From: a virus
Direction: 5' to 3' (one strand)
DNA: 64,000 nucleotides
IMG/VR virus record: IMGVR_UViG_3300042367_000228
Span: 1 to 64,000 of that record
The notes under the pieces are model-generated. The model worked only from the letters and a program-made list of their open reading frames with translations. It was not told the origin of the DNA and did no database searches. This document shows, in pieces, positions 1 through 64,000 of this stretch. Both the position numbers and the translations under genes were made by a program. Every line of letters starts with the position of its first letter. The stretch's first letter is position 1.

Positions 1-123
1 GCATAGCAAGCGCATAGCATAGCAAGCGCATAGCATAGCAAGCGCATAGCATAGCAAGCGCATAGCATAGCAAGCGCATAGCATAGCAAGCGCATAGCAT
101 AGCAAGCGCATAGCATAGCAAGC
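1..123. repeat. 16-bp tandem repeat array (about 7.7 copies)
   Basis: The unit GCATAGCATAGCAAGC is repeated seven times without change from position 12 to 123, preceded by an 11-base partial copy at 1-11. The array probably continues to the left of the window. It does not keep an open reading frame of interest (16 is not a multiple of 3) and lies in non-coding DNA, so it is most likely a structural or replication-related repeat, or a simple slippage array. Confidence 0.95.
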
Positions 124-235
124 GCATAAATGCGCTTTAACGCGCGTTAAAACATTAAGCAATGCTAACGTAGCATTAAAAAAAATAATGCGCTTAAAAC
201 GCATTTAAACGCAATTTAGCGCGTGTAGTGTATAA

Positions 236-298
236 ACAACAAAATGTTGTAAAAAAACAACAACAACATTTTGTTGTAAAAAAACAACATTTTGTTGT
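236..298. repeat. Triplicated small inverted repeat ACAACA-3 nt-TGTTGT
   Basis: Three 15-base hairpins (236-250, 263-277, 284-298) share the arms ACAACA and TGTTGT with loops AAA, TTT and TTT. They are joined by TAAAAAAA-type A-rich spacers, and a degenerate further copy follows near 304-345. The spacing is 27 then 21 bases. They could act as terminators or protein-binding sites; nothing in the sequence decides this. Confidence 0.7.
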
Positions 299-424
299 AA
301 AAAAACAACAGACTGGGGGGGTATAGTTGTAAAAAAACAACAAATTTTTTTAAACGCAACAACTCCTAAAAAATGACCCCATAGGTAGGAAATCACCGGT
401 CTGAATCTGTAAGTACTTCTTTCT

Positions 425-447
425 AATTTTTTGCGCAGCAAAAAATT
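425..447. terminator. A/T-rich hairpin, possible terminator
   Basis: AATTTTTTGC (425-434) pairs perfectly with GCAAAAAATT (438-447) around a 3-base loop. The arms contain T- and A-runs, so a transcript in either direction would form a hairpin rich in A-U pairs. No gene is directly upstream in the window, so the terminator role is only a suggestion. Confidence 0.35.
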
Positions 448-587
448 ACACCCCTCAGGACCAATTTCGGGTTTCAAATTTTTTTGCGCAAAATTTTTTT
501 AAACTCTGCAGGACCCGTTTCGGGCTCACAGTCCGACCAGACAATATCTAACAGTGATATATACAGTATACACACAGTGGAGTTAAA

Positions 588-806
588 ATGGAACAATATA
601 ATCAAGAGCCGGATCCGGACAGCGTAGTCCCGGGCCGAGTAGAGTTTGAAAATGGTAGCAGTAAGTTTGTACACAGTGATTCTAGCCATCTCTATACGCT
701 AGTACACCGTCTAATGGAAACGGTAGATCGTCAAGCGCGTCAAATCTCAAGGATGGAATCATCCATAAGTGAAGTTAGGTCTACCATACGCAACCGTAGT
801 GAATAA
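588..806 (+). CDS. Small acidic hypothetical protein (72 aa)
   Basis: A 72-residue plus-strand gene starting at ATG 588, with a good ribosome site (GGAG, 7 bases upstream). The N-terminal third is acidic and disordered-looking (EQYNQEPDPDS); the rest, from about residue 30, is a predicted amphipathic helix with heptad-like spacing (LVHRLMETVDRQARQISRMES). I do not recognise the family. The helix suggests a small coiled-coil or oligomerising protein. It is the only plus-strand gene in the first 6 kb and sits alone between repeat-rich DNA and a convergent minus-strand operon, which is typical of short early phage genes. The opposite-strand frames across it lack a ribosome site. Confidence 0.65.
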   Translation: MEQYNQEPDPDSVVPGRVEFENGSSKFVHSDSSHLYTLVHRLMETVDRQARQISRMESSISEVRSTIRNRSE

Positions 807-843
807 TTCTAACGGTGTTCAAATGGTTTCAAAAACTTAAAAA

Positions 844-906
844 ATGGTGAATATACTGTTGTGCGCCTAAATCGTCTAAACAGTGAATAAACAGTGGATT
901 CACCAT
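844..906. repeat. 17-bp inverted repeat with 29-base spacer
   Basis: ATGGTGAATATACTGTT (844-860) and AACAGTGGATTCACCAT (890-906) are inverted copies matching at 15 of 17 positions. They lie just after the 72-aa gene, in the convergent gap before the minus-strand operon. They could form a long hairpin in RNA or be a binding site for a dimeric protein. Confidence 0.7.
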
Positions 907-953
907 ATAGAGCTGAGACCTAACCATAAGGACAAAGTTTTGGGCCGGTGGCC

Positions 954-979
954 AAAATAAAACCAGCTGGTTTTATTTT
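954..979. terminator. 26-bp perfect palindrome, likely bidirectional terminator
   Basis: The palindrome is centred between 966 and 967 and has core AACCAGCTGGTT flanked by TTTTATTTT on the right and AAAATAAAA on the left. RNA from either strand gives a GC-core hairpin followed by a U-rich arm. It lies between convergent genes ending at 806 (+) and 1049 (-), where a two-way terminator is expected. Confidence 0.6.
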
Positions 980-1048
980 AAGTGGGTATTTAAAAAGATA
1001 AATTTTTGCTTACCGCCTGCTTCGCAGGGTCAAGGTGTTGTCATTGTT

Positions 1049-1402
1049 TTAAAAAGCATCAGTAGCTACTGGATCTGTTATTACCGGAGTATTGCCACGC
1101 AACATAATATTACCTTGATGCAAGTCAGTTCTAAATGATGAGTTGTGTTCAGCTACAGCGTCTAGAATAGGAAGCAATTGCGGGTAGTGTTGTTTTAAAA
1201 AATTTTCTGCTTCTTGTTCTCCAGACATTTGATCGCCAATAATCAGCATATACCATTCAGCGCCTTTTGGAAAAGTTTTTCTAATCCAATTTGCACGTTC
1301 ATCGATAAACGGTACTTGATCCGGGTAAGTCGTTTTCAAACGTTTAATTACGTCTGCAACGCTTTCGATTATAATTGTAGTGTAAAGTTCTCTTAGTTTC
1401 AT
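1049..1402 (-). CDS. Kinase-loop-like small protein with a capsid-targeting-like leader
   Basis: This is a 117-aa protein. Its leader MKLRELYTTIIIES resembles T4 internal-protein capsid-targeting sequences (as I recall, MKTYQEFIAEA in T4 IPIII), with a possible prohead-protease site IIE matching the (L/I)xE consensus. Residues about 90-112 read RTDLHQGNIMLR then VITDP, like the catalytic loop (D..xxN) and metal-binding DFG/DP element of kinase-fold aminoglycoside phosphotransferases. At 117 aa it is far too short for a whole kinase, so it may be a remnant or a mini-domain. The start overlaps the stop of the 589-aa gene by 4 bases (ATGA), so the two are co-translated. The kinase link is inferred from motifs only. 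Confidence 0.6.
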   Translation of the reverse strand: MKLRELYTTIIIESVADVIKRLKTTYPDQVPFIDERANWIRKTFPKGAEWYMLIIGDQMSGEQEAENFLKQHYPQLLPILDAVAEHNSSFRTDLHQGNIMLRGNTPVITDPVATDAF

Positions 1403-3168
1403 TGATTTTCCATTTTAGCTTTATGTGAATCAACTCGTTGTTGAAACTGTTCAGGTGTAATATTCGTACCGTGCGTTTGCAGTCCTTTGTAAACTATATC
1501 AGCTATTGCTGGATCTCTAGCTGCAGCAGTCATTACGGGAACAGTAAGCAGAAGGATTGCTCTTGGCACACTCGTAACGTATGCTTGCATTACCACTGGA
1601 GTTATTTGAGTTGGATCTAGACCATTAATTCCAGTAGATCCTTTTTTGCTAAAGTACTCATTCCATTGTTCAAAGGCGCTCAAATCTTCAGTATTCTCTA
1701 TACCTAACGCTGCAGGGAATTTAGCAGCGTATTGGCTCCATACTTCTGGATTGGTTTTAATAAAAGGTTCAGCGTCAGGCCAACGTTGTTTCATTACCCG
1801 TGCTGCGTATAGTGCTGCTAGTTGTGCTCTATGGGGATGATTAGATTCTAATATGTCTTGTGCTAACGCTGGCCAATCAGTTATGCCAAATCGTCTAGCG
1901 TATTCAATTAGTTCAGATACTTGATCATAATAGCTAGCAAGTAAATCAAGATGTAACCATTCTACTAATTTTTCTTCAGCTTTGGGCCAACGTTTTTTAA
2001 GTACATTAGTAGCGTAGTCAACTAATAGTTCAGGATTGTTGCTTTCTAGCATGCTAGGTTCAGCTTCAGGCCATGGGGTAGTAACATTATCTCTAACATA
2101 AAAATATGAATATCTACTACTTGAGAACGGCATTCTTTTAAGTATCTCAGGTTCAATCTCTGGGCAGCGTTCTTGTACCTGGCCAACATATTCTCTAAAT
2201 GCGTGTTGGTTATTTTCTTTAAGTATTCTAGCTTCAAGTCCTGGCCATCTTTGTAGTCCTATCACATTATTCCAATACCCAAAGCAATCTCCTATGGAAG
2301 CAAAGTTTAAAAGGTATTGTTCTATTTTTTCGTCTCTGCCATTTTTTTCTGTGTAATCAATTACGCGGTCAATGTCGATTGATTTGATCTTTGGTTTGTT
2401 TTCTTGTTTTCTAGTAACTAAGGCAGTATCTATATGTTTGAATGCTTTTTTACTAAAGAATACTGCTTGGCATGGTTCTGCTTCATGTATAACAGCGTGG
2501 AATTCGTCAACTACTAGTTGAATGCCTAGTCCGCGGAATACAGAAGACCAATCGTTAGTTACGCGTGTTGCAGGGTGACTTGTATCGTCTTCGTAATCGT
2601 AGCCGGATCTAGACTCTTTGCGTTTACGTAATTTTTCATAAGCTATACTTCTAGTAACCGTCCATAGTATTGCAGCAGGGCCTTGTGTTGGGATTTCGTT
2701 ATAGTAACCTTGAAATTCTGTAGCTCGGGATTTCTCTCTGCTTATAGCGCCGTCACTAAGATGATATTGTTTTTGCAGTTTAGCTAAGTCTTTTTCTAAG
2801 TCATCTTCAGTATAGTTAGAAGTGTTTGGATTACCAGATATAACTAGTGATCTGCCTGCTCCGGTATATTTAAGTACTTGTATATACGGACGTCCAGCAA
2901 CAAAATCAGGGTATTGAGTGAAATCCTTATATCGATCTACTTCATACATCTGCCAAGTTAATGCTAACGGAAAGGTATAAACACCATTGGGCGTATTAAA
3001 AGCCGACTTTGGGTTTATACCTGCTTTGTTTAAAGTTGTAAATGTTATGTAGATATCCGGGTCATCTTTATAGGGTAATAATTTCTCATATGCAGATACC
3101 TTTGGATTCTGTGCTGGTTTAGTTCTAGCTTCTATAATGTCTAGTTCATATAATTCTCTTAAGAGCAT
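1399..3168 (-). CDS. 589-aa repeat protein with a capsid-targeting-like leader
   Basis: I do not recognise a function. The leader MLLRELYELDIIEA matches the one on the next gene and carries an IIE site suited to a T4-type prohead protease. Residues about 25-260 form a compact domain (motifs NTPNGVYTFPL, FVAGRPYIQVLKY). From about 300 to 500 there are degenerate helical repeats built on a WPxAE motif (RWPGLEARIL, PWPEAEPSML, RWPKAEEKL, RWPDAEPFI), a repeat style seen in other large phage proteins. It follows gp41 directly and has a CATAAATA motif 28 bases upstream plus an AGGA ribosome site. A virion-packaged, possibly injected, protein is a reasonable inference by analogy with T4 Alt and the internal proteins. 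Confidence 0.65.
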   Translation of the reverse strand: MLLRELYELDIIEARTKPAQNPKVSAYEKLLPYKDDPDIYITFTTLNKAGINPKSAFNTPNGVYTFPLALTWQMYEVDRYKDFTQYPDFVAGRPYIQVLKYTGAGRSLVISGNPNTSNYTEDDLEKDLAKLQKQYHLSDGAISREKSRATEFQGYYNEIPTQGPAAILWTVTRSIAYEKLRKRKESRSGYDYEDDTSHPATRVTNDWSSVFRGLGIQLVVDEFHAVIHEAEPCQAVFFSKKAFKHIDTALVTRKQENKPKIKSIDIDRVIDYTEKNGRDEKIEQYLLNFASIGDCFGYWNNVIGLQRWPGLEARILKENNQHAFREYVGQVQERCPEIEPEILKRMPFSSSRYSYFYVRDNVTTPWPEAEPSMLESNNPELLVDYATNVLKKRWPKAEEKLVEWLHLDLLASYYDQVSELIEYARRFGITDWPALAQDILESNHPHRAQLAALYAARVMKQRWPDAEPFIKTNPEVWSQYAAKFPAALGIENTEDLSAFEQWNEYFSKKGSTGINGLDPTQITPVVMQAYVTSVPRAILLLTVPVMTAAARDPAIADIVYKGLQTHGTNITPEQFQQRVDSHKAKMENQ

Positions 3169-3195
3169 TGTAAATCCTTTAAATATAATTTACAA

Positions 3196-3203
3196 TATTT
3201 ATG
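3196..3203 (-). promoter_or_regulatory. Late-promoter-like motif CATAAATA
   Basis: On the minus strand this reads CATAAATA, one base off the T4 late promoter TATAAATA. It lies 28 bases before the 589-aa gene and immediately after the gp41 stop. Confidence 0.45.
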
Positions 3204-4613
3204 CTAAAATTCGTCTACATCTAAATTGTTTATCAGGTCTCTAAGTGCAGTACTTTGTATGCTACCATTAACCTTTGCTACAGGTTTTCCGTCTGGATCT
3301 TGTGTAGTGCCGCGTGCCTTAATTGAGTTTAACAGTGCATTGCCTGCTGTGGGTGTAGATGTATTACCGTAGCCTTGATCTTCATCGATGTCTGTAATAC
3401 GCAATGTATCAATATCATATCCTAAATCGATCTTCATGCCAACGCCAGAACTGCTACGTGTTTTCATAAGCTGGATTTGATATCTACCACGCTCGCGCAT
3501 AGCTCTACTTGTAAAGATACCAAATACGTTATCTGCAGTTTGGATCTTACTTAACCCACCTGATATATGACTATGATCAAATTCTACTTCTTCTACTGCA
3601 CCCCTATTAAGCTGTGCCGCAGTAACAAACACACAATTCTTTTCTACTGCTAAGTTTCTTAATTCTTCTGATACATATTTGTCTTTAATGAATAAGTCTG
3701 CTGGGCTAATCTTTTTACTCATTGGCATTAACAAATCCAAGTAATCTACTAGTAATACGTCAACTTTTCTATCTGTTTTAATTTCATATTCTTTTAAATA
3801 ACTTCTAATATCGTTAGCAGTTTTACCTGATGGCATATATTTTACTTGTAATGATCCTGATTTCTTAGCAGTCATTTTAACTTTAAGTTCTACATCATCG
3901 ATATTTTTAAATACTTCTCTAGTCGAAACGCCTGTTATCATACTATCAATACGCATAGATACAAGTTCTTCACTAAGTTCTAGTGTTAAATAAACTACGT
4001 TAAATCCTGCTAGTGCCCAGTTAACACCTAAGTTAGCTAGGAATAAACTCTTACCTGCGCCTGACCCACCTGCAAAAATATTAAGCTCTCCCCTGTTCAT
4101 ACCACCGAACAGTTTGTCATCCATGTTCTTCCAACCTGTAGATACTTGGCCGTTCTTGTCTTTAATCTTCATTAATCGTTCACGCGGATTAGCAAAGTAG
4201 TCTGTACCTAAATCTTTTTGTAAGCCAATTTGTACTGCTTGTTTAATTTTATCTTCTACTGGACCGTATTCGCCTTTTTCAAGTAAGTCGGCTGATTCAT
4301 TAATAGCACGTTCTAATCCTTTGTGTCTAATAAATGTTTCAAAGTCGTTAAGCAGCCAATCATAATGTTCTTCTTTGAGTCCGTCTACTTCTTTAAAGTC
4401 GCTCTGCGTAGCAGCGTTAATTATATCGAAAGTTGGCATTACGTTGTGTTCGTCAACGTAACTGTTTATAAAGTCTGCTGATTTTTGTAATTTACGATCG
4501 AATAATCTGTAATCAAATATGGATTGGCATCTAACAAATGTAGCTGCATCGCTTATCATCATTTCTAAATATAACTTCTGTATATCATAACCATAGTCTA
4601 CGTTTTGTGCCAT
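3204..4613 (-). CDS. gp41: Replicative DNA helicase, T4 gp41 type
   Basis: This hexameric DnaB-family 5'-3' helicase unwinds DNA at the fork and works with the gp61 primase. It is 469 aa (T4 gp41 is about 475). The N-terminal helical domain spans about 1-140. The RecA-like ATPase domain has Walker A GGSGAGKS at 182-189, Walker B VLLVDYLDLL around 286-295 (D290), and a glutamine-bearing element TAAQLNRG further on. The start ATG overlaps the last 16 bases of gp61, consistent with translational coupling of the primosome pair. The C-terminus is a low-complexity tail ending in acidic DVDEF, which may bind partners. Confidence 0.95.
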   Translation of the reverse strand: MAQNVDYGYDIQKLYLEMMISDAATFVRCQSIFDYRLFDRKLQKSADFINSYVDEHNVMPTFDIINAATQSDFKEVDGLKEEHYDWLLNDFETFIRHKGLERAINESADLLEKGEYGPVEDKIKQAVQIGLQKDLGTDYFANPRERLMKIKDKNGQVSTGWKNMDDKLFGGMNRGELNIFAGGSGAGKSLFLANLGVNWALAGFNVVYLTLELSEELVSMRIDSMITGVSTREVFKNIDDVELKVKMTAKKSGSLQVKYMPSGKTANDIRSYLKEYEIKTDRKVDVLLVDYLDLLMPMSKKISPADLFIKDKYVSEELRNLAVEKNCVFVTAAQLNRGAVEEVEFDHSHISGGLSKIQTADNVFGIFTSRAMRERGRYQIQLMKTRSSSGVGMKIDLGYDIDTLRITDIDEDQGYGNTSTPTAGNALLNSIKARGTTQDPDGKPVAKVNGSIQSTALRDLINNLDVDEF

Positions 4614-5590
4614 TCGATGTCCTTAAAATATTGTTTTGCTCTTAGTTGGATCTTAAGTGAATAAGATTGTTTTGCATCAATAATTAGCCAGAGCGTAGCC
4701 AATCTACCTAATTTAATAACAGCATCGTTAACATCTTTAATGCCATCGGGCCAGTCTGGCATGCTAACAGACCAGCCATATTCTATTGCTTGTTCTACAG
4801 TTTTAGGACCTTCGTGGTCTCTATCTGGTACTAGTATAATTTCTTTGTTTAATCTTTTCAAGAGCCAATCTTGTTTTTCTTTTATTTGTGAACCTAGAAT
4901 AGCGCAACCGTCTATGCTAATAGCATCAAATGGACCTTCGCATACGATGACAAATGCTCGATCATGTGTTTGCCTATCTAAGTTGAATACATAGTCAGGT
5001 TGTTGCTCAGAGAAGTAGCGTAGTTTCTTTTCTTGTGTTACCAGTCTTGCAGTATATCCTACGATGCGTTTTTCATAAAAGAATGGAATAATAAGTCTAT
5101 CGTTAAATCCAGTTTTAGGAGTCCAATAAAACGGATAGTCTTCTAAGTATAAATGTCTTTTATCGATGTATTCTAAAACTGGAATTAGTTTTTCTGGTAT
5201 TTTGTCTAAAAATGAAGTAATAGGGTGTGCATCAATTGGCATAGTTCTTAATTCAAATTTAGGCATTAGTGTTTTCATTACATACGTTTCAGATGCTTCT
5301 AAACGGAATGCTTCTAATGTAAGTTTACTAATTTCACTATCGCTCATGTTCAAGTAGATCATAAGTGATTTCATATTTTTACTAATGTGCCGACCTGGTT
5401 GCCAACTAGCCTTAAAGCTACAATTGAAGCAGTGAAACGTAACTGCATCGCCATCGTTAATAATAAATCCGCCACGTTGGCGGGTATCCTGGCAACAAGG
5501 TGCGTTGCCAGTTATCCATCCGCTTAAAGTTGTTTTAGTTCGCCTACCAGTAGTCCAGTACATTCGCAATGTATCTGTAATAAGGTTCAT
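4598..5590 (-). CDS. gp61: DNA primase, T4 gp61 type
   Basis: Primase makes short RNA primers on the lagging strand as part of the gp41-gp61 primosome. It is 330 aa, close to the T4 length. An N-terminal zinc-binding region has C32, C33, C54 and C57 (APCC..FHCFNC). The TOPRIM catalytic domain is visible as CEGPFDA at 217-223 (metal-binding Glu) and VPDRDHEG at 254-261 (Asp-x-Asp). The C-terminal end, rich in basic and aromatic residues, runs into the gp41 start. The start codon ATG 5590 lacks a strong ribosome site. Confidence 0.93.
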   Translation of the reverse strand: MNLITDTLRMYWTTGRRTKTTLSGWITGNAPCCQDTRQRGGFIINDGDAVTFHCFNCSFKASWQPGRHISKNMKSLMIYLNMSDSEISKLTLEAFRLEASETYVMKTLMPKFELRTMPIDAHPITSFLDKIPEKLIPVLEYIDKRHLYLEDYPFYWTPKTGFNDRLIIPFFYEKRIVGYTARLVTQEKKLRYFSEQQPDYVFNLDRQTHDRAFVIVCEGPFDAISIDGCAILGSQIKEKQDWLLKRLNKEIILVPDRDHEGPKTVEQAIEYGWSVSMPDWPDGIKDVNDAVIKLGRLATLWLIIDAKQSYSLKIQLRAKQYFKDIEWHKT

Positions 5591-5621
5591 GATAGGTATG
5601 TTAATTTAAAAATGTATTATA

Positions 5622-6419
5622 CTATGAAACGGTAACTTTGTCAACAGTTCCGGTAGGGTTGATGGGGTGATTTCCTTGATATAACACACGGAAATATTTA
5701 AAGTCGCCTACAGGTAATGTATAGCGTAGTATAGTATCTTCAGGTGTCACTGGAATATCAATTTTAGTTGCATGTAAGTATGAATTAACACTAATGGTAG
5801 AGTTAGTGGTGCCTTCTAACCAAATGTTCCCAACAAAGCCAGTGACCTTAATTTCAATCCAAATTTGATCAGTAGCAACTGCTTCGTAAAATGTAGTCGG
5901 TATAGAGCTAGTGTGGTATATAACCTTGCCCATGTAATCGATCTCACCGGTAAATGTTTTGTAGACTTTATCATCACGGAATGTAGGCATTGCATCGCCT
6001 ATCAACTCTATAGTACCAACTGCACCAAATCTTGAGTCGGCATATAACATAATATCTTTACCGTCTTTAACTGCGCTAACGCTATATTTTAAAAACTGCG
6101 GAGATAGATCTACTAAGTCATCTTCTGGAATAGTTACATACGCTATACCTTTTTTTCCAGTAATCGGAGTAATCACATACGGGCTATTTGGTAGTGCATT
6201 ACCCAATGCATCCATAATGTTTAACGAAATGCCGCTTAATGTAGTTAAGTCAATTCGTTTTTGGTCTGCATTTTTAATGTCAAACTCGATAGTATTATCA
6301 ATACCATTATATATTTTTACGTTTCTTTGATACACGTTTGTGAACTCCACTGTAAACCCAGCCAGATCGGCAATAAGCTCGATACGATTTGGGTATAAAT
6401 AACTTGATATTTTTTGCAT
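5622..6419 (-). CDS. Conserved T4-like virion protein, beta-sandwich type
   Basis: A 265-aa protein of a type common in marine T4-like genomes and usually listed as a structural protein; I recall similar cyanophage sequences with the same VKIYNGIDN..FDIKNADQK..DLT pattern. It reads as consecutive beta strands with no signal peptide or membrane segment. The ATG at 6419 is preferred over the in-frame TTG at 6425 because AAGGA is placed correctly for it. A CATAAATA motif lies about 20 bases upstream, as for late genes. A tail or baseplate accessory role is likely, but the exact position in the virion is not shown. Confidence 0.7.
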   Translation of the reverse strand: MQKISSYLYPNRIELIADLAGFTVEFTNVYQRNVKIYNGIDNTIEFDIKNADQKRIDLTTLSGISLNIMDALGNALPNSPYVITPITGKKGIAYVTIPEDDLVDLSPQFLKYSVSAVKDGKDIMLYADSRFGAVGTIELIGDAMPTFRDDKVYKTFTGEIDYMGKVIYHTSSIPTTFYEAVATDQIWIEIKVTGFVGNIWLEGTTNSTISVNSYLHATKIDIPVTPEDTILRYTLPVGDFKYFRVLYQGNHPINPTGTVDKVTVS

Positions 6420-6438
6420 TGGCAATATCCTTTATATA

Positions 6439-6446
6439 TATTTATG
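6439..6446 (-). promoter_or_regulatory. Late-promoter-like motif CATAAATA
   Basis: Minus-strand CATAAATA, 20 bases before the ATG of the beta-sandwich virion protein and before its AAGGA site. It overlaps the start of the divergent plus-strand gene. Confidence 0.45.
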
Positions 6447-6821
6447 GCAAACTTAAGAGATAACATAGAACAAAATCTACCATTTATTAGTGTTTTAAAC
6501 TACGGAAATGAAGAATACGTTGGAATAGTAATTAATCAAGACCAATATGTGACTAGTTTTTACGATTTAAATGCAATACAGTCTGCTGAAGACAAAGCTT
6601 CTTTCTTAGAAATAGGAGAAATATGGTGGTGGGAGTCAAATCGTCAATTTCCGATATCTATTTTTTGTAGAGAAGAAATTCGACCGTTTGCATACGCAAT
6701 CAAAACATTTAATAGTAAAGACACACGTATTATATTAGGTCCGGTTGTTAACTTGATGAATTTAACAATTAAACGAGTTAAACGAAAATCTGTTCAACTC
6801 GTTCGAAGACCACCCCGTTAG
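6444..6821 (+). CDS. Conserved phage hypothetical protein (125 aa)
   Basis: A 125-aa protein starting with MANLRDNIEQ at 6444. The alternative upstream ATG at 6414 would add ten residues over the neighbouring promoter and is less likely. No Shine-Dalgarno sequence is visible, so initiation may rely on the A/T-rich leader. Residues 10-95 look like a small beta barrel (FISVLNYGNEEYVGIVIN..WWWESNRQFPISIF), ending with a basic tail (KRVKRKSVQLVRRPPR). It resembles small proteins of unknown function conserved in T4-like phages. It is divergent from the beta-sandwich gene and convergent with the DnaE-like gene, overlapping its stop by 4 bases. Confidence 0.65.
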   Translation: MANLRDNIEQNLPFISVLNYGNEEYVGIVINQDQYVTSFYDLNAIQSAEDKASFLEIGEIWWWESNRQFPISIFCREEIRPFAYAIKTFNSKDTRIILGPVVNLMNLTIKRVKRKSVQLVRRPPR

Positions 6822-7384
6822 TTTTGTTCACAAATTAAATTCATTTGTACCACAATTGCCATAGCATACGCAATGGCATGTGATTTACGGAATGCGTATC
6901 CTGCATCAGTGTCTGTGTGGTCCCATATTTCGTTCATCACCGTAGTCCATTCTTTCCCAATCAAATAGCGTTTCGCCGGTCTTATCATCGCTAGGACTGC
7001 AGCTAATTGTTCCACCGAAGTCGGCTGCATCTGTTTCAGAATATCGGTATGCCCGTTTATATGAAATAGTAGATTTACAAAATCTTCTTGAAGAAGTAGT
7101 TCCCATATTGGTTCAGTTCCCATTAAATGTAATAAATGATTATTGTCTCTAATGTCTTTGTATATGTTGACATTTAGAAAATCAATTTTAAAATATCCCC
7201 TTTGCTCGGCTTCTTTATAGTCAATTGTACTTACACCTGTTATAGGATTGTGTGGTATGTTTTGACAATAGATGCCGGTGTTATGTCTCTTAAAAGTGTT
7301 TTCGTTACTAATGGCTGCCGTAACATGTTTCATCTTTGTTAGCGCGTGTGATCTATCAAAGAAATCTATATCTATGTCAGGCAT
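6818..7384 (-). CDS. Miniature DnaE-like (DNA polymerase III alpha) protein
   Basis: This 188-aa protein has pieces of bacterial C-family polymerase in the correct order: PDIDIDF (residues 2-8), YFKIDFLN (64-71), HTDILKQMQPTSVEQLAA (112-129), MIRPAKR (133-139) and AFRKSHAIAYA (164-174). In E. coli DnaE the first two motifs carry the three palm aspartates; the equivalents here would be D5, D7 and D68. It lacks the PHP, clamp-binding and OB regions and is about one sixth of normal length, so it is either a minimal derivative with a new role or inactive. The start is supported by GGAGG 9 bases upstream. The DnaE assignment rests on motif order. Confidence 0.6.
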   Translation of the reverse strand: MPDIDIDFFDRSHALTKMKHVTAAISNENTFKRHNTGIYCQNIPHNPITGVSTIDYKEAEQRGYFKIDFLNVNIYKDIRDNNHLLHLMGTEPIWELLLQEDFVNLLFHINGHTDILKQMQPTSVEQLAAVLAMIRPAKRYLIGKEWTTVMNEIWDHTDTDAGYAFRKSHAIAYAMAIVVQMNLICEQN

Positions 7385-7408
7385 GTGTGAAGAACCTCCA
7401 ATTATAAA

Positions 7409-7437
7409 GCGGTTTTATTACAACCGCAATATTTATG
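7409..7437 (-). terminator. Weak hairpin overlapping a CATAAATA motif
   Basis: GCGGTT (7409-7414) pairs with AACCGC (7422-7427); on the minus strand the stem is followed by TTTATAATT. CATAAATA at 7437-7430 overlaps its upstream edge. The element sits between the C2H2-type gene and the DnaE-like gene and may end one transcript while starting another. Confidence 0.35.
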
Positions 7438-7438
7438 T

Positions 7439-8131
7439 TCATATGTTGCTCTCCTTGACCACTGTTTTTACAAGGGCTACATCATCCGATAATTTCTTAA
7501 ACTTGCTAATCCAAAACGGAACATCTAATGCCAAACTCACTACAGCTAGTTGCTCGTCATTAAATTTTTGTATAAGTTGTTTACCAGAATTACAGTTTAA
7601 TACTAGCCATGGACTAATTTTTCCATCCTTAATATCATACATTGCTCTATTTAAACTTACATATAAAAAATATTGATTCCACAATGCATTGTTTGCATCA
7701 CCCCAATCTAACATATGGGTAATACTGCGTTCTAATGCGGTATCTGCAGATTCGGTTTTAATTAAATCTACAACATACTTGTCATATAAATCATCTCTAC
7801 ACCAATGATCTAATTTAACACCGCTTGTTACTACATACGATATAAACTTATCAGGGTATAGTGGTTTTACGTTACTAACAAAACTTCCAAACTTAACAAA
7901 TGCATTGTAATATGGACTTTTACAAAAATCTTCATATGTTTTCATGCCATGGAAGTTTTGTGTCTTTTGATAAAATGTATTGTATGTTTCAAAGCCTAAT
8001 ACTACATGTTTATCTCGTTGGGCCAAGGCTCTGCGTTTTGGCTCACAAACGTGTACTGCAAGAGTAGATTCTTTTACGTATTTGCTCTTGCAGTATTGGC
8101 ATTGAAATGGCTTAGAAGGAGTTAAATTCAT
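7439..8131 (-). CDS. Conserved phage zinc-finger-like protein
   Basis: A 230-aa protein whose first 35 residues look like a C2H2/C2HC zinc finger: CQYC at 10-13, then H and C at about 27-29 (HVCEPKRR), followed by a basic KRR patch. The rest is helical (GFETYNTFYQKTQ, YYNAFVKFGSFV, KLDHWCRDDLYDKYVVDLI, ALERSITHMLDWGD). I recall this protein type as widespread in T4-like phages, with unknown function. It may bind nucleic acid, given the finger and its place beside the recombination block. The start overlaps the upstream stop by 4 bases (ATGA). Confidence 0.7.
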   Translation of the reverse strand: MNLTPSKPFQCQYCKSKYVKESTLAVHVCEPKRRALAQRDKHVVLGFETYNTFYQKTQNFHGMKTYEDFCKSPYYNAFVKFGSFVSNVKPLYPDKFISYVVTSGVKLDHWCRDDLYDKYVVDLIKTESADTALERSITHMLDWGDANNALWNQYFLYVSLNRAMYDIKDGKISPWLVLNCNSGKQLIQKFNDEQLAVVSLALDVPFWISKFKKLSDDVALVKTVVKESNI

Positions 8132-8610
8132 TTTTTGAATTTCTTTTTAATTTCTTTATCGTCTAAACCGTGGTCTTTAGCAAGCTCGGTTATTTCTTTA
8201 TCAGTAGTTAACGATGCAAGCATCTCAACTTCTTTCATTTTCATACTAGGATACATTTCGGCTAAAAATACTACTTTTTTATTATCGGTATTATCTTTTT
8301 TCTTAAATCCAATCCATTGATGGAAAAACGTTTTCTCGCCGTTATATGAACACATACACAATAGCATCCACATTAATTTAGGATGTTGTTGTAGGTCAAA
8401 CCAATGCTTGTTAAAGCATTCGTTTACTGAATAAACAAAATGTTCTTGAATATCTCTAGGTTGACCTTTTACATTACTAATATATCTATTTAGAATAAAC
8501 AATTCACTCTTTAATAGCTTTTGATTAGTTTCGTCAAGTTCATCCCACAGTTCTCGTATACCCAAATCAACTGCTTGTATTTTTTCTTTTAGTTCTAATT
8601 TTTCAGTCAT
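8128..8610 (-). CDS. Conserved phage hypothetical protein (160 aa)
   Basis: The function is not recognised. The protein starts MTEKLELKEKIQ at 8610, where ATG shares a base with the upstream TAA stop; a longer in-frame version would extend deep into the upstream gene. It is largely helical and charged, with a central hydrophobic helix (HPKLMWMLLCMCSY) and the motif FFHQWIGFKKK. The C-terminal third looks like a small helical domain ending DDKEIKKKFKK. I considered the clamp-loader subunit gp62 but see no real match. Neighbours on both sides are co-translated and lead from uvsW, so a DNA-metabolism accessory role is plausible. Confidence 0.6.
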   Translation of the reverse strand: MTEKLELKEKIQAVDLGIRELWDELDETNQKLLKSELFILNRYISNVKGQPRDIQEHFVYSVNECFNKHWFDLQQHPKLMWMLLCMCSYNGEKTFFHQWIGFKKKDNTDNKKVVFLAEMYPSMKMKEVEMLASLTTDKEITELAKDHGLDDKEIKKKFKK

Positions 8611-9116
8611 TATAGTAATTTGTCTAAATGTATTAATTCGCTTTGGCGTGATACTTCTTTTACAAAATATGCACAATCGGGTTTTGATTTTTGTTGTAAC
8701 GGTGTTGCTAGTAAATGACCTAATTTCATTTTAGGAAAATACCATTTAACATCGTTGTAAAAATTTACAATTTCGATCTTCTTGAATTCAATCCTAAAGT
8801 CTGATATTGGGTTAAACACTAGTGCATCAAACCCTCTATCATTTAAACTAGTTAACGGGAGTATTTCGATATGTGTTGCACTGCTACCATCTCCTACTGC
8901 AATACACCAATCGATTGGCATAGTTACTTCGTTATTACCAATTTTTAATACCATTGCTGGCGAATTAAATGATTCTAAATAGATTAATGGTGCAAAGAAG
9001 AAATCCGGATCTTGAGGATTACTGTTATCTAATACACCAAATCGCATGCTATCATCAACTTCGTCAGGCAAGCTGTTAAGTGAATACCACTCATTGTTAA
9101 CTGTTAATATATTCAT
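8610..9116 (-). CDS. Conserved phage hypothetical protein (168 aa)
   Basis: The function is not recognised. The ATG at 9116 overlaps the uvsW stop (ATGA), making it the next gene in the uvsW transcript; the in-frame TTG two codons upstream is not needed. The sequence is beta-rich in the first 120 residues (ILTVNNEWYSL, FFFAPLIYLESF, MVLKIGNNEVTMPIDWCIAVGD) and has no cysteine cluster or P-loop. The C-terminus is mixed. Nothing suggests membrane location or export. Confidence 0.6.
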   Translation of the reverse strand: MNILTVNNEWYSLNSLPDEVDDSMRFGVLDNSNPQDPDFFFAPLIYLESFNSPAMVLKIGNNEVTMPIDWCIAVGDGSSATHIEILPLTSLNDRGFDALVFNPISDFRIEFKKIEIVNFYNDVKWYFPKMKLGHLLATPLQQKSKPDCAYFVKEVSRQSELIHLDKLL

Positions 9117-11695
9117 TTCCAATCTACCTTATTAATTTCAAATGCATATTTTGCATCTTTATAAAATTTCTTTCTTTCTGCAAGATGTCTTTTAGCATAT
9201 TTGCAAGTACTAGTAATATCATAAATTTGCACAAAGTCTTTATCGTGTGCCTTTCTAATTCCTCTACCAATACTTTGTATAACTCTTGTAAAACTTTTAC
9301 CGGGTTCGATTAATACTAAATTAAAAATACGCGGAATATTAATGCCAACAGCAGCAACGCCATATGTTGCTACAATAATTTTATTTGATGCTGTTTTTAC
9401 TTCGTCGTATTCTGTTTTTCTATCTTTTGTTTTTACATTACCTGATACAAATACTGCATCTTCTATTTCATTTATAATAAAATTACCTGTTTCTATTCTA
9501 CCAACTAACACTAATGTATTTCCAGTTTCTGCAATAGTTCTAATAGTATCACTAATAAAACGCATTCTATCTTCATTTGTAACCTGATATTTTAATTCAT
9601 CTGCATATGACCGAAATGCTGGTAAATCAATTAGCTGCAGTACCTTTACATGACACGCAGACAATACACCTGCATCTTGTAATTCATGTGCTTTAATACC
9701 GCCTACTACAGGACCAATGCTTGCAAAGATTTGTTCATATTCAAACTTTTCTTTAGGCACCGTACCTGTTAATCCCCACCGAATTGGAGCATTACATAAG
9801 TTATGTGTAAGTAAGTTTTTTAATACATCGGCTTTTGCCATATGGACTTCGTCAACAATTACTGCGCAAACGCCGTCTAAAAATTCTGCTAATGTTATAA
9901 TGTCGTGTTCTTGATTTTTACTTTTCTTATCTAGTATGTTTAAACTTTGCCATGTACAAATTGTGTGTGTTTTGTCTAAATCCTTTTTATCACCGTAATA
10001 CATACCTACATCAAGATTCACGTTAACGAAGTCTTCACATGTTTGTTCTACTAAACTCTTATTTGGAACAATAACAATAGTACGACCGAATGGTTCACAT
10101 ACGTGAGCAAGCGTTGCTGTTGTTATCGTGTTATGAGTTACAATATAATCATCAGTAATATATAAATGATCCGGACTATCAATTAAAATACATTTAACTG
10201 GTTCAGTAGATACTAAGTTAATATCTGTAATATTAAGTTTTAAAGTATTTCCATATTGATATTTAAAGTTAGTAGCATTTTGTTTCCTAGATAATGATGT
10301 AAGCATCCACGGTTTAGGAAACTTAGTAGACACGGTATAAGAATCTTTACACGGGGTTCTTATTCCATTATACATATATGTATTATTAGTTTTTGTAAAA
10401 AGTTTTGCAATTCCACCGACACTTCTAACTAATCTTTGAAATCCGACCGCTAACTCATAACTAACCGATGTAAACTTAACACTAGATTTGTCAATTGTTC
10501 CATCACTATCAACTAATCCTCGTATAAGTTCTAATCGTTGTTCTAAACTACCTTTAAAATATATTTCAGGTATGAATTTAGAATGGCTGTATGTCTCCAT
10601 TAAGTTAAGGTCTGTTAAAATTTGAATATATTTATGAAATGAACTTTTAGAATCAGTAATATATCCTTTTTCATTTCTAATTTTATTTTTCATATGTAAC
10701 GATTTTTTATTTTGTAAAATTTTATCAGTTTTAAATGAAATTCCATAATCATACCGTGTTACATGCGTAACTTTATAGTTTTCGTCTAACTTTGATGAAA
10801 CTTTGTTAATTAGTTCATCATCAGCTGAACTAAATCCAACATGGTTATTTCTAAAACTACCGTCACCTAATAAAAACCCTAACAGCCATGGATCTAATGG
10901 TAAATTAATATCAGTATTATCATATTCCATAGTAGCCAATGGGATTCCAACTGATCTCTTAGTAGATTTTTTTAGTTTAATTAACTCACGTGTTGAAATA
11001 TTCCGTATTGAACCTGTTGACGATCTGCCCCACCCAATATTATATATTGGCCATATGTGGTCTTCACATGATCTTGCAGATCGTCCATCATAGAATGATA
11101 GTTCATACACATCCTTAATTCCTGGTTCATAAATTTCTAATATTGGCACTGATTTTCCGGTTGGAGTTATTACATAATCCCCAACTTGCATTTCGCCCAT
11201 TGTCTTCCACCCATCCGGTGTTAAAACTTTACTAGAGTAAGGTTGGCATTTACCGGCACCTGTGGCAATTTCTTGTAATGCTTGAGTTTGTGTTAAAAAT
11301 TTATTAATAGCTTCAACTTGATAGTCACGTAACATAATAGGCTGTCCGGCTTGAGAATGCCCTTCAGGCCATACTTTGCCTTGATCTGCCCAATATGATT
11401 CTGTAACTGGTGTAAAGTTTAATTTATAATGCTTTCTTAAATCTTCTATTTCGTCTATTTCAATACCGCTTTTATTAAGTACAGATAATATTGCTTCTAA
11501 ATTATTTAAATATCCAGTCCCGCCTAATCCAAATAGGCTAACAGTGCCGTCCCATCTACCTAACTTAAAAGAAGGTTGATATCTAGCATACGGCACTTCG
11601 AACTTAAATGTGTTTGCTAATTTCTTACGCACATCTAATGGCAAATTTTCAAACTTAATATTAACTTCGTCTTTTATGACTAATTTAACTCCCAT
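9113..11695 (-). CDS. uvsW: UvsW-type recombination helicase interrupted by an intein
   Basis: T4 UvsW is a superfamily-2 helicase that resolves R-loops and stalled forks and drives branch migration, switching the phage from origin- to recombination-dependent replication. Here the 860-aa precursor carries a 373-aa intein (residues 150-522), leaving a 487-aa mature protein, close to T4's 503. The N-terminal DNA-binding part (1-110) includes RYQPSFKLGRWDG. Helicase motifs are Walker A (GATGAGK-T, split by the intein), VIVDEVHMAKA, LTGTVPKE and QSIGRGIRKA. The start overlaps the 404-aa gene by 11 bases and has a GAGGAA ribosome site. Without splicing the ATP site cannot form. Confidence 0.93.
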   Translation of the reverse strand: MGVKLVIKDEVNIKFENLPLDVRKKLANTFKFEVPYARYQPSFKLGRWDGTVSLFGLGGTGYLNNLEAILSVLNKSGIEIDEIEDLRKHYKLNFTPVTESYWADQGKVWPEGHSQAGQPIMLRDYQVEAINKFLTQTQALQEIATGAGKCQPYSSKVLTPDGWKTMGEMQVGDYVITPTGKSVPILEIYEPGIKDVYELSFYDGRSARSCEDHIWPIYNIGWGRSSTGSIRNISTRELIKLKKSTKRSVGIPLATMEYDNTDINLPLDPWLLGFLLGDGSFRNNHVGFSSADDELINKVSSKLDENYKVTHVTRYDYGISFKTDKILQNKKSLHMKNKIRNEKGYITDSKSSFHKYIQILTDLNLMETYSHSKFIPEIYFKGSLEQRLELIRGLVDSDGTIDKSSVKFTSVSYELAVGFQRLVRSVGGIAKLFTKTNNTYMYNGIRTPCKDSYTVSTKFPKPWMLTSLSRKQNATNFKYQYGNTLKLNITDINLVSTEPVKCILIDSPDHLYITDDYIVTHNTITTATLAHVCEPFGRTIVIVPNKSLVEQTCEDFVNVNLDVGMYYGDKKDLDKTHTICTWQSLNILDKKSKNQEHDIITLAEFLDGVCAVIVDEVHMAKADVLKNLLTHNLCNAPIRWGLTGTVPKEKFEYEQIFASIGPVVGGIKAHELQDAGVLSACHVKVLQLIDLPAFRSYADELKYQVTNEDRMRFISDTIRTIAETGNTLVLVGRIETGNFIINEIEDAVFVSGNVKTKDRKTEYDEVKTASNKIIVATYGVAAVGINIPRIFNLVLIEPGKSFTRVIQSIGRGIRKAHDKDFVQIYDITSTCKYAKRHLAERKKFYKDAKYAFEINKVDWK
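10130..11248 (-). mobile_element. Intein with LAGLIDADG endonuclease inside the uvsW P-loop
   Basis: The intein runs from Cys150 to Asn522 of the precursor. It begins CQPYSSKVLTPDGWK and ends YIVTHN, followed by Thr as the +1 nucleophile. Two dodecapeptide-like motifs, LLGFLLGDGSF (271-281) and LELIRGLVDSDGTI (388-401), mark a LAGLIDADG homing endonuclease with both acidic residues kept. All splicing residues look intact (Cys1, terminal His-Asn, Thr+1). Insertion is between the Lys and Thr of GAGKT, a classic site because the DNA target is constrained by function. Confidence 0.93.
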
Positions 11696-12899
11696 ATGGA
11701 TTCCTCGTTTCGATTAATGGTTCTGATGGCGTATATGTTATAATCAAATCACTACATTTTGCATATACTGCCGTTTTACTGTGACGTAGTGTGTTGTTAA
11801 TACATAATACTGTCATTGGTTTCCACTCTGTTTTAAGAAAGAACTTTGGTAATTTTCCTCCGAGTACTCCTGCAACGATTGTTGAATCATCGAGCATAGT
11901 ATTATACTGTCTTTTTGCAATTGCGTCATTAAATATTTTACCATCAGGTGTATTATCTAATCTAAAGTAAATACCGATCTTATCTGTGATAGTATTATTA
12001 GTTAACGCGGTTGATAACTCATTAAACTGTACTATTGTGTTTAACGTTGTAGTTTGATCAAACACTACTAGTAGAGGTAATCGATTTAATTCAATTAACG
12101 ATTTAATAACAGTTGTTAAAGAATGAATATTGCTGTTTACCCATAATTTAGTAGATGGTCGATTAGCAATAGTTTCAGTCAACGTATTACAATTACATGG
12201 AACATTATCAGTATATTGATAACGATGTTTGCGATCTTTAATTAACAGATTAGTAGGTGTGTTACCTATATCAGTCGTAACTATAGATTTAAGAACACTG
12301 TTCGAATTGTTAGTAAGTAAAAATTGATCTAAGATTTCTAATTTATTCCACGAAACGATTGTATTATATATTTCTTGGAGTTCTGGTTCAACTTCAAAAT
12401 TATATTGTTCTAAGTTTTTTATTACAGTATATAAGTTACGTTCGGTATAATCAGCAATATAAAAAGACCCCGATTTTACTTGAATAATAGTCGATGATAA
12501 TGGTTTTAAATGATTACGAATCGTACTCGAAAATGTAAATTCAATTGCAATCACACCAGTGTAATTATTTCGAAATCCGTTGTATTCTGGAATCATATTA
12601 GACCCAGCAGGAATATGATAAATTTTCTTAATATCCGGAAGTATGCGAAATGAATTTTTCCATTGCGGGGTATCTAAATATTCTTTATAATCAGGTGTTG
12701 CTTCTAAAAGAAATTGCGAGTATGACGGTGTGTTTAAAATAGTAATTAATAAATTACTTTGTTTTTCAGTAATATATGTATCGGACATCATTGCACTGTG
12801 TAAACTTTGCAATGTTTTGTTATCTCTTGGCGAGAATGGCGGTTTTAATGACATACTTTGTAAGAATACAAAGTGAAGAAGGCTGTCTATTGTTTTCAT
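11685..12899 (-). CDS. Unknown 404-aa protein in the recombination operon
   Basis: The function is not recognised. The gene lies between uvsY and uvsW and overlaps uvsW by 11 bases, so it should be co-expressed with recombination genes. The N-terminal 100 residues are helical; the middle carries mixed strands. Residues about 270-400 have an alternating strand-helix pattern (LPLLVVFDQTTTLNTIVQFNELS, DKIGIYFRLDN, PMTVLCINNTL, DLIITYTP) that could be a Rossmann- or helicase-lobe-like fold, but no P-loop or DEAD box is present. The codon and base use match its neighbours. It may be a degenerate nuclease/helicase partner or a recombination accessory factor. Confidence 0.65.
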   Translation of the reverse strand: MKTIDSLLHFVFLQSMSLKPPFSPRDNKTLQSLHSAMMSDTYITEKQSNLLITILNTPSYSQFLLEATPDYKEYLDTPQWKNSFRILPDIKKIYHIPAGSNMIPEYNGFRNNYTGVIAIEFTFSSTIRNHLKPLSSTIIQVKSGSFYIADYTERNLYTVIKNLEQYNFEVEPELQEIYNTIVSWNKLEILDQFLLTNNSNSVLKSIVTTDIGNTPTNLLIKDRKHRYQYTDNVPCNCNTLTETIANRPSTKLWVNSNIHSLTTVIKSLIELNRLPLLVVFDQTTTLNTIVQFNELSTALTNNTITDKIGIYFRLDNTPDGKIFNDAIAKRQYNTMLDDSTIVAGVLGGKLPKFFLKTEWKPMTVLCINNTLRHSKTAVYAKCSDLIITYTPSEPLIETRNPYGS

Positions 12900-12919
12900 G
12901 TGTTATACACCTATAGTAG

Positions 12920-12940
12920 TGACGGGCACTAAGCCCGTCA
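12920..12940 (-). terminator. GC-rich hairpin between uvsY and the 404-aa gene
   Basis: TGACGGGC (12920-12927) pairs with GCCCGTCA (12933-12940) around a 5-base loop. On the minus strand it follows the uvsY stop, but no U-run follows it, so it is more likely an attenuator or RNA-processing/stability hairpin than a full terminator. Confidence 0.5.
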
Positions 12941-12946
12941 TATTAT

Positions 12947-13402
12947 TTAAAGAGTTGCGTCTTCCATGCCTGCACATCTTAGTCGTATAATATTGCTTAA
13001 TGCATACGATTTCTGATCTAAGGCTTTTGTAATACCCAACCATTGATTTCTCAGTAGTGCAAATTCGTTAATAACAAGTTCATATTCGATTACATCGTCT
13101 TCACCTTCTACATACTTTTCACAATCGCGACTACTTAATGCCCTTGCGTATGTTTCTAAATATTTTCTAAAGTGATAACTCTTTAATCTTTTAAGTTCTA
13201 TATTAAGGAACTCAAGGATAGCTTCGACTTCTTGAAGCTGTCCATATCTATGTTCTACAATGCCTGGCATTGCTGCAGATGCTTTTTCTACATTTCCTAT
13301 TATTTTACACTCTTGTTTGGCACTTGTCAACTCTGTTTGAAAATATACAATGCCGTCAGGTAGTTTTGTAATGTCTTTTACGATTGTAGAATACCAACTC
13401 AT
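12947..13402 (-). CDS. uvsY: UvsY-like recombination mediator
   Basis: UvsY loads UvsX recombinase onto gp32-coated single-stranded DNA. This 151-aa protein is close to T4 UvsY (137 aa) in size, is entirely helical, and sits two genes after uvsX. The segment LKRLKSYHFRKYLETYARAL is the basic, aromatic DNA-binding-type helix seen in the family, and the C-terminal WLGITKALDQKSYALSNI corresponds to the oligomerisation region. The start shares one base with the stop of the 78-aa gene. The assignment combines position, length and pattern; sequence identity in this family is low. Confidence 0.8.
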   Translation of the reverse strand: MSWYSTIVKDITKLPDGIVYFQTELTSAKQECKIIGNVEKASAAMPGIVEHRYGQLQEVEAILEFLNIELKRLKSYHFRKYLETYARALSSRDCEKYVEGEDDVIEYELVINEFALLRNQWLGITKALDQKSYALSNIIRLRCAGMEDATL

Positions 13403-13638
13403 TAAAACTCCAATTCTGAATAATCGTCATCATCTTCGTCGCTATTATCTTCTAAGTAGTATGTAATAGCTTGATCTAATACAGGATCAATACCAATAGC
13501 ACCTTGAAAGGTACGATCAGTAGCACCAAAGTCTGCTAACAATTCAATAAATCTCTCAGCAGCAATTTCTGCTTGTTTCTTATCAATATAATCTGCAAAC
13601 AACAACCATACATCAGCAATTTGTGTTTCATTCAACAT
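13402..13638 (-). CDS. Small conserved protein between uvsX and uvsY
   Basis: A 78-aa protein starting [14 protein letters not shown] at 13638, preceded by GGAGG inside the end of uvsX; the longer frame starting at 13707 overlaps uvsX heavily and lacks a ribosome site. It is helical (ADYIDKKQAEIAAERFIELLADFG) with a strongly acidic tail (DNSDEDDDDYSELEF), like the acidic tails of UvsX and gp32 that contact partner proteins. Small proteins of this pattern occur beside uvsX in other T4-like phages. A role helping recombinase loading is possible but inferred from place only. Confidence 0.65.
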   Translation of the reverse strand: MLNETQIADVWLLFADYIDKKQAEIAAERFIELLADFGATDRTFQGAIGIDPVLDQAITYYLEDNSDEDDDDYSELEF

Positions 13639-14716
13639 TATTATCGTCCTCCATGACGTAATCATCTTCAATGATATCTTCAATGTCATCAAATACCACT
13701 GGTACATCAGTAAACTCGTTCATTGCTCTTAACAACGAATCATTAGTATTACTTTCCCATTCCTTACGGTACAATTTAATTTCAGTACCATCAGTTGCCA
13801 CATATTTAAGTCTATTTCCATCTTTTTTCAAGATATTCTTTTTCTCAAATAAATCAACTAAACCACTAAATGGGTTCATACCTGTAGTATATGGAATTTT
13901 AATTTGTAATGACTCAAATGGTTTAGCATAACGTGTTTTCATAATTTTACATGAGGCACGAATACCGTTAACTTCGCTAACTTTATTACCATCTTCGTCT
14001 TCTTTCAATTTAAGTTTTTTCATTGCTACTACAATACTAGATGCATAGATAAAACCTTGACCGCCTGAAATCTTATCGTCTGGATCAAACATATCTTGTG
14101 ATGCATAACTATGGTTAGTACATACTAAACCTACATTGTGACTACCGAACATATTAACACAGTTACGAACGAGTGCTGTAAGTGCTTTAGGTTTACGACC
14201 CATATCACCTTTTAAATCACCTGCTTCGAATTGATTAATATCAGTCGGAGTTAATAACATACCTAATGAATCTACTACAAACAAGACTTTCGGTTTGTCT
14301 TCCATAGCTTTGTATTCTTTCATAAACTCACTTATAGTTTTAGCTACGTCATCAATCATAGCCATGTTAAGTTTAAGAAGTTTTTCTTCACTTGTATCTA
14401 CACCTAGTGCGTGTAGCCAAGCTTCGTCTAGTGCGTTTTCAGAATCAATCAATACTACATAAATTTCTTGTTCTTGAGCGTGTTTAATGATATTACCTGA
14501 GCAGATGTAACTTTTACCTGCACCTGATTCGCCTGCAAACACAGTTACTTTGCCTAATGGAATACCTTTGTTGAAATCTGAACTAATAAGATAGTTCAAT
14601 GCGAAATTGCCAGTACTTACCCAATCTGTAGGATCATTAAAGCCTACACCTAAGCCGTCAATGCTTTTTGTTAGAGTTTTTCGAAATTTTGTTAAATCAA
14701 AGGGACGAGTAGCCAT
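13628..14716 (-). CDS. uvsX: UvsX RecA-like recombinase
   Basis: UvsX forms filaments on single-stranded DNA and carries out strand exchange in phage recombination-dependent replication and repair. It is 362 aa (T4: 391). It has Walker A GESGAGKS at 62-69, the catalytic region [13 protein letters not shown], Walker B-like [12 protein letters not shown], and the L2/ISGGQ element [10 protein letters not shown]. The acidic C-terminus ([18 protein letters not shown]) is typical. The ribosome site CGGAGATAACTA lies within the end of the upstream endonuclease gene, which overlaps uvsX by 20 bases out of frame. The first seven codons are nearly duplicated at the start of that endonuclease gene. Confidence 0.95.
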
Positions 14717-15461
14717 TAGTTATCTCCGTGTGTAGTTTTCTATTTTCTTTTTTGTTATGTTTGCCAAACCGATCTTTACGTTCTTCTGCTGTCATTTTAG
14801 ATATTTGTTCTTTCTTTATATTACTCATTTTTTTACATATTTCTGCATTATGAGTATACTCTAATTTTGCTTGAGATTCTCTCATTTTTCGTTTAGTTTC
14901 ATCAGTATGCTTCATACCAATATGTCCATTAGATTTACCTTTTTTTGCTAAAGAAATTGCCAATTTTCTCTCTTCAGACATAGGACCTCTAAGTTTTCCA
15001 CTCAATGATGCTTTTATTTTTTGACGCTGTTCGTTAGTAAATCCTCGGCGTTTAGCAGATGCACTCATTTTCTTAATAGTTTCCACTGAATGACGCTTAT
15101 TGAGCATTCCGGTGATACCTTGTTTAATATTCTCTCTCATTTTTTTTCGAGTTAATGGTCCTGGATTTATTAATCCATCGCCTCCATCTGTTAAATTGTG
15201 TAATATACCGGTACCTATATCTTTTCTACCATAAAAAGATATTAAATCTATTTCTAATGAAATTGCTGCTGACTCAAATAAATTTTCTTTTATGAATTTA
15301 ATTTTTGATTTATCTTTTGGAACGCTGATTCTACCATGCGTCTCAAAAGCTCGATTTTTTTTACCTTTACCGATATAATACGGTGTATTATCAGATTTTC
15401 TTAAATAACTGTAAACATAAAAAATAGGGGTATGATTATTATCAAAGGGTTTTGTTGCCAT
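14697..15461 (-). CDS. GIY-YIG homing endonuclease between gp32 and uvsX
   Basis: This is a 254-aa free-standing homing endonuclease. The GIY-YIG domain is seen as IFYVYSY, then [13 protein letters not shown], with the catalytic Glu in [11 protein letters not shown]. After about residue 100 come several NUMOD3-type DNA-binding repeats ([51 protein letters not shown]). I chose ATG 15461 (MATKPFDNN) because GGAG lies 7 bases upstream; the frame is open ten codons further. Its first seven codons copy the start of uvsX, and its tail reads out of frame through the uvsX start, so it appears to have inserted at the uvsX 5' end and taken over its initiation signals. Confidence 0.9.
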
Positions 15462-15480
15462 GAATATACTCCAAACAATG

Positions 15481-15508
15481 TAACGTAGCAAGACCCCTTG
15501 CTACGTTA
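15481..15508 (-). terminator. 12-bp perfect hairpin after gp32
   Basis: TAACGTAGCAAG (15481-15492) pairs perfectly with CTTGCTACGTTA (15497-15508) around a 4-base loop (GGGT on the minus strand). It sits 12 bases after the gp32 stop. The following minus-strand sequence CATTGTTTGGAG has no U-run, so it is either a weak terminator or a 3' stability/processing hairpin for gp32 mRNA. Confidence 0.65.
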
Positions 15509-15520
15509 ATCTTACACCTA

Positions 15521-16531
15521 TTAACCGCGGTTACGAATTCTTGCTAAAATATCATTAGCACGAGAATCGCTTGATGCCGCAGGCGCTGTGTCAACAGCAG
15601 TTGGTGGAGTATATGCATTAACAGTTTCAGCTGGCTCATCCCAAGGTAATTCTTCTTCGACTTTGTGTACTACAGGAGCTACGGGTGCAACAACTGGTGC
15701 TACTGTAGCAGTATGCGTAGGAGCTGCATTTTCGTCAAACTGTACACCATATGGTCTAAAGTATTTGCCCCAACGTTCGATGTCATATGCTTCACCATTT
15801 ACTGATGCTTCAAACATTTCCATCATAACTTTAAGTTCAACGTCGTTTGGTTTTTTAGGTAAGTAGTCTGATAAGTTTGGTAATCCAAATTTATCAATTG
15901 CTGCATTTTCAGCATCGCTTAATGGACGTGTGTTACGTTTCCAAGTTGATGTTGAATAATCAGCAAAGCCGCCTTTGCTACCGACACGTAATGTAAAGTC
16001 GAAACCATTTACATAGTCTGTAGGTAATTCTGTATATTCTTCGTCAGTTAATGCTGCGTGAATTAATTTGTTAATTTGTGGTCCGATAATAAATCTACGG
16101 ATTGAATTTTCAGGTGGTTCTTTTTCGTCTAAACCGTCTTTAGATACAAAGCCATGATAAATGAAGCTACGTTTTTTCCAGTATTTACGACCCATGTCTT
16201 CTAATGAAGGATCTTTAAACCAGGGACGCACTTCTGAAAGAATCGGACATACTGAACCGTCGTTATACATTTCAACGCATGGTACATTTACTGTTACTGC
16301 TTTATTATCTGTTTGACCTTTAATACCTGCAAAAGGTAATTTGATTACGTTGCGTTCAACCCAGAAAAAAGTGTTATCTGGATTACCGTCTGGTAGGAAT
16401 CTAAAAGTTGCTTCGCCGCCTGATTTAATAGTCCAGAAAGGATAAATTGATTTATCGCCGCCTGTGTTACTATCTGTTGTACGTGTTTCTGCCGCTTTTA
16501 ATTTTGCTCTGATTTCTGCTAGTGTTGCCAT
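15521..16531 (-). CDS. gp32: Single-stranded DNA-binding protein, T4 gp32 type
   Basis: gp32 coats single-stranded DNA during replication and recombination and contacts UvsX, UvsY and the replisome. This copy is 336 aa (T4: 301). The N-terminal LAEIRAKLKAAE resembles the LAST/cooperativity region. The core has FLPDG, PCVEMYNDGSVCPI (zinc-site-like cysteines), and KYWKKRSFIYHGFV. A long Ala/Pro/Val-rich linker (about 265-310) precedes a C-terminal end DILARIRNRG that is not strongly acidic, unlike T4; the acidic EEELPWDEP at about 292-300 may serve that role. It is preceded by a TATAAATA promoter-like motif and a structured leader. Confidence 0.92.
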   Translation of the reverse strand: MATLAEIRAKLKAAETRTTDSNTGGDKSIYPFWTIKSGGEATFRFLPDGNPDNTFFWVERNVIKLPFAGIKGQTDNKAVTVNVPCVEMYNDGSVCPILSEVRPWFKDPSLEDMGRKYWKKRSFIYHGFVSKDGLDEKEPPENSIRRFIIGPQINKLIHAALTDEEYTELPTDYVNGFDFTLRVGSKGGFADYSTSTWKRNTRPLSDAENAAIDKFGLPNLSDYLPKKPNDVELKVMMEMFEASVNGEAYDIERWGKYFRPYGVQFDENAAPTHTATVAPVVAPVAPVVHKVEEELPWDEPAETVNAYTPPTAVDTAPAASSDSRANDILARIRNRG

Positions 16532-16540
16532 TTTATTATC

Positions 16541-16601
16541 CTATGTGTTTTGAATTTAACACACAGATTTTACTCTGTGTGTTATATAGCCTATGTGTTT
16601 T
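16541..16601 (-). promoter_or_regulatory. gp32 leader with competing hairpins, possible autoregulatory site
   Basis: Minus-strand order: AAAACACATAG (16601-16591), AACACACAG (16583-16575), an 8-base loop, CTGTGTGTT (16566-16558), another 8-base loop, then AAAACACATAG again (16551-16541), which runs into the ribosome site just before ATG 16531. CTGTGTGTT can pair perfectly with AACACACAG, or, with one G-U pair, with AACACATAG beside the AGGA. The two hairpins exclude each other. T4 gp32 represses its own translation through a leader structure, so this is a fitting candidate operator. Confidence 0.6.
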
Positions 16602-16679
16602 ATTACTAATATTTTTTGTGTTTTATACTTTAATATATAATGCCTTACTGTTAAAGTATGTGCGTATTATATACTCTAT

Positions 16680-16687
16680 TATTTATA
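16680..16687 (-). promoter_or_regulatory. TATAAATA late-promoter-like motif upstream of gp32
   Basis: Exact minus-strand TATAAATA, 149 bases before the gp32 ATG. It would give a leader of roughly 140 bases containing the competing hairpins. The other bases between 16602 and 16723 are A/T-rich and hold no gene that I can support. Confidence 0.55.
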
Positions 16688-16723
16688 TGAGCAAGAGAAA
16701 TCTTTCACTTTTTCATATTCTTT

Positions 16724-17728
16724 TTACCATTTTGCTAATTGTACTATTCTAGCTAAACTATCTTCATTTTTAAACGAAACTGATTCAGCAGTTTGTTGTT
16801 GTGTCGCTGTTCCTGGAAACACTGTTACACCTTCTGGTTTTTCCGGAGGTGGTGTTTGAATTGATTGGCCAGCTTCTTGTTGTTGAAGAGACCGTTGCAG
16901 CTGTCCAAGTGCAGAGCTATTATACGCTGATTGTTGGGCAGGTGCTGCCGGAGCTGGTGCTTGTTGGCTTTGGAATGCAGGAGTAATTGCCGCTGCGCCT
17001 GCCGGAGCTGGAGCCGGTGTTTGGGCTGGATTCATATTCTTAATTGCTGCATCATATGCTGCTTTTTGAGCAGGATCCGTCGGAACTGCAGGAGCAGGTT
17101 TACTAGGATCCATATTGTTAGTAGCTTGTACACCGGCATCACGTTTATCTGACTTTGCTTGCCAATCCATTGCTTGTTGTGTTTTAGGCCCCATAATGCC
17201 GTCAGCTTTAAGTGGATAACCTTTAGCAATTAAATCTTGTTGGATTTTTACTACTGCAGGATCTGGCTTAGCTGCAGGAGCTTGTTGCTTTTGTGCTGTT
17301 GTAGCTGCTGGTTTAGCTGCAGGAGCTTGTTGTTTTTGTTGTGCAACAGGTTTACCGCTTGTTCCTTGTTGCTGCGGTGCATTAACATCGATACCTGCCA
17401 TTTTTGCAGGATCTGTGTTATTCCAACCTTGTGCTACGCCTTGTCCAAAATTTTGAGCACCTTGAACAACAGTATTAGCTGCATTACTTGCTGCATTTTT
17501 CACAGCATCAACTGCGCCGCCTGCATGGTTATATGCATACTGCCCGGCATCAGCAATTGCGCGTGGAACAGCAGTAGCATATCCTGCTGCGCTGCCGAGT
17601 GCATTGCCCATTGATTGCATTATCCCGCCTTGCGGTTGCTGTGTTGCTTGTGCAGCTTCGTACATTGCTAACTTTTCATTTAGTTGATTAACTCTAAATA
17701 AAAGTGCGTTTTCTGTAATTTTTTTCAT
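16724..17728 (-). CDS. Peptidoglycan-binding-domain protein, paralogue A
   Basis: A 334-aa protein with one PG_binding_1-type repeat at about 156-191 (DPAVVKIQQDLIAKGYPLKADGIMGPKTQQAMD is its pattern; key elements LIAKGYP, GIMGPKTQQA). The rest is Ala/Gln/Pro-rich low complexity. The leader MKKITENALLFRVNQL and the tail EDSLARIVQLAKW are shared with the next gene, and the leader contains LxE-type sites that could be cut by a prohead protease. No lysozyme catalytic domain is seen. By place and build it could be a virion-carried protein that holds cell wall during entry, or a structural protein that reuses this fold. It ends before a gap leading to gp32. Confidence 0.75.
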   Translation of the reverse strand: MKKITENALLFRVNQLNEKLAMYEAAQATQQPQGGIMQSMGNALGSAAGYATAVPRAIADAGQYAYNHAGGAVDAVKNAASNAANTVVQGAQNFGQGVAQGWNNTDPAKMAGIDVNAPQQQGTSGKPVAQQKQQAPAAKPAATTAQKQQAPAAKPDPAVVKIQQDLIAKGYPLKADGIMGPKTQQAMDWQAKSDKRDAGVQATNNMDPSKPAPAVPTDPAQKAAYDAAIKNMNPAQTPAPAPAGAAAITPAFQSQQAPAPAAPAQQSAYNSSALGQLQRSLQQQEAGQSIQTPPPEKPEGVTVFPGTATQQQTAESVSFKNEDSLARIVQLAKW

Positions 17729-17730
17729 TG

Positions 17731-18675
17731 TTATCCTCTTGCTAGTTGAATGATTCTAGCTAAACTGTCGCCTTGACTAAATGTTACATGTTCTGCAATC
17801 GGATCTGCATGATCAAAATCTCCTTGCGTATTATCGAATGGTTCAGACGGAGCAATTGACTGATCCATGTCTGCTTTTAATTCATCATAACCTGTAATTC
17901 TATCTTGGGTATTAGCTGATTGATTTTCCCAATCAATTGCTTGTTGTGTTTTAGGTCCTAAGATACCATCGGCTTTAATAGGATAGCCTTTAGCTTGTAG
18001 TTCATATTGTAACTTTTGTACAGCTGGATCAAACTTAGCTTTAGGCGTTTTTGGTTGTCCTGCAGGATGTGGTTTATCAGCATGTGGTGCAGTACTATAA
18101 GGATGTACCGCATCTAAATCTGATGGTCCACTTAAATCATCTACCGGTGGATGATCTTGTGCATAGCTAGTATCAGATGGATTAAACTGATGTGCTTGCG
18201 GAGTCGGAGCAGCATATTCATGCGGTGCATTAAGCATACTGTTTGCAATATCGGGTGCATCACCTGCGCCAACTGATGCACTTTTTGCTGAAGGCATGTC
18301 GGCTACACCACCGCCGAATCTATCAATACCCCAATCATTTGCGTCTTGTGTAAACGTTTTATTTACGTGGTTTGAGATATCATTATATGCACCTTTTCCG
18401 ACTGCGCCAATCCCGCGGGCAATTTCTTTTGCAACTTTTGGACCTTGATTAATAAGTGGATCACCTATACTATGTCCAATTCCAGATGCTAAGTCGCCAA
18501 CTGCATTATTGACATTATCTTTACCTGTATTCATGTAGTCGCTAAAGTTTTGCATTGGATGTTCTGTTGCACCGATTACATTAGGAGCATCTCCGAATGC
18601 ACCTTCAATCAATGCCATTGTTTCTCTTAGAGATTTAACGGAATCTAGAAGTACGGTTTCTGAAATTCTTTTCAT
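17731..18675 (-). CDS. Peptidoglycan-binding-domain protein, paralogue B
   Basis: This 314-aa protein is a paralogue of the downstream gene: same leader pattern (MKRISETVLLDSVKSL against MKKITENALLFRVNQL), one peptidoglycan-binding repeat at about 216-252 (ELQAKGYP, GILGPKTQQAIDW) and the same tail (GDSLARIIQLARG). The leader carries LRE and LIE, matching the T4 prohead protease consensus. The middle is disordered, rich in Asp, Ser, Pro and His. The start has an AGGAATAATT ribosome site within the last 41 bases of the 775-aa gene, so it is co-translated. The duplicated pair differs mostly in the linker. Confidence 0.75.
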   Translation of the reverse strand: MKRISETVLLDSVKSLRETMALIEGAFGDAPNVIGATEHPMQNFSDYMNTGKDNVNNAVGDLASGIGHSIGDPLINQGPKVAKEIARGIGAVGKGAYNDISNHVNKTFTQDANDWGIDRFGGGVADMPSAKSASVGAGDAPDIANSMLNAPHEYAAPTPQAHQFNPSDTSYAQDHPPVDDLSGPSDLDAVHPYSTAPHADKPHPAGQPKTPKAKFDPAVQKLQYELQAKGYPIKADGILGPKTQQAIDWENQSANTQDRITGYDELKADMDQSIAPSEPFDNTQGDFDHADPIAEHVTFSQGDSLARIIQLARG

Positions 18676-20962
18676 AATTATTCCTCATTGTTTTATGCAT
18701 TTTATGTTTATCGATACTATCAAATTTGCGCTTGCCAAAACCTTCCATATCGATATCATCAGTGTTTAAGTTTTGATGTTTTACGCCTGCTAATCTTAAC
18801 ACATCGTTTTGTTCACGAGCATCTTCGCTTGGATCTAACTGATCAACTTTTTGCAATACTTCTCTAACATCTTCTTCTGATGCATTACTGTATTCACCAT
18901 CTTTAAAACCTTTAATTATTTTAGTTTTAACTCTAGTGCCTCCGATTGTAAAGTTGCGTTCTTCTTTATTCCAAAATCCAGCAATTGAATTTAAGATTTG
19001 GTCTTTACCTGAAATGTTTTCGTCTGCCGGTTCGCCGCCGTCGTGTTTATCTTCCATGTCACATTCACCAAATCCTGCCTCGCACGGAGTTAATCCGCTT
19101 TCTCTAATAGCATCACGAATAGTCATACCTTCTGCAAACATAGTTTCTAATGTTGCACCGGCTGCTTTAGCTTTAATAAACTTAGCTTTGATTTTAGCTT
19201 TCTTATGATTAATACCTTCTTGCATCGGCGGAGCTGGAGGGGGTACTTCACCTACTGGCGGAGCTGGAGGAGCGCCTGCTTCTGCACCTGGTTCGCCTTC
19301 TGGAGCTGGAGGAGCGCCTGCTTCTGCACCTGGTTCGCCTTCTGGAGGTAATTCTCCTTCCGGAGGCATTCCGCCTAAGTCTGGAGGCATTCCGCCACCT
19401 AGACCACCTAAGCCGCCACCCATATCAGGTGCGCCTTCTGGTGCTGGAGGAGCTGCTGGAGGAGCTGGAGGAGCAGATCCGTCTGCTGCTGGTGCCATGT
19501 CTTGTCCGCCGATGTTACCGTCACCAAATTGTAATTGAACTGCAACACCTGGATCGGTATATGTTACATATTGTTGTATTAACGGACGAACATCTAAGTC
19601 TGGGTCGATGTCTTTAAGTGAATCTAAAAAATCAGGATCGTCAATTAAACCAGCTAAACTTTGAATAGCATTAATGCCATCCGGTCCGCCACGTAATTCT
19701 TTTTCTAAAATTTTATTTAATTTGTCAATAGCAACTTTTTGTGAATCCTTGTTCGGACTAAAGAGTTCGTCTTTATCTTCAAGCATGATACGATTAATAA
19801 ATGATTCAAATGCAAGTTCTGGATCGAAACTTTCTTTTTTATGGCTTGTATAGCCTTTGTTTTTCATTGAATGTGCTAATGCCCAAGGATTATCGATCTC
19901 CTTGTGTTTTTTCATTGCTTTAACAGTTCCTTCCCAGCCTTTAGGTGCTTTTTCATCTAAGAAGTAATCTGACGATAATTCGCAAACTGGTAATTCGCTT
20001 TCGTCTACTATGTTGTATAAGAATGGGAATACAGTTTTCATTTCTTCATTAAAAGTACGTACTGTTAACCGATCAATCCAGTCATTCATAACAGTTTCTG
20101 GAATTGCTTTTTCTTCTTTTTCAATAAACGATTCTGCAAATTGTTGATAATATGAAGGACGTTGTAAGTTGTGTATTTCTTTTTTAACTTCTTCAATGCG
20201 CTCAATTACACGATCTGTAACATTGCCCATTGCTTCTGATAATTGAGATTGACGTCCGACATATCCTTTAAACTTACGTAAACTTGCTAGTTCTTCACTA
20301 AGTTTAGTAATGTGTTTGCCAATTGCATCGTATGGGTTTCCACCATGTTTAACATGTTCTGCTAGTGCTCGAGCACCTGGTAAATGTTTATAGGGGTATT
20401 TAAATCTTTCACCGTCTGCATTTTCAACGTAAATGCATTCGATGTGCATAGTACGTCCTGCAGCTAGTTCAGGGTTAATAGGCTGGTTATGTTTAACTAT
20501 TAACCGAGTTTCGCCTAAATTTTGGTAACTTATTCTAGAAGTCCCAAACATTTTACTTTCCATCATTGGTAATTCCTTGGGTTTTGCTTGAAACTGATAG
20601 TCTCGCTTGTCTAAGTTGCTTTTACCGATATTTTGTACATCAAAATTTAATAAGCGAGATTTAGCAAATTGTCTAAATGATCTTATAAATTTAAATGCAT
20701 TGTGATGTGTAGCCCCGGAGTCATCGTCAACTAAGTCTCCACTAACTTGTACTACAATACCATCATCTAAGTCTAGTGTAATAGCAATAGTTCCAAGTGG
20801 TTCTCCATTTTCTGTGTATTGAAACTCAAAAAATCTAGCACGAGGAATATCGACTTTCTTACTTAAGACTTCTGCATTTTCGTCTCCCATTTTAATATCT
20901 GAAAAACGTGTTTGTATTTTACCATAAAGGTCTTTAGCGATTTTGTTTAAATTATTGTCCAT
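18635..20962 (-). CDS. Large conserved protein with a Gly/Pro-rich hinge (775 aa)
   Basis: Function not known; similar large proteins occur in marine T4-like phages, probably virion components. Residues 1-130 form an alpha/beta domain, 150-400 a helical region with the small motif AMKKHKEIDNPWALAHSMKN, and about 485-575 a Gly/Pro/Glu-rich hinge with a perfect 14-residue tandem duplication. The C-terminal part (580-775) is charged and helical. The start is ATG 20962; an in-frame GTG lies 5 codons upstream. No Shine-Dalgarno sequence is seen, and GATAAATA is only 5 bases before the ATG. It follows TerL-C directly and leads into the two peptidoglycan-binding paralogues, forming one transcript. 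Confidence 0.75.
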   Translation of the reverse strand: MDNNLNKIAKDLYGKIQTRFSDIKMGDENAEVLSKKVDIPRARFFEFQYTENGEPLGTIAITLDLDDGIVVQVSGDLVDDDSGATHHNAFKFIRSFRQFAKSRLLNFDVQNIGKSNLDKRDYQFQAKPKELPMMESKMFGTSRISYQNLGETRLIVKHNQPINPELAAGRTMHIECIYVENADGERFKYPYKHLPGARALAEHVKHGGNPYDAIGKHITKLSEELASLRKFKGYVGRQSQLSEAMGNVTDRVIERIEEVKKEIHNLQRPSYYQQFAESFIEKEEKAIPETVMNDWIDRLTVRTFNEEMKTVFPFLYNIVDESELPVCELSSDYFLDEKAPKGWEGTVKAMKKHKEIDNPWALAHSMKNKGYTSHKKESFDPELAFESFINRIMLEDKDELFSPNKDSQKVAIDKLNKILEKELRGGPDGINAIQSLAGLIDDPDFLDSLKDIDPDLDVRPLIQQYVTYTDPGVAVQLQFGDGNIGGQDMAPAADGSAPPAPPAAPPAPEGAPDMGGGLGGLGGGMPPDLGGMPPEGELPPEGEPGAEAGAPPAPEGEPGAEAGAPPAPPVGEVPPPAPPMQEGINHKKAKIKAKFIKAKAAGATLETMFAEGMTIRDAIRESGLTPCEAGFGECDMEDKHDGGEPADENISGKDQILNSIAGFWNKEERNFTIGGTRVKTKIIKGFKDGEYSNASEEDVREVLQKVDQLDPSEDAREQNDVLRLAGVKHQNLNTDDIDMEGFGKRKFDSIDKHKMHKTMRNNYEKNFRNRTSRFR
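19259..19342. repeat. Perfect 42-bp tandem duplication within the 775-aa gene
   Basis: Positions 19259-19300 and 19301-19342 are identical. They encode two copies of a 14-residue Gly/Glu/Pro/Ala unit (GEPGAEAGAPPAPE pattern). The stretch is far more GC-rich than its surroundings, as expected of a Gly/Pro/Ala hinge, and is a likely site of length variation. Confidence 0.9.
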
Positions 20963-20967
20963 GTTTA

Positions 20968-20975
20968 TATTTATC
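20968..20975 (-). promoter_or_regulatory. GATAAATA motif 5 bases before an ATG
   Basis: Minus-strand GATAAATA overlaps the TerL-C stop region and lies 5 bases before the start of the 775-aa gene. The same geometry occurs before the 370-aa tube-like gene. It is either a promoter giving a leaderless message or an A/U-rich initiation element. Confidence 0.35.
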
Positions 20976-22083
20976 ACATATTAGAGGAAACAAATATTGG
21001 TAGAGGTGCTTCCCAGTCCTCAATTCTTTCTTCAATTCGCATTCTTTCAAATACCATAGGATCCCATTCTGCTAGTATATCAATCATTCTTACTACTAGT
21101 AATAGTGCTGCTACTAAGTCATCATGTTGCCCCGGTTTACCTTTAAAACTAATACCATGCGCAATAAAAGATTTCAATTCAGTAATTAATGGTTTACTGT
21201 TGATAGTCATTTTATCTTCTTCTACAAAATATTTTAATTTTGAACACGCTGCTATTTTATTATTAAAGGTAGTATTAAATCCTTTGCGGAATTTACGAAC
21301 ATGCCCTTTTCTGCCAGGTTCACTCACAAACAACCCTGGAAATGATTCTTCTCCTAAATTTTCAACTACTACTAACGCGCTTTCGCCTACGGTATTGTTT
21401 TCTATTGACCAATATATAGAATTATATTGATCATATCCTAATTCATCTTGAATGTATAATAGAATTTCTCTAAGTAACTTTACTTGTCCTTGAATAGGTG
21501 TAATGTTATGATGCCATTCTGCTACTTGATTCATCGATGGTAATTCAAAAACTGTTATTGCTGAAAAGTCACCACCAGTTCCTAAACTAGGATCTAATGC
21601 AATCAAGTATAAATTACCAGCTGTTGGAGCCTTATACCAACGTACTTGACCCATTTTCATTATAGGTTCTTTACCGTATAATTCTACTAACTTTAAACTG
21701 CTAATAAGAGTTTCGTCGTATACTAAAAATTCGCAATTTTTGATTAGAACGTTATTTGCATAATACCTGTGATTCTGTTCAACATTAAACAGATCGTATA
21801 CTGGTTCTTCATCTAACAGCCACTTAACAGACACGACATTATCAAGTTTGCCATTAACTAAAATTTTTTGTTTAGGCAATAATAATCTACCTTCTATCGG
21901 TTTAAACCCATTAAGAAAATATTTATGATCAGGAGTGCTTTTAAGTGAATGACGTTGTGTAGTTACATGAAGTATCTTTTTAACACCTTTAACTAAGATT
22001 CCGTCAAACTTGCTCCAGCCGGTGTCAGTTAGCACCGTTAATCCTAACTTATTTTTTATTAATTCTTCCGCGTGTAAATCCAT
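20974..22083 (-). CDS. gp17: Terminase large subunit C-terminal half fused to a split C-intein
   Basis: Residues 1-116 are a C-intein: TPDHKYFLNG is intein block B, and VYDLFNVEQNHRYYANNVLIKN-C covers blocks F and G, ending in Asn with Cys+1 (codon 21735-21733). Residues 117-369 are the nuclease half of TerL: ALDPSLGTGGDFSA (first acidic motif), IYWSIENN and HDDLVAALLLV (third motif). Splicing with the upstream N-half gives KFRREYG-CEFLVYDE, a continuous TerL sequence of about 530 aa. I recall the AceL-TerL split intein at the same CEF site. The penultimate residue is Lys rather than His. ATG 22083 has AAGGA upstream and lies within the endonuclease gene. Confidence 0.93.
   Translation of the reverse strand: MDLHAEELIKNKLGLTVLTDTGWSKFDGILVKGVKKILHVTTQRHSLKSTPDHKYFLNGFKPIEGRLLLPKQKILVNGKLDNVVSVKWLLDEEPVYDLFNVEQNHRYYANNVLIKNCEFLVYDETLISSLKLVELYGKEPIMKMGQVRWYKAPTAGNLYLIALDPSLGTGGDFSAITVFELPSMNQVAEWHHNITPIQGQVKLLREILLYIQDELGYDQYNSIYWSIENNTVGESALVVVENLGEESFPGLFVSEPGRKGHVRKFRKGFNTTFNNKIAACSKLKYFVEEDKMTINSKPLITELKSFIAHGISFKGKPGQHDDLVAALLLVVRMIDILAEWDPMVFERMRIEERIEDWEAPLPIFVSSNM
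21736..22083 (-). mobile_element. Split intein, C-terminal fragment (about 116 aa)
   Basis: The fragment starts MDLHAEELIKNKLG and ends ANNVLIKN. It contains the block B histidine (TPDH) and the terminal Asn. It pairs with the 31-aa N fragment at 22858-22950. The long C part with a very short N part is the atypical split described for the AceL-TerL intein. Confidence 0.88.
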
Positions 22084-22843
22084 CAAGTTCTGTTCCTTCT
22101 TTAAATTGTTTGTTAATTACTCCATTATTATACCAACACATGCCTCTCTTTGATATTTGTAATCTAGGAAGTCTTCCCTTAACAAATCCGTCAGGGCATA
22201 TATCTTTATAGGTCTCAATAACTCCATTATTAAACCATTGTTTGTCTTTTGCTGATCCAGGTTTTCCTTTTTTGGAGTCACTTATTTTTTTTGCTCTTAT
22301 AGGACATTTGTTAAACTCATAATAACCTGGTTGGCTTCTAACTAACAGTTGAGTTTCTCTTTCAGATTCAGACCATTTAGTACCTAATGTACGTCCACCA
22401 ATTCCTGGACGAGCGATACCTTTATTATATGGAATAGTTCCTTTTCTCTGAATACTCATTAATTGTTTGGTTTCTTCAGTATGTTTAAATCCAGTACACC
22501 CATCTCCGCCTAGTGTTTTATTTGTTAACGGGCCGGCATGATCAATTAATCGGCCGTACTGGTTAATCAGATCAATTTCAAGAGCCTTTGCTGCAGCATC
22601 TGTTAACTCAGTTTGATACATTTCTATAACCGGAGTTAGATTTTGCGCGACTAATCTAGAAATTACCGCAACTTTTAAATGATTACACGTAGTTTCTGCA
22701 GTTTCTGATAAATGATCTTTATATCGCCTACCGTGGCCCTTCCCAATATAAAACGGTTGATTTGCTAAAATACTCATATAACTTACTGTGATGTTAATTG
22801 GGGTTTTATAAATATATACATAATACATGCTAGTATTTATCAT
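22049..22843 (-). CDS. GIY-YIG homing endonuclease between the two TerL halves
   Basis: This 264-aa free-standing endonuclease is encoded between the N- and C-halves of terL. The GIY-YIG core is YYVYIYKTP then PFYIGKGHGRRYKDHL, with catalytic Glu in LEIDLINQYGR. A NUMOD3-like element follows (HTEETKQLMSIQRKG), and two W(F/Y)NNGV..GF..GR repeats fill the C-terminus (202-261). The first ATG is at 22843; a second at 22828 (MYYVYIYKT) also keeps the whole domain. The last 35 bases overlap the C-intein gene in another frame. Its likely target is an intein-free terL allele, so it would spread the split intein together with itself. Confidence 0.9.
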   Translation of the reverse strand: MINTSMYYVYIYKTPINITVSYMSILANQPFYIGKGHGRRYKDHLSETAETTCNHLKVAVISRLVAQNLTPVIEMYQTELTDAAAKALEIDLINQYGRLIDHAGPLTNKTLGGDGCTGFKHTEETKQLMSIQRKGTIPYNKGIARPGIGGRTLGTKWSESERETQLLVRSQPGYYEFNKCPIRAKKISDSKKGKPGSAKDKQWFNNGVIETYKDICPDGFVKGRLPRLQISKRGMCWYNNGVINKQFKEGTELDGFTRGRINKK

Positions 22844-22854
22844 TTCGTCATATA

Positions 22855-23781
22855 CTATGAACTTAATAATCGCATAATATCGCCCATTGTTAGTTTTTCA
22901 ATTTTTCCAGATGGCCATTTAACAGTTACAACTGAATCATGCACAATACAACCGTATTCACGTCTAAACTTTTCTTCACCTATACGACCGAGCTCTTCTT
23001 GTTTCCATTCTTCATCTCGATCTGGATGATCCCACCAGTCAGACCGGAACCCAGAAAATCCATTAATTCCGATCTTGTTTGGTTTTTCATTCCCAAACTC
23101 ATCAAAAAACTGTTGGCTTTCCTTCCATATAGTAGCAAATTGATCTTCGTCACTGTTTGGTGTAGAAGTAATAATACAACGTCCACCAGTTGCTAGTGTA
23201 GGTGATATAGAAGTCCAAAACTCTTCAGCAATGTTAGGTTGTAGGAAAGCAAACTCATCGCAATATAATAACGAAATACTCATACCCCGTCCTGTTGTGC
23301 CAGTAGTAGTTTGACTTACAATACGTGATCCATTATCAAATTCCATAGACCCTTTATTGTAACTTACTACACCTGCACGTAAGAAGTCTGGACATAGTTC
23401 GTATCCATAACGTATACGTTGCATAATCTCTTGAGCACCTGTGTACTTGTGCGCTGCGATTAAAATAGTTTGATCCGGGTGAAACATTGCATACCATAAT
23501 AAGTATGCAGATGCACATGTTGTTTTACCACTTTGACGCGGTAACATATTAATATTAAAACGATGAGCATGATAACAATTTAATAAGTTAACTTGATAAT
23601 CAAATGGTTGAAATAATAATTTACCTTTTACTGAATGTTGGATATGAAAGAAGTTTCTTGAAAAATGTAAAAATCCGTCAGCCGGATCCGAACACATTAA
23701 TATATCATTAATCTGTTGTTCGTCAAATTTTTCAGTCTTGTGTGCTTTTTTTGTAAGGACACCGTCTAGCGATTTACCCAT
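22855..23781 (-). CDS. gp17: Terminase large subunit N-terminal half fused to a split N-intein
   Basis: Residues 1-277 are the TerL packaging ATPase: Walker A PRQSGKTT at 81-88, Walker B LLYCDEFAF at 171-179 (D175, E176) and coupling motif TSTPN at 206-210. Residues 278-308 are a 31-aa N-intein starting CIVHDSVVTV and ending RLLSS before the stop. ATG 23781 (MGKSLDG) is chosen because AAGGA precedes it; the open frame reaches 16 codons further. The gene follows a strong terminator, so it probably has its own promoter or relies on readthrough. The product must trans-splice with the C-half to give active TerL, which pumps DNA into the prohead. Confidence 0.93.
   Translation of the reverse strand: MGKSLDGVLTKKAHKTEKFDEQQINDILMCSDPADGFLHFSRNFFHIQHSVKGKLLFQPFDYQVNLLNCYHAHRFNINMLPRQSGKTTCASAYLLWYAMFHPDQTILIAAHKYTGAQEIMQRIRYGYELCPDFLRAGVVSYNKGSMEFDNGSRIVSQTTTGTTGRGMSISLLYCDEFAFLQPNIAEEFWTSISPTLATGGRCIITSTPNSDEDQFATIWKESQQFFDEFGNEKPNKIGINGFSGFRSDWWDHPDRDEEWKQEELGRIGEEKFRREYGCIVHDSVVTVKWPSGKIEKLTMGDIMRLLSS
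22858..22950 (-). mobile_element. Split intein, N-terminal fragment (31 aa)
   Basis: Cys278 of the TerL N-half begins CIVHDSVVTVKWPSGKIEKL, the usual block A layout (Cys1, Asp5, hydrophobic strand, glycine turn). It is followed by a stop, then 11 bases to the endonuclease gene. As I recall, the AceL-TerL N-intein is 25 aa with similar order. Confidence 0.88.
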
Positions 23782-23812
23782 ATATAATCCTTTTTTTTGT
23801 ATTATGTATTTA

Positions 23813-23841
23813 CAAAAAAAAGCGGACATAATGTCCGCTTT
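23813..23841 (-). terminator. Strong rho-independent terminator before terL
   Basis: On the minus strand the stem AAAGCGGAC/GTCCGCTTT is followed directly by a run of eight T. It lies 20 bases after the 163-aa gene stop and 32 bases upstream of the TerL N-half start, separating the gp16 group from terL. Confidence 0.9.
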
Positions 23842-23861
23842 GTGATTAGTATTTGTATGTC

Positions 23862-24353
23862 TTATTTACGAGATTTAACATCTTCATATAACGATGCAAG
23901 ATGATTAACAAGAGACTCGTGGCGAATGTTCCACGGGTTGCCGCCACCTGCTTGTTTAGGAGCTTCTCCGCCTTTACTAAACATATCATTGCCTGTTGGT
24001 GTAACCGCATCGATATCGAATACTTTAGAGCCTTTGTCGCCTTGTTTAGAATTACCAAAGCTATCACCGATAACAATTTCTGCTTCATCATTGCCTAATA
24101 ATTTTTCATCGTCGTGAGGTGAGTGTGTAGGTTCATTGTCTGCATCACCGCCGATGCCTTTTAAAACATCAATTAACTCACGAATACCGTCTGCACCTTT
24201 ACTGTTAATAGTAAGATTCATGTTTAATGATTCATCGTGAGCAGGACCACTTTGTATAACAGCCGCCGGCATATCACCGCCGCATTCTTCAATTGATGTA
24301 TCTACACCTTCATCAATCTGATACATCTTTTGCATTAATTCTTTAAAATCCAT
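23862..24353 (-). CDS. Conserved virion-type protein upstream of terL (163 aa)
   Basis: Function not recognised. It is acidic and largely disordered in the middle (about 75-140, rich in Asp, Gly, Ser), with an ordered helix LTINSKGADGIRELIDVLKGI at about 48-68 and a C-terminal amphipathic helix ESLVNHLASLYEDVKSRK. The leader MDFKELMQKMYQIDEG has an IDE site that fits a T4-type prohead protease. It is co-translated with the 208-aa gene (shared base at 24353) and ends at a strong terminator. A prohead core or internal head protein is a reasonable guess. Confidence 0.65.
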   Translation of the reverse strand: MDFKELMQKMYQIDEGVDTSIEECGGDMPAAVIQSGPAHDESLNMNLTINSKGADGIRELIDVLKGIGGDADNEPTHSPHDDEKLLGNDEAEIVIGDSFGNSKQGDKGSKVFDIDAVTPTGNDMFSKGGEAPKQAGGGNPWNIRHESLVNHLASLYEDVKSRK

Positions 24354-24979
24354 TATTTCATTCCTTTAGCAGTTGGCAGTGTAACTTGTTTAGATCCAAT
24401 TGCACTTGTTGTTCCAACTGATTTATCATATTTAGAACTAACTACTGCTGATTTTTCAACAGGTGCGTTTTTTGCTAATAATTGGTCGTTAACGCCTTTG
24501 TATTGTTCGCCTTGATGTTTAACTTTATTAAGTTCTTTTAACAGCGACATAGTACTTGATTGCCCTACTAGGTGTTGATTATTTTCTTTTTCATAATCTT
24601 TACCTAACAATGCTTCGCCTGTTTTTTCATCAAATTTGTGATTAAGTTCTTGTTCTTCTTGTTCTTTAAGATTGCGAACTTTAACACAACATTCGCTTAA
24701 TCCTAATGACTCTGCTGCAAGTTGTCTTACTTGAAAACTAGTTGCAGGGTAACTTAACGTAATATCATATGTTGTAACACTGATATTTTTATGTTCAGGA
24801 AAATCAACTTGTGTTTCCTGAATAGGTGTACGTGTACTTCTTTGGAATAATTCCACTACGAACTTATCTAACGACCCTTTAAATTTATCAAGTTGTTCAT
24901 CTGCAGGTTCTCCGGCAATTTTAACTTTAAATTCATAAGATTGTTTTGATTCGAGTAAATGTTGTTTAAATGATTTCAT
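24353..24979 (-). CDS. Head-associated protein with a capsid-targeting-like leader (208 aa)
   Basis: The leader MKSFKQHLLESKQS closely follows the pattern of T4 internal proteins (MKTYQEFIAEA as I recall) and contains LLE, a fit to the prohead protease consensus. Residues 15-105 form an alpha/beta domain (YEFKVKIAGEPADEQLDKFK, TPIQETQVDFPEHKNISVTTYDI) that I recall from conserved cyanophage proteins of unknown role. The C-terminal 90 residues are charged and disordered. It lies between gp16 and the 163-aa gene. AATAAATA lies 20 bases upstream, with an AAGGA ribosome site. Confidence 0.7.
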   Translation of the reverse strand: MKSFKQHLLESKQSYEFKVKIAGEPADEQLDKFKGSLDKFVVELFQRSTRTPIQETQVDFPEHKNISVTTYDITLSYPATSFQVRQLAAESLGLSECCVKVRNLKEQEEQELNHKFDEKTGEALLGKDYEKENNQHLVGQSSTMSLLKELNKVKHQGEQYKGVNDQLLAKNAPVEKSAVVSSKYDKSVGTTSAIGSKQVTLPTAKGMK

Positions 24980-24998
24980 AATATATCCTTGATAGTAT

Positions 24999-25006
24999 AT
25001 TTATTT
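24999..25006 (-). promoter_or_regulatory. AATAAATA motif before the 208-aa gene
   Basis: Minus-strand AATAAATA, 20 bases before the ATG and overlapping the gp16 stop. It is a weaker match to the T4 late consensus than the others. Confidence 0.35.
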
Positions 25007-25483
25007 CATATTCTTTAATTTTTCGATCAAACTGTTACGATCGGTTACGATAAACCCATCACCTTGAATATTAACACTGTTATCTTCCGGATGTGCATCG
25101 CTATCTAATTTTTGTTTTTTAATTTGTAATTCGATCATTTTAAGCTTTTTATCTATTTTAGCAGATTTAGCATCGATTGCATTTTTTAACATACTTGCTG
25201 CAACTTCAAATACGCGTCCGCTGTATCTAGCTTCAACGTTCATACCTAAATCCATTAAGTCGTCGTATGCAGCAGTTGCGCGTTGTGCTAATGCATCAAA
25301 TTCAGAATCGCTAATGTCTCCCAACCCTTTTACTTGAGGCAATGCTGCTGAGATTTTATCAAACTCGGCAATATCTCTAAATAATGGTGCAGGAACAGTA
25401 GGAGTGGGAATTTGTGTTTCGGTTTCTTTTATAATAGTTTTACTTTCTGGTAAATTTAATAATTCTTCCAATTTACGTGTCAT
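25001..25483 (-). CDS. gp16: Terminase small subunit, T4 gp16 type
   Basis: gp16 regulates the packaging motor and recognises concatemer DNA with gp17. This protein is 160 aa (T4: 164) and has the family layout: disordered N-terminus, central helical hairpin (YDDLMDLGMNVEARYSGRVF, EVAASMLKNAIDAKSAKIDK) that oligomerises, and a C-terminal tail with IQGDGFIVTDRNSLIEKLK, like the IQNATVF..L segment of T4. It is preceded by gp4 and followed by the 208-aa gene. No inserted element is present here, unlike gp17. Confidence 0.8.
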   Translation of the reverse strand: MTRKLEELLNLPESKTIIKETETQIPTPTVPAPLFRDIAEFDKISAALPQVKGLGDISDSEFDALAQRATAAYDDLMDLGMNVEARYSGRVFEVAASMLKNAIDAKSAKIDKKLKMIELQIKKQKLDSDAHPEDNSVNIQGDGFIVTDRNSLIEKLKNMK

Positions 25484-25505
25484 GGAATATCCTCATATAG
25501 TAATA

Positions 25506-25955
25506 CTATTTACGTTGTTTGCCGCCGTTGTGAAAAATATCGTCTTCATTAATAACTCTAAAAACTAATCCGTTTTGTTTACAATAAGCAGTTGCTGCTG
25601 CCCATTTAGCTTGGTTCTTAATGAATTGTGCTTGATTATATTTGTTCTTACCAACACGTTCTAATATGTGTTGACTTGCAGGTTTTATTTCAATTACTTC
25701 GTTATGAATTTTATTATTCTTATCTACGTATTGTATAAAGAAATCAGGTAGGTAAATTGTATTACGATTGGTTAATGGGTCTCTATAAGGAATAGTTATA
25801 GCCTCACTTGCCCATTTCTGAATTCCGGGATTAGTGTCGCACATATTCATAAAGTTCCATTCCCAAGAACTCCTGTAATAAGGAATTTTAGTTCCTACAT
25901 ACTTTCCAGGATTCTTAAATACAAATTTTCCTTTTGCAAATTTACGACTGCTCAT
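25506..25955 (-). CDS. gp4: Head completion protein, T4 gp4 type
   Basis: gp4 (also called gp50/65) finishes DNA-filled heads before tail joining. This 149-aa protein matches T4 gp4 (150 aa) along its length: GKFVFKNPGKYVG, then YYRSSWEWNFMNMCDTNPGIQKWASEAITIPY, then YLPDFFIQY and EVIEIKP. The pattern E(43-type)..D(FFIQ)..E-x-K resembles a PD-(D/E)xK nuclease core (D of YLPDF, E-I-K of VIEIKP). It starts with an ATGA overlap of the 121-aa gene. Confidence 0.9.
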   Translation of the reverse strand: MSSRKFAKGKFVFKNPGKYVGTKIPYYRSSWEWNFMNMCDTNPGIQKWASEAITIPYRDPLTNRNTIYLPDFFIQYVDKNNKIHNEVIEIKPASQHILERVGKNKYNQAQFIKNQAKWAAATAYCKQNGLVFRVINEDDIFHNGGKQRK

Positions 25956-26317
25956 ACTAGTATATTTCGTTTCTCATATGCGTTATCTGCAACTTTAGTA
26001 CGATAACCGATTAAACTTGTTTTTTCTCTATATGCATTTAAAATTTGAGCAACAACTGATGATAATTGCATAGTAGGTACGGCTTTAAGTGTTTCTAATA
26101 ATTGAAATACTGGTATATTATCAAACCTAGCCTGATTCAATAAAACAATAGCAACTGTTCTTGCACTTGATAAATCAAAACCACGACGTTGAAAAAACCC
26201 AATAGTTGCATCAACATCATTAGACGGAAAGGTAACTTGATTAACATAAAATTTGTCGAAGAACTGTTTAATTTCAGCTGCACTAGATTCTTTTTGTGGT
26301 AAATTAGACGTTAACAT
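25952..26317 (-). CDS. Conserved phage hypothetical protein (121 aa)
   Basis: Function not recognised; proteins of this pattern appear in marine T4-like genomes near gp4. It is helical, with the stretch FFDKFYVNQVTFPSNDVDAT followed by FFQRRGFD, three further helices (ARTVAIVLLNQARFD, VFQLLETLKAV, SSVVAQILNAYREKTS) and a short C-terminal tail. No metal or nucleotide motifs are seen. Co-translation with gp4 (4-base overlap) and position after a tube-like gene suggest a small structural or assembly protein. Confidence 0.65.
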   Translation of the reverse strand: MLTSNLPQKESSAAEIKQFFDKFYVNQVTFPSNDVDATIGFFQRRGFDLSSARTVAIVLLNQARFDNIPVFQLLETLKAVPTMQLSSVVAQILNAYREKTSLIGYRTKVADNAYEKRNILV

Positions 26318-26325
26318 ATATATCC

Positions 26326-27438
26326 TTAATAAGTTGCCGTATGATCAGCAGTATTTGGTTGTGTTGTAGTATTTGAAGATGTATTTGGTATATTTGCTTG
26401 AGATGCAGTAGTATCACTACTAGTACGCCCAACTGGCAATGCCACGTCTTGAAGACCGCCGGGTTTTGGTGCAGTTGAAAGTATTGTATTATATATTAAT
26501 GTATTATCTTGAGTTGTACTTGGATTAACAGTTATATTATCAGAAAATGATGCAGGATCTAACTTTGGAGCTGATGCATCGGTTGAACCAAACGGAACCG
26601 TTGCAAACGATTTTGAATTACCAACTAAATCATTTGGCCCGCGTGTCGGATCTGAATTATATATTGGAGACTGAGTAGTATCATATAACGGAGAAAGAAA
26701 TCCAAAATTAGACATTTCTACATCACCCTCTGTATGATTAACAAATCCGGTATTAAACCAAACTGCTTCGTACGCTAGTTTCATATCAAAATGATGAGCA
26801 CCTTGTTCATAGTATCCTAATTTATTACCAGTCCAACTAGTAATAATTGGATTGATTAATTTATAACTTACAAATTCTTTTCTTGACATTTGAAAAATCG
26901 TAATGCCTTTAAAAAATGGTTTTTTACGTCCATTATAACCATAAGGTGCTGTAATGTGATCTGCAGATAACATTGCATTTTTTCTATATGAACTAGTTTT
27001 AGCCGATACGGTCGGATCAGCATAATAATATTTGTAATATAATTGCCATACTTGATTAATAAGACCCATGTTATCGTCATGAAACGAAATATCTACATCA
27101 TTGTACTTATGTTGGTATTGGACTACTTTTTTTCTGTTGTATTGATTTAGTACTTCGTGTTGAACCGAATACGACGGTAACGTTACATCCTTAACTAACA
27201 GGTTAATTTCATCTTTAAGTGTTTCTACTATACTAGGATTAACTTTATCTAAAGGAAGTGAAGATTTACCTTTAGGATTAGCTACGTTCCAATCGATATC
27301 AAAAGATACATGAAATAAGAATTTAGTTTTTGGTAACAATCTAAATTGATCGTCAGCAAAAATTCGTGCGGCATGTTGCCGACATCTAAGTAGGGTAATC
27401 GGATCTGATAGTAATTCTGTATTAGGTGTAAATGACAT
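26326..27438 (-). CDS. Tail-tube-like protein, candidate tube cap or initiator (370 aa)
   Basis: It follows gp19 and shares its style: an N-terminal KTKFLFHVSFDIDWN strand like gp19's KYRFRVIFTDF, a central DVTLPSYSVQHEVLNQYNRKKVVQYQHKYNDVD section as in tube proteins, and a final strand set (ITIFQMSRKEFVSYKLINPIITSW) before a disordered Thr/Ser/Asn/Pro tail (about 265-370). In T4 the tube-capping proteins gp48 and gp54 share the tube fold; this protein could do that job, but I cannot choose between them. The ATG is only 5 bases after a GATAAATA motif and lacks a Shine-Dalgarno sequence. Confidence 0.6.
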   Translation of the reverse strand: MSFTPNTELLSDPITLLRCRQHAARIFADDQFRLLPKTKFLFHVSFDIDWNVANPKGKSSLPLDKVNPSIVETLKDEINLLVKDVTLPSYSVQHEVLNQYNRKKVVQYQHKYNDVDISFHDDNMGLINQVWQLYYKYYYADPTVSAKTSSYRKNAMLSADHITAPYGYNGRKKPFFKGITIFQMSRKEFVSYKLINPIITSWTGNKLGYYEQGAHHFDMKLAYEAVWFNTGFVNHTEGDVEMSNFGFLSPLYDTTQSPIYNSDPTRGPNDLVGNSKSFATVPFGSTDASAPKLDPASFSDNITVNPSTTQDNTLIYNTILSTAPKPGGLQDVALPVGRTSSDTTASQANIPNTSSNTTTQPNTADHTATY

Positions 27439-27443
27439 ACATA

Positions 27444-27451
27444 TATTTATC
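27444..27451 (-). promoter_or_regulatory. GATAAATA motif 5 bases before an ATG
   Basis: Minus-strand GATAAATA followed by TATGT and the ATG of the 370-aa gene. It comes after the gp19 terminator, so a new promoter is expected here, although the spacing would leave almost no leader. Confidence 0.4.
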
Positions 27452-27480
27452 TTTTTAATAAAGTGTATGGTTTAATAGTC

Positions 27481-27510
27481 AAAAAAAAGCCCGTATAAAA
27501 CGGGCTTTTT
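27481..27510 (-). terminator. Rho-independent terminator after gp19
   Basis: AAAAAGCCCGT (27484-27494) pairs with ACGGGCTTTTT (27500-27510). On the minus strand the GC core is followed by eight T. It lies 13 bases after the gp19 stop; the A/T symmetry would also allow some plus-strand function. Confidence 0.92.
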
Positions 27511-27523
27511 AATAATGCTAAAT

Positions 27524-28198
27524 TTAGCCTTCGCCAGCTGACACAACAGTTGCGTTTTGACCAGCCACCCTAGCACCGGCAGGATCATCAAATGGTATAA
27601 TACCACCACCAAGTGTCTGAACGCAGTTATCAGCTTGAATTGATAAATCAACTGTCATGCCTGTACCTGCATCTGAATATTGTAATTGTCCGTATGTAGA
27701 CGAAATTACATAACAACCAACACATTCCCATGATTCCAAAATGTTAACAGAACTATCTTCATCAGTAAAGTTGCCAGCGTTGCCGCCGTCTAACATATCA
27801 ATTCTCATTGAGAATTTATAGTCACCTGCAGCTGCAGCTGAACTTTGTTCAAAGAAATCAAATTGTTTTTGATTTTGCTCACCGATCAATTTGTTTACTA
27901 CACCAGTAGCATCATCACGTATTTTAATAGAGATTGGATCCCAATTAGGTTTACCTGCATAATGAATTGTACTGTTATATACTTCAATTTTTTGATCAGT
28001 AAATTTTACAGTGGGACGATTTGCTTCAACAATCTGTTTAGTTAATTGTGTAGTATCTGACCCTTCTCCGCCAAGACCAAAATCTGTAAAAATCACTCTA
28101 AAGCGATATTTTAATTTTGGCATTAACATACCTTCATTACCACCTCCAAGAGGTGGTACTGAGAAATTGTTTAAACTTGCAACTCCGGTTGTAGCCAT
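27524..28198 (-). CDS. gp19: Tail tube protein, T4 gp19 type
   Basis: gp19 polymerises into the inner tube through which DNA passes. This 224-aa protein (T4: 163) has the tube pattern: N-terminal MPKLKYRFRVIFTDFG strand, KQIVEANRPTVKFTDQKIEVYNS, the segment NILESWECVGCYVISSTYGQLQYSD and final strands TVDLSIQADNCVQ. The extra length is a Gly-rich N-terminus and a C-terminal extension. The ribosome site AAGGAGAATATAA precedes the ATG. It is directly downstream of gp18 and ends at a strong terminator. Confidence 0.93.
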   Translation of the reverse strand: MATTGVASLNNFSVPPLGGGNEGMLMPKLKYRFRVIFTDFGLGGEGSDTTQLTKQIVEANRPTVKFTDQKIEVYNSTIHYAGKPNWDPISIKIRDDATGVVNKLIGEQNQKQFDFFEQSSAAAAGDYKFSMRIDMLDGGNAGNFTDEDSSVNILESWECVGCYVISSTYGQLQYSDAGTGMTVDLSIQADNCVQTLGGGIIPFDDPAGARVAGQNATVVSAGEG

Positions 28199-28209
28199 TT
28201 ATATTCTCC

Positions 28210-31200
28210 TTATCCTAAGCCTTTAATTTCACCAGTGTTTTTCAAACGCAGTGGGATATAAATAAATTCTACTGCCTTCATTGGCTCAATTGCAATATCG
28301 ACCCATAGTTCGCTACGATCGATTCTATCTGCAGTGTTATTTTGACTATCACATTGAACGAGGTAATCGTTTATAGCACGTTTTGCAACTAAATCAACAA
28401 AAATTGATTCAATGGCGTGTTTAACTTGATTACGTGTAGCAGTATCATTTGGTTCAAATAAGTACGGTCTAGTTGCTTTATCAAGTTGTCTACGCAAATA
28501 AACTACCAAACGTGCAACGTTAATACGATCTAATGACGATGCTACTGGAGAACGTGTATATTGTCCAAAGTTAACAATGCCTTGTCCGTCAAGATAAGTA
28601 ATTGGATTAACTTTAATTTCTGCTAATGTATCACGTAACCCGCTATTTAACGATACAGTTTGATATTTACCAGTGCTTGTAACATATCCAGTTGAGTCAA
28701 TATTAGTAATACTTCCTCTGTTTGTACCAGCAGGTGCAAACCATGGATAAGTTTTTTGATCGTTTAATGCAATAGTACGCAACATCATATGTGTTGGAGG
28801 AAGTACTACATTAAGTCCTTTATTGTCACTTGCCATACCCCATGGGTAGAAAAATGCAACATATGGATCTGCAGTTACTAATCCGTCATCGTTGTCTTCT
28901 GTTGCTAAATTAGCATTATGACCCCAGTTGTTAATATCAGTTGCGTTTGTAGCTAAACGTGCTGGAGTATCAGCAAGTACAAATGCAGTAATACCACGAT
29001 CGTAGTTTAAAATTCTTAATTCACCTACTAACTCTGGATAACCAGGAGCTGCAAGTAAATTGAATACACGTTGTTCTGTTTCACGAACTTGTTGATTAGT
29101 GTTAACTAATGCTTGTAATGATTGAATAACAACTTTACGTTGTGCTTTACGACCGAATGCACCAACACCATTTCCGTGGTTAGCAGACTCAGTTACCCAA
29201 CGAGATGTTACATAGCCGTTTGATGTATTCATTAATTCATCATTATGTCTCACGTTACGAGCTAACGGATTAACATAATTTTTATGATATTTTTTAACAT
29301 TAAATCCACTTCTACGTAAATTCCATAACAACATACCTTTTGGATATAATGCAGGATTTGGTGCATCAAAATCAACAAAGTTTGCTGCTTCGTTTAATGT
29401 TGCTGCTTCTTCAGAAGTTACATCAGAACTAGAAACAAATCCACCTAGCATATCAGTAAGTGAACCGATTGTGTCACCACCGTTAGTACTCCATCTTGCA
29501 TCAGCAAAAATAATACCATTTTCAGTAGTGTGATCAGTTGCATCGATCAGTTCCCATTGTTTATCAAAATCTACATATCTGTAAATTTTTGGATAATTTT
29601 CAAGATCTGAAGTGTTAATCCAGATGTCACCTTCGGCTAATACACTACCGTCGGATTGTAACTTCGGTTTAGTTGGAGTAATAAATGGACCTGTTGAATT
29701 TACAGGAATATCACCGTATACGTAATTACGGAATGCTACCCATTTAGTTCCGTCATTAACCATAAGATCAACTTCTTCAACTTTAGAATCATACCACAAT
29801 TGGCCTTCTGCAGGACCTGCAGTAGGTTCCGAATCCGACGGTGTAATAAATGACGATGTTTTATCAGTTGTAAATTCAGTCCAGAAAGAACCCAAATATC
29901 TGTAATATGTTGTAGGAGTTCCACTTACTAATACAGATTCAGTACCAGCTGGGTGATCGTAGAAGTTAGCAGTAGGATTAGCACCTGTTGTACTAAACAA
30001 TTTAGTAACAATACCATTAGCCGGTTGTGATAATTCAATTTCACCACCTGTAGCATGAACGATAGCAAGTTTAGTTGTACCTACAGCAACCGCATGAACA
30101 TTAGTGGTATCAGGAGTGTTGTTAATTGCTTCTAAAATTTTATCAATAATTGTTACAACAGTATCATTAGATGTGATCGCAGGTACAGAAACAGTTCTTG
30201 AAACTAAAGTATCTGAGCCAGCTACGCTTTCTTTTAAAATAAAAGATGTTGCGCTGCTTATGAATGTACTTTTTTTAATTTCAGCTGATTCAAGACGTGT
30301 AGCAGTTGTAGCACTACGACGGTATAATTTAAAGGTTGCAGCAGTAGTAGCAAGTTCGGCATCATTTGTTTTAGCATAAATTGTATTACCTGCAATGTTT
30401 AAACCGCCGCCTGTTGAATCTAAACCGTTTAATGCGCTTGCATTATTTGGATAAACTGAAACAGTTTGTGGTAACCATGTTTTAGCAGCTGAACTATATT
30501 TGCTAACAAGTAAATCAATACCTTTGTTAATTGATGTAGTTTTAATCCAAATTGATCCAGTTGGATAATTAGCTGTTCTAGTTTTAAAATCAGGAACTGA
30601 TGTGTGTTTTGAAATTTGCAATTTAGGTGCATAGTACACTGAACCACTAGAAGTACCAGTATTATCTAAACGGAAACCTAATGAAGATGCAGTAGTTGTT
30701 GATGTACCTGCTAAATCAATATCTACCCCTGTTGAATACAAATTAATTTTATTATTAATTAATTGTGCAGTAATTTCAGCATTAATTGTTGAATTATTGT
30801 TAATTGCAGCTACTAAACCAGCTAATGAATCCATAGTCGGTGAACCAGTAAATACTTGTCCATTAATATGAAGTTCATCAGCAGCAGATAAATCAGTGCT
30901 ATCGATTGTTTTTGTACTAGCAACAGTAGGACGACTTGCTTTCCAACTAGCTGAACCAACCTCAACCCATTTTGCAGCTACTGAATTAACACCTGGCTTT
31001 TTATACCATAATTTCATAAGGCTTGAAACAGCAACGATTGCATACGAGCCTGAAGCTCCAATACTCGCTTTTGGTTGTGTAACACTGTTAACTACTTCGG
31101 TTAATGATGTATCAGTAATTACAGTTGGTACTTTGTTAATGAATGTTTGTCCAGTTGCGGTTGATCTGTTACCTGATGATGGATTTCCGTCCCATTCAAA

Positions 31201-31641
31201 AATACCCCATTTTGAACTTGAAGTATCTAACCAAAATGAACCATCTTCTGGAATGCCATCTGGAATAACAGGTGTACCGTCTAATTGTGCTAAGTCAACG
31301 CTTGCACGCGCAACATACGCACGATTTGAAACACCTAAATAACTGTATGCGGCTTGTAATCCATATTCATTTTGTTCATGAGCATGTTGTGCATTATTAC
31401 TAGCATCAGTTTTGAAAATAGGTGTGCCAAATGTATCTAATAAATCTTTTTGACCAGTAAGTAAGTAAACTTTACCGTCGTTTTCTGCTAATGTTCCTGG
31501 AGCAATTCCTGTTCCAGCATCTGTTAATTTGTTTGAAGCAGAGGCAACAAAAATTAAAGGTATTGTACCAGCGGGTGCCGACGTATATGCACTTTCATCA
31601 GTAATCGAAACGCTTACCCCTGGTGAACTAAGTTGAGCCAT
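28210..31641 (-). CDS. gp18: Contractile tail sheath protein, T4 gp18 type, with a large insertion
   Basis: Sheath subunits surround the tube and contract during injection. The product is 1,143 aa against 659 in T4. The N-terminal strand LSSPGVSVSITDESAY and the C-terminal polymerisation domain (KAQRKVVIQSLQALVNTNQQV.. is its pattern; also YFRDL-like LVAKRAINDYLVQCD and WVDIAIEPMKAVEFIYIPL) are conserved. Between about 120 and 690 is a Thr/Ser-rich insertion with several G-x-x-W-(I/L) modules (GSFWLDTSSS, GSIWIKTTS, GQLWYDSK, GDIWINTSD), as on decorated sheaths of marine myophages. ATG 31641 follows TGGAGATTATAATT, and TATAAATA lies 33 bases upstream. Confidence 0.95.
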   Translation of the reverse strand: MAQLSSPGVSVSITDESAYTSAPAGTIPLIFVASASNKLTDAGTGIAPGTLAENDGKVYLLTGQKDLLDTFGTPIFKTDASNNAQHAHEQNEYGLQAAYSYLGVSNRAYVARASVDLAQLDGTPVIPDGIPEDGSFWLDTSSSKWGIFEWDGNPSSGNRSTATGQTFINKVPTVITDTSLTEVVNSVTQPKASIGASGSYAIVAVSSLMKLWYKKPGVNSVAAKWVEVGSASWKASRPTVASTKTIDSTDLSAADELHINGQVFTGSPTMDSLAGLVAAINNNSTINAEITAQLINNKINLYSTGVDIDLAGTSTTTASSLGFRLDNTGTSSGSVYYAPKLQISKHTSVPDFKTRTANYPTGSIWIKTTSINKGIDLLVSKYSSAAKTWLPQTVSVYPNNASALNGLDSTGGGLNIAGNTIYAKTNDAELATTAATFKLYRRSATTATRLESAEIKKSTFISSATSFILKESVAGSDTLVSRTVSVPAITSNDTVVTIIDKILEAINNTPDTTNVHAVAVGTTKLAIVHATGGEIELSQPANGIVTKLFSTTGANPTANFYDHPAGTESVLVSGTPTTYYRYLGSFWTEFTTDKTSSFITPSDSEPTAGPAEGQLWYDSKVEEVDLMVNDGTKWVAFRNYVYGDIPVNSTGPFITPTKPKLQSDGSVLAEGDIWINTSDLENYPKIYRYVDFDKQWELIDATDHTTENGIIFADARWSTNGGDTIGSLTDMLGGFVSSSDVTSEEAATLNEAANFVDFDAPNPALYPKGMLLWNLRRSGFNVKKYHKNYVNPLARNVRHNDELMNTSNGYVTSRWVTESANHGNGVGAFGRKAQRKVVIQSLQALVNTNQQVRETEQRVFNLLAAPGYPELVGELRILNYDRGITAFVLADTPARLATNATDINNWGHNANLATEDNDDGLVTADPYVAFFYPWGMASDNKGLNVVLPPTHMMLRTIALNDQKTYPWFAPAGTNRGSITNIDSTGYVTSTGKYQTVSLNSGLRDTLAEIKVNPITYLDGQGIVNFGQYTRSPVASSLDRINVARLVVYLRRQLDKATRPYLFEPNDTATRNQVKHAIESIFVDLVAKRAINDYLVQCDSQNNTADRIDRSELWVDIAIEPMKAVEFIYIPLRLKNTGEIKGLG

Positions 31642-31674
31642 AATTATAATCTCCATATATACAAGTTCTAACTG

Positions 31675-31682
31675 TATTTATA
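31675..31682 (-). promoter_or_regulatory. TATAAATA late promoter before gp18
   Basis: Exact T4 late consensus on the minus strand, 33 bases before the gp18 ATG and ahead of its GGAG ribosome site. A highly expressed tail gene is where such a promoter is expected. Confidence 0.65.
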
Positions 31683-31703
31683 GGAAATTGTATTTTTATG
31701 GCA

Positions 31704-32321
31704 TTATATATTAACTATTTCAGTTACTTTTGCGTATAATGCATCAAGTGTGCTATTATTTTCTATCGTATAATCAACTTCTAAACTATACCATGCCCAC
31801 TCGCTTTCATGAATTCCTGACTCTTTTAACATTAAAATATCTTCAATATTACCAGCCAATGCACCGGCAACATGAATATGCCATTCTGGTTCCGGTCCTC
31901 GTTTTATACGAATAATTTTGCCGCCGGCATTCTTAATCGCAGTAAATTCATTTGGGAATCTGCAATCACTTATTACTACATCAGTTGTTATGTTTTTTAA
32001 CTTATATTCTAAACTAGCAATCCAAATATCGTCATGGAAACTTCTTCTGCAAACTTCAGTACCCCAGAGTTGTAAAATTAATCTTGGTGTTAAGTTTGGC
32101 ATATTTAATTTATCTGCCCACCATTGATCAACTTGTTCGCGCCATTCTCTCGATTCTTTAGTTTTGCCTTCGAGTAATTCTCTGTCCCATCCAAATACTG
32201 CAGCAACTGCATCTTTTAATGTACCTGCAAAACTTTCACGCTTAAAACCGTGATATGTTTCTAAATAGTCTGCAACAGTGTCTTTACCTTCACCTATATT
32301 TCCTACAATGCCAAAAATCAT
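31704..32321 (-). CDS. gp1: Deoxynucleoside monophosphate kinase, T4 gp1 type
   Basis: The enzyme phosphorylates dNMPs to dNDPs for DNA synthesis. The 205-aa protein has the P-loop GNIGEGKDTVAD at 7-18, the motif LQLWGTEVCRR, and VVISDCRFPNEFTAIKNAGGKIIRIKRG, all typical of the T4 gp1 family. The P-loop has Glu where many homologues have Ser (GEGKDT instead of RSGKDT), which is uncommon but occurs in this family. It sits in the middle of tail genes rather than with nucleotide-metabolism genes, as in other marine T4-like phages. It stands between gp18 and gp13. Confidence 0.88.
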   Translation of the reverse strand: MIFGIVGNIGEGKDTVADYLETYHGFKRESFAGTLKDAVAAVFGWDRELLEGKTKESREWREQVDQWWADKLNMPNLTPRLILQLWGTEVCRRSFHDDIWIASLEYKLKNITTDVVISDCRFPNEFTAIKNAGGKIIRIKRGPEPEWHIHVAGALAGNIEDILMLKESGIHESEWAWYSLEVDYTIENNSTLDALYAKVTEIVNI

Positions 32322-32371
32322 GTTATTCTCCTAAAAAAAGCATTATACGCTCTTTATAGTCAAATGTCAAA

Positions 32372-33142
32372 TTAACCTATAATAAACGTTAGGCCAGTTC
32401 CGCCAGCAACGTAAGTTTTGAGTTCTTTGTCAAGTGCAATAAGTTCTTCTTTACCTGCAGATTTCATATCATTACCATTTAGTGTAATGCCGCCACTCGG
32501 GCCTGCAATTGTCGAAAATAGACTACGTGCTTCGCCTAACATAATTTTACAAGTAGCAAGCGTGTAATCACGTAACCATTGTTTAGCATAGATGTCAGTT
32601 AACAACACAAAATCAGGACGATAGTTATGCGATTTAATTAAAATCTGTTCGCCTTGTGCAAAAGGACGTTGTAAAATTGTTAATACATGACTAGTAGGCT
32701 TCCATTTAAATTCAATGTAACTACCAAACATTTTACCAACTAATTTTTGATAACCTGCAAACAGTTCATACGTTGCAAGTCCGCCCATCATACTACCACT
32801 CATCATATATGTGTTAGTATAAGCTAAGTTAAATGGCTCAAATAATGTACCACCTGCACCTATACCAGAACGTGAACCGATTGCACGTCTAAATACACTT
32901 TGTACTTCTATAATTTCATCAGGTAATCTGTACTCGTTTTGATCTTGTATTAATTCTAAAAAGCTATAGCTTTCTTCTACAGCATTTGGACTGCGTTGTC
33001 TAAATCTAGTTAATGCTCTATCCAATGCAGTTTCGTAATGAATTGGGTCTAAATCTATAGTGATCATGCCATCGCCAAGCATTGCTTTAACGTATTCAAA
33101 TACTTTATTTCTTTCTATCAATGAGGTTGTTTCGTCAGACAT
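32372..33142 (-). CDS. gp13: Neck protein, T4 gp13 type
   Basis: gp13 joins the head portal to the tail. This 256-aa protein (T4: 309) has the recognisable segments VKAMLGDGMITIDLDPIHYE, ALDRALTRFRQRS, DEIIEVQSVFR, and KQWLRDYTLATCKIMLGEARS, and the glycine-rich middle GGTLFEPFNLAYTNTYMMSGSM. The last helix KEELIALDKELKTY is followed by a short tail. It diverges from gp14 on the opposite strand, with two late-promoter-like motifs back to back between them. A GGAG-type ribosome site precedes the ATG. Confidence 0.9.
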   Translation of the reverse strand: MSDETTSLIERNKVFEYVKAMLGDGMITIDLDPIHYETALDRALTRFRQRSPNAVEESYSFLELIQDQNEYRLPDEIIEVQSVFRRAIGSRSGIGAGGTLFEPFNLAYTNTYMMSGSMMGGLATYELFAGYQKLVGKMFGSYIEFKWKPTSHVLTILQRPFAQGEQILIKSHNYRPDFVLLTDIYAKQWLRDYTLATCKIMLGEARSLFSTIAGPSGGITLNGNDMKSAGKEELIALDKELKTYVAGGTGLTFIIG

Positions 33143-33158
33143 AATAGTTCTCCTACTA

Positions 33159-33166
33159 TATTTATC
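33159..33166 (-). promoter_or_regulatory. GATAAATA late-promoter-like motif for gp13
   Basis: Minus-strand GATAAATA, 16 bases before the gp13 ATG with GGAG in between. It is paired with an opposite motif 4 bases away for gp14. Confidence 0.5.
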
Positions 33167-33170
33167 TTAC

Positions 33171-33178
33171 GATAAATA
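33171..33178 (+). promoter_or_regulatory. GATAAATA late-promoter-like motif for gp14
   Basis: Plus-strand GATAAATA, 18 bases before the gp14 start. Together with the motif at 33159 it forms a compact divergent late promoter pair. Confidence 0.5.
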
Positions 33179-33196
33179 TGATAAAGGAGAAGAACG

Positions 33197-34630
33197 TTGC
33201 CCAGATTAAGTTTATATACCCCAGAAAAAGGAAATAATTATAGATTCATTGATCGTCAAATATCATTGATGTTCCAAGTTGGCTGTACAGATGTGCATGT
33301 TCATAAATATGCAGGACCAAAAAATCCACTAGAAGGAACTGCTGATCAACCGATATATGATGTAATTAAAGAAACAAATATTCAAGATTTATTATTTTTA
33401 GAAAATCGTGATCGTAAATATGAAGAAGAAATATACCGTGTTCGCGGGCATTATCAACTTCAAAACCTTAATTTTAATCTAAGCCAATTTGGTTTGTTTA
33501 TTGATAACGACACTGTATTCATGACTGTACATATTAATGATATGATTACTACATTAGGTCGTAAACCGATTGCAGGTGATGTTATGGAATTACCTCATTT
33601 AAAAGATGATTTTGCATTAAATGATTTAGATCTAAGTATGCCGCGCTTTTTTGTTGTTGAAGAAGTAGATCGTCCTAGTGAAGGTTACAGTGCTACTTGG
33701 TATCCACATTTGTATAGGTTAAAACTTAAAAAACTTACAGACAGTCAGCAATATTCTGACATACTTGACAAACCTGCCGGAGAAGATACATCATATGCGT
33801 TACGTGAATTATTAAGCACACGTACTAAAGAACTTGAAATTACTGATGCAATCGTAAGACAAGCTGAATTAGATGCGCCAATGAGCGGTTTTGAAACTAG
33901 ACAATTTTATACGTTAGCAATTGATGAAATAACCGGTGATAAGATTTTAATGACAGTAGATTCTGATAGCATCGATACAAGTTATAGTAGTCAAACAATT
34001 AACGGTTTGTCAAATATTAATGTTAGTAGTGTTAACGCAGTACCATTAAGAACAGGATATACAGGTTATTTGTTTGGTGACGGATATCCACCAAATGGCT
34101 ATGTGTTTGGTACAGGAATTCGTTTTCCGCAAAATGCAGCAGAGAATGATTTTTATTTAAGAATTGATTTCTTACCAAATAGGTTATTTAAATTTAACGG
34201 ACACCGATGGTTAAAAGTTGAAGATAATGTGCGAATGACTATGACAAATACTGATAATAGACAAACATTAAAAACTGGATTTATTAACAATAGCAAGTTT
34301 ATGTATACCGAAGAGCTCGCAGTTGATTATGTAAGAGTAGCAGTCGGTGATTACATATTTAATACAGAATTTATATATCCAACAGATGCGTTATACCTTG
34401 TTCTTAAGTTCTCGACTACACGATTAGAGTTTGTAATTGCAGATAATCCGACATTATTTGAACCGTATACAGTTGATGGAGTTAATAAAATACGAGTAAC
34501 ATTACCAATAGTAGATGATTCGCAAATCACTATTCCATTTGCTGGAGCATGGCGAGTTATGTTGTTTAACCATCGAGAAGCAGAGCGCCAAGGAATATCA
34601 AAAGCACTCAAACCAAAAGCAGATTTGTAA
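33197..34630 (+). CDS. gp14: Neck protein, T4 gp14 type, with TTG start
   Basis: gp14 forms part of the head-tail neck with gp13. At 477 aa it is larger than T4 gp14 (256). Conserved parts lie in residues 35-180 (NIQDLLFLENRDRKYEEEIY, FGLFIDNDTVFMTVHI, RKPIAGDVMELPHL, YPHLYRLKLKKL). The second half contains FYLRIDFLPNRLFKFNGHRW and LEEL-type strand segments seen in marine homologues. The start is TTG 33197, with GGAG 7 bases upstream; no ATG fits. It is on the plus strand, unlike most neighbours, and is followed by gp15. Confidence 0.87.
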   Translation: MPRLSLYTPEKGNNYRFIDRQISLMFQVGCTDVHVHKYAGPKNPLEGTADQPIYDVIKETNIQDLLFLENRDRKYEEEIYRVRGHYQLQNLNFNLSQFGLFIDNDTVFMTVHINDMITTLGRKPIAGDVMELPHLKDDFALNDLDLSMPRFFVVEEVDRPSEGYSATWYPHLYRLKLKKLTDSQQYSDILDKPAGEDTSYALRELLSTRTKELEITDAIVRQAELDAPMSGFETRQFYTLAIDEITGDKILMTVDSDSIDTSYSSQTINGLSNINVSSVNAVPLRTGYTGYLFGDGYPPNGYVFGTGIRFPQNAAENDFYLRIDFLPNRLFKFNGHRWLKVEDNVRMTMTNTDNRQTLKTGFINNSKFMYTEELAVDYVRVAVGDYIFNTEFIYPTDALYLVLKFSTTRLEFVIADNPTLFEPYTVDGVNKIRVTLPIVDDSQITIPFAGAWRVMLFNHREAERQGISKALKPKADL

Positions 34631-34641
34631 AAATATACTGC

Positions 34642-34649
34642 AATAAATA
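34642..34649 (+). promoter_or_regulatory. AATAAATA motif before gp15
   Basis: Plus-strand AATAAATA between gp14 and gp15, 18 bases before ATG 34667 and before its AGGAG ribosome site. Confidence 0.35.
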
Positions 34650-34666
34650 ATGGAATAGGAGAACAC

Positions 34667-36130
34667 ATGCAACATTTTTATGACGGTGCCATAAGACGGT
34701 ACGTTACTCAAACAATACGAGTTTTTAGTAGTTTTACTGTTAGATATAGCGACGGAACACTACATCGCGTCCCGGCGTCATATGGTGATAGTGATAGACA
34801 AGCTGCAACGATTGTTAGACAAAATTCAGAAAACACACTAAATTCTATACCAAAAATTAGTGTATACATTCATGCAATTGAGTTAGATCGTGAACGTATT
34901 CAAGATCCAACATTTGTTAGTAAAAAACAATATAGAGAACGAGAAATTGTAGATGGTGAGTATACTAGCAATCTAGGCAGAAATTATACAGTAGAAAAAA
35001 TCATGCCAACTCCATTTAAATTAACTATGAAAGTTGATATATGGACTGCAAATACCGATCAAAAATTGCAGATTATGGAGCAAATCTTTATTCTCTTTAA
35101 TCCTAGTTTGGAAATACAAACAACTGACAATTATATCGATTGGACTAGTATTTCTGTATTATATTTAGATGCAATTGCATGGTCAAGTAAAGCAGTGCCA
35201 GTCGGTAATGATACACCAATCGATATTGGTACATTAACATTAGTTGCTCCGATATGGATTAGTCCGCCTGTAAAAGTTAAACAAATGGGTATTATTAGAA
35301 AAATTATTACAAATATTCATGATGCATATTCACCAGAAATAACAGGGTTCGGAACTGATACTTTTGTTCCAGACACTGCAATTTCAACGCTAATGCAAGG
35401 TGTAGTTACAGTCATTGAAGATTATACTATCGAAGTACTTAATAATCAAATTACGTTATTAGATTCTCATAACGGTGCAGTTTCAAACGATTTGTCATTT
35501 GATATGCCAGAACGTATAAACAAAGAAATATCATGGGATTTATTGTTAGACATGTTCCCAAATAAATTTATTTCAGGTATTGCAAGAATATTTTTAATGC
35601 AAATAGATGGAACAGAAATAAACGGAACAGTATCAAGAGATCCACTAAATGATGCAGTTTTAACTGTTAATTGGGATCGTGATACTATTAGTCCTAATAC
35701 AGGAATTAATAGTGTTGGTTTTTTTGATTTTGATCCAAGATATGATGCAGGACCAAATTATAGACCAAACAGTCCTGGAACAGTCGATGCAATTATTAAT
35801 CCTCTTACATTTAATCCAACAGATCATACTGTGTTTCAAGGATTACGATTCTTGTTAACAGAAGATATCGGTGATATTAATAATACTGAAGGACCGATCG
35901 GGTGGAAGGGGAATCAAGGACAAGACTTAGTTGCTCACGCTAACGACATCATTGAATGGGACGGCAATAAATGGAATGTGATTTTTAGTTCAGTTAATGA
36001 AAAAGATGTTATAATTTGGCAAACTAATACATATTCTGATTCCGGAATACAATACATGTGGAACGGTGTAGCATGGGTTAAAAGCTTTGAAGGTATATAT
36101 AAGGTAGGAAAATGGCGATTAGAAATGTAA
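34667..36130 (+). CDS. gp15: Tail sheath stabiliser and completion protein, T4 gp15 type
   Basis: gp15 caps the sheath and connects the tail to the neck. The first 215 residues match T4 gp15 (272 aa): HFYDGAIRRYVTQTIRVFSSFTV, RVPASYGDSDR, NYTVEKIMPTPFKLTMKVDIWTANTDQKLQIMEQIF, and TLVAPIWISPPVKVKQMG. The protein extends to 487 aa with beta-rich segments and ends in two Trp-rich elements (IIEWDGNKWNVIF and YMWNGVAWVKSF) like the surface modules in gp18. The start has AGGAG; the stop overlaps the Nudix gene by 19 bases. Confidence 0.9.
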   Translation: MQHFYDGAIRRYVTQTIRVFSSFTVRYSDGTLHRVPASYGDSDRQAATIVRQNSENTLNSIPKISVYIHAIELDRERIQDPTFVSKKQYREREIVDGEYTSNLGRNYTVEKIMPTPFKLTMKVDIWTANTDQKLQIMEQIFILFNPSLEIQTTDNYIDWTSISVLYLDAIAWSSKAVPVGNDTPIDIGTLTLVAPIWISPPVKVKQMGIIRKIITNIHDAYSPEITGFGTDTFVPDTAISTLMQGVVTVIEDYTIEVLNNQITLLDSHNGAVSNDLSFDMPERINKEISWDLLLDMFPNKFISGIARIFLMQIDGTEINGTVSRDPLNDAVLTVNWDRDTISPNTGINSVGFFDFDPRYDAGPNYRPNSPGTVDAIINPLTFNPTDHTVFQGLRFLLTEDIGDINNTEGPIGWKGNQGQDLVAHANDIIEWDGNKWNVIFSSVNEKDVIIWQTNTYSDSGIQYMWNGVAWVKSFEGIYKVGKWRLEM

Positions 36131-36561
36131 CAGAACAAGTAATATGTAGCGGGGCGTTAATGTATTCGCAAGCTACTCACAGGTTTCTGTTAATTCAAAA
36201 ATCCTCAGGTAAACATCAAGGTACCTGGGGATTAGTTGGCGGAACTAACTTAGCTAATGAAAATCCATGGCAAGGTCTTACTAGAGAAATAGAAGAAGAA
36301 ATTGGGTTTCTTCCAGTCATTAAAAAAACACTACCATTAGAAAAGTTCGTATCTAATGATAGTGTCTTTAATTTTCACACATATTTCTGTTTAGTAGAAA
36401 ATGAATTTGTACCAACGCTAAGTGATGAGCATATTGCATGGGGTTGGTTTAGTTTAGTTGCACTTCCAAAACCAATACATCGTGGGTTAAATCTTAGTCT
36501 GCGTAATAAAATTATTCAAACTAAGATTCAAACTGTTATCGATATTATTGATAGTTTATAA
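36112..36561 (+). CDS. Nudix hydrolase
   Basis: Nudix enzymes cleave nucleoside diphosphates linked to other groups. The 149-aa protein carries a perfect Nudix box, G(x5)E(x7)REUxEExGU, at about residues 44-66: GGTNLANE, then REIEEEIGF. The strand HQGTWGLVGG before it and the C-terminal AWGWFSLVALP fit GDP-mannose- or NudE-like members. The substrate is not shown. It overlaps gp15 by 19 bases with AGGAAA close to its ATG, so it is expressed late with structural genes, and it is convergent with a minus-strand gene. Possible roles are RNA decapping, nucleotide-sugar control or dNTP cleaning. Confidence 0.9.
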   Translation: MAIRNVTEQVICSGALMYSQATHRFLLIQKSSGKHQGTWGLVGGTNLANENPWQGLTREIEEEIGFLPVIKKTLPLEKFVSNDSVFNFHTYFCLVENEFVPTLSDEHIAWGWFSLVALPKPIHRGLNLSLRNKIIQTKIQTVIDIIDSL

Positions 36562-36954
36562 CCCTAATACTGCGTCTAATTCTTCATGAGTAGTTGCTGC
36601 AGAAATTGCAGCAATTTTTGTAGTTAAATCCGCTTTTGCTTGTTCAATTTGGGGGAGATTAACTGGTTCGTCTGAATGTATCCAGCGTTGAGTAATACTA
36701 GATACTTGAATCATACATTGCTGTTTAGCATTTGATATTTCAGATCCTTTTCGTTCTTCAAGTAGTAGATCTAAAATAAGATATGTAATTTCAACCGGAT
36801 TTGATAATAAATTATATTGAGGAACTGCAATTTGATTTGTTCTAACAATAGGTTTAGGTTCTAATTCTATTGCATCTCTCCATACTATTTCGTCTTGTTT
36901 CCATAAATTTATAGCACCGGTAGAGTTAACGTTTATTTTGTACATAGTTGCCAT
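36556..36954 (-). CDS. Small protein at the end of the fibre block (132 aa)
   Basis: Function not recognised. It has an N-terminal strand (YKINVNSTGAINLWKQDEIVWRDA), a helical middle (NPVEITYLILDLLLEERKG) and a C-terminal coiled helix (LPQIEQAKADLTTKIAAISAATTHEELDAVL). The last gene of a fibre operon often encodes a fibre-assembly chaperone, and the helical tail would fit, but no family was identified. It overlaps the Nudix stop by 6 bases. Confidence 0.6.
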   Translation of the reverse strand: MATMYKINVNSTGAINLWKQDEIVWRDAIELEPKPIVRTNQIAVPQYNLLSNPVEITYLILDLLLEERKGSEISNAKQQCMIQVSSITQRWIHSDEPVNLPQIEQAKADLTTKIAAISAATTHEELDAVLGL

Positions 36955-36964
36955 TTAATTTTCC

Positions 36965-37702
36965 TTATAATGTAAATGTAATAGTAACGTACCCGCCACT
37001 GGGCACTGTTATTGATATAGGTGTTGTGCTATAAGACGGTACTGATGTTCCTAAAGTTGTAGGTATTGCAGTTGCGGCGCCGCCGTACCCGCCCGGTATT
37101 GCTACACCAAATACGTTAGTTGCTGCGCCTACATTTGCTGTAGCTGCATTTATCCCTGAAGTCCCAGCTACATAGTTCCCAGTTACATAGTTCCCAGGAG
37201 TATATGATGCTGGAACATTACCTATACCAGCACCAGTACCAGATTGTGCAAATATAAATGGACTAGGTGGTAGGGGTCCTGTAGAAGGACCTGAATATGA
37301 TGCGGGAAAATAACCTGAATACGGGGGTGACCAATAAACCCCAGGATACAGATTATTATAAGTTACGTTAAAGTTTACTGCGCTTGAATATTGGTACCAC
37401 GCTCCGGGAACTCCTGCAGTAGTACCGTAAGCCGGTGATGGCGAATAAGTGGTTACCATATACCCGATCACTACTCCAGCTAATGCAGGTTGATAATACC
37501 CTGCATTAGTATACCCTGCATTAGTATATGAATTATCATACGGATTGCCGGGAGTAGATGTTCCAGTTCCGCCCTTTCCAGTTACATATACTTTTTGTTT
37601 GCCATATCTTGGATTATAATTTCCAGTTGCGTTTAATGTTACTGGCGACATGTCGGCTGGAGTCAGTTCTTTTATCATTCTACTAAAAAACTTACCAATC
37701 AT
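36965..37702 (-). CDS. Gly/Tyr/Pro-rich tail adhesin candidate (245 aa)
   Basis: The sequence is low complexity, with Gly, Tyr, Thr, Pro and Asn in most positions (SYTNAGYTNAGYYQPALAG, PSYTPGNYVTGNYVAGTSG). It begins with a 45-residue helical/basic segment (MIGKFFSRMIKELTPAD). Glycine-rich sequences like this occur in tip adhesins of T-even tail fibres (gp38), where they contact the receptor. Position directly after a fibre gene (shared base with its stop) supports this. There is no signal peptide or membrane segment. Confidence 0.6.
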   Translation of the reverse strand: MIGKFFSRMIKELTPADMSPVTLNATGNYNPRYGKQKVYVTGKGGTGTSTPGNPYDNSYTNAGYTNAGYYQPALAGVVIGYMVTTYSPSPAYGTTAGVPGAWYQYSSAVNFNVTYNNLYPGVYWSPPYSGYFPASYSGPSTGPLPPSPFIFAQSGTGAGIGNVPASYTPGNYVTGNYVAGTSGINAATANVGAATNVFGVAIPGGYGGAATAIPTTLGTSVPSYSTTPISITVPSGGYVTITFTL

Positions 37703-38619
37703 TATCTAACCCCGTACATTGCTAAACTTCCAGCAAACGTTGTTCCACCATCAGTTGTAAAAAATGTCCAAACGTCGTAACCTCCAGTTCCGATCACAGT
37801 TAATGTAGCCGGAGGAACTGTACCAGACGGCCATTTAATGTTAGATGCACTTGCAGTCCGTTGCCACGTTAAACTTGCAATTGCTACGTTATTTTTAACA
37901 ATGACATTTATTGAGTATATATTTGAACTAATCATTGTAGACGGTGTGCCTGTAAAATTAAATACCTTTGCTTGACTAGCAGTAGTGTCGCAGGTTATAA
38001 TTATGGTAGTATTAGTAATTGTAGATAAATCAATTGTAGTAGTTGCAGTAGTGCTAGATATGGTGGTAGTTTGTTCAATAATGCCAGTTGCTTTAACATA
38101 TCCATTTACTTGTAATTTATTTACACCGTCATCAACTCCAGTACCTAATAATACATTACCGCCATACTGTCCAAGTTTTATAACTCCGGTATCTAATACT
38201 TCTATACTCGGAATACCAGATACATCATTAGCGGAAAATATAGTTCCAGTAAAGCTATTAGTAACTGAAAGTAATTGCCCAGTTGATCCAGTAAAAGACA
38301 ATGAACCAGCATTAAGCATAGTAGCAGTTATTGTTTTAGAAGCATCTGGACTAGTATAAGTTACCGGAGCTGCAACATTTAAGCTACTATCACTTTGCCC
38401 TAATGTTAATGTTTTACCAGTTAATGCTCTAATTTTACCATTTTGTTCAAATATAATATCAACAGACGTTGTACCGTCACCAATGTAAACATTTGATGCG
38501 GTGTTCCCAAGTGATAATTGTCCAGTATCGCTTAATGATATAGTAGCAACTGATACATTTGATGCGTTTTTAAAATCTATTAATCCGCTTGCTGGCGTTA
38601 TTACTACGTCTTTAGCCAT
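37702..38619 (-). CDS. Tail-fibre-like protein (305 aa)
   Basis: A 305-aa Thr/Ser/Gly/Val-rich protein with repeated beta-strand elements: SLGNTASNVYIGDGTTSVDI, TGVIKLGQYGGNVLLGTGVDDGVNKLQVNG and a C-terminal YDVWTFFTTDGGTTFAGSL. The last pattern is common at the ends of phage fibre and receptor-binding proteins. GTG..KLQVNG segments also occur in the 1,208-aa fibre upstream. It starts one base into the stop of the beta-helix gene with GGGAG upstream. It is probably a short or accessory fibre. Confidence 0.7.
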   Translation of the reverse strand: MAKDVVITPASGLIDFKNASNVSVATISLSDTGQLSLGNTASNVYIGDGTTSVDIIFEQNGKIRALTGKTLTLGQSDSSLNVAAPVTYTSPDASKTITATMLNAGSLSFTGSTGQLLSVTNSFTGTIFSANDVSGIPSIEVLDTGVIKLGQYGGNVLLGTGVDDGVNKLQVNGYVKATGIIEQTTTISSTTATTTIDLSTITNTTIIITCDTTASQAKVFNFTGTPSTMISSNIYSINVIVKNNVAIASLTWQRTASASNIKWPSGTVPPATLTVIGTGGYDVWTFFTTDGGTTFAGSLAMYGVR

Positions 38620-41090
38620 TAAAGTCTCCCACCTAATCTAATTTTGTTTTGTAAAAAGCTATTTTCTGTTGATACTGCATCTAATAATTGGCTTGGTCCC
38701 TGGTTTATAATCCCAGCAATTGCAGGATTTGCATACGGAGTATCTAAGGATATTTGAAGTGGTTTAACCCAATATCCAACACCTGGTGTATTTATATTAG
38801 CAGTAGTATCTGTTACACCAACATTTACCCATCTCGGAAATGACACTGCCGCTAATGTTAATTCAGCTTTTTCATAAGTAGTAGAATTAGCAGTGCTAAA
38901 TTGCACATAGCTACCTCCTCCGGATAATGCACTACTAAATTCGCCGCCTGCATTTCCTAGTTGATTCGGATTAGTTCCTGACTGTGCAGTTCTTGCACAT
39001 AACCATGGTTTATCACTTCCACTATTCCAGTTTGATTGTAATTTAATAGAACATGTTGCTCGTAACGTTACATTTGGTGGAATATATACACCTTGGAACC
39101 AACCTCGACCCCACTCTGTAAAGTCTTGTGCAATAACTACATGCCATGCATTTTCAGTTAAATCCCACCATCTTTCAGTTCCGTATGCAAGTTGTCGTAC
39201 TCTATCATATTCAAAATCATCTTCAATCATAGTAACTATTTGATTACCTTGAGTACCTCTATCTAGGTGTGTATGATAATAACCACGTTGTAGGGTACTA
39301 GGAGTAGCGTTGAACACATTAGGAGCTCCACTGCATGATCGTAACTTTGAATATAGTAATGTAGCTTGAGTTCTTTCAGTATGTGGACCATACCAATAAC
39401 CGGTAATTTTCCACTTATAAAACGGTGTTTGTTGTGATGTAATAAACTGTATTTCACTACACGCATCTATAATAATGTGATGCATTCCACAGTTACCGTC
39501 AGCTTCAAGAGTTCTGCAGCCCCATGGGGTTCTCGATGTGTAGTTATATGCTAATTCTCCATACTCACTAGACCATTCGGATCTAAATGACCATGAGTTA
39601 CTACCGGCAGAAATACAATTATACGCAGCATTACCATTATCATACCACCCAAATAATATATTACTGTTAAATGGCCCAATTGACGAACAACATCTAAGTT
39701 GCCCATATCTATTATTCCAATTCCACAAACCGCCTAGGTCTCTAGTAGAATTACTAGCAGTCATTGCAATACCTTCTGTCCAACATTGTTGACCAAATGC
39801 AGGCACGGTATTAGTTAATGTTACTGGTAACGAATTTGTGCTATGATATCCTCTAAATGAAACACCGCCTTCTGCTTGCCCTTGAGAACTTCCTACGTAT
39901 CTAAAAAATACATCTTTTACTATTAATTTTCTATCATAATTGTCGCTAGCATGTTCAACATAAACTCCATAATAATCTGAATTTGGAGTAACTGGCTCGA
40001 CAATTATATCTCTGGTTAATCTTGTAACTAATGCACTAACAACTACATTATAGCTAATTGCTGCAGATAGATTAATAGTTGTACCGGAAACTGAAGATAC
40101 TGTTCTAACATACGTAGAATAAGCATTCCATGAAAAATCAGAAGTCCCGCCACATTCACTTCTGGCTTCAATCCAAATTTCGTCGCCTGCTGCAAACATA
40201 TTAGCATTTGCGACTACAATTGAAGTAGCAGTCGATGCAGCTGCAGCAGTTGCTACTGTAGCAACTTTTCTTACTTTATTTCCGGAAGTGTGAATTTTAT
40301 CCGTGCCAGTTTCGTACACAGTTTGCCCAGTAACTGCACCACTAGAAACCACACTATCACAAGTAATCACATTAGTAGAATAATTGATAGCAGTTATTGT
40401 TTTTACATTTCTATCAGCACCCGTTCCAAAAATAATTTTCTGGTTAACTCTAAAAACTTTAGCATTAGCAACAGTAATTGTTGATCCATAAGCCTGAGTA
40501 ATAACCGATTCTGGACCAACAAATTGTCTAAAATAAACTGTTGTTCCTGAAATATCGTGGATCCAAAAACCTTCATCTCTTAATGTAGTCCCACCGCCAA
40601 CACTTGCTTGTGCAGTAGTATTATCATATATTGCAAACCATTCACCAACTGCAAAGTTTGTTACACTAGTAAATGAAAAACTAGTCGATCTTTCATTTGC
40701 AGTAGCTGATAAAGTAGTAGTTGGCATACCATCAGAACCTTCCATAATAAGATTAGCACCAGTGTCTGCTACGCTGTATAATAATCTAGACGATGCGGCG
40801 GCTCCTTTAAATTGAAGTTTATGCCCTGCTCTAGCATGGAATGTGCCACCAGTTCTAATTTGAAGTCTACCATTCATTCTAAGAACATTAGTTGCACCAG
40901 CTGCTGCAGTTTGTAATATTCCGTAAATATTACTTTCAGCAAATCCATTAGTTACAGGAGTAGCTACGTTATAGATAACAGTGTGCCCGGTTGATATTGT
41001 AAAAGAATCTCCGTCAACTGGAACAACACCGCCTGTCCATGTCGTAGTAGCGTTAAAATTACCCGATTGGGCTGATGTTATTGTAGCCAT
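38619..41090 (-). CDS. Beta-helix tail-spike-like protein (823 aa)
   Basis: The N-terminus, with TTWTGGVVPVDGDSFTISTGHTVIYN, is a G8-like beta domain. The central region (about 250-650) has many short strands and turns with Asn, Gly and Tyr as in right-handed parallel beta-helices (pectin-lyase-like fold). The C-terminal part is different (WWDLTENAWHVVIAQDFTEWGRGW then VNVGVTDTTANINTPG), probably a binding or trimerisation domain. No clear catalytic triad is seen, so enzyme activity on host polysaccharide is possible but not shown. The first 32 bases overlap the 60-aa gene. Confidence 0.7.
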   Translation of the reverse strand: MATITSAQSGNFNATTTWTGGVVPVDGDSFTISTGHTVIYNVATPVTNGFAESNIYGILQTAAAGATNVLRMNGRLQIRTGGTFHARAGHKLQFKGAAASSRLLYSVADTGANLIMEGSDGMPTTTLSATANERSTSFSFTSVTNFAVGEWFAIYDNTTAQASVGGGTTLRDEGFWIHDISGTTVYFRQFVGPESVITQAYGSTITVANAKVFRVNQKIIFGTGADRNVKTITAINYSTNVITCDSVVSSGAVTGQTVYETGTDKIHTSGNKVRKVATVATAAAASTATSIVVANANMFAAGDEIWIEARSECGGTSDFSWNAYSTYVRTVSSVSGTTINLSAAISYNVVVSALVTRLTRDIIVEPVTPNSDYYGVYVEHASDNYDRKLIVKDVFFRYVGSSQGQAEGGVSFRGYHSTNSLPVTLTNTVPAFGQQCWTEGIAMTASNSTRDLGGLWNWNNRYGQLRCCSSIGPFNSNILFGWYDNGNAAYNCISAGSNSWSFRSEWSSEYGELAYNYTSRTPWGCRTLEADGNCGMHHIIIDACSEIQFITSQQTPFYKWKITGYWYGPHTERTQATLLYSKLRSCSGAPNVFNATPSTLQRGYYHTHLDRGTQGNQIVTMIEDDFEYDRVRQLAYGTERWWDLTENAWHVVIAQDFTEWGRGWFQGVYIPPNVTLRATCSIKLQSNWNSGSDKPWLCARTAQSGTNPNQLGNAGGEFSSALSGGGSYVQFSTANSTTYEKAELTLAAVSFPRWVNVGVTDTTANINTPGVGYWVKPLQISLDTPYANPAIAGIINQGPSQLLDAVSTENSFLQNKIRLGGRL

Positions 41091-41241
41091 TTATTATTAC
41101 CTGTTGATATGCAGATTCTTGATGCGGAATTGAAATTTCTAATTCAATTATTGAATCTTCTTGTTTAATATGATTAATTGTTACACCGTTTTCTGCTAAT
41201 GCAGTAAGATCGGACGTATTGATTGTTATTTTACTTAACAT
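41059..41241 (-). CDS. Small 60-aa protein in the fibre operon
   Basis: A 60-aa gene with a strong ribosome site (GGAGATGTA before ATG 41241), fitting between two large fibre genes and overlapping the next start by 32 bases. The sequence has strands and a helix (ITINTSDLTALAENGVTINH, SIIELEISIPHQESAYQQV). No family was recognised. Its position suggests a chaperone-like or capping role for a fibre. Confidence 0.6.
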   Translation of the reverse strand: MLSKITINTSDLTALAENGVTINHIKQEDSIIELEISIPHQESAYQQVIINGYNNISPIG

Positions 41242-41257
41242 TACATCTCCTTTTGTA

Positions 41258-41265
41258 TATTTATG
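41258..41265 (-). promoter_or_regulatory. CATAAATA late-promoter-like motif in the fibre block
   Basis: Minus-strand CATAAATA next to the stop of the LamG gene and 16 bases before ATG 41241, upstream of GGAG. Confidence 0.4.
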
Positions 41266-42501
41266 TTAGATACCAAACCGGCCTCTTAACGCATTAAAAT
41301 TTTGTAATACTTCAGCGGCTGACAATGCTCTGTTATACATTTTTACGTTTGATATGGAACATTTTGGGTAGAATATATAGATCTCGTTTCTTAATGTAGT
41401 ATTACCAACTCCACCAAGATACAATACATCAGTAGTTACATTTGGATTTGTTAATGCAGTAGTTGTACCTGTTCCAAAATTAACACCATTAACATAAGGA
41501 GTAAATACGTTACCGTTTTTAGTAACGACTACTTGATACCATTTTCCTTGATTGATTTGCGCGCCAGAAGTTCCAAGCGTCCAAGATGCTACCACTGGTT
41601 CTGTTGGACCAGTGGTCATGTGTGCATAAATTAGATTTGAACTAGAATAATAAAATCCGGCATGCCATCCTCGATAAAGCATTAAATTACTCATACTTTC
41701 ATACTGATCAAAACTAGATGGATTTATATCATTAATCTTAAACCAAATTTCCCAAGTATGATTTCCATATACAAAATTTCCATAAGTTAATGCACCAGTA
41801 GCTGTGACATCCATAGCTGGTCCAAATCTAGTAGTTGCACTACGAGTAAACGTGACACTTTTATCATCGTATGAGATATACTGATTGTGGTATGAATTTA
41901 ATGTATAATTACCAACAGAGTCTTTAACGGGCATTACATAACTAGAATCATCTAATTCAAGTTTTACACCCCAGAAATCTAAAACGTAATCAGTTGTATT
42001 GTTATCTAAAATGTCTAAAAACGATTTAGATGTTGTAGTTGTAGTATTAGAAAATGAAACTCTAACCCATTTACCAGTTACTAATTGTGATGAATAATCT
42101 AATGCTGGGTTAGTATCAGATAGCCCGCTCCAAATTTGATTACTTTCTGAAACGGTACCACTAATTTTTCTAACCCAAAAACTTACAGTATAAAGTTCAC
42201 TAGTGCTTGCTGGAGTAAATGAATTAAAACCTATTCTAATTAAACTTTGGCCAGTTGTTTTGCAAGTAACTCGGACTGCGTTAGTACTGCCATCTGGAGC
42301 ATCGATACCTGTGGTAATTGTCGTATTTGCGGAAAATACATTCCACCAAGTTGATGCGTTATAAATCGGATCCTGAATTAAATTTCCAGTACCGAAACTT
42401 GTAACGCCTGCAGTTTTACTAAAACGTTTTGAATTAGCAAAGTCTAAGTTTAAAAGTAAACTTGAATCAACTACACTATTTGGTTTATATGCTACACTCA
42501 T
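41266..42501 (-). CDS. LamG-domain fibre/adhesin protein (411 aa)
   Basis: Two beta-rich parts: residues 1-200 contain a carbohydrate-binding-like jelly-roll pattern (LLNLDFANSKRF, YTVSFWVRKISG, WVRVSFSNTTT), and 220-405 form a LamG/concanavalin-type domain (HTWEIWFKINDINPS, GKWYQVVVTKNGNVFTPYVNG, LSNVKMYNRALSAAEVLQNF-type end). Such domains bind sugars and occur in phage fibres. The tail ALSAAEVLQNFNALRGRFG is shared with the next protein. The start overlaps the upstream stop by 4 bases. Confidence 0.75.
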   Translation of the reverse strand: MSVAYKPNSVVDSSLLLNLDFANSKRFSKTAGVTSFGTGNLIQDPIYNASTWWNVFSANTTITTGIDAPDGSTNAVRVTCKTTGQSLIRIGFNSFTPASTSELYTVSFWVRKISGTVSESNQIWSGLSDTNPALDYSSQLVTGKWVRVSFSNTTTTTSKSFLDILDNNTTDYVLDFWGVKLELDDSSYVMPVKDSVGNYTLNSYHNQYISYDDKSVTFTRSATTRFGPAMDVTATGALTYGNFVYGNHTWEIWFKINDINPSSFDQYESMSNLMLYRGWHAGFYYSSSNLIYAHMTTGPTEPVVASWTLGTSGAQINQGKWYQVVVTKNGNVFTPYVNGVNFGTGTTTALTNPNVTTDVLYLGGVGNTTLRNEIYIFYPKCSISNVKMYNRALSAAEVLQNFNALRGRFGI

Positions 42502-44321
42502 AATCCGTATCTCCCTCTCAAAGCATTAAAGTTTTGTAATACCTCTGCTGCGGATAATGCTAATTTATATACTTTAGCTACTGCAATCTTTCCAAGAAAG
42601 TTAAGTGTTGATGCCGGAGTTGGTCCTAGCATACCGATGTTAAGTTGTGCAGTGGTATTTGTTAGAGATCCAGTTGTTCCGGGTGTTCCGAGAACTGTTC
42701 CGTTGCGGTATAAAATCATATTATAACCATCAAATGTTGCTACTAGATGGCTCCAGTTATTAACAGATAATGTTGAATCTACTGCATCACCTGCCGAACT
42801 TCTACTGCCAGCAGAAAATCTTTCAAATATAAAATATGTAGTAGTAGTTGCACTGCCATTAAAATACAAATTGTAACCATCTCTACCAGATCCCGGATTA
42901 CTTTCTCTACAAATAATACCAAGCCACGCATTTGTGCCTGGATTTGCAGTTGGATAAACCCACGCTTCTAATGTAAATGGTTGTAATCCTAAAAATTGAA
43001 AATCAGTATTTGAAGTTGCAGTAACATAATTAGAACTACCATTAAAACTAAATGTAGTATCACTAGCATAAGTTAAACTAGATGCAGTAAATGTATTAGT
43101 AGTTGACGATGTTCCGGTTGTTGAAGAAAATGGAGTGAGTTTAGGATATGGTTCTAATTGAAATCCACAGAATTGCATAGTTATTCCAGCAATCATTCCA
43201 CCAGTATGAGCTAAGAACATATCAATACCATTACCAGCAGTAATATTACCAGTAACTGAATATCGTTTCCAAGTTGTAGTAAACGTTGGATTAACATCAC
43301 CGGTCATTGCAGAATCTGATCCCAATACAGACTGCCTCCATATCTGCGAATTTCCTATGTTACTTGAACTGCTACCGCTAATTAATCTTGCATAATATGA
43401 GAAAGTATATTTTGCAGTGGTCGGAACAGTATTTGATCTAATAGCAAAAAATTGATATCCGCCAGTTCCTGTATAATACTGTAAGACTCCAGGAGCATTT
43501 ACAGGATTAGCAACACTAGTTTGATAGGTATAAGTTGCCCCTAAATCACTCTTATTGTAGGATAATTCAAAAGAAGAACCATTATATGACGCATAAGGAT
43601 ATGGCATATAATTTTGTGTTTCGTACGGATTAGCCAAATTTAAAATAGCTTGAGTATTAGACCGAGTACCATTGACAAACGGAGTTCTAAATCCATTTAC
43701 TTCAGCTTGTGGATTTCTATATAAAATAAAGCCACTATCTGCTAATCTAGTTGAACTACACGCTCCTGGATACATATAACATCTAACTTGAGGGTTGATT
43801 GAATTAGCAGGAACTTGTACTGTTGCATATTTAGTTTTCCATACACCGACTACTGATATATCGGGATCATAATAACTTGCACCAGTTAAATAGGTCCAAT
43901 TTGGACTCGTTGGTTCATATATTTCAATATTAGCCAAAAAATGCTGGTTTGGTGAAACACCATAATTGACGCAGGTTGGTGAAATATAATAATCAAATGA
44001 AAATGTTACATAACTTCCAGGTGAAATAGTAGGTGATGCTAAATTCATACCATGGTAATGGCAAGCATTTGTTCCTACTGTATATGAATAAACAATGTCT
44101 GATGGTTGAACTGTATAATCGCCATAGGTTCCAGATGTTACTCTTACAAAAGATCCACCGTTGCCTTGAATAGAAAATGTCACATTTCCCGAACCATCAG
44201 GCGTAGGAACTTCATATTGATTAACAATGGGTTGACCTTTAAATGACTTTTTAGTATTGCCCATATCATAATGCAATATTAAGCCATTAGTAACGATAGC
44301 AGGTGCATGAGTTATTGCCAT
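42498..44321 (-). CDS. LamG-domain fibre/adhesin protein (607 aa)
   Basis: It has a mixed beta region at 1-400, including two jelly-roll-like halves (VTFSFDYYISPTC is one strand pattern; YTFSYYARLISGSSSS another), and a C-terminal LamG domain at about 430-600 (PFTLEAWVYPTANPG, NNWSHLVATFDGYNMILYRNG, LGKIAVAKVYKLALSAAEVL). The last 20 residues are nearly identical to those of the 411-aa protein, so the two share a duplicated C-terminal module. A host-glycan binding role is likely. It follows a small zinc-ribbon gene. Confidence 0.75.
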   Translation of the reverse strand: MAITHAPAIVTNGLILHYDMGNTKKSFKGQPIVNQYEVPTPDGSGNVTFSIQGNGGSFVRVTSGTYGDYTVQPSDIVYSYTVGTNACHYHGMNLASPTISPGSYVTFSFDYYISPTCVNYGVSPNQHFLANIEIYEPTSPNWTYLTGASYYDPDISVVGVWKTKYATVQVPANSINPQVRCYMYPGACSSTRLADSGFILYRNPQAEVNGFRTPFVNGTRSNTQAILNLANPYETQNYMPYPYASYNGSSFELSYNKSDLGATYTYQTSVANPVNAPGVLQYYTGTGGYQFFAIRSNTVPTTAKYTFSYYARLISGSSSSNIGNSQIWRQSVLGSDSAMTGDVNPTFTTTWKRYSVTGNITAGNGIDMFLAHTGGMIAGITMQFCGFQLEPYPKLTPFSSTTGTSSTTNTFTASSLTYASDTTFSFNGSSNYVTATSNTDFQFLGLQPFTLEAWVYPTANPGTNAWLGIICRESNPGSGRDGYNLYFNGSATTTTYFIFERFSAGSRSSAGDAVDSTLSVNNWSHLVATFDGYNMILYRNGTVLGTPGTTGSLTNTTAQLNIGMLGPTPASTLNFLGKIAVAKVYKLALSAAEVLQNFNALRGRYGL

Positions 44322-44322
44322 A

Positions 44323-44523
44323 TTACCATTTTCCTATTGGACAAGATTTTACTTTAAGTGTTAAAAGTATAGCAATTGAACAATTACATTCGGAACACAT
44401 TGGTATAAAATGCTCATTAGAGTCTACGCGTTCACATATACTACAGAAACTATTTCTTTTCTGGAGTTCTTCTTCTGAACAATTTAAGTCTAATTCTTTA
44501 ATCTCGTTTATAACTTCATCCAT
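44323..44523 (-). CDS. Small zinc-ribbon protein (66 aa)
   Basis: This 66-aa protein has paired cysteines: C15, CSICERVDS at 27-30, then CSECNC at 43-48 and C61 near the end (CPIGKW). This fits a small zinc ribbon; I recall similar short proteins ending CPxGKW in cyanophage genomes. It lies in the 200-base gap between two fibre genes, its start 3 bases after the upstream stop. It may help fold or assemble a fibre, or regulate; neither is shown. Confidence 0.65.
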   Translation of the reverse strand: MDEVINEIKELDLNCSEEELQKRNSFCSICERVDSNEHFIPMCSECNCSIAILLTLKVKSCPIGKW

Positions 44524-44525
44524 AA

Positions 44526-47500
44526 TTAAAATTCCACAATTAATTTTTCAACATCTTTACGTTCTGCAAATACAGTGTAGAAACAGTTGATATTATCTCC
44601 GCCTACAATTACTGTATTATCTACAATATCTTCAACCCATAAATCTTGTGATTTACCAATAGCAGTTAAGTTTACTGTAATAGTATCTTCATTAACTAAT
44701 CCAATCCAGTAATCTGGTAATTCTATAACATTAGAATCTTTTAATCTACCACGAACATAAACACCATTTTCTGGTCCCTCTAAACTACCATAACGCAGTT
44801 TCATATCTGGTTTAGTTGGATGGTCAATTACGAATGATTTAGTAGTAGCAGCAAATGAACCGTTTACTTGAAGTTTGTAACCAGAATTTACAGTTCCGTT
44901 ACCAATAGTAAGGTTGCCGTTTTGGATGTACATATTAGTTGCAGTAGTATTATTACCAACTACAACGGAACCAGCATTATTCCAATGCAAATAAGTATCT
45001 GATGTTGCGTCTGGATGAATATGTACAGCAGTTGAATACCCGCCAGCTACTCTAAATGAATTTGATGAGTCTATTGCAATAAGATTAGTAGCAGTTCCAT
45101 TTGCCATCTTTTGTTTGATAGCAAAATTATTCTCAAGTAATAGATTACCATTAACGTGCAATTTTTCACTCGGACTAGATGTTCCGATACCAACATTACC
45201 AGCAGAATCAATACGTATGCGTTCAGTTGCCGAGTTGCCCGCAGCAAACACCATGATTCCAGTATCGGATACTGCAATTCTACCTTGCTCACCGTTAGTT
45301 GCATTACCAAAGAACATGTATGCATTATTAGTACCACTGCTAATTGCATGAAATCCAGCATAACCAGAACCACTTTCAGATTTTATAATAGTATCGGCAG
45401 ATGCATTTCTAACATGTAACAATGCAGATGGGCTAGACGTTCCAATACCAAGTTTTCCAGTATTATCCAACACCATTCTAGTAGCAATGCCACTATTACT
45501 AGTTCCCCAAGTATGTGTTCCTATCCCTGAAATTTTATAAAATGATCCCCAACTAGTTCCCGCACCTTGACCATATACTGAACCTGCTTCAAATACAGTT
45601 GATGTATCTGCAGCCCATCTATTACCAACAACTAATCCATTATAAGTAGTAGCATCATTTGCTTGATATATTTTAGCTGCCCAAGTTCCAGTTGGTTCTA
45701 ACAGGACTGCGTTTGTGCCATTTTGAACATGTAGTTTAGCAGTTGGAGTTGATTGTCCAATACCAACATTACCGCTAGAATCAATACGCATACGCTCTGT
45801 GTCGGTTGTCATAAAGACAATCGGCTTTGCAGCTACTGTTTTTAGTCTTAATGAATCACTATTTGTGTCTGATGAAATAACAAATTCTTTTTCATTTCCA
45901 GATTGACTTACACCAGTAAGTCTATTTCCCGTACTATCTCCTGTATAGCTAACATACTGTGTTGGCACTCCAAATCTTGTTAGTCGTGTTTCTCCAGCAA
46001 CTTGTAAAGGAACTGCTGGAGCTGTAGTACCAATACCAACATTACCTGTTGTAGTAATCCGCATCCATTCATTAATAGCAAATATGTCTGTAAACAGTAA
46101 TGGAGCAGCTGACGCACTAGTATGATCATTACCAGATTGTATGTAATTTTTACCGTTTGCGTTTACAAATCTAATTACAGAATTAGCGTCTTGAATTGAC
46201 TGGGAAGTACCAGCTGGTGTATATACATGTAATTTTTCAAGTGGACTAGTTGTTCCAATACCAACATTACCTGTAGATTTAATTGTCATCGCAGTTGATA
46301 ATGTAGTACCGGTCTGTGTTTGAAAATCGATTCTACCGCGAGCATCAGCTGCACTAAATGCATTATCAGCAGTAAAATAGATTCGAGCTACATCATTCAT
46401 TCCAATGCCATCCCAACCCCATCCAGTTAAACACCCTAGCGCATCGTCAGTTTGTACTGCAAGTTTTGTTGCCTCAGTACCTCTACTTCTAAACAGTTCT
46501 AATACACTAAATCCACCATTATCAGCAGTACCTGCTAAATTGCCTGAATAATGAAATGCGTCAAATCCTGCCCATTTAGGTGTTTCTGAACTTGAATTGA
46601 TTGATCGTATTTTAGTAGATGTATCAACTGCGCGTGTTTCCATTGCAGAATTATAAACATAAAACCCGGTATTATTAAGGCGCACACGCTCAACACCGTT
46701 AAACGTCCAGTTTCTATAAAGAACACCTAGACCTAAATCATCTTGGTAATATGGGCTGCCATTTGCATCACGCAATGCTGATATAGAATATGAATTTGCA
46801 GTTCCGCCAATCATTCTTAATGATACAGCTGCCAACGCACCAACTGTTGAATTTCCAATGCCTAATATAGTTTCAGCGTTTTGTGCTTTTGCTACTACTA
46901 ATCTTGCAGCATTTGAATACCAGTTAGAGGGAGACGAAGTACCAATTCCGAGATTGCCGCTGCTATCTAATCGCATTGCTTCAGCAATTGATTGCGGCGA
47001 AGTATTTGTTTGGCCAGTACCCCAAGCTATACCGCCTGTATTTCCGTTACCGTTAAATTGCTGCCATGCCATCCAAGTAGCATCAATTTTTTGCTGCAAT
47101 CGCGTACCAACTGTAGTCCAGTCTGTGCCAGCTGCATCTCTAAAATGTGAGATATCAAATAATCCAACGTTGCCGGAATATGTACTAGAAAATCTTGCGG
47201 ATATTTCTTGACTACCTAGTGTGCCACCTAATGCTGGATTATTTGCTTGAAAACCAATATTACTAACCCATCTATTTTCAGCAAATGTCCAGTATAATGT
47301 CTTATCAGCTGCAGCTTTAATAGTAATACCAGCACCATTTGCAGTTATGTCACTATTCCCAGTAGAGGTAATATTAGTAACAGTACCTGCAGTTGGCGTA
47401 GTTCCACCAGTTACAGTGTACGTGATACTTGTTGAACTAACAATAGATGCAACAACAACTGACGAAGGTGATCCGCCATATAATGTTCCAGTACCAGCTG

Positions 47501-48152
47501 TTGCAGAAATAGACACTCCTGTAATTAGATTAGCAGTAGTTGTCATATTTGTGATAGTAGCAGTCCATGGTCCAGTTCCGGTAATAGAACCAACTGTACC
47601 AGTAGTACTTATTGTTCCTGATGTAACTGAACCAAGTTCGATATTTTTATCATCAACGGATACTGTTGAAGAATTAATTGTAGTTGTAGTACCATTAACT
47701 GTTAAGTTACCTGTAATAGTTGCACTACCACCAACGTTTAAGTTTTCTACAATGCCAACTCCACCTGCAACTTGCAAAGCACCAGATGTAGTAGTAGTTG
47801 ACGTAGTAGTACTTGAAATTGATACTGCTGCAGATCGTAGTTCTAATGTAGTACCAGATCCAGTACGCACCATTACTTTTTTACCAGGAGCAATACCAAC
47901 AACTAAAACCCTGTTATCACCCGGAGCATATGACAATCCTGTAATATTAGTAGAATTCGAAGTAACAAAAATCGGTTGATCGTCAATACTAGTTGCATCT
48001 ACTGTATAGTTTGTGTTAAAATATGGTGTTGTAATATTTGGACTAGTAGACAATACAACAGAACCGGAACCAGTTGATGTAGTAGTTCCGGTACCTCCTG
48101 CTGCAACGGTTAATGTTCCGCTTTTTAAATAATTTGAAAAGTTAATTGACAT
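44526..48152 (-). CDS. Long tail fibre protein with repetitive beta modules (1,208 aa)
   Basis: The N-terminus has the fibre pattern TTTTSGALQVAGGVGIVENLNVGGSATITGN-type repeats common in T4-like cyanophages. Many GNVGIGTSSPxxxLHV units (seen as GNVGIGTTSPLEKLHV, GNVGIGTSSPSEKLHV) run between about 390 and 1,050. The last 115 residues (PDMKLRYGSLEGPENGVYVRG, IELPDYWIGLV, FAERKDVEKLIVEF) form a conserved terminal domain shared with other large phage and bacterial fibre proteins, related in place to intramolecular chaperone ends. It is probably a distal or side tail fibre. A GATAAATA motif lies 21 bases before the ATG. Confidence 0.85.
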   Translation of the reverse strand: MSINFSNYLKSGTLTVAAGGTGTTTSTGSGSVVLSTSPNITTPYFNTNYTVDATSIDDQPIFVTSNSTNITGLSYAPGDNRVLVVGIAPGKKVMVRTGSGTTLELRSAAVSISSTTTSTTTTSGALQVAGGVGIVENLNVGGSATITGNLTVNGTTTTINSSTVSVDDKNIELGSVTSGTISTTGTVGSITGTGPWTATITNMTTTANLITGVSISATAGTGTLYGGSPSSVVVASIVSSTSITYTVTGGTTPTAGTVTNITSTGNSDITANGAGITIKAAADKTLYWTFAENRWVSNIGFQANNPALGGTLGSQEISARFSSTYSGNVGLFDISHFRDAAGTDWTTVGTRLQQKIDATWMAWQQFNGNGNTGGIAWGTGQTNTSPQSIAEAMRLDSSGNLGIGTSSPSNWYSNAARLVVAKAQNAETILGIGNSTVGALAAVSLRMIGGTANSYSISALRDANGSPYYQDDLGLGVLYRNWTFNGVERVRLNNTGFYVYNSAMETRAVDTSTKIRSINSSSETPKWAGFDAFHYSGNLAGTADNGGFSVLELFRSRGTEATKLAVQTDDALGCLTGWGWDGIGMNDVARIYFTADNAFSAADARGRIDFQTQTGTTLSTAMTIKSTGNVGIGTTSPLEKLHVYTPAGTSQSIQDANSVIRFVNANGKNYIQSGNDHTSASAAPLLFTDIFAINEWMRITTTGNVGIGTTAPAVPLQVAGETRLTRFGVPTQYVSYTGDSTGNRLTGVSQSGNEKEFVISSDTNSDSLRLKTVAAKPIVFMTTDTERMRIDSSGNVGIGQSTPTAKLHVQNGTNAVLLEPTGTWAAKIYQANDATTYNGLVVGNRWAADTSTVFEAGSVYGQGAGTSWGSFYKISGIGTHTWGTSNSGIATRMVLDNTGKLGIGTSSPSALLHVRNASADTIIKSESGSGYAGFHAISSGTNNAYMFFGNATNGEQGRIAVSDTGIMVFAAGNSATERIRIDSAGNVGIGTSSPSEKLHVNGNLLLENNFAIKQKMANGTATNLIAIDSSNSFRVAGGYSTAVHIHPDATSDTYLHWNNAGSVVVGNNTTATNMYIQNGNLTIGNGTVNSGYKLQVNGSFAATTKSFVIDHPTKPDMKLRYGSLEGPENGVYVRGRLKDSNVIELPDYWIGLVNEDTITVNLTAIGKSQDLWVEDIVDNTVIVGGDNINCFYTVFAERKDVEKLIVEF

Positions 48153-48172
48153 TTAGAAATTCCTATATCGTA

Positions 48173-48180
48173 TATTTATC
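48173..48180 (-). promoter_or_regulatory. GATAAATA late-promoter-like motif before the long fibre
   Basis: Minus-strand GATAAATA, 21 bases before ATG 48152 and just after the stop of the APS-kinase-like gene. It separates late fibre genes from the modification cassette. Confidence 0.5.
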
Positions 48181-48182
48181 GT

Positions 48183-48593
48183 CTATGAACGATTCAATAT
48201 TTGATGTTTAATTTGAGTTGACCAGTACACAGCGTGTTTACTTTCAATTCTAATATCATATTTAATAGGTTTTTCAAATATAAGGTTTGTATCGTTATAC
48301 TTACTTTGATTTATAGTGTCAACAAATACTGTAAAATCTGCATTAAATATTTTTCTAATTTCTTCAGTTGGTGCAACAAAATCACATATTACATATTTAG
48401 CGTTGGATTGTTCAGCTAATTGTTTCATTCTATTACACTGTCGCAGTCTTCCCTGATCGCTAAAATCCCAATCATTATACTGTTTTCTAATTTCATCGGC
48501 ATTAAACCATTCTAAATTTGGTAAAATTTTAATTAATTCATTTGCTAATGTTGTTTTACCTGAACCAGGTAATCCTAATATAAGTATTTTCAT
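48183..48593 (-). CDS. APS kinase-like P-loop kinase
   Basis: APS kinase (CysC) phosphorylates adenylylsulfate to PAPS, the sulfate donor of sulfotransferases. The 136-aa protein has the P-loop GLPGSGKTT at 7-15, then WFNADEIRKQYNDWDFSDQGR and VICDFVAPTEEIRKIF, in the order of the CysC family, where ADxxR and FVAPTxExR are the substrate region. It is shorter than cellular CysC (about 200 aa), and the usual DGD is changed to NAD, so it could also be another P-loop small-molecule kinase. It closes the modification cassette that includes a sulfotransferase, which supports the PAPS role. Confidence 0.65.
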   Translation of the reverse strand: MKILILGLPGSGKTTLANELIKILPNLEWFNADEIRKQYNDWDFSDQGRLRQCNRMKQLAEQSNAKYVICDFVAPTEEIRKIFNADFTVFVDTINQSKYNDTNLIFEKPIKYDIRIESKHAVYWSTQIKHQILNRS

Positions 48594-49099
48594 TATTCAA
48601 GTAAAACAGTATTTAATAAGAATAACTGAGTTAATTTATTTGGATCCAATGAATACCAAATCCACGGTCTAATATAAATGTAATCATTCTTTTTCAATTT
48701 AATAGTATTAACTGTTAACCATTTACTAGCATCATAACAATTATCAACAATAAATTCATCTAAGTTATCTATAACATCAAACACAGTCTTTACAGTATCT
48801 TGTTCATAAATAGTTAAAAGAGTATCTTCCATTGCAACTATAACTAACCACATCGAATGTTGAAAAAACTGTTCTACATGGATTATATCAGATGATTTTC
48901 TAAAAATACCAGTACCTTGTTGTATAGTAATATTAGAATTAATTTCGTGTTTAAAATAATCTTCTAAATCAGCCGGAACGTAATTAAAGTTGATAATTTC
49001 TTCACCAAATATTGCACCCTCAAACTCCATTGAAGACATTAACATGTGCAATTGATCTATGTTATTATACAAGCCAGAACAATGAATAAAATTTTGCAT
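48593..49099 (-). CDS. Hypothetical protein in the glycan cassette (168 aa)
   Basis: No family was recognised. The C-terminal half reads as strand-turn-strand pairs (MWLVIVAMEDTLLTIYEQD, LKKNDYIYIRPWIWYSLDP) that may form a cupin-like barrel, but the usual His/Glu metal site is not clear. The N-terminal half includes CSGLYNNIDQLHMLMSSMEFE. It is translated between the multifunctional glycosyltransferase and the APS-kinase-like gene, sharing one base with the latter's start. A small-molecule or sugar-related role is a guess from place. Confidence 0.55.
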   Translation of the reverse strand: MQNFIHCSGLYNNIDQLHMLMSSMEFEGAIFGEEIINFNYVPADLEDYFKHEINSNITIQQGTGIFRKSSDIIHVEQFFQHSMWLVIVAMEDTLLTIYEQDTVKTVFDVIDNLDEFIVDNCYDASKWLTVNTIKLKKNDYIYIRPWIWYSLDPNKLTQLFLLNTVLLE

Positions 49100-49103
49100 A
49101 TTT

Positions 49104-51908
49104 TTACCTTTTGTATGTACTTAAATATTTAAAAAAGAAGTCTCTTTCAGTTTCTTCATCTAGCACATAAAAATCAATAACCTCGCCATTAACATTTTGA
49201 AATGCTAATTTTTCTGGTAATTTACCTTTATACGCGATATTATTGATAGCGCAATAACTATAAAAATGTTGCACTACACCTAAAGATAATCTGATAGTCC
49301 AATCATCGCCGCAATTTTTTAATTCTTTATGCCACATCTCCATTCCGCGTTCAAGCCAAGTAAAGTCAGGTTTTGGATGATCTGTTATAAATTTACTCCA
49401 ATAATCAACTAAGATATAATGTTTAGCAAAAACTCTATCTGGATATGTTCTAACATTTTTATAAATTAAATCAGAATTTCTACCTATAGATTTTCTTTTT
49501 AATAATTCATGATTAGCTAAACCATAATGTAAAATCCAAGCATAATCTTGCCAAAACATTTTACCTAAAAAATGCTCACCGTCTTTAGATGGATATTCAT
49601 GCACAACACCAGTAAATCTAATTTTACCTCGTTTAAATAATCTATCGTGCATAACATCAACATTAATACCCATTTTATGGGAATCAAGTGACATGCATTG
49701 TTTTTGTTTCAACAACATACCATCATAGTAATCGCTGGTAATATACTTAAATAAATTTTTCCAACTTTCAACTTGTTCATCAGCATCAATCCAAAAAATA
49801 TAATCTCCAGATGCTTGATCAATAGAATAATTTCTAGCTCTAGAAAAATTACCTAATCCATCTTCTTCTAACCATTCTAAATCATAAATTTTATCTGTAT
49901 ATTTTTCGGCAATTCGTTTAGTGTCATCAGTAGAACCAGTATCAACAATAATAATTTCATCTACAAATCCATTTAACGATTTTAAACAACGAGAAATATT
50001 ATCTTCTTCATTTCTAACAATCATACAAGCAGAAATAGATTTATATGGTCTAGTTTTTATCCATTTTTCATTATAATCAATTTCACCAAATTCAATATTA
50101 TCGCCTTTAGAAGAATTAAACCAAAACGAAATATTGCTACAAGGTTCGTTTCTTCTACCCACCACACTAGAAGATGAATGAATTAACGTAAAATCTACGT
50201 TTTTTAATAATTGTTTAATATCAGATCTTTCAAAATGATGAACATGATTAAGTTCTACTTTATTCATTATCATATTATCCCACGGTCCTGTTGGAGTAGT
50301 AAAATAAAATAACGTATCAAGTTGAGCTAATTTAGTTACTGTATTAAGAAATTCTTTAGTATCCTCAATATGTTCCATTACCTCACCAAGAATAACTACA
50401 TCAGGTTTAATATCATAATTCAAAATATTAAACACAGAATCACAAATAAATTTTAATTGAGGATATTTAGATTTATATCGTTTTTCAACAAAATCTAACA
50501 CAGGTTTATAAGTATCAACTAATGTCATTTCTGAAATATTAAGAGAAAATCGTGTTAGTAATGGCAATGATAATATACCATCATTACTTCCTATGTCAAC
50601 AATTTTTAATTTTTTACTAGGAGCTTTTTTAATAATATCATCAACTAAATTTATTAGATGAGTACCTCTTTCATCTAACATAAAATCTTCGTCTGAGTTA
50701 TAATCTTCTCTAACTAATACAACATTTTTATTGTAATAATCAGCATTATCTAACAATTTTCTATATTTTTCATCTCCTGTTAATTTATAAGCAGCTACTA
50801 TATCTGAATTATAAACTAACTGGTCTAAAATTTTAGATTTATATTTTTCAAATCTTTTATTAAACATAGAATCAATTTCTCTGTTCCAAGATTTGGCTAC
50901 GTTTTGCCAAGAATATTTTTCAATATCTACTCGCGCCTTATCTACAGCTTGATCATACAAATCTTTATCTTGATATTTTTTTACTAATGATAAAAATTCA
51001 TCAAAATATTCTTGTGTATCGTATTTTGATTTAACTGTAGTTTGAGATTTAACAGTTTCTGATAATGCAAAATTATGTGTAGCAATAATCATACATTCAT
51101 TATATTGAGCTTCAATAGCATTAATACAACTAATTTCAGGAAAATCTGTTGGATATAGCATGTATGCGCAATTAGAAAGTAATTCATAATATTCGCGTTT
51201 AGGTAAATTACCTATCATTTTAACATTAGTTGAATACTCTAATAATTCTTCAACCTCATTATAAATTTTTTGAACTTCTTCCGGAGTTCCTAGTGTATGC
51301 TCATATCCGCATAAATGTAATATTGCATCAGGATTAATATCTAACACTTCTGGCCATATTTTTTCAAGTAGATATTTCAATCCTCGTTCGGGTCTAGAAG
51401 CATAGATATAATTATTTTTCTTTTCTTCAAATGATTTTTTTGTTGTTATAATTGACTGATCATAACCATTAGAAGTTTTCCAAATATAATTAGTTGGTTC
51501 AATAGTATAATTGTTAACAAATAACGATTTATGATATTCACTTAAACAAAATACTCTATCTGCTACGCCCATAGCATCACGAAAATTATTAGAATCAATA
51601 TCATGACACCAAAGAACGTTAAGTTTTGAATCTAATGGAACTGCTAGAAAATCTGTAAATCTACTTACAATTACAACATCAAATTGAGAAATATCATCTG
51701 CCATATATTTTTCTAATGGTCGATACTCAACATTATCATAAATTCCAGGTTTATCGCATTTACAATAAACTGTTACTTCATGACCTAAGGCTGCAGTTTC
51801 TTTAGCCATATAGATCAAGGCTGATTCTGACCCACCTAACGCTTTTTCGTAAACTGAATTACCATTAAATTCTAATCCAGCAGTTACAAAACAAATACTT
51901 TTATTCAT
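49104..51908 (-). CDS. Three-domain glycosyltransferase-methyltransferase-glycosyltransferase (934 aa)
   Basis: One polypeptide with three modules. Residues 1-345 look like a GT-B (GT1/GT4) glycosyltransferase (GGSESALIYMAKETAALGHEV, then YIYASRPERGLKYLLEKIW, and EISCINAIEAQYN as the nucleotide-sugar site). Residues about 432-585 hold a class I methyltransferase (KIVDIGSNDG at 435-443, VILGEVMEHIEDT). Residues about 624-870 are a GT2 (GT-A) transferase (SACMIVRNEEDNI, IIVDTGSTDD, WIDADEQ with DxD-like DAD at 708-710). It is likely a cytoplasmic enzyme that builds and methylates a short glycan. It sits in the middle of the cassette. Confidence 0.85.
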   Translation of the reverse strand: MNKSICFVTAGLEFNGNSVYEKALGGSESALIYMAKETAALGHEVTVYCKCDKPGIYDNVEYRPLEKYMADDISQFDVVIVSRFTDFLAVPLDSKLNVLWCHDIDSNNFRDAMGVADRVFCLSEYHKSLFVNNYTIEPTNYIWKTSNGYDQSIITTKKSFEEKKNNYIYASRPERGLKYLLEKIWPEVLDINPDAILHLCGYEHTLGTPEEVQKIYNEVEELLEYSTNVKMIGNLPKREYYELLSNCAYMLYPTDFPEISCINAIEAQYNECMIIATHNFALSETVKSQTTVKSKYDTQEYFDEFLSLVKKYQDKDLYDQAVDKARVDIEKYSWQNVAKSWNREIDSMFNKRFEKYKSKILDQLVYNSDIVAAYKLTGDEKYRKLLDNADYYNKNVVLVREDYNSDEDFMLDERGTHLINLVDDIIKKAPSKKLKIVDIGSNDGILSLPLLTRFSLNISEMTLVDTYKPVLDFVEKRYKSKYPQLKFICDSVFNILNYDIKPDVVILGEVMEHIEDTKEFLNTVTKLAQLDTLFYFTTPTGPWDNMIMNKVELNHVHHFERSDIKQLLKNVDFTLIHSSSSVVGRRNEPCSNISFWFNSSKGDNIEFGEIDYNEKWIKTRPYKSISACMIVRNEEDNISRCLKSLNGFVDEIIIVDTGSTDDTKRIAEKYTDKIYDLEWLEEDGLGNFSRARNYSIDQASGDYIFWIDADEQVESWKNLFKYITSDYYDGMLLKQKQCMSLDSHKMGINVDVMHDRLFKRGKIRFTGVVHEYPSKDGEHFLGKMFWQDYAWILHYGLANHELLKRKSIGRNSDLIYKNVRTYPDRVFAKHYILVDYWSKFITDHPKPDFTWLERGMEMWHKELKNCGDDWTIRLSLGVVQHFYSYCAINNIAYKGKLPEKLAFQNVNGEVIDFYVLDEETERDFFFKYLSTYKR

Positions 51909-51910
51909 AA

Positions 51911-52522
51911 TTAATTTACTCTCTTATAGGCTTTTTTATGTTTAGATATAGCAAATATTTCAAATCCGCCTGTTAACATTTTATCTTCAATTTGTTGATG
52001 ATCGTAATATGGAATATCATCAAATATTATAATTCCATTCATAGAGAGTCTAGGAATAAAAAAATCTGCTTCTAGCAATACGGCATCTGTACAGTGAGGA
52101 CCGTCAATAAATACTAAAGCATAGTTGGATTCGATTGTTTTAACTTGATTATACACTGGAATACCGTCAGAATATCTAGAGAAAAATTCAGTATCTTCTA
52201 AATTAAAAAATTGAAAATTAAATCCTAAATCAGTTATATAAGAAAATAAATTAGGAATCGTTTCGTCTCTCATACGATTATTATAATCAAATTTTATAGC
52301 TAAATGCAAATCGCTAGAAGCATAATCTATATTTCCGTAAGGATCAACACAAACAAATACTCTATTAGTATCTTCAAATCGTTCTAAAGAATCTGCGATT
52401 AGTATTGCAGATCCACCTTTTCGAGTCCCTAACTCTATTATATTTCCAAAGATATTATTTTTTGAAATATATTCACAAGCATCATTTAATATTTCATAAT
52501 CTATACTATCAGTTTCAAACAT
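51911..52522 (-). CDS. Class I SAM-dependent methyltransferase (203 aa)
   Basis: The motif GNIIELGTRKGGSAILIADSL (residues about 25-45) is a SAM-binding motif I, followed by VFVCVDPYGN (motif II acidic end) and YALVFIDGPHCTDAVLLEADFFIPRLSMNGIIIFDD is the usual strand 4-5 layout of methyltransferase-24 type enzymes (key part FIDGPH, IIIFDDI). The substrate is unknown; related enzymes methylate sugars or act in antibiotic and polysaccharide pathways. It overlaps the upstream stop by 8 bases. Confidence 0.8.
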   Translation of the reverse strand: MFETDSIDYEILNDACEYISKNNIFGNIIELGTRKGGSAILIADSLERFEDTNRVFVCVDPYGNIDYASSDLHLAIKFDYNNRMRDETIPNLFSYITDLGFNFQFFNLEDTEFFSRYSDGIPVYNQVKTIESNYALVFIDGPHCTDAVLLEADFFIPRLSMNGIIIFDDIPYYDHQQIEDKMLTGGFEIFAISKHKKAYKRVN

Positions 52523-53885
52523 TATATTTTTCCTTTAATACAGCTTTTAGTTCGTCATATACTTCATTCCAAATTTCCGGAGTAACTTGTCTAATTAACC
52601 TTACGTTTTCTCCATACCAACTAGAATTTGGTTTACCTTCGGCCCAGACATAATATTCCATGATAGGAATTAATATAACAACTTGTTTACCTAGCGCAGC
52701 CGCTGCATGTGCAACTGAAGTACACGAAGTTATTACTAAATCTAGGTTATGGATTACACCTAGTAAATCTTCAAATGTACTTAACTCAAATTGCAAATCA
52801 ACAACTTCATTATGATTTTCTAATTGCGCTAACCCAACATCTCGTTGAATAGAATATAAACTCCAGTTATTGCCTTCTGGTAAGGAATTTATAACTTCTG
52901 TTAAATTAACGCTGCGATGTAATTCATGATCATATCTTGGATTGCCTGCCCATCGCAACCCAACTTTAAATTCTCCAGATAATTTATGTTTCTCAATATA
53001 GTCAGGTTTAGCTTGTAAATAAGGGCCGTACCATAAATCGTTAGCATCAATTCCTAATGTTTTTGGTAATGCCATCATTGGAGTCCAACAATCATAATCT
53101 TCTTTTTTATAGTCTGAAATATCAATAATTTTTTCAAATGGTAAATGATTGTAAATTGTATGCACTTTATGAGTAGTCATAATAGAAACTTTCATACCAA
53201 GATCTCTTAAATGTTTTACAAATCTAACATTAATAATCTCGTCGCCAATGCCGCCTTCACCTACCATTAATATATGTAAATTTGGTTTTGGTTTACCGTT
53301 CCATTCAGGGATATCCCAAACTTTAGAATATGATCCAAATACATTTAACTTTCTACCAATGTAAAGGTGTTCCATACCTTTTTTAAAATCTCCATCTTGA
53401 ATATAATGCACTCCAAGATTAAATAAGATCGAATCCGCTTCTCGTTGATCGTATTTCCATAAATTTTCTTCCATGGATTTAACAATATCATAAGATTCTT
53501 GTTTTTTATTACACGCAAATAATGCAGCTGAATAATCTAATAGATAGCGATCATTATCTTGAATATTATCCATAACAAATTCATAATATTCTACAGATTT
53601 AGTTGGCTTATTTGCTGACAAATAAATTTTAGCTAAATTAGACTTAATTGCTACAGTTTGTTCAATAGCTTTAGATAGCGATAATGCTTTTTCGCCATAT
53701 TCTATAGCAGTAACAAATCTTTTTGCTTTATCATAAGAATAACTATATAAATCATAACCTAAAATATCAAGAGGAACTATTTTATTTTTTTCAAATAGTT
53801 CCATTAAATTTACTATTTCGTCTAATAAATCCGATCTTGATAAAATATCAACTGTTTGCTTTACTGCATCATAATCTGTAGCCAT
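52515..53885 (-). CDS. TPR-containing glycosyltransferase (GT9-like, 456 aa)
   Basis: Residues about 25-170 are TPR-like helical pairs (KRFVTAIEYGEKALSLSKAI, PTKSVEYYEFVMDNIQDNDR). From about 205 the GT-B part begins: ILMVGEGGIGDEIINVRFV, then FKVGLRWAGNPRYDHELHR and DLVITSCTSVAHAAAALGKQV, the nucleotide-sugar region of heptosyltransferase-like (GT9) and related proteins. ATG 53885 (MATDYDAV) is preferred over the longer frame; it overlaps the FkbM gene by 17 bases. TPR-GT fusions are common in phage-type glycan clusters. The substrate is not known. Confidence 0.82.
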   Translation of the reverse strand: MATDYDAVKQTVDILSRSDLLDEIVNLMELFEKNKIVPLDILGYDLYSYSYDKAKRFVTAIEYGEKALSLSKAIEQTVAIKSNLAKIYLSANKPTKSVEYYEFVMDNIQDNDRYLLDYSAALFACNKKQESYDIVKSMEENLWKYDQREADSILFNLGVHYIQDGDFKKGMEHLYIGRKLNVFGSYSKVWDIPEWNGKPKPNLHILMVGEGGIGDEIINVRFVKHLRDLGMKVSIMTTHKVHTIYNHLPFEKIIDISDYKKEDYDCWTPMMALPKTLGIDANDLWYGPYLQAKPDYIEKHKLSGEFKVGLRWAGNPRYDHELHRSVNLTEVINSLPEGNNWSLYSIQRDVGLAQLENHNEVVDLQFELSTFEDLLGVIHNLDLVITSCTSVAHAAAALGKQVVILIPIMEYYVWAEGKPNSSWYGENVRLIRQVTPEIWNEVYDELKAVLKEKYNV

Positions 53886-54672
53886 TATTTTCCAATTCCA
53901 AAATAAACTCGTATTCCGATGATGATAATTTTTCTTCAGGAACACAAATAAAATTTATATCCAAAACAAAAGTTTTATAACCTAACGATTCAATTAACGT
54001 TTTTAGTTCAGTTGCACCGTTATATTGCTTATAATATTCAATATACATTAGTGGTCTGTGCTTGTTAATTGTAGCAACAGCACCATTAACTACGTCTAGT
54101 TCCATCCCTTCAACATCAACTTTAATAATAGAAATATTTTCTATATCTTTAAAGTATTCATCAATAACAATTTGATCAACAATTTCACCATTACCAAAAT
54201 CTAGATCTTGGCCAACATCATCAAATTCTCCAGTAAGACCTACACTACCAAAACTAGCCGGTTTATAATAATCTACTTTAGGTACAGTTATCGGTTTAGT
54301 AGACGATCCGACTGCAGTTTTTTCCGCATATACGTTATCTACGCTGTTTAATGCTAAGTTACCACATAGCATTTGATAGATCTGACGTTGCGGTTCAAAT
54401 GCATACACAGTTCCATTTGCTGGTAAAATTGCATCAGCAACTTGGACAGAGAACGCGCCGATGTTAGCACCAACATCAATCACTGCAGGATACTTTTTAT
54501 CCTTAAGGTAATGACGTAAGATCCACATTAATTCCATGTTTTCTGATCCCATGTTCATTAAATGATATCCAACTCCGGGAAAATTTTCTATAGGATTGTA
54601 ATCAAATCGGTTTACTATCATCATACCAAACTCAGTCGGTATTATAACATTTCTTCTTGGTTTTCCTATCAT
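53869..54672 (-). CDS. FkbM-family methyltransferase (267 aa)
   Basis: FkbM enzymes O-methylate sugars. The 267-aa protein has the SAM motif AVIDVGANIGAFSVQVAD (about 60-77), YAFEPQRQIYQMLCGNLALN (acidic end of strand 2), and SIIKVDVEGMELDVVNGA (about 180-197), typical for the family. ATG 54672 overlaps the sulfotransferase stop (ATGA), and the in-frame TTG five codons earlier is not needed. It lies between the sulfotransferase and TPR-glycosyltransferase genes. Confidence 0.88.
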   Translation of the reverse strand: MIGKPRRNVIIPTEFGMMIVNRFDYNPIENFPGVGYHLMNMGSENMELMWILRHYLKDKKYPAVIDVGANIGAFSVQVADAILPANGTVYAFEPQRQIYQMLCGNLALNSVDNVYAEKTAVGSSTKPITVPKVDYYKPASFGSVGLTGEFDDVGQDLDFGNGEIVDQIVIDEYFKDIENISIIKVDVEGMELDVVNGAVATINKHRPLMYIEYYKQYNGATELKTLIESLGYKTFVLDINFICVPEEKLSSSEYEFILELENNGYRL

Positions 54673-55448
54673 TTCATGTGCTTCCAAAAATCCATTTCTT
54701 CTAAATGGTTAAACAAATCTGGTGGAAGAATCGTTTGACGTTCTTTAAACTGAACTTTATTCCTAACATGATGTAACCCTTTAATGTTCATGTCGAAATC
54801 AAATTCATCGTAATCACCAACTACGTTATCAAAATCATGATCAAACCAAGATTCTCCAATAAATTCATAAATTTTCTTCATAACTAATTTAGGATTTTTA
54901 GCTAATTGATCATATTGGACTATCATAACATTTTCTTTCTTTGCCCCAAACAACGCTTCTTTAACTCCGTTATATGCAAACCCAACAAATGAAGATGAAT
55001 CTGTTAGATATTGCGCTCTAGAGTAAACAGAAACTCCTGCTCCGTCAGGAAATATAGACGGAACATCGTATGGATTTTTAGCAAATAAAGTTTCAAATGA
55101 ATCTATAATCCACGGAATTGATCGTATGCAAACAATAATCTTAGCGTCTGGATATAAATCAGCTAATAATGGAGTTAAATAAGTCCACCCTCGATTAGTA
55201 TCAAACACTACGTTATTTGAATCTTTATAGTAAGTTTCTGTAAGAGAATGAATTAATTCTTTGCGTTTTTCTGGTGGGCATTGGAATCTATATCCGCCCT
55301 GTGATTGACTTTCTTGAATAATAGCTCGTGTAAATCTAGCAAGCGGACCAGAAATACTTGCTCCAAAATTTGGATTTTGATTTAAAATGGAAGAAAGAAG
55401 GGTTGTTCCAGAACGGGGCAACCCTGAGATAAAATGAATTTTTTGCAT
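54669..55448 (-). CDS. PAPS-dependent sulfotransferase (259 aa)
   Basis: Sulfotransferases move sulfate from PAPS to a hydroxyl or amine. Residues 8-18 contain GLPRSGTTLLS, the 5'-phosphosulfate-binding motif, and AKIIVCIRSIPWIIDSFETL at about 108-127 matches the 3'-phosphate site. The length suits the family. It is the first gene of the modification cassette, with AAGG before its ATG and a sigma-70-like promoter upstream. With the APS-kinase-like gene at the far end of the cassette it could form a sulfate-donor-and-use pair. The acceptor could be a glycan, a virion protein or a host molecule. Confidence 0.88.
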   Translation of the reverse strand: MQKIHFISGLPRSGTTLLSSILNQNPNFGASISGPLARFTRAIIQESQSQGGYRFQCPPEKRKELIHSLTETYYKDSNNVVFDTNRGWTYLTPLLADLYPDAKIIVCIRSIPWIIDSFETLFAKNPYDVPSIFPDGAGVSVYSRAQYLTDSSSFVGFAYNGVKEALFGAKKENVMIVQYDQLAKNPKLVMKKIYEFIGESWFDHDFDNVVGDYDEFDFDMNIKGLHHVRNKVQFKERQTILPPDLFNHLEEMDFWKHMK

Positions 55449-55479
55449 ATTGACCTTTCAAATAGTATAATAAAACATA

Positions 55480-55508
55480 ATTTTACTATACTTAGTTCAA
55501 AAAGTCAA
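55480..55508 (-). promoter_or_regulatory. Sigma-70-like promoter of the modification cassette
   Basis: Minus strand: TTGACT (55508-55503), 17 bases, then TAAAAT (55485-55480), 31 bases before the sulfotransferase ATG. Five of six -35 and five of six -10 positions fit host sigma-70. It differs from the ATAAATA-type motifs at the structural genes, so the cassette may be expressed early or by host polymerase. Confidence 0.65.
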
Positions 55509-55511
55509 GTG

Positions 55512-56144
55512 TTATTTTTTTTCTAAATCATATTCACGCAATTCAACTGTTGTTTGAATAGCGTCAATTTCAGCAGTTTTTGTAGATTCCCAATTAAAAC
55601 AATTTTGGATATGCGCCATTATAGAATTAACAATTAATTGTAAATCAGTTTTGTTAATTACAAAAAAACCTTCTGGAAATTTCCATTCAGCAGAGTAATC
55701 ATCATTGGTTAATAATAATGCTTGAGAATACATTACTCTAGTTTCTCTATCAGTATACAGAGTTAACATTTTTCCATTAATATCTCGCGTAATTGGCGTT
55801 GTTTCTTTAACCCAGCGTAAATTTGCTAATAATGATTTTAAATTAACTTTTATAGATTCTATAGGAAATTCTTGTGCGTAAAATTCTGCTATGTGATTAT
55901 TAGATTCATCATAATAGAATCTTGGTCCAGCTATTTGATCAAATATTGTATTAAGTTCTGTTGGATTAACAATTTGCGTTGGAACCAATTTTAACGATTC
56001 ATTAAAAATTAATGGTTCGCTTGGCGGATGTTCTATAGTAACTTGTTGGTGTAATTCTTCAGAAACAAAGTGTTCAAAATATGCTTGATGCCAATCTCTT
56101 GGACCTGTTATTATATTTTCGTTTTTTAATAATGTGTATGCCAT
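55512..56144 (-). CDS. DUF4376-like fibre-associated protein (210 aa)
   Basis: The C-terminal 90 residues resemble DUF4376 and related tail-fibre-associated domains (SQALLLTNDDYSAEWKFPEG, INKTDLQLIVNSIMAHIQNC, FNWESTKTAEIDAI). The N-terminal part has strands and a WVKETTPITRDINGKMLTLY turn pattern. Such proteins usually lie after fibre genes and help their assembly or form a fibre base. It follows the first RCC1 gene (8-base gap), and the next downstream gene begins after its own promoter. Confidence 0.65.
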   Translation of the reverse strand: MAYTLLKNENIITGPRDWHQAYFEHFVSEELHQQVTIEHPPSEPLIFNESLKLVPTQIVNPTELNTIFDQIAGPRFYYDESNNHIAEFYAQEFPIESIKVNLKSLLANLRWVKETTPITRDINGKMLTLYTDRETRVMYSQALLLTNDDYSAEWKFPEGFFVINKTDLQLIVNSIMAHIQNCFNWESTKTAEIDAIQTTVELREYDLEKK

Positions 56145-56152
56145 TTTTAACC

Positions 56153-57283
56153 TTATACTATTTGTAATCCCATTGTCGAATAAATTCCACCAGTAACGTT
56201 ACTCCAGTTACTTAAAGTTCCGACTTGCATTGGGCTTGATCTATTGGTTGTATCCAATAATCCTAATCGACCTTGAGCATTTAAACCCCAAGTCCATAAT
56301 GTTCCGTCTGTTTTTACTGCTGCTGTATGAAATTGCCCGCAAGAAATTTTACTCCAGTTGGATAGAGTCCCAACTTGCGTTGGGCTTGATCTATGAGTTA
56401 AATCTCCTAATCCCAATTGACCAAACGTATTATTTCCCCAAGTCCACAATGTTCCGTCTGTCTTAATCGCTGCTGCAAAAAAACTTCCAGAAGAACTCGA
56501 AACTTTACTCCAGTTAGATAGAGTCCCAATTTGCACTGGGCTTGATCTATGAGTTAAATCTCCTAATCCCAATTGACCCAAACTATTACCACCACAAGTC
56601 CATAATGTTCCATCTGTTTTTACTGCTACTATGTGATTTTGTCCAGCAGAAATTTTACTCCAGTTGGATAGAGTTCCAACTTGTACTGGGCTTGATCTAT
56701 TGGTTACATCGGCTCCTAATTGGCCAAGACCATTTAAACCCCAAGTCCATAATGTTCCATTTGTTTTTACTGCTGCTGTATAATATTGCCCACAACTAAC
56801 TTGACTCCAGTTAGATAGAGCACCAACTTGTATTGGGGTACTTTTATTGGCTGTATCGCCTAATCCTAATTGACCATAAGTAGCACTATTTCCCCAAGCC
56901 CATAATGTTCCGTCTGTTTTAATTGCTGCTATATGATTCCATCCAGCACTAACTTGACTCCAATTAGATGCAGGTACAACTTGATTTGGGCTACTTTTAT
57001 TGGTTGTATCAGTTAATCCTAGTACAAGATAAATATTAAATCCCCAAGTCCATAATGTTCCGTCTGTTTTAATAGCCGCTGCAGAATGATTTCCGATAGA
57101 AATTTGACTCCAGTTAGATAGAGTCCCAATTTGCACTGGGCTTGATCTATTGGTTATATCAGATAATCCTAATTCTCCATATGTTTGGCCAAACCCCCAA
57201 GCATACATATTCCCAGTTGTCTTAAACATAGCCGTGGACATATATCTTGTTTGTAATTTTGTTCCAGTTACTTTATAAGTCAT
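56153..57283 (-). CDS. RCC1-repeat beta-propeller protein (376 aa)
   Basis: The whole protein is seven RCC1-type repeats of about 50 aa. Each has the core (A/V)KT(D/N)GTLW(T/A)WG followed by QLG(L)xDxTNRSSPVQVG and a linking SNWSQV segment; core WG motifs are seen seven times. Seven repeats make one closed seven-bladed propeller as in eukaryotic RCC1. No signal peptide or membrane segment is present. With the adjoining copies it is most likely a tail-borne adhesin or fibre head. It starts 4 bases into the previous stop. Confidence 0.88.
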   Translation of the reverse strand: MTYKVTGTKLQTRYMSTAMFKTTGNMYAWGFGQTYGELGLSDITNRSSPVQIGTLSNWSQISIGNHSAAAIKTDGTLWTWGFNIYLVLGLTDTTNKSSPNQVVPASNWSQVSAGWNHIAAIKTDGTLWAWGNSATYGQLGLGDTANKSTPIQVGALSNWSQVSCGQYYTAAVKTNGTLWTWGLNGLGQLGADVTNRSSPVQVGTLSNWSKISAGQNHIVAVKTDGTLWTCGGNSLGQLGLGDLTHRSSPVQIGTLSNWSKVSSSSGSFFAAAIKTDGTLWTWGNNTFGQLGLGDLTHRSSPTQVGTLSNWSKISCGQFHTAAVKTDGTLWTWGLNAQGRLGLLDTTNRSSPMQVGTLSNWSNVTGGIYSTMGLQIV

Positions 57284-60216
57284 AATAGTGAAGCCAAAGT
57301 TGTATTATCCATTGCATAAACGCTAACGTATGTATTTAGCGTTCCGACTTGTACAGGGCTACTTGTATTAGTATAATTTTCCTGACCTAATTGACCAGAA
57401 CTATTTAAACCCCACGCCCAAAGAGTTCCATCCGTTTTTATGGCAACAGAATGATAGTTACTTGCTGCAATTTTGCTCCAATTAGATAAATTACCAATTT
57501 GCGTTATACTTGAACGATGAGTTACATCTCCTAACCCTAATTGACCATAACTATTATTACCTATAGACCAAAGAGTTCCATTAGTTTTTAAAAATAATCC
57601 ATGTGTTAATCCAGCAACAACTTTAGACCAACCAGTATCTAACGATATTTGAATAGGAGAGTAAACATTACTAGAAAGTCTACCTAATTGTCCATAAGCA
57701 TTATTACCCCAAGTCCATAATGTTCTGTCTGTCTGAATAGATCCTGTATAATAAGCTCCAGCAAAAATTTGATTCCAGTTACTTAACGATCCAACTTGTA
57801 CTGGGCTTGATCTATTGGTTACATCGTCTCCTAATTGACCTTGAACATTATAACCCCAAGTCCATAATGTTCCGTCTGTTTTTATCGCTGTTGTATGACG
57901 ATATCCGCAAGCAATTTTACTCCAGTTACTTAAAGCTCCGACTTGTACTGGACTACTTCTATTTGTTGTATTAGATAATCCTAGTTGACCCCAATTATTT
58001 AAACCCCAAGTCCATAATGTTCCGTCTGTCTTGATCGATGCTATATGCGCAAGTCCAGCGGCAACTTGACTCCAATTAGATAAACTACCAACCTGAACTG
58101 GACTTGATCTATCGACAAATGAATCTGATATTCCTAAATAACCATTAACGTTACTACCCCAAGCCCATAATGTTCCATCTGTCTTGATCGATACTGTAAG
58201 ATATCCTCCAGACGAAATTTGACTCCAATTCGATAAAGTTCCAACTTGCGTTGGGCTTGATCTATTCGTTATATTCGATAACAGTCCTAATTGGCCTTGA
58301 CCATTATAACCCCAAGTCCATAATGTATTATCTGTTTTAATTGCTGCTGTATGATAATATCCACAAGCAACTTGACTCCAGTTAGATAACAACCCAACTT
58401 GTACTGGGCTAGATCTATGGGGTACATCAGATAATCCTAATTGACCATAACTATTATTTCCCCAAGCCCATAATGTATTATCTGTTTTAATAGATGCTGT
58501 ATGATAATATCCACAAGCAACTTGACTCCAGTTAGATAGAGTTCCAACTTGTACTGGGCTTGATCTATTGGATGTATCGAATGATCCTAATTGACCAAAA
58601 CTATTACCACCCCAAGTCCATAATGTTCCATTTGTTTTTACTGCTGCTGTATGATGATATCCACAAGAAAACTTAGTATTAGTTGTAACATCATATAAAC
58701 CTGGATACGAAGGTAATACAACTTTTTGAACAACAGGATTAATACCAACTTGACCAAAACTAGTTAACCCCCAACTCCAAAGCGTAGTATCTGGTTTAAT
58801 ATAATAGCCAAATCTATCACCGAACGATGCTTCTATTGCAGAGTCTATTACAACTGGCAAAGCAATAACAGTTCCGTTTGATGACGAATTAACGTAAGTT
58901 GGATATAGCGACAAGTAATCCAAATAAGATTTTGTAGTTAGCAAATAATCTGCATTATTGCCGAATGCATACAAATTACCATCAGAATTGATAGCAGCAC
59001 CCCAAGCAGTATTTTGAGTTCCTGTTGGAAATTTATTCCAACTAGAAGATGATACTTGATTAATATTAGAACGATATGAAATATCAGAATACCCTAATTG
59101 ACCTTGATTATTTAAACCCCAAGCCCATATTGCTCCGTTTGAATTAATCGCTACTGTATGAGACGCTCCACCAGAAATTTTACTCCAGTTACTTAAAGTT
59201 CCAACTTGTACTGGGCTTAATCTAGCAGCAGTATCTGATAATCCTAATTGACCATAATTATTTTGACCCCAAGACCATAATGTTCCATCTGTTTTAATTG
59301 CTAATGTATTATACCGCGCGACAAAAACGTTACCCCAATTTGATAGCGCACCAACTTGTACTGGGCTACTTCTATCAGGTATATTGTTTAATCCTAATTG
59401 ACCATAATTATTTTTACCCCAAGACCATAATGTTCCATCTGTTTTAATTGCTAATGTATCGCCATATCCACAAGAAACTTTACTCCAATTTGATAGCGCA
59501 CCAACTTGTACTGGGCTATATCTATCTGTTGTATTAGATAATCCTAATTGACCATTACCATTCCAACCCCAAGACCATAATGTTCCGTCTGTCTTGATTG
59601 CCGTTACATGGGCGTAAAAGCCAGAAATTTGACTCCAATTGGATAGAGAGCCAACTTGTACTGGACTATATCTATTCGTTATATCAGAGAACCCTAATTG
59701 ACCATAAACATCATTACGACCCCAAGTCCATAATGTTCCATCTGTCTTGATCGCTGCGTTATATTCATACCCGCTAATAATTTGGCTCCAGTTGGATAAA
59801 GTTCCAACTTGTACTGGGCTATATCTATCAGTTGTATCAGATAATCCTAATTGACCATAAAAATTATAACCCCAAGTCCATAATGTTCCATCTGTTTTAA
59901 TCGCTGCTGTATGATCATATCCGCTACAAACTTTACTCCAGTTACTTAAAGTTCCAACTTGTACTGGGCTTGATCTATTGACTTGATCGGATAATCCTAA
60001 TTGACGAAAACTATTTAAACCCCAAGTCCATAATGTTCCATCTGTTTTAATCGCCGCTGAATGATTTTCTGCGCAAGAAACTTGACTCCAATTTGTAACG
60101 CTTAAAGGGGTCGGAACTGAAGGCAAAAACCGATAATTTCTACCAACTTCCCAAAGAGTGCTATCGTTTTTTATTATATAATTTGAATTATTTTTTATAC
60201 CGTAATATTGAGTCAT
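57280..60216 (-). CDS. Giant RCC1-repeat beta-propeller protein (978 aa)
   Basis: It has about 19 RCC1-type repeats, with some degenerate ones at the beginning (STLWEVGRN) and between about 390 and 500 (LYAFGNN, TLWSWGLTSF). The number suggests two or three propellers in one chain. The middle break at about 415-475 is non-repetitive and probably links two propellers. The ATG is directly after the previous stop with GGAG upstream. It is expected on the virion surface, by analogy with the neighbouring genes. At DNA level blades are alike, sharing strings such as AGTCCATAATGTTCC, so recombination between them is likely. Confidence 0.88.
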   Translation of the reverse strand: MTQYYGIKNNSNYIIKNDSTLWEVGRNYRFLPSVPTPLSVTNWSQVSCAENHSAAIKTDGTLWTWGLNSFRQLGLSDQVNRSSPVQVGTLSNWSKVCSGYDHTAAIKTDGTLWTWGYNFYGQLGLSDTTDRYSPVQVGTLSNWSQIISGYEYNAAIKTDGTLWTWGRNDVYGQLGFSDITNRYSPVQVGSLSNWSQISGFYAHVTAIKTDGTLWSWGWNGNGQLGLSNTTDRYSPVQVGALSNWSKVSCGYGDTLAIKTDGTLWSWGKNNYGQLGLNNIPDRSSPVQVGALSNWGNVFVARYNTLAIKTDGTLWSWGQNNYGQLGLSDTAARLSPVQVGTLSNWSKISGGASHTVAINSNGAIWAWGLNNQGQLGYSDISYRSNINQVSSSSWNKFPTGTQNTAWGAAINSDGNLYAFGNNADYLLTTKSYLDYLSLYPTYVNSSSNGTVIALPVVIDSAIEASFGDRFGYYIKPDTTLWSWGLTSFGQVGINPVVQKVVLPSYPGLYDVTTNTKFSCGYHHTAAVKTNGTLWTWGGNSFGQLGSFDTSNRSSPVQVGTLSNWSQVACGYYHTASIKTDNTLWAWGNNSYGQLGLSDVPHRSSPVQVGLLSNWSQVACGYYHTAAIKTDNTLWTWGYNGQGQLGLLSNITNRSSPTQVGTLSNWSQISSGGYLTVSIKTDGTLWAWGSNVNGYLGISDSFVDRSSPVQVGSLSNWSQVAAGLAHIASIKTDGTLWTWGLNNWGQLGLSNTTNRSSPVQVGALSNWSKIACGYRHTTAIKTDGTLWTWGYNVQGQLGDDVTNRSSPVQVGSLSNWNQIFAGAYYTGSIQTDRTLWTWGNNAYGQLGRLSSNVYSPIQISLDTGWSKVVAGLTHGLFLKTNGTLWSIGNNSYGQLGLGDVTHRSSITQIGNLSNWSKIAASNYHSVAIKTDGTLWAWGLNSSGQLGQENYTNTSSPVQVGTLNTYVSVYAMDNTTLASLL

Positions 60217-61665
60217 TTATACTCCATAAACTGCTTTTGTAGGAAAAGGTACTGTATCAAACAATCCTAATTGACCTAGATTATTATAACCACAAGTCCA
60301 TAATGTTCCGTCTGTTTTGATCGATGCTGTATGAATATTTCCGCAAACAACTTGACTCCAGTTACTTAAAGTCCCAACTTGCGTCGGGCTAAGTCTCTGC
60401 GTTAAATCAGATAACCCTAGTTGACAGTTACTATTGGCACCCCAAGTCCATAATGTCCCGTCTGTTTTGATCGCTGCTGTATGATACTGACCGCAAGAAA
60501 CTTTACTCCAGTTAGATAAAGTTCCGACTTGTACTGGACTCAATCTATTAGCTGTATCAGATAATCCTAAGTTACCAAAAAAATTATAACCACAAGTCCA
60601 TAATGTTCCGTCTGTTTTTATTGCTGCTGTATGATGCCGTCCGCTAGCAACTTGACTCCAGTCGGATAGCGTACCGACTTGTACTGGGCTTGATCTATTA
60701 ACTGCGTTAGCTAACCCTAATTGACCGCTAGAATTCTGCCCCCAACTCCATAATGTTCCGTCTGTTTTAATCGCTGTTGTATAATATCTCCCACCAGAAA
60801 CTTGACTCCAGCTGGATAGCGTGCCAACTTGTACTGGACTCGATCTATTCGTTAAATCAGATAATCCTAATTGACCTTGATCATTTGCACCCCAGGACCA
60901 TAATGTTCCATTTGTTTTGATCGCTGCTACATAATGCTGACCGCAAGCAACTTGGTTCCAGTCGGATAGCGTACCAACTTGCGTTGGTCTTAATCTATTT
61001 GTTAAATCAGATAATCCTAATTGACCATAACCATTATAACCGCAAGTCCATAATGTTCCGTCTGTTCTAATTGCTGCTGTATGTTGAACTCCACCAGCAA
61101 CTCGGTTCCAGTTGGATAGCGTACCAACTTGTACTGGGCTTGATCTATTAACTGCGTCAGATAACCCTAATTGGCCAGAAACGTTATAACCCCAAGTCCA
61201 TAATGTTCCGTTTGTCTTAATCGATGCTGTATGAGACTCTGCTCGAGAGATTTTACTCCAGTTAGATAAAGTCCCAACTTGTATCATAATAGATTTAGAT
61301 GTAGTAATAGCTTGCGCCCACGCAGCAGTTTGTGGAGTATTTTCTAAAGCACCGAAGGCTCCCCGAATATACGTTTGTGAAGTATTAGCTCTATTGGAAA
61401 ATATTATTGCGCTTGGTAATACAGCAACTATATCAGCAAAATTATCTAAATCAAGTTTTGGAAGATTTAATACTGCATTACCAGCATTAAATGCATTACC
61501 TACATTTAACGCGTAATATCCAGAAGAACTAATATTATTTTGACCAAATACAACAGTTTTTCTACTAGAAATATTTAACGTTTCTATTGGAAAATAATTT
61601 ATATCATTTGCATTAATATAAGTATAATCTAAATCAACAGAATTTAGTTTATAATTAGAACTCAT
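60217..61665 (-). CDS. RCC1-repeat protein with a non-repeat N-terminal domain (482 aa)
   Basis: Residues 1-130 are a separate beta-rich domain (VDLDYTYINANDINYFPI, NISSSGYYALNVGNAF) that may attach the protein to the virion. Residues 135-482 are seven RCC1 repeats (WTWGYNVSG, WTCGYNGYG, WSWGANDQG, WSWGQNSSG, WTCGYNFFG, WTWGANSNC, WTCGYNNLG), a complete propeller. Several repeats use Cys in place of Trp in the WTWG core. It overlaps the upstream gene by 4 bases (ATGA). Confidence 0.88.
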   Translation of the reverse strand: MSSNYKLNSVDLDYTYINANDINYFPIETLNISSRKTVVFGQNNISSSGYYALNVGNAFNAGNAVLNLPKLDLDNFADIVAVLPSAIIFSNRANTSQTYIRGAFGALENTPQTAAWAQAITTSKSIMIQVGTLSNWSKISRAESHTASIKTNGTLWTWGYNVSGQLGLSDAVNRSSPVQVGTLSNWNRVAGGVQHTAAIRTDGTLWTCGYNGYGQLGLSDLTNRLRPTQVGTLSDWNQVACGQHYVAAIKTNGTLWSWGANDQGQLGLSDLTNRSSPVQVGTLSSWSQVSGGRYYTTAIKTDGTLWSWGQNSSGQLGLANAVNRSSPVQVGTLSDWSQVASGRHHTAAIKTDGTLWTCGYNFFGNLGLSDTANRLSPVQVGTLSNWSKVSCGQYHTAAIKTDGTLWTWGANSNCQLGLSDLTQRLSPTQVGTLSNWSQVVCGNIHTASIKTDGTLWTCGYNNLGQLGLFDTVPFPTKAVYGV

Positions 61666-64000
61666 TTAAATATCACTCCTGCTGAATAATTTTTAACTTC
61701 TACTTTAACAGCAGTATTTATCAATCCAATTCTAACTGGGCTACTTTTATTTGCTGTATCTCCTGTTCCTAATGCGCCATATTGATTATTACCTAATGCC
61801 CATATACTTCCATCTGTTTTTGTAAATAAAGTTGAATCTAAATTTGTAGAAACTGAATTCCAAGTATCTCCAGTAACTGATTTTTTTACTATGTTAGTAT
61901 AAATTGTATAATCACCTAAGTTGCCAGAAGTATTCATACCCCAAGTCCATAATGTCCCGTCTGTTTTGATCGATGCTGTATGATATTGGCCACCGGCAAC
62001 TTGACTCCAGTTAGATAGCGTGCCAACTTGTACTGGACTTGATCTATTTGTTTGATCAGATAATCCTAATGTACCGTATTGATTATTACCCCAAATCCAT
62101 AATGCGCCTGCCGAATTAATCGCTGCTGTATAATAATAGCCACCGGAAATCTGACTCCAGTTAGATAGCGTGCCAACTTGTACTGGGCTCAATCTATCGG
62201 TTGTATCAGATAATCCTAATTGACCACTATTGTTGGACCCCCAAACCCATAACGTTCCGTCTGTTTTAATCGCTGCTGTATGCCTCCACCCGCAAGCAAC
62301 TTTACTCCAGTTAGATAACGCGCCAACTTGTACTGGACTATATCTATGAGTTTGATTAGATAACCCTAGTTGGCCATTAGAATTTAAACCCCAAGACCAT
62401 AATGTTCCATCCGTTTTAATCGATGTCATATTATAATACCCGCAAGCAATTTTACTCCAGTTTGATAGCGCACCAACTTGTACTGGGCTCGATCTATCGG
62501 TTGTATCAGATAATCCTAAGCAACCATAACCGTTATACCCCCAAGACCATAATGTTCCATCTGTCTTGAGTGCTGCTTTGTATTGGCCTATCCCAGCAAC
62601 TTGACTCCAGTTAGATGCAGTACCAACTTGCGTTGGGCTTGATCTATGAGTTAAATCTCCTAATCCTAATGCACCATAAATACTGTTCCGACCCCAACTC
62701 CATAATGTTCCGTCTGTCTTAACAGATACTGTATGATCATATCCAGCAACAATTTGACTCCAGTTACTTAAAGCTCCAACTTGTACTGGGCTTGATCTAG
62801 TTGCAGTATCCCCTAATCCTAATTGTCCGGAACTATTTAAACCGCAGGACCACAACGTTCCATCTGCCTTGATTGCTGCTGTATGTTGATATCCACCACA
62901 AGCAACTTTACTCCAGTTAGATGCAGTTCCAACTTGTACTGGGCTATATTTATGGGCTTGTCCATCCGGAAAATAGCTCGTATTATATCTACCAGCTTCC
63001 CATATATCATTAGTTGTATTGACTATCCATATGTTAGTATCATCCATACTAGCAGTAGATATTGATATACTGCCTATTTGTACCGGACTACTTCTATGAG
63101 TTTGATCTGATAATCCTAGCTGACCATAATCGTTTTTACCAAATACATATCCACCGTAACTATTATCTACTAACATTGCTCCATAATCTGAACAATACAC
63201 TTTAGTCCAATCGCTACGAGTTCCAATTTGAACTAAACTTGAACGATAAGTTGTATCTGATATGCCTAATTGACCATAAGAATTATTACCTACAGACCAA
63301 GCTGTACCGTTAGTTTTAATTCCAACAAAATGATTTCTACCAACATCAAATGTATTCCAAGTAGATGTATAATCGCTCCAAGGTATATCTAACAATAAAC
63401 CTTCCGGATATATATTACTGTTAACATCTAAACAAAAAATATCATTATTACTTGCGGCAATTTGTTTGTATGCTCTAGAAGTTGCTTTAATAGGGAAAGT
63501 TGAAATTGGAATATAATTAATTCCTAATTGACCCCAACTATTATTACCCCAAGTCCATAATGTATTATCTGTCTTAAGTGCTGCTGTATGATAAATTCCG
63601 CAAGCAACTTTACTCCAGTTACTTAAAGTTCCAACTTGTACTGGACTTGATCTATGAGTTAAATCAGATAACCCTAATTGTCCGGCAGAATTTAAACCCC
63701 AAGTCCATAATGTACTATCTGTTTTAATTGCTGCTGTTTGATAATATCCGCAAGCAACTTGACTCCAGTTTGATAGCGCACCAACTTGTACTGGGCTCGA
63801 TCTATCGGTTGTATTAGATAATCCTAGTTGACCTCGATTATTAAAACCCCAAGTCCATAATGTCCCGTCTGTCTTAATTGCTGCTGTATGATAGGGTCCG
63901 GCAGCAACTTTACTCCAGTTACTTAAAGCTCCAACTTGTACTGGGCTATATCTATCTGTTATATTAGATAATCCTAATTGACCACTATTGTTGGACCCCC
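61662..64000 (-). CDS. RCC1-repeat protein, 5' end outside the window
   Basis: The frame is open from the stop at 61662 to the window end at 64000, at least 778 codons. A TTG at 63395 could be mistaken for a start, but the same frame continues upstream through more RCC1 blades (such as LWTWGNNSWGQLG and LWTWGLNSAGQLG), so the real start lies beyond 64000. About 14 or more blades are seen, with a non-repeat break near 63360-63520 (KATSRAYKQIAASNNDIFCL) that may separate two propellers. It is the first of the four RCC1 genes seen in the transcript. Confidence 0.88.
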   Translation of the reverse strand, partial: GSNNSGQLGLSNITDRYSPVQVGALSNWSKVAAGPYHTAAIKTDGTLWTWGFNNRGQLGLSNTTDRSSPVQVGALSNWSQVACGYYQTAAIKTDSTLWTWGLNSAGQLGLSDLTHRSSPVQVGTLSNWSKVACGIYHTAALKTDNTLWTWGNNSWGQLGINYIPISTFPIKATSRAYKQIAASNNDIFCLDVNSNIYPEGLLLDIPWSDYTSTWNTFDVGRNHFVGIKTNGTAWSVGNNSYGQLGISDTTYRSSLVQIGTRSDWTKVYCSDYGAMLVDNSYGGYVFGKNDYGQLGLSDQTHRSSPVQIGSISISTASMDDTNIWIVNTTNDIWEAGRYNTSYFPDGQAHKYSPVQVGTASNWSKVACGGYQHTAAIKADGTLWSCGLNSSGQLGLGDTATRSSPVQVGALSNWSQIVAGYDHTVSVKTDGTLWSWGRNSIYGALGLGDLTHRSSPTQVGTASNWSQVAGIGQYKAALKTDGTLWSWGYNGYGCLGLSDTTDRSSPVQVGALSNWSKIACGYYNMTSIKTDGTLWSWGLNSNGQLGLSNQTHRYSPVQVGALSNWSKVACGWRHTAAIKTDGTLWVWGSNNSGQLGLSDTTDRLSPVQVGTLSNWSQISGGYYYTAAINSAGALWIWGNNQYGTLGLSDQTNRSSPVQVGTLSNWSQVAGGQYHTASIKTDGTLWTWGMNTSGNLGDYTIYTNIVKKSVTGDTWNSVSTNLDSTLFTKTDGSIWALGNNQYGALGTGDTANKSSPVRIGLINTAVKVEVKNYSAGVIFK

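What the first reader, a model, noticed from the sequence alone, without database searches (positions are those of the whole stretch)
20974..23781. Fractured terminase gene: split intein with a GIY-YIG endonuclease between the halves
TerL is encoded as two separate genes. The N-half ends with a 31-aa N-intein and a stop; the C-half begins with a 116-aa C-intein and continues into the nuclease domain. A free-standing GIY-YIG homing endonuclease lies exactly between them. Splicing would restore KFRREYG-CEFLVYDE. Fractured genes with split inteins and intervening endonucleases are known from metagenomes, and the AceL-TerL split intein is known at this site; the pairing here with a GIY-YIG enzyme makes a complete selfish unit in an essential gene.
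Basis: partly seen in the sequence, partly recalled or inferred. Interest (0 to 1): 0.9.

Follow-up and report, generated by a model that had tools for sequence, protein, structure and literature searches.

The report
Mobile split-intein cassette in phage packaging gene
A large phage carries its essential DNA-packaging gene broken in two by a selfish cassette (two intein halves that should stitch the protein together, with a DNA-cutting homing enzyme between them), and in related phages the same cassette has swapped its cutting domain several times while keeping its DNA-recognition part and a copy of its target site beside its own promoter.

Summary
On the minus strand, TerL is split exactly at KFRREYG/CEFLVYDE by a 1,215-bp cassette: 31-aa N-intein, GIY-YIG homing endonuclease, 116-aa C-intein. 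Close relatives (83-95% identical) have uninterrupted TerL with no residue lost or gained. Both intein halves are homologous to the GOS/AceL-TerL consensus intein Cat, so the kind is known; a fractured gene with an intervening GIY-YIG enzyme is also known (AceL NrdHF).

What comparison adds: (1) Carriers share the cassette at 99.3-99.8% DNA identity in terL backgrounds only 83-93% identical right up to the junctions, so it spreads horizontally. (2) 61 distinct cassettes sit at this site. Their endonuclease keeps one C-terminal DNA-binding module, but the nuclease domain has been exchanged repeatedly (GIY-YIG, two HNH types; once the whole gene). (3) Most carry a ~21-nt copy of the start of TerL exon 2 beside a late-type promoter, just before the endonuclease. 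Three free-standing relatives beside intein-free, target-altered terL carry it too. This looks like an I-TevI-style autorepression operator. (4) One relative is a re-fused contiguous intein holding an endonuclease remnant. Splicing, cleavage and repression are inferred, not shown. New variant of a known kind.

The parts
22951..23781 (-). TerL N-extein (ATPase domain, 277 aa), 5' part of the N-half gene (CDS 22855-23781)
   Evidence: Pfam Terminase_6N E 8.7e-19; gp17 ATPase in PDB; collinear with intact TerL 1-277
22858..22950 (-). N-intein, 31 aa (stop codon 22855-22857)
   Evidence: Profile of N-inteins: best PDB hit CatN 6dsl_A E 1.2e-6
22842..22864 (-). Exon-2-like element AAGTTCATAGTATATGACGAAAT: copy of the first bases of the C-extein (nt +4 to +26); supplies the N-half stop codon; proposed operator
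   Evidence: PSSM of intact TerL exons: best position in the cassette; 40 of 54 cassettes rank 1; only this exon window clusters
22834..22841 (-). GATAAATA, T4-late-type promoter motif abutting the element, 6-13 nt before endonuclease ATG at 22828
   Evidence: NATAAATA lies within 60 nt upstream of 12 of 55 genes in the window; the motif or a close variant (ATAAATA/TAAATA) is kept in most relatives
22493..22843 (-). GIY-YIG nuclease domain of the homing endonuclease (residues 1-117; real start may be Met6 at 22828)
   Evidence: YVYIYK...FYIGKG...R...E...N motifs; PHROG 314 homing endonuclease E 6.7e-11; LEM-3 GIY-YIG 1.8e-4
22052..22492 (-). C-terminal NUMOD3 plus double WxNNG...GxxxGR module (presumed DNA-binding), shared with HNH-type relatives (stop 22049-22051)
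   Evidence: NUMOD3 E 4e-6; 57-66% identity to HNH-class enzymes at the same site
21736..22083 (-). C-intein, 116 aa, ending IKN; starts inside the endonuclease gene (overlap 22049-22083)
   Evidence: C-intein profile vs CatC 6dsl_B E 1.4e-10; fold of relative L129 pLDDT 92, TM 0.85 to VidaL
20977..21735 (-). TerL C-extein (nuclease domain, 253 aa, begins CEFLVYDE); CDS stop 20974-20976
   Evidence: gp17 nuclease domain E 5.7e-13; Terminase_6C; collinear with intact TerL

Best explanation
This is a mobile split-intein homing cassette in terL. The two TerL halves are made separately and should be joined by protein trans-splicing, restoring a ~530-aa terminase (inferred). The endonuclease between them cuts terL copies that lack the cassette when phages co-infect; repair from the carrier copies the whole 1.2-kb unit into the cut gene (movement shown by comparison, cutting inferred). 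Specificity resides in the C-terminal module, which most likely reads the exon-2 side of the site; the nuclease domain is replaceable. A copy of that half-site beside the endonuclease's late promoter probably lets the enzyme repress its own gene, as I-TevI does, without being cut (inferred).
For: Precise insertion and empty sites. Cassette 2-10 differences in 1,215 bp between carriers whose flanking terL DNA is 83-93% identical within 100 bp of the junctions. Catalytic intein residues invariant in 61 alleles; both halves match the Cat intein. Endonuclease stop 287-317 bp, usually 311, before the C-extein in all testable alleles. Same C-terminal module with different nuclease domains: monophyly of GIY-YIG rejected, p-AU 0.006 on the module tree and 5e-9 on the C-intein tree. 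Exon-2 copy at the N-half stop in most cassettes, positional control clean. Free-standing relatives L191-L193 carry the copy upstream while their own terL target is altered: CEFVQDEE or CEFLIWEE instead of CEF[LI][VI]xDE. Precedent for operators in T4: PMC2988022.
Against: No biochemistry here. The penultimate intein residue is Lys, not the usual His; this varies among phage inteins (PMC5050341). The exon-2 element is absent or eroded in about a quarter of cassettes (the second GIY-YIG clade, L120/L123, L125, L127/8, L188/189/195), so autorepression cannot be general. The model of the endonuclease is poor (pLDDT 67), so DNA binding by the C-terminal module rests on NUMOD3 and on analogy.
Confidence: 0.85

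Rival explanations
1. The exon-2-like element is only a relic of how the endonuclease gene first landed in terL and has no regulatory role.
For: Some working-looking cassettes lack it; it sits in coding or stop overlap, so it could persist passively.
Against: It is more conserved among distant cassettes (0.81 pairwise) than neighbouring N-intein DNA (0.54-0.70). It abuts the promoter, and it accompanies free-standing endonucleases that have no intein beside them.
Confidence: 0.4
2. The halves do not splice; they assemble as a two-chain terminase (genes in pieces, as Aeh1 NrdA split by mobE).
For: A two-piece enzyme that works without splicing exists for Aeh1 NrdA (reported in PMC10448857 and PMC3653736); the split lies between TerL's two domains.
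Against: Intein residues are invariant in 61 alleles across deep divergence, and two relatives (L129, L130) carry the intein as one open frame, which only makes sense if it splices.
Confidence: 0.06
3. A self-splicing intron joins the halves at RNA level.
For: ICP1 terL is spliced by an intron with a neighbouring endonuclease gene (PMC10448857).
Against: No Rfam intron family found in the region even with relaxed thresholds. The N-half stop, endonuclease and C-intein frames abut or overlap, leaving no room, and the intein ends coincide with the insertion ends.
Confidence: 0.02
4. Similarity of cassettes between carriers reflects close relatedness of whole phages or assembly chimeras rather than movement.
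For: All are metagenomic contigs.
Against: Flanks diverge 7-17% within 100 bp of the junction and 10-30% further out in independent contigs from several samples, while the cassette differs by under 1%.
Confidence: 0.03

Closest known systems
GOS-TerL / AceL-TerL atypical split inteins (and engineered consensus Cat)
   Same: Same host protein, short N-intein (25-37 aa) and long C-intein, both halves homologous to Cat; +1 Cys +2 Glu as in the CatC construct
   Different: Penultimate Lys/Ser instead of His; here the genomic unit with its endonuclease, empty sites and spread is described. The original locus papers were not readable here, so what lies between the AceL-TerL halves could not be checked
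Fractured genes with intervening endonucleases (Dassa et al. 2009; AceL NrdHF, PMC7891396; MIJ3 PolB, PMC6892783)
   Same: Essential gene split into two, split intein at the ends, free endonuclease gene between; GIY-YIG in AceL NrdHF, HNH in MIJ3 PolB
   Different: One locus here shows GIY-YIG, two HNH types and an unrelated enzyme exchanged around a retained module, plus re-fused contiguous forms
I-TevI of the T4 td intron (autorepressor)
   Same: Homing-site-like sequence beside or overlapping a late promoter just upstream of a GIY-YIG endonuclease (PMC2988022)
   Different: Split intein instead of group I intron; element kept across a change of nuclease class; binding not shown
Free-standing Seg/Mob endonucleases; collaborative homing
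   Same: L191-L193: same endonuclease family free-standing just after intein-free terL
   Different: These carry the operator-like copy and an altered resident target, a state directly comparable with the intein-borne one

Membership tests
Atypical TerL split intein (GOS/AceL-TerL type) | Both halves homologous to the family | tested here: met
   CatN 6dsl_A E 1.2e-6; CatC 6dsl_B E 1.4e-10
Atypical TerL split intein (GOS/AceL-TerL type) | Short N-fragment (25-37 aa) and long C-fragment | tested here: met
   31 and 116 aa; sizes of known members from PMC11766414
Atypical TerL split intein (GOS/AceL-TerL type) | Cys1, TxxH, terminal Asn, Cys+1 | tested here: met
   Cys1 in the window and in the N-halves displayed; terminal Asn and Cys+1 61/61; TxxH 59/59
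Atypical TerL split intein (GOS/AceL-TerL type) | Trans-splicing activity | not testable with these tools
   needs co-expression
Fractured gene | Host gene split at intein with free endonuclease gene between, intact homologues elsewhere | tested here: met
GIY-YIG homing endonuclease | GIY-YIG domain with catalytic motifs | tested here: met
   motifs in sequence; PHROG 314; Pfam LEM-3 GIY-YIG below cut-off; Foldseek only E 0.008 on a poor model
GIY-YIG homing endonuclease | Promotes its own inheritance at an intein-free site | tested here: inconclusive
   comparative signature of spread; cleavage not testable here
I-TevI-like autorepressor | Homing-site-like operator at the endonuclease promoter | tested here: met
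I-TevI-like autorepressor | Protein binds operator and represses | not testable with these tools
   needs EMSA and reporter
Group I/II intron | Intron RNA structure | tested here: not met
   no intron family in Rfam search

The most novel reading that the evidence does not exclude
A selfish element with a fixed chassis (split intein, DNA-binding module and a captured half-copy of its own target as autorepression operator, overlapping genes) into which different nuclease folds are plugged. It passes between a free-standing, an intein-splitting and a re-fused endonuclease-free state at one site of an essential phage gene.
Probability: 0.55. Interest if true: 0.82.

Novelty: new variant of a known kind. 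Interest (0 to 1): 0.68.

Why it matters
How inteins, introns and free endonucleases come together (collaborative homing) and come apart is an open question usually argued from one or two examples. Here one terL site offers empty alleles, free-standing endonucleases with altered targets, split inteins carrying several nuclease types on one DNA-binding module, and re-fused inteins with an endonuclease scar. It predicts testable specificity: one module, one half-site, several nucleases. The modular pairs could also be useful as split inteins and as reprogrammable nucleases.

Tried and rejected
Intron between the halves: rejected. Promoter as exact TATAAATA: depleted in the window, but NATAAATA sits upstream of 12 of 55 genes. 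Copy of exon 1 (FRREYG side) or of other exon windows in the cassette: none at a fixed position. Element as something re-made in each host from its own exon: rejected, because in L112, L115, L122, L131, L173 and L178 it matches the exon consensus of other TerL lineages better than the local exon does. Structure of the endonuclease: too poor to use (pLDDT 67; no reliable Foldseek hit). Dassa 2009, Bachmann 2015 and Stevens 2018 are not in the library. Another intein in this genome: none by the Pfam intein model, but that model also fails on this one, so it is weak evidence.

Full report
OBSERVATION. The window is part of a 372-kb virus record. On the minus strand, terL is two genes with an endonuclease gene between them. 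N-half 23781-22855 = 277-aa N-extein + 31-aa N-intein; endonuclease 22843-22049; C-half 22083-20974 = 116-aa C-intein + 253-aa C-extein. The halves match Terminase_6N and, weakly, Terminase_6C, and consecutive parts of one terminase family (PHROG 36964, 434-629 and 626-865) and of T4 gp17. The C-half starts inside the endonuclease gene (35-bp overlap).

EMPTY SITES. A viral-contig scan gave 66 relatives. In many, residues 1-277 run straight into the C-extein (L014 and L015 ~94% identical, L022 and L023 83-90%), so the cassette is a precise insertion and no TerL residue is lost or duplicated.

INTEIN. Profiles of each half against the PDB hit the two chains of the consensus atypical split intein Cat: CatN E 1.2e-6 (the best hit in the PDB) and CatC E 1.4e-10. 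Cat was designed from GOS-TerL and AceL-TerL (PMC11766414). A contiguous relative (L129) is modelled as an intein fold at pLDDT 92, closest to VidaL (TM 0.85). Across 61 distinct alleles the last intein residue is Asn and +1 is Cys without exception; the penultimate is Lys or Ser, never His. Splicing itself is inferred.

MOBILITY. Between the window and carriers L003, L004, L006, L025 and L065 the 1,215-bp cassette differs at 2-8 positions (up to 10 between any two carriers). The 100 bp of terL on either side are 83-93% identical, and further flanks drop to 70-86%. Vertical descent at the flanks' rate would give on the order of 100-200 differences. The unit has therefore moved recently between terL genes, with little co-conversion.

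NUCLEASE EXCHANGE. In relatives at the same site the intervening gene keeps the C-terminal module (NUMOD3 plus a double WxNNG...GxxxGR repeat; 51-73% identity to the best match in another nuclease class for most full-length modules), but the nuclease domain is GIY-YIG, HNH type A, HNH type B, or (L127/L128) a wholly different gene matching DUF7487 and homing-endonuclease PHROGs. The GIY-YIG domains of the separate clades are only about 24-46% identical to one another. Trees need 7 class changes on the module and 9-13 on the C-intein. One origin of the GIY-YIG class is rejected on both trees (p-AU 0.006 and 5e-9). These are quick trees with some long branches, so the exact count is soft. The endonuclease stop lies 311 bp before the C-extein in most alleles (range 287-317), so the gene overlap is a conserved feature.

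EXON COPY. Immediately at the N-half stop codon lies a sequence resembling the first ~21 nt of exon 2 (codons +2 to +8, EF[LI][VI]xDE), followed by NATAAATA and the endonuclease ATG. A matrix built from intact terL genes places its best cassette hit there in 40 of 54 cassettes; 30 exceed the highest of ~59,000 background positions. A control with other exon windows gives no such cluster: 33 of 50 cassettes at ~86 nt for +3..+24, 28 for the overlapping +9..+30, at most 13 elsewhere. The element is better conserved than the adjacent N-intein DNA. The promoter motif lies within 60 nt upstream of 12 of 55 genes in the window. In T4, I-TevI is autorepressed through a homing-site-like operator at its late promoter, and I-TevII/III have similar putative sites (PMC2988022). 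The anatomy here is the same; binding is inferred.

FREE-STANDING AND RE-FUSED STATES. L191, L192 and L193 have uninterrupted terL followed directly by an HNH-type member of the same endonuclease family, with the exon copy and TAAATA just upstream. In L191 and L192 that copy is the top hit in the whole locus, above the resident exon. Their own exon reads CEFVQDEE or CEFLIWEE, unlike nearly all other TerLs. This ties the copy to the endonuclease rather than to the intein, and fits a target altered to resist cutting. L130 has one open frame through the intein, yet another frame still reads NNKQFKDGTQPEGFTRGRIRKK*, the endonuclease C-terminus, so it is a deletion derivative: split became contiguous. 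L129 is also contiguous, next to L127/L128 in the tree, direction unknown.

WHAT IS KNOWN. Split TerL inteins, fractured genes and intervening GIY-YIG or HNH genes are all described, and Campylobacter phage IBB_35 terL is reported as interrupted by an intein with an endonuclease gene (PMC3322345). Domain swapping between phage endonucleases is reported too (PMC10448857). I found no report, in this open-access library only, of nuclease exchange at one intein site or of an operator-like target copy in a split-intein cassette. Absence there is weak evidence.

VERDICT. The single locus is a new member of a known kind; the family it opens onto is a new variant, with three features (nuclease exchange, captured target copy, free and re-fused states) that make old questions testable.

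Noticed in passing
window 14697-15461 (-): A second GIY-YIG endonuclease gene (P0006, 254 aa, NUMOD-like repeats); a third GIY-YIG match lies at 154616-154909 of the same virus record.
   Followed up: partly
window 16724-18675 (-): Two adjacent genes (334 and 314 aa) look like tandem paralogues with a peptidoglycan-binding-like repeat (KxQ.xLxAKGYPxKADGIxGPKTQQAxDW).
   Followed up: no
L220 (2495-3823) and L224 (1411-2127); Campylobacter phage NCTC12673, GU296433: TerL of this cultured phage is in two genes about 27 kb apart on opposite strands: the N-half ends ...IFIDE plus a short N-intein (CVAGDTKITV...), the C-half begins with a C-intein ending VSHN/CAF; the C-half has no annotation in the record, the N-half's annotation was not looked at.
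   Followed up: partly
L219 (1167-4755), LR756500: TerL fractured at the P-loop (ARQTGK/...) by another short-N split intein with an unrelated endonuclease-like gene between the halves.
   Followed up: partly
L218 (1892-5085), Salicola phage SCTP-2: TerL gene begins with a C-intein at the Walker B region, holds a second contiguous intein, and is preceded by an HNH-like gene.
   Followed up: partly
L016, L057, L061; L100, L123, L129, L152, L169; L135: Other TerL insertions at the P-loop or Walker B region (C-intein-like sequence seen in several of them), sometimes together with the split intein described here.
   Followed up: no
L116, L171, L174-L177, between N-half stop and endonuclease: The second GIY-YIG clade lacks the exon copy but has a conserved hairpin (GTAGTTcgc...AACTAC) whose stem varies in compensating fashion, after the GATAAATA motif: perhaps a different control, as in T4 endonuclease leaders.
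   Followed up: partly
L127 2977-3999: DUF7487 (Pfam PF24308, E 3e-35) occurs as the intervening gene of a homing cassette, suggesting that this family of unknown function is a homing nuclease.
   Followed up: no
window, whole: TATAAATA is rarer than chance (6 against 14.7 expected), while NATAAATA concentrates upstream of genes: a T4-like late promoter set, some placed only 13 nt before the start codon.
   Followed up: partly
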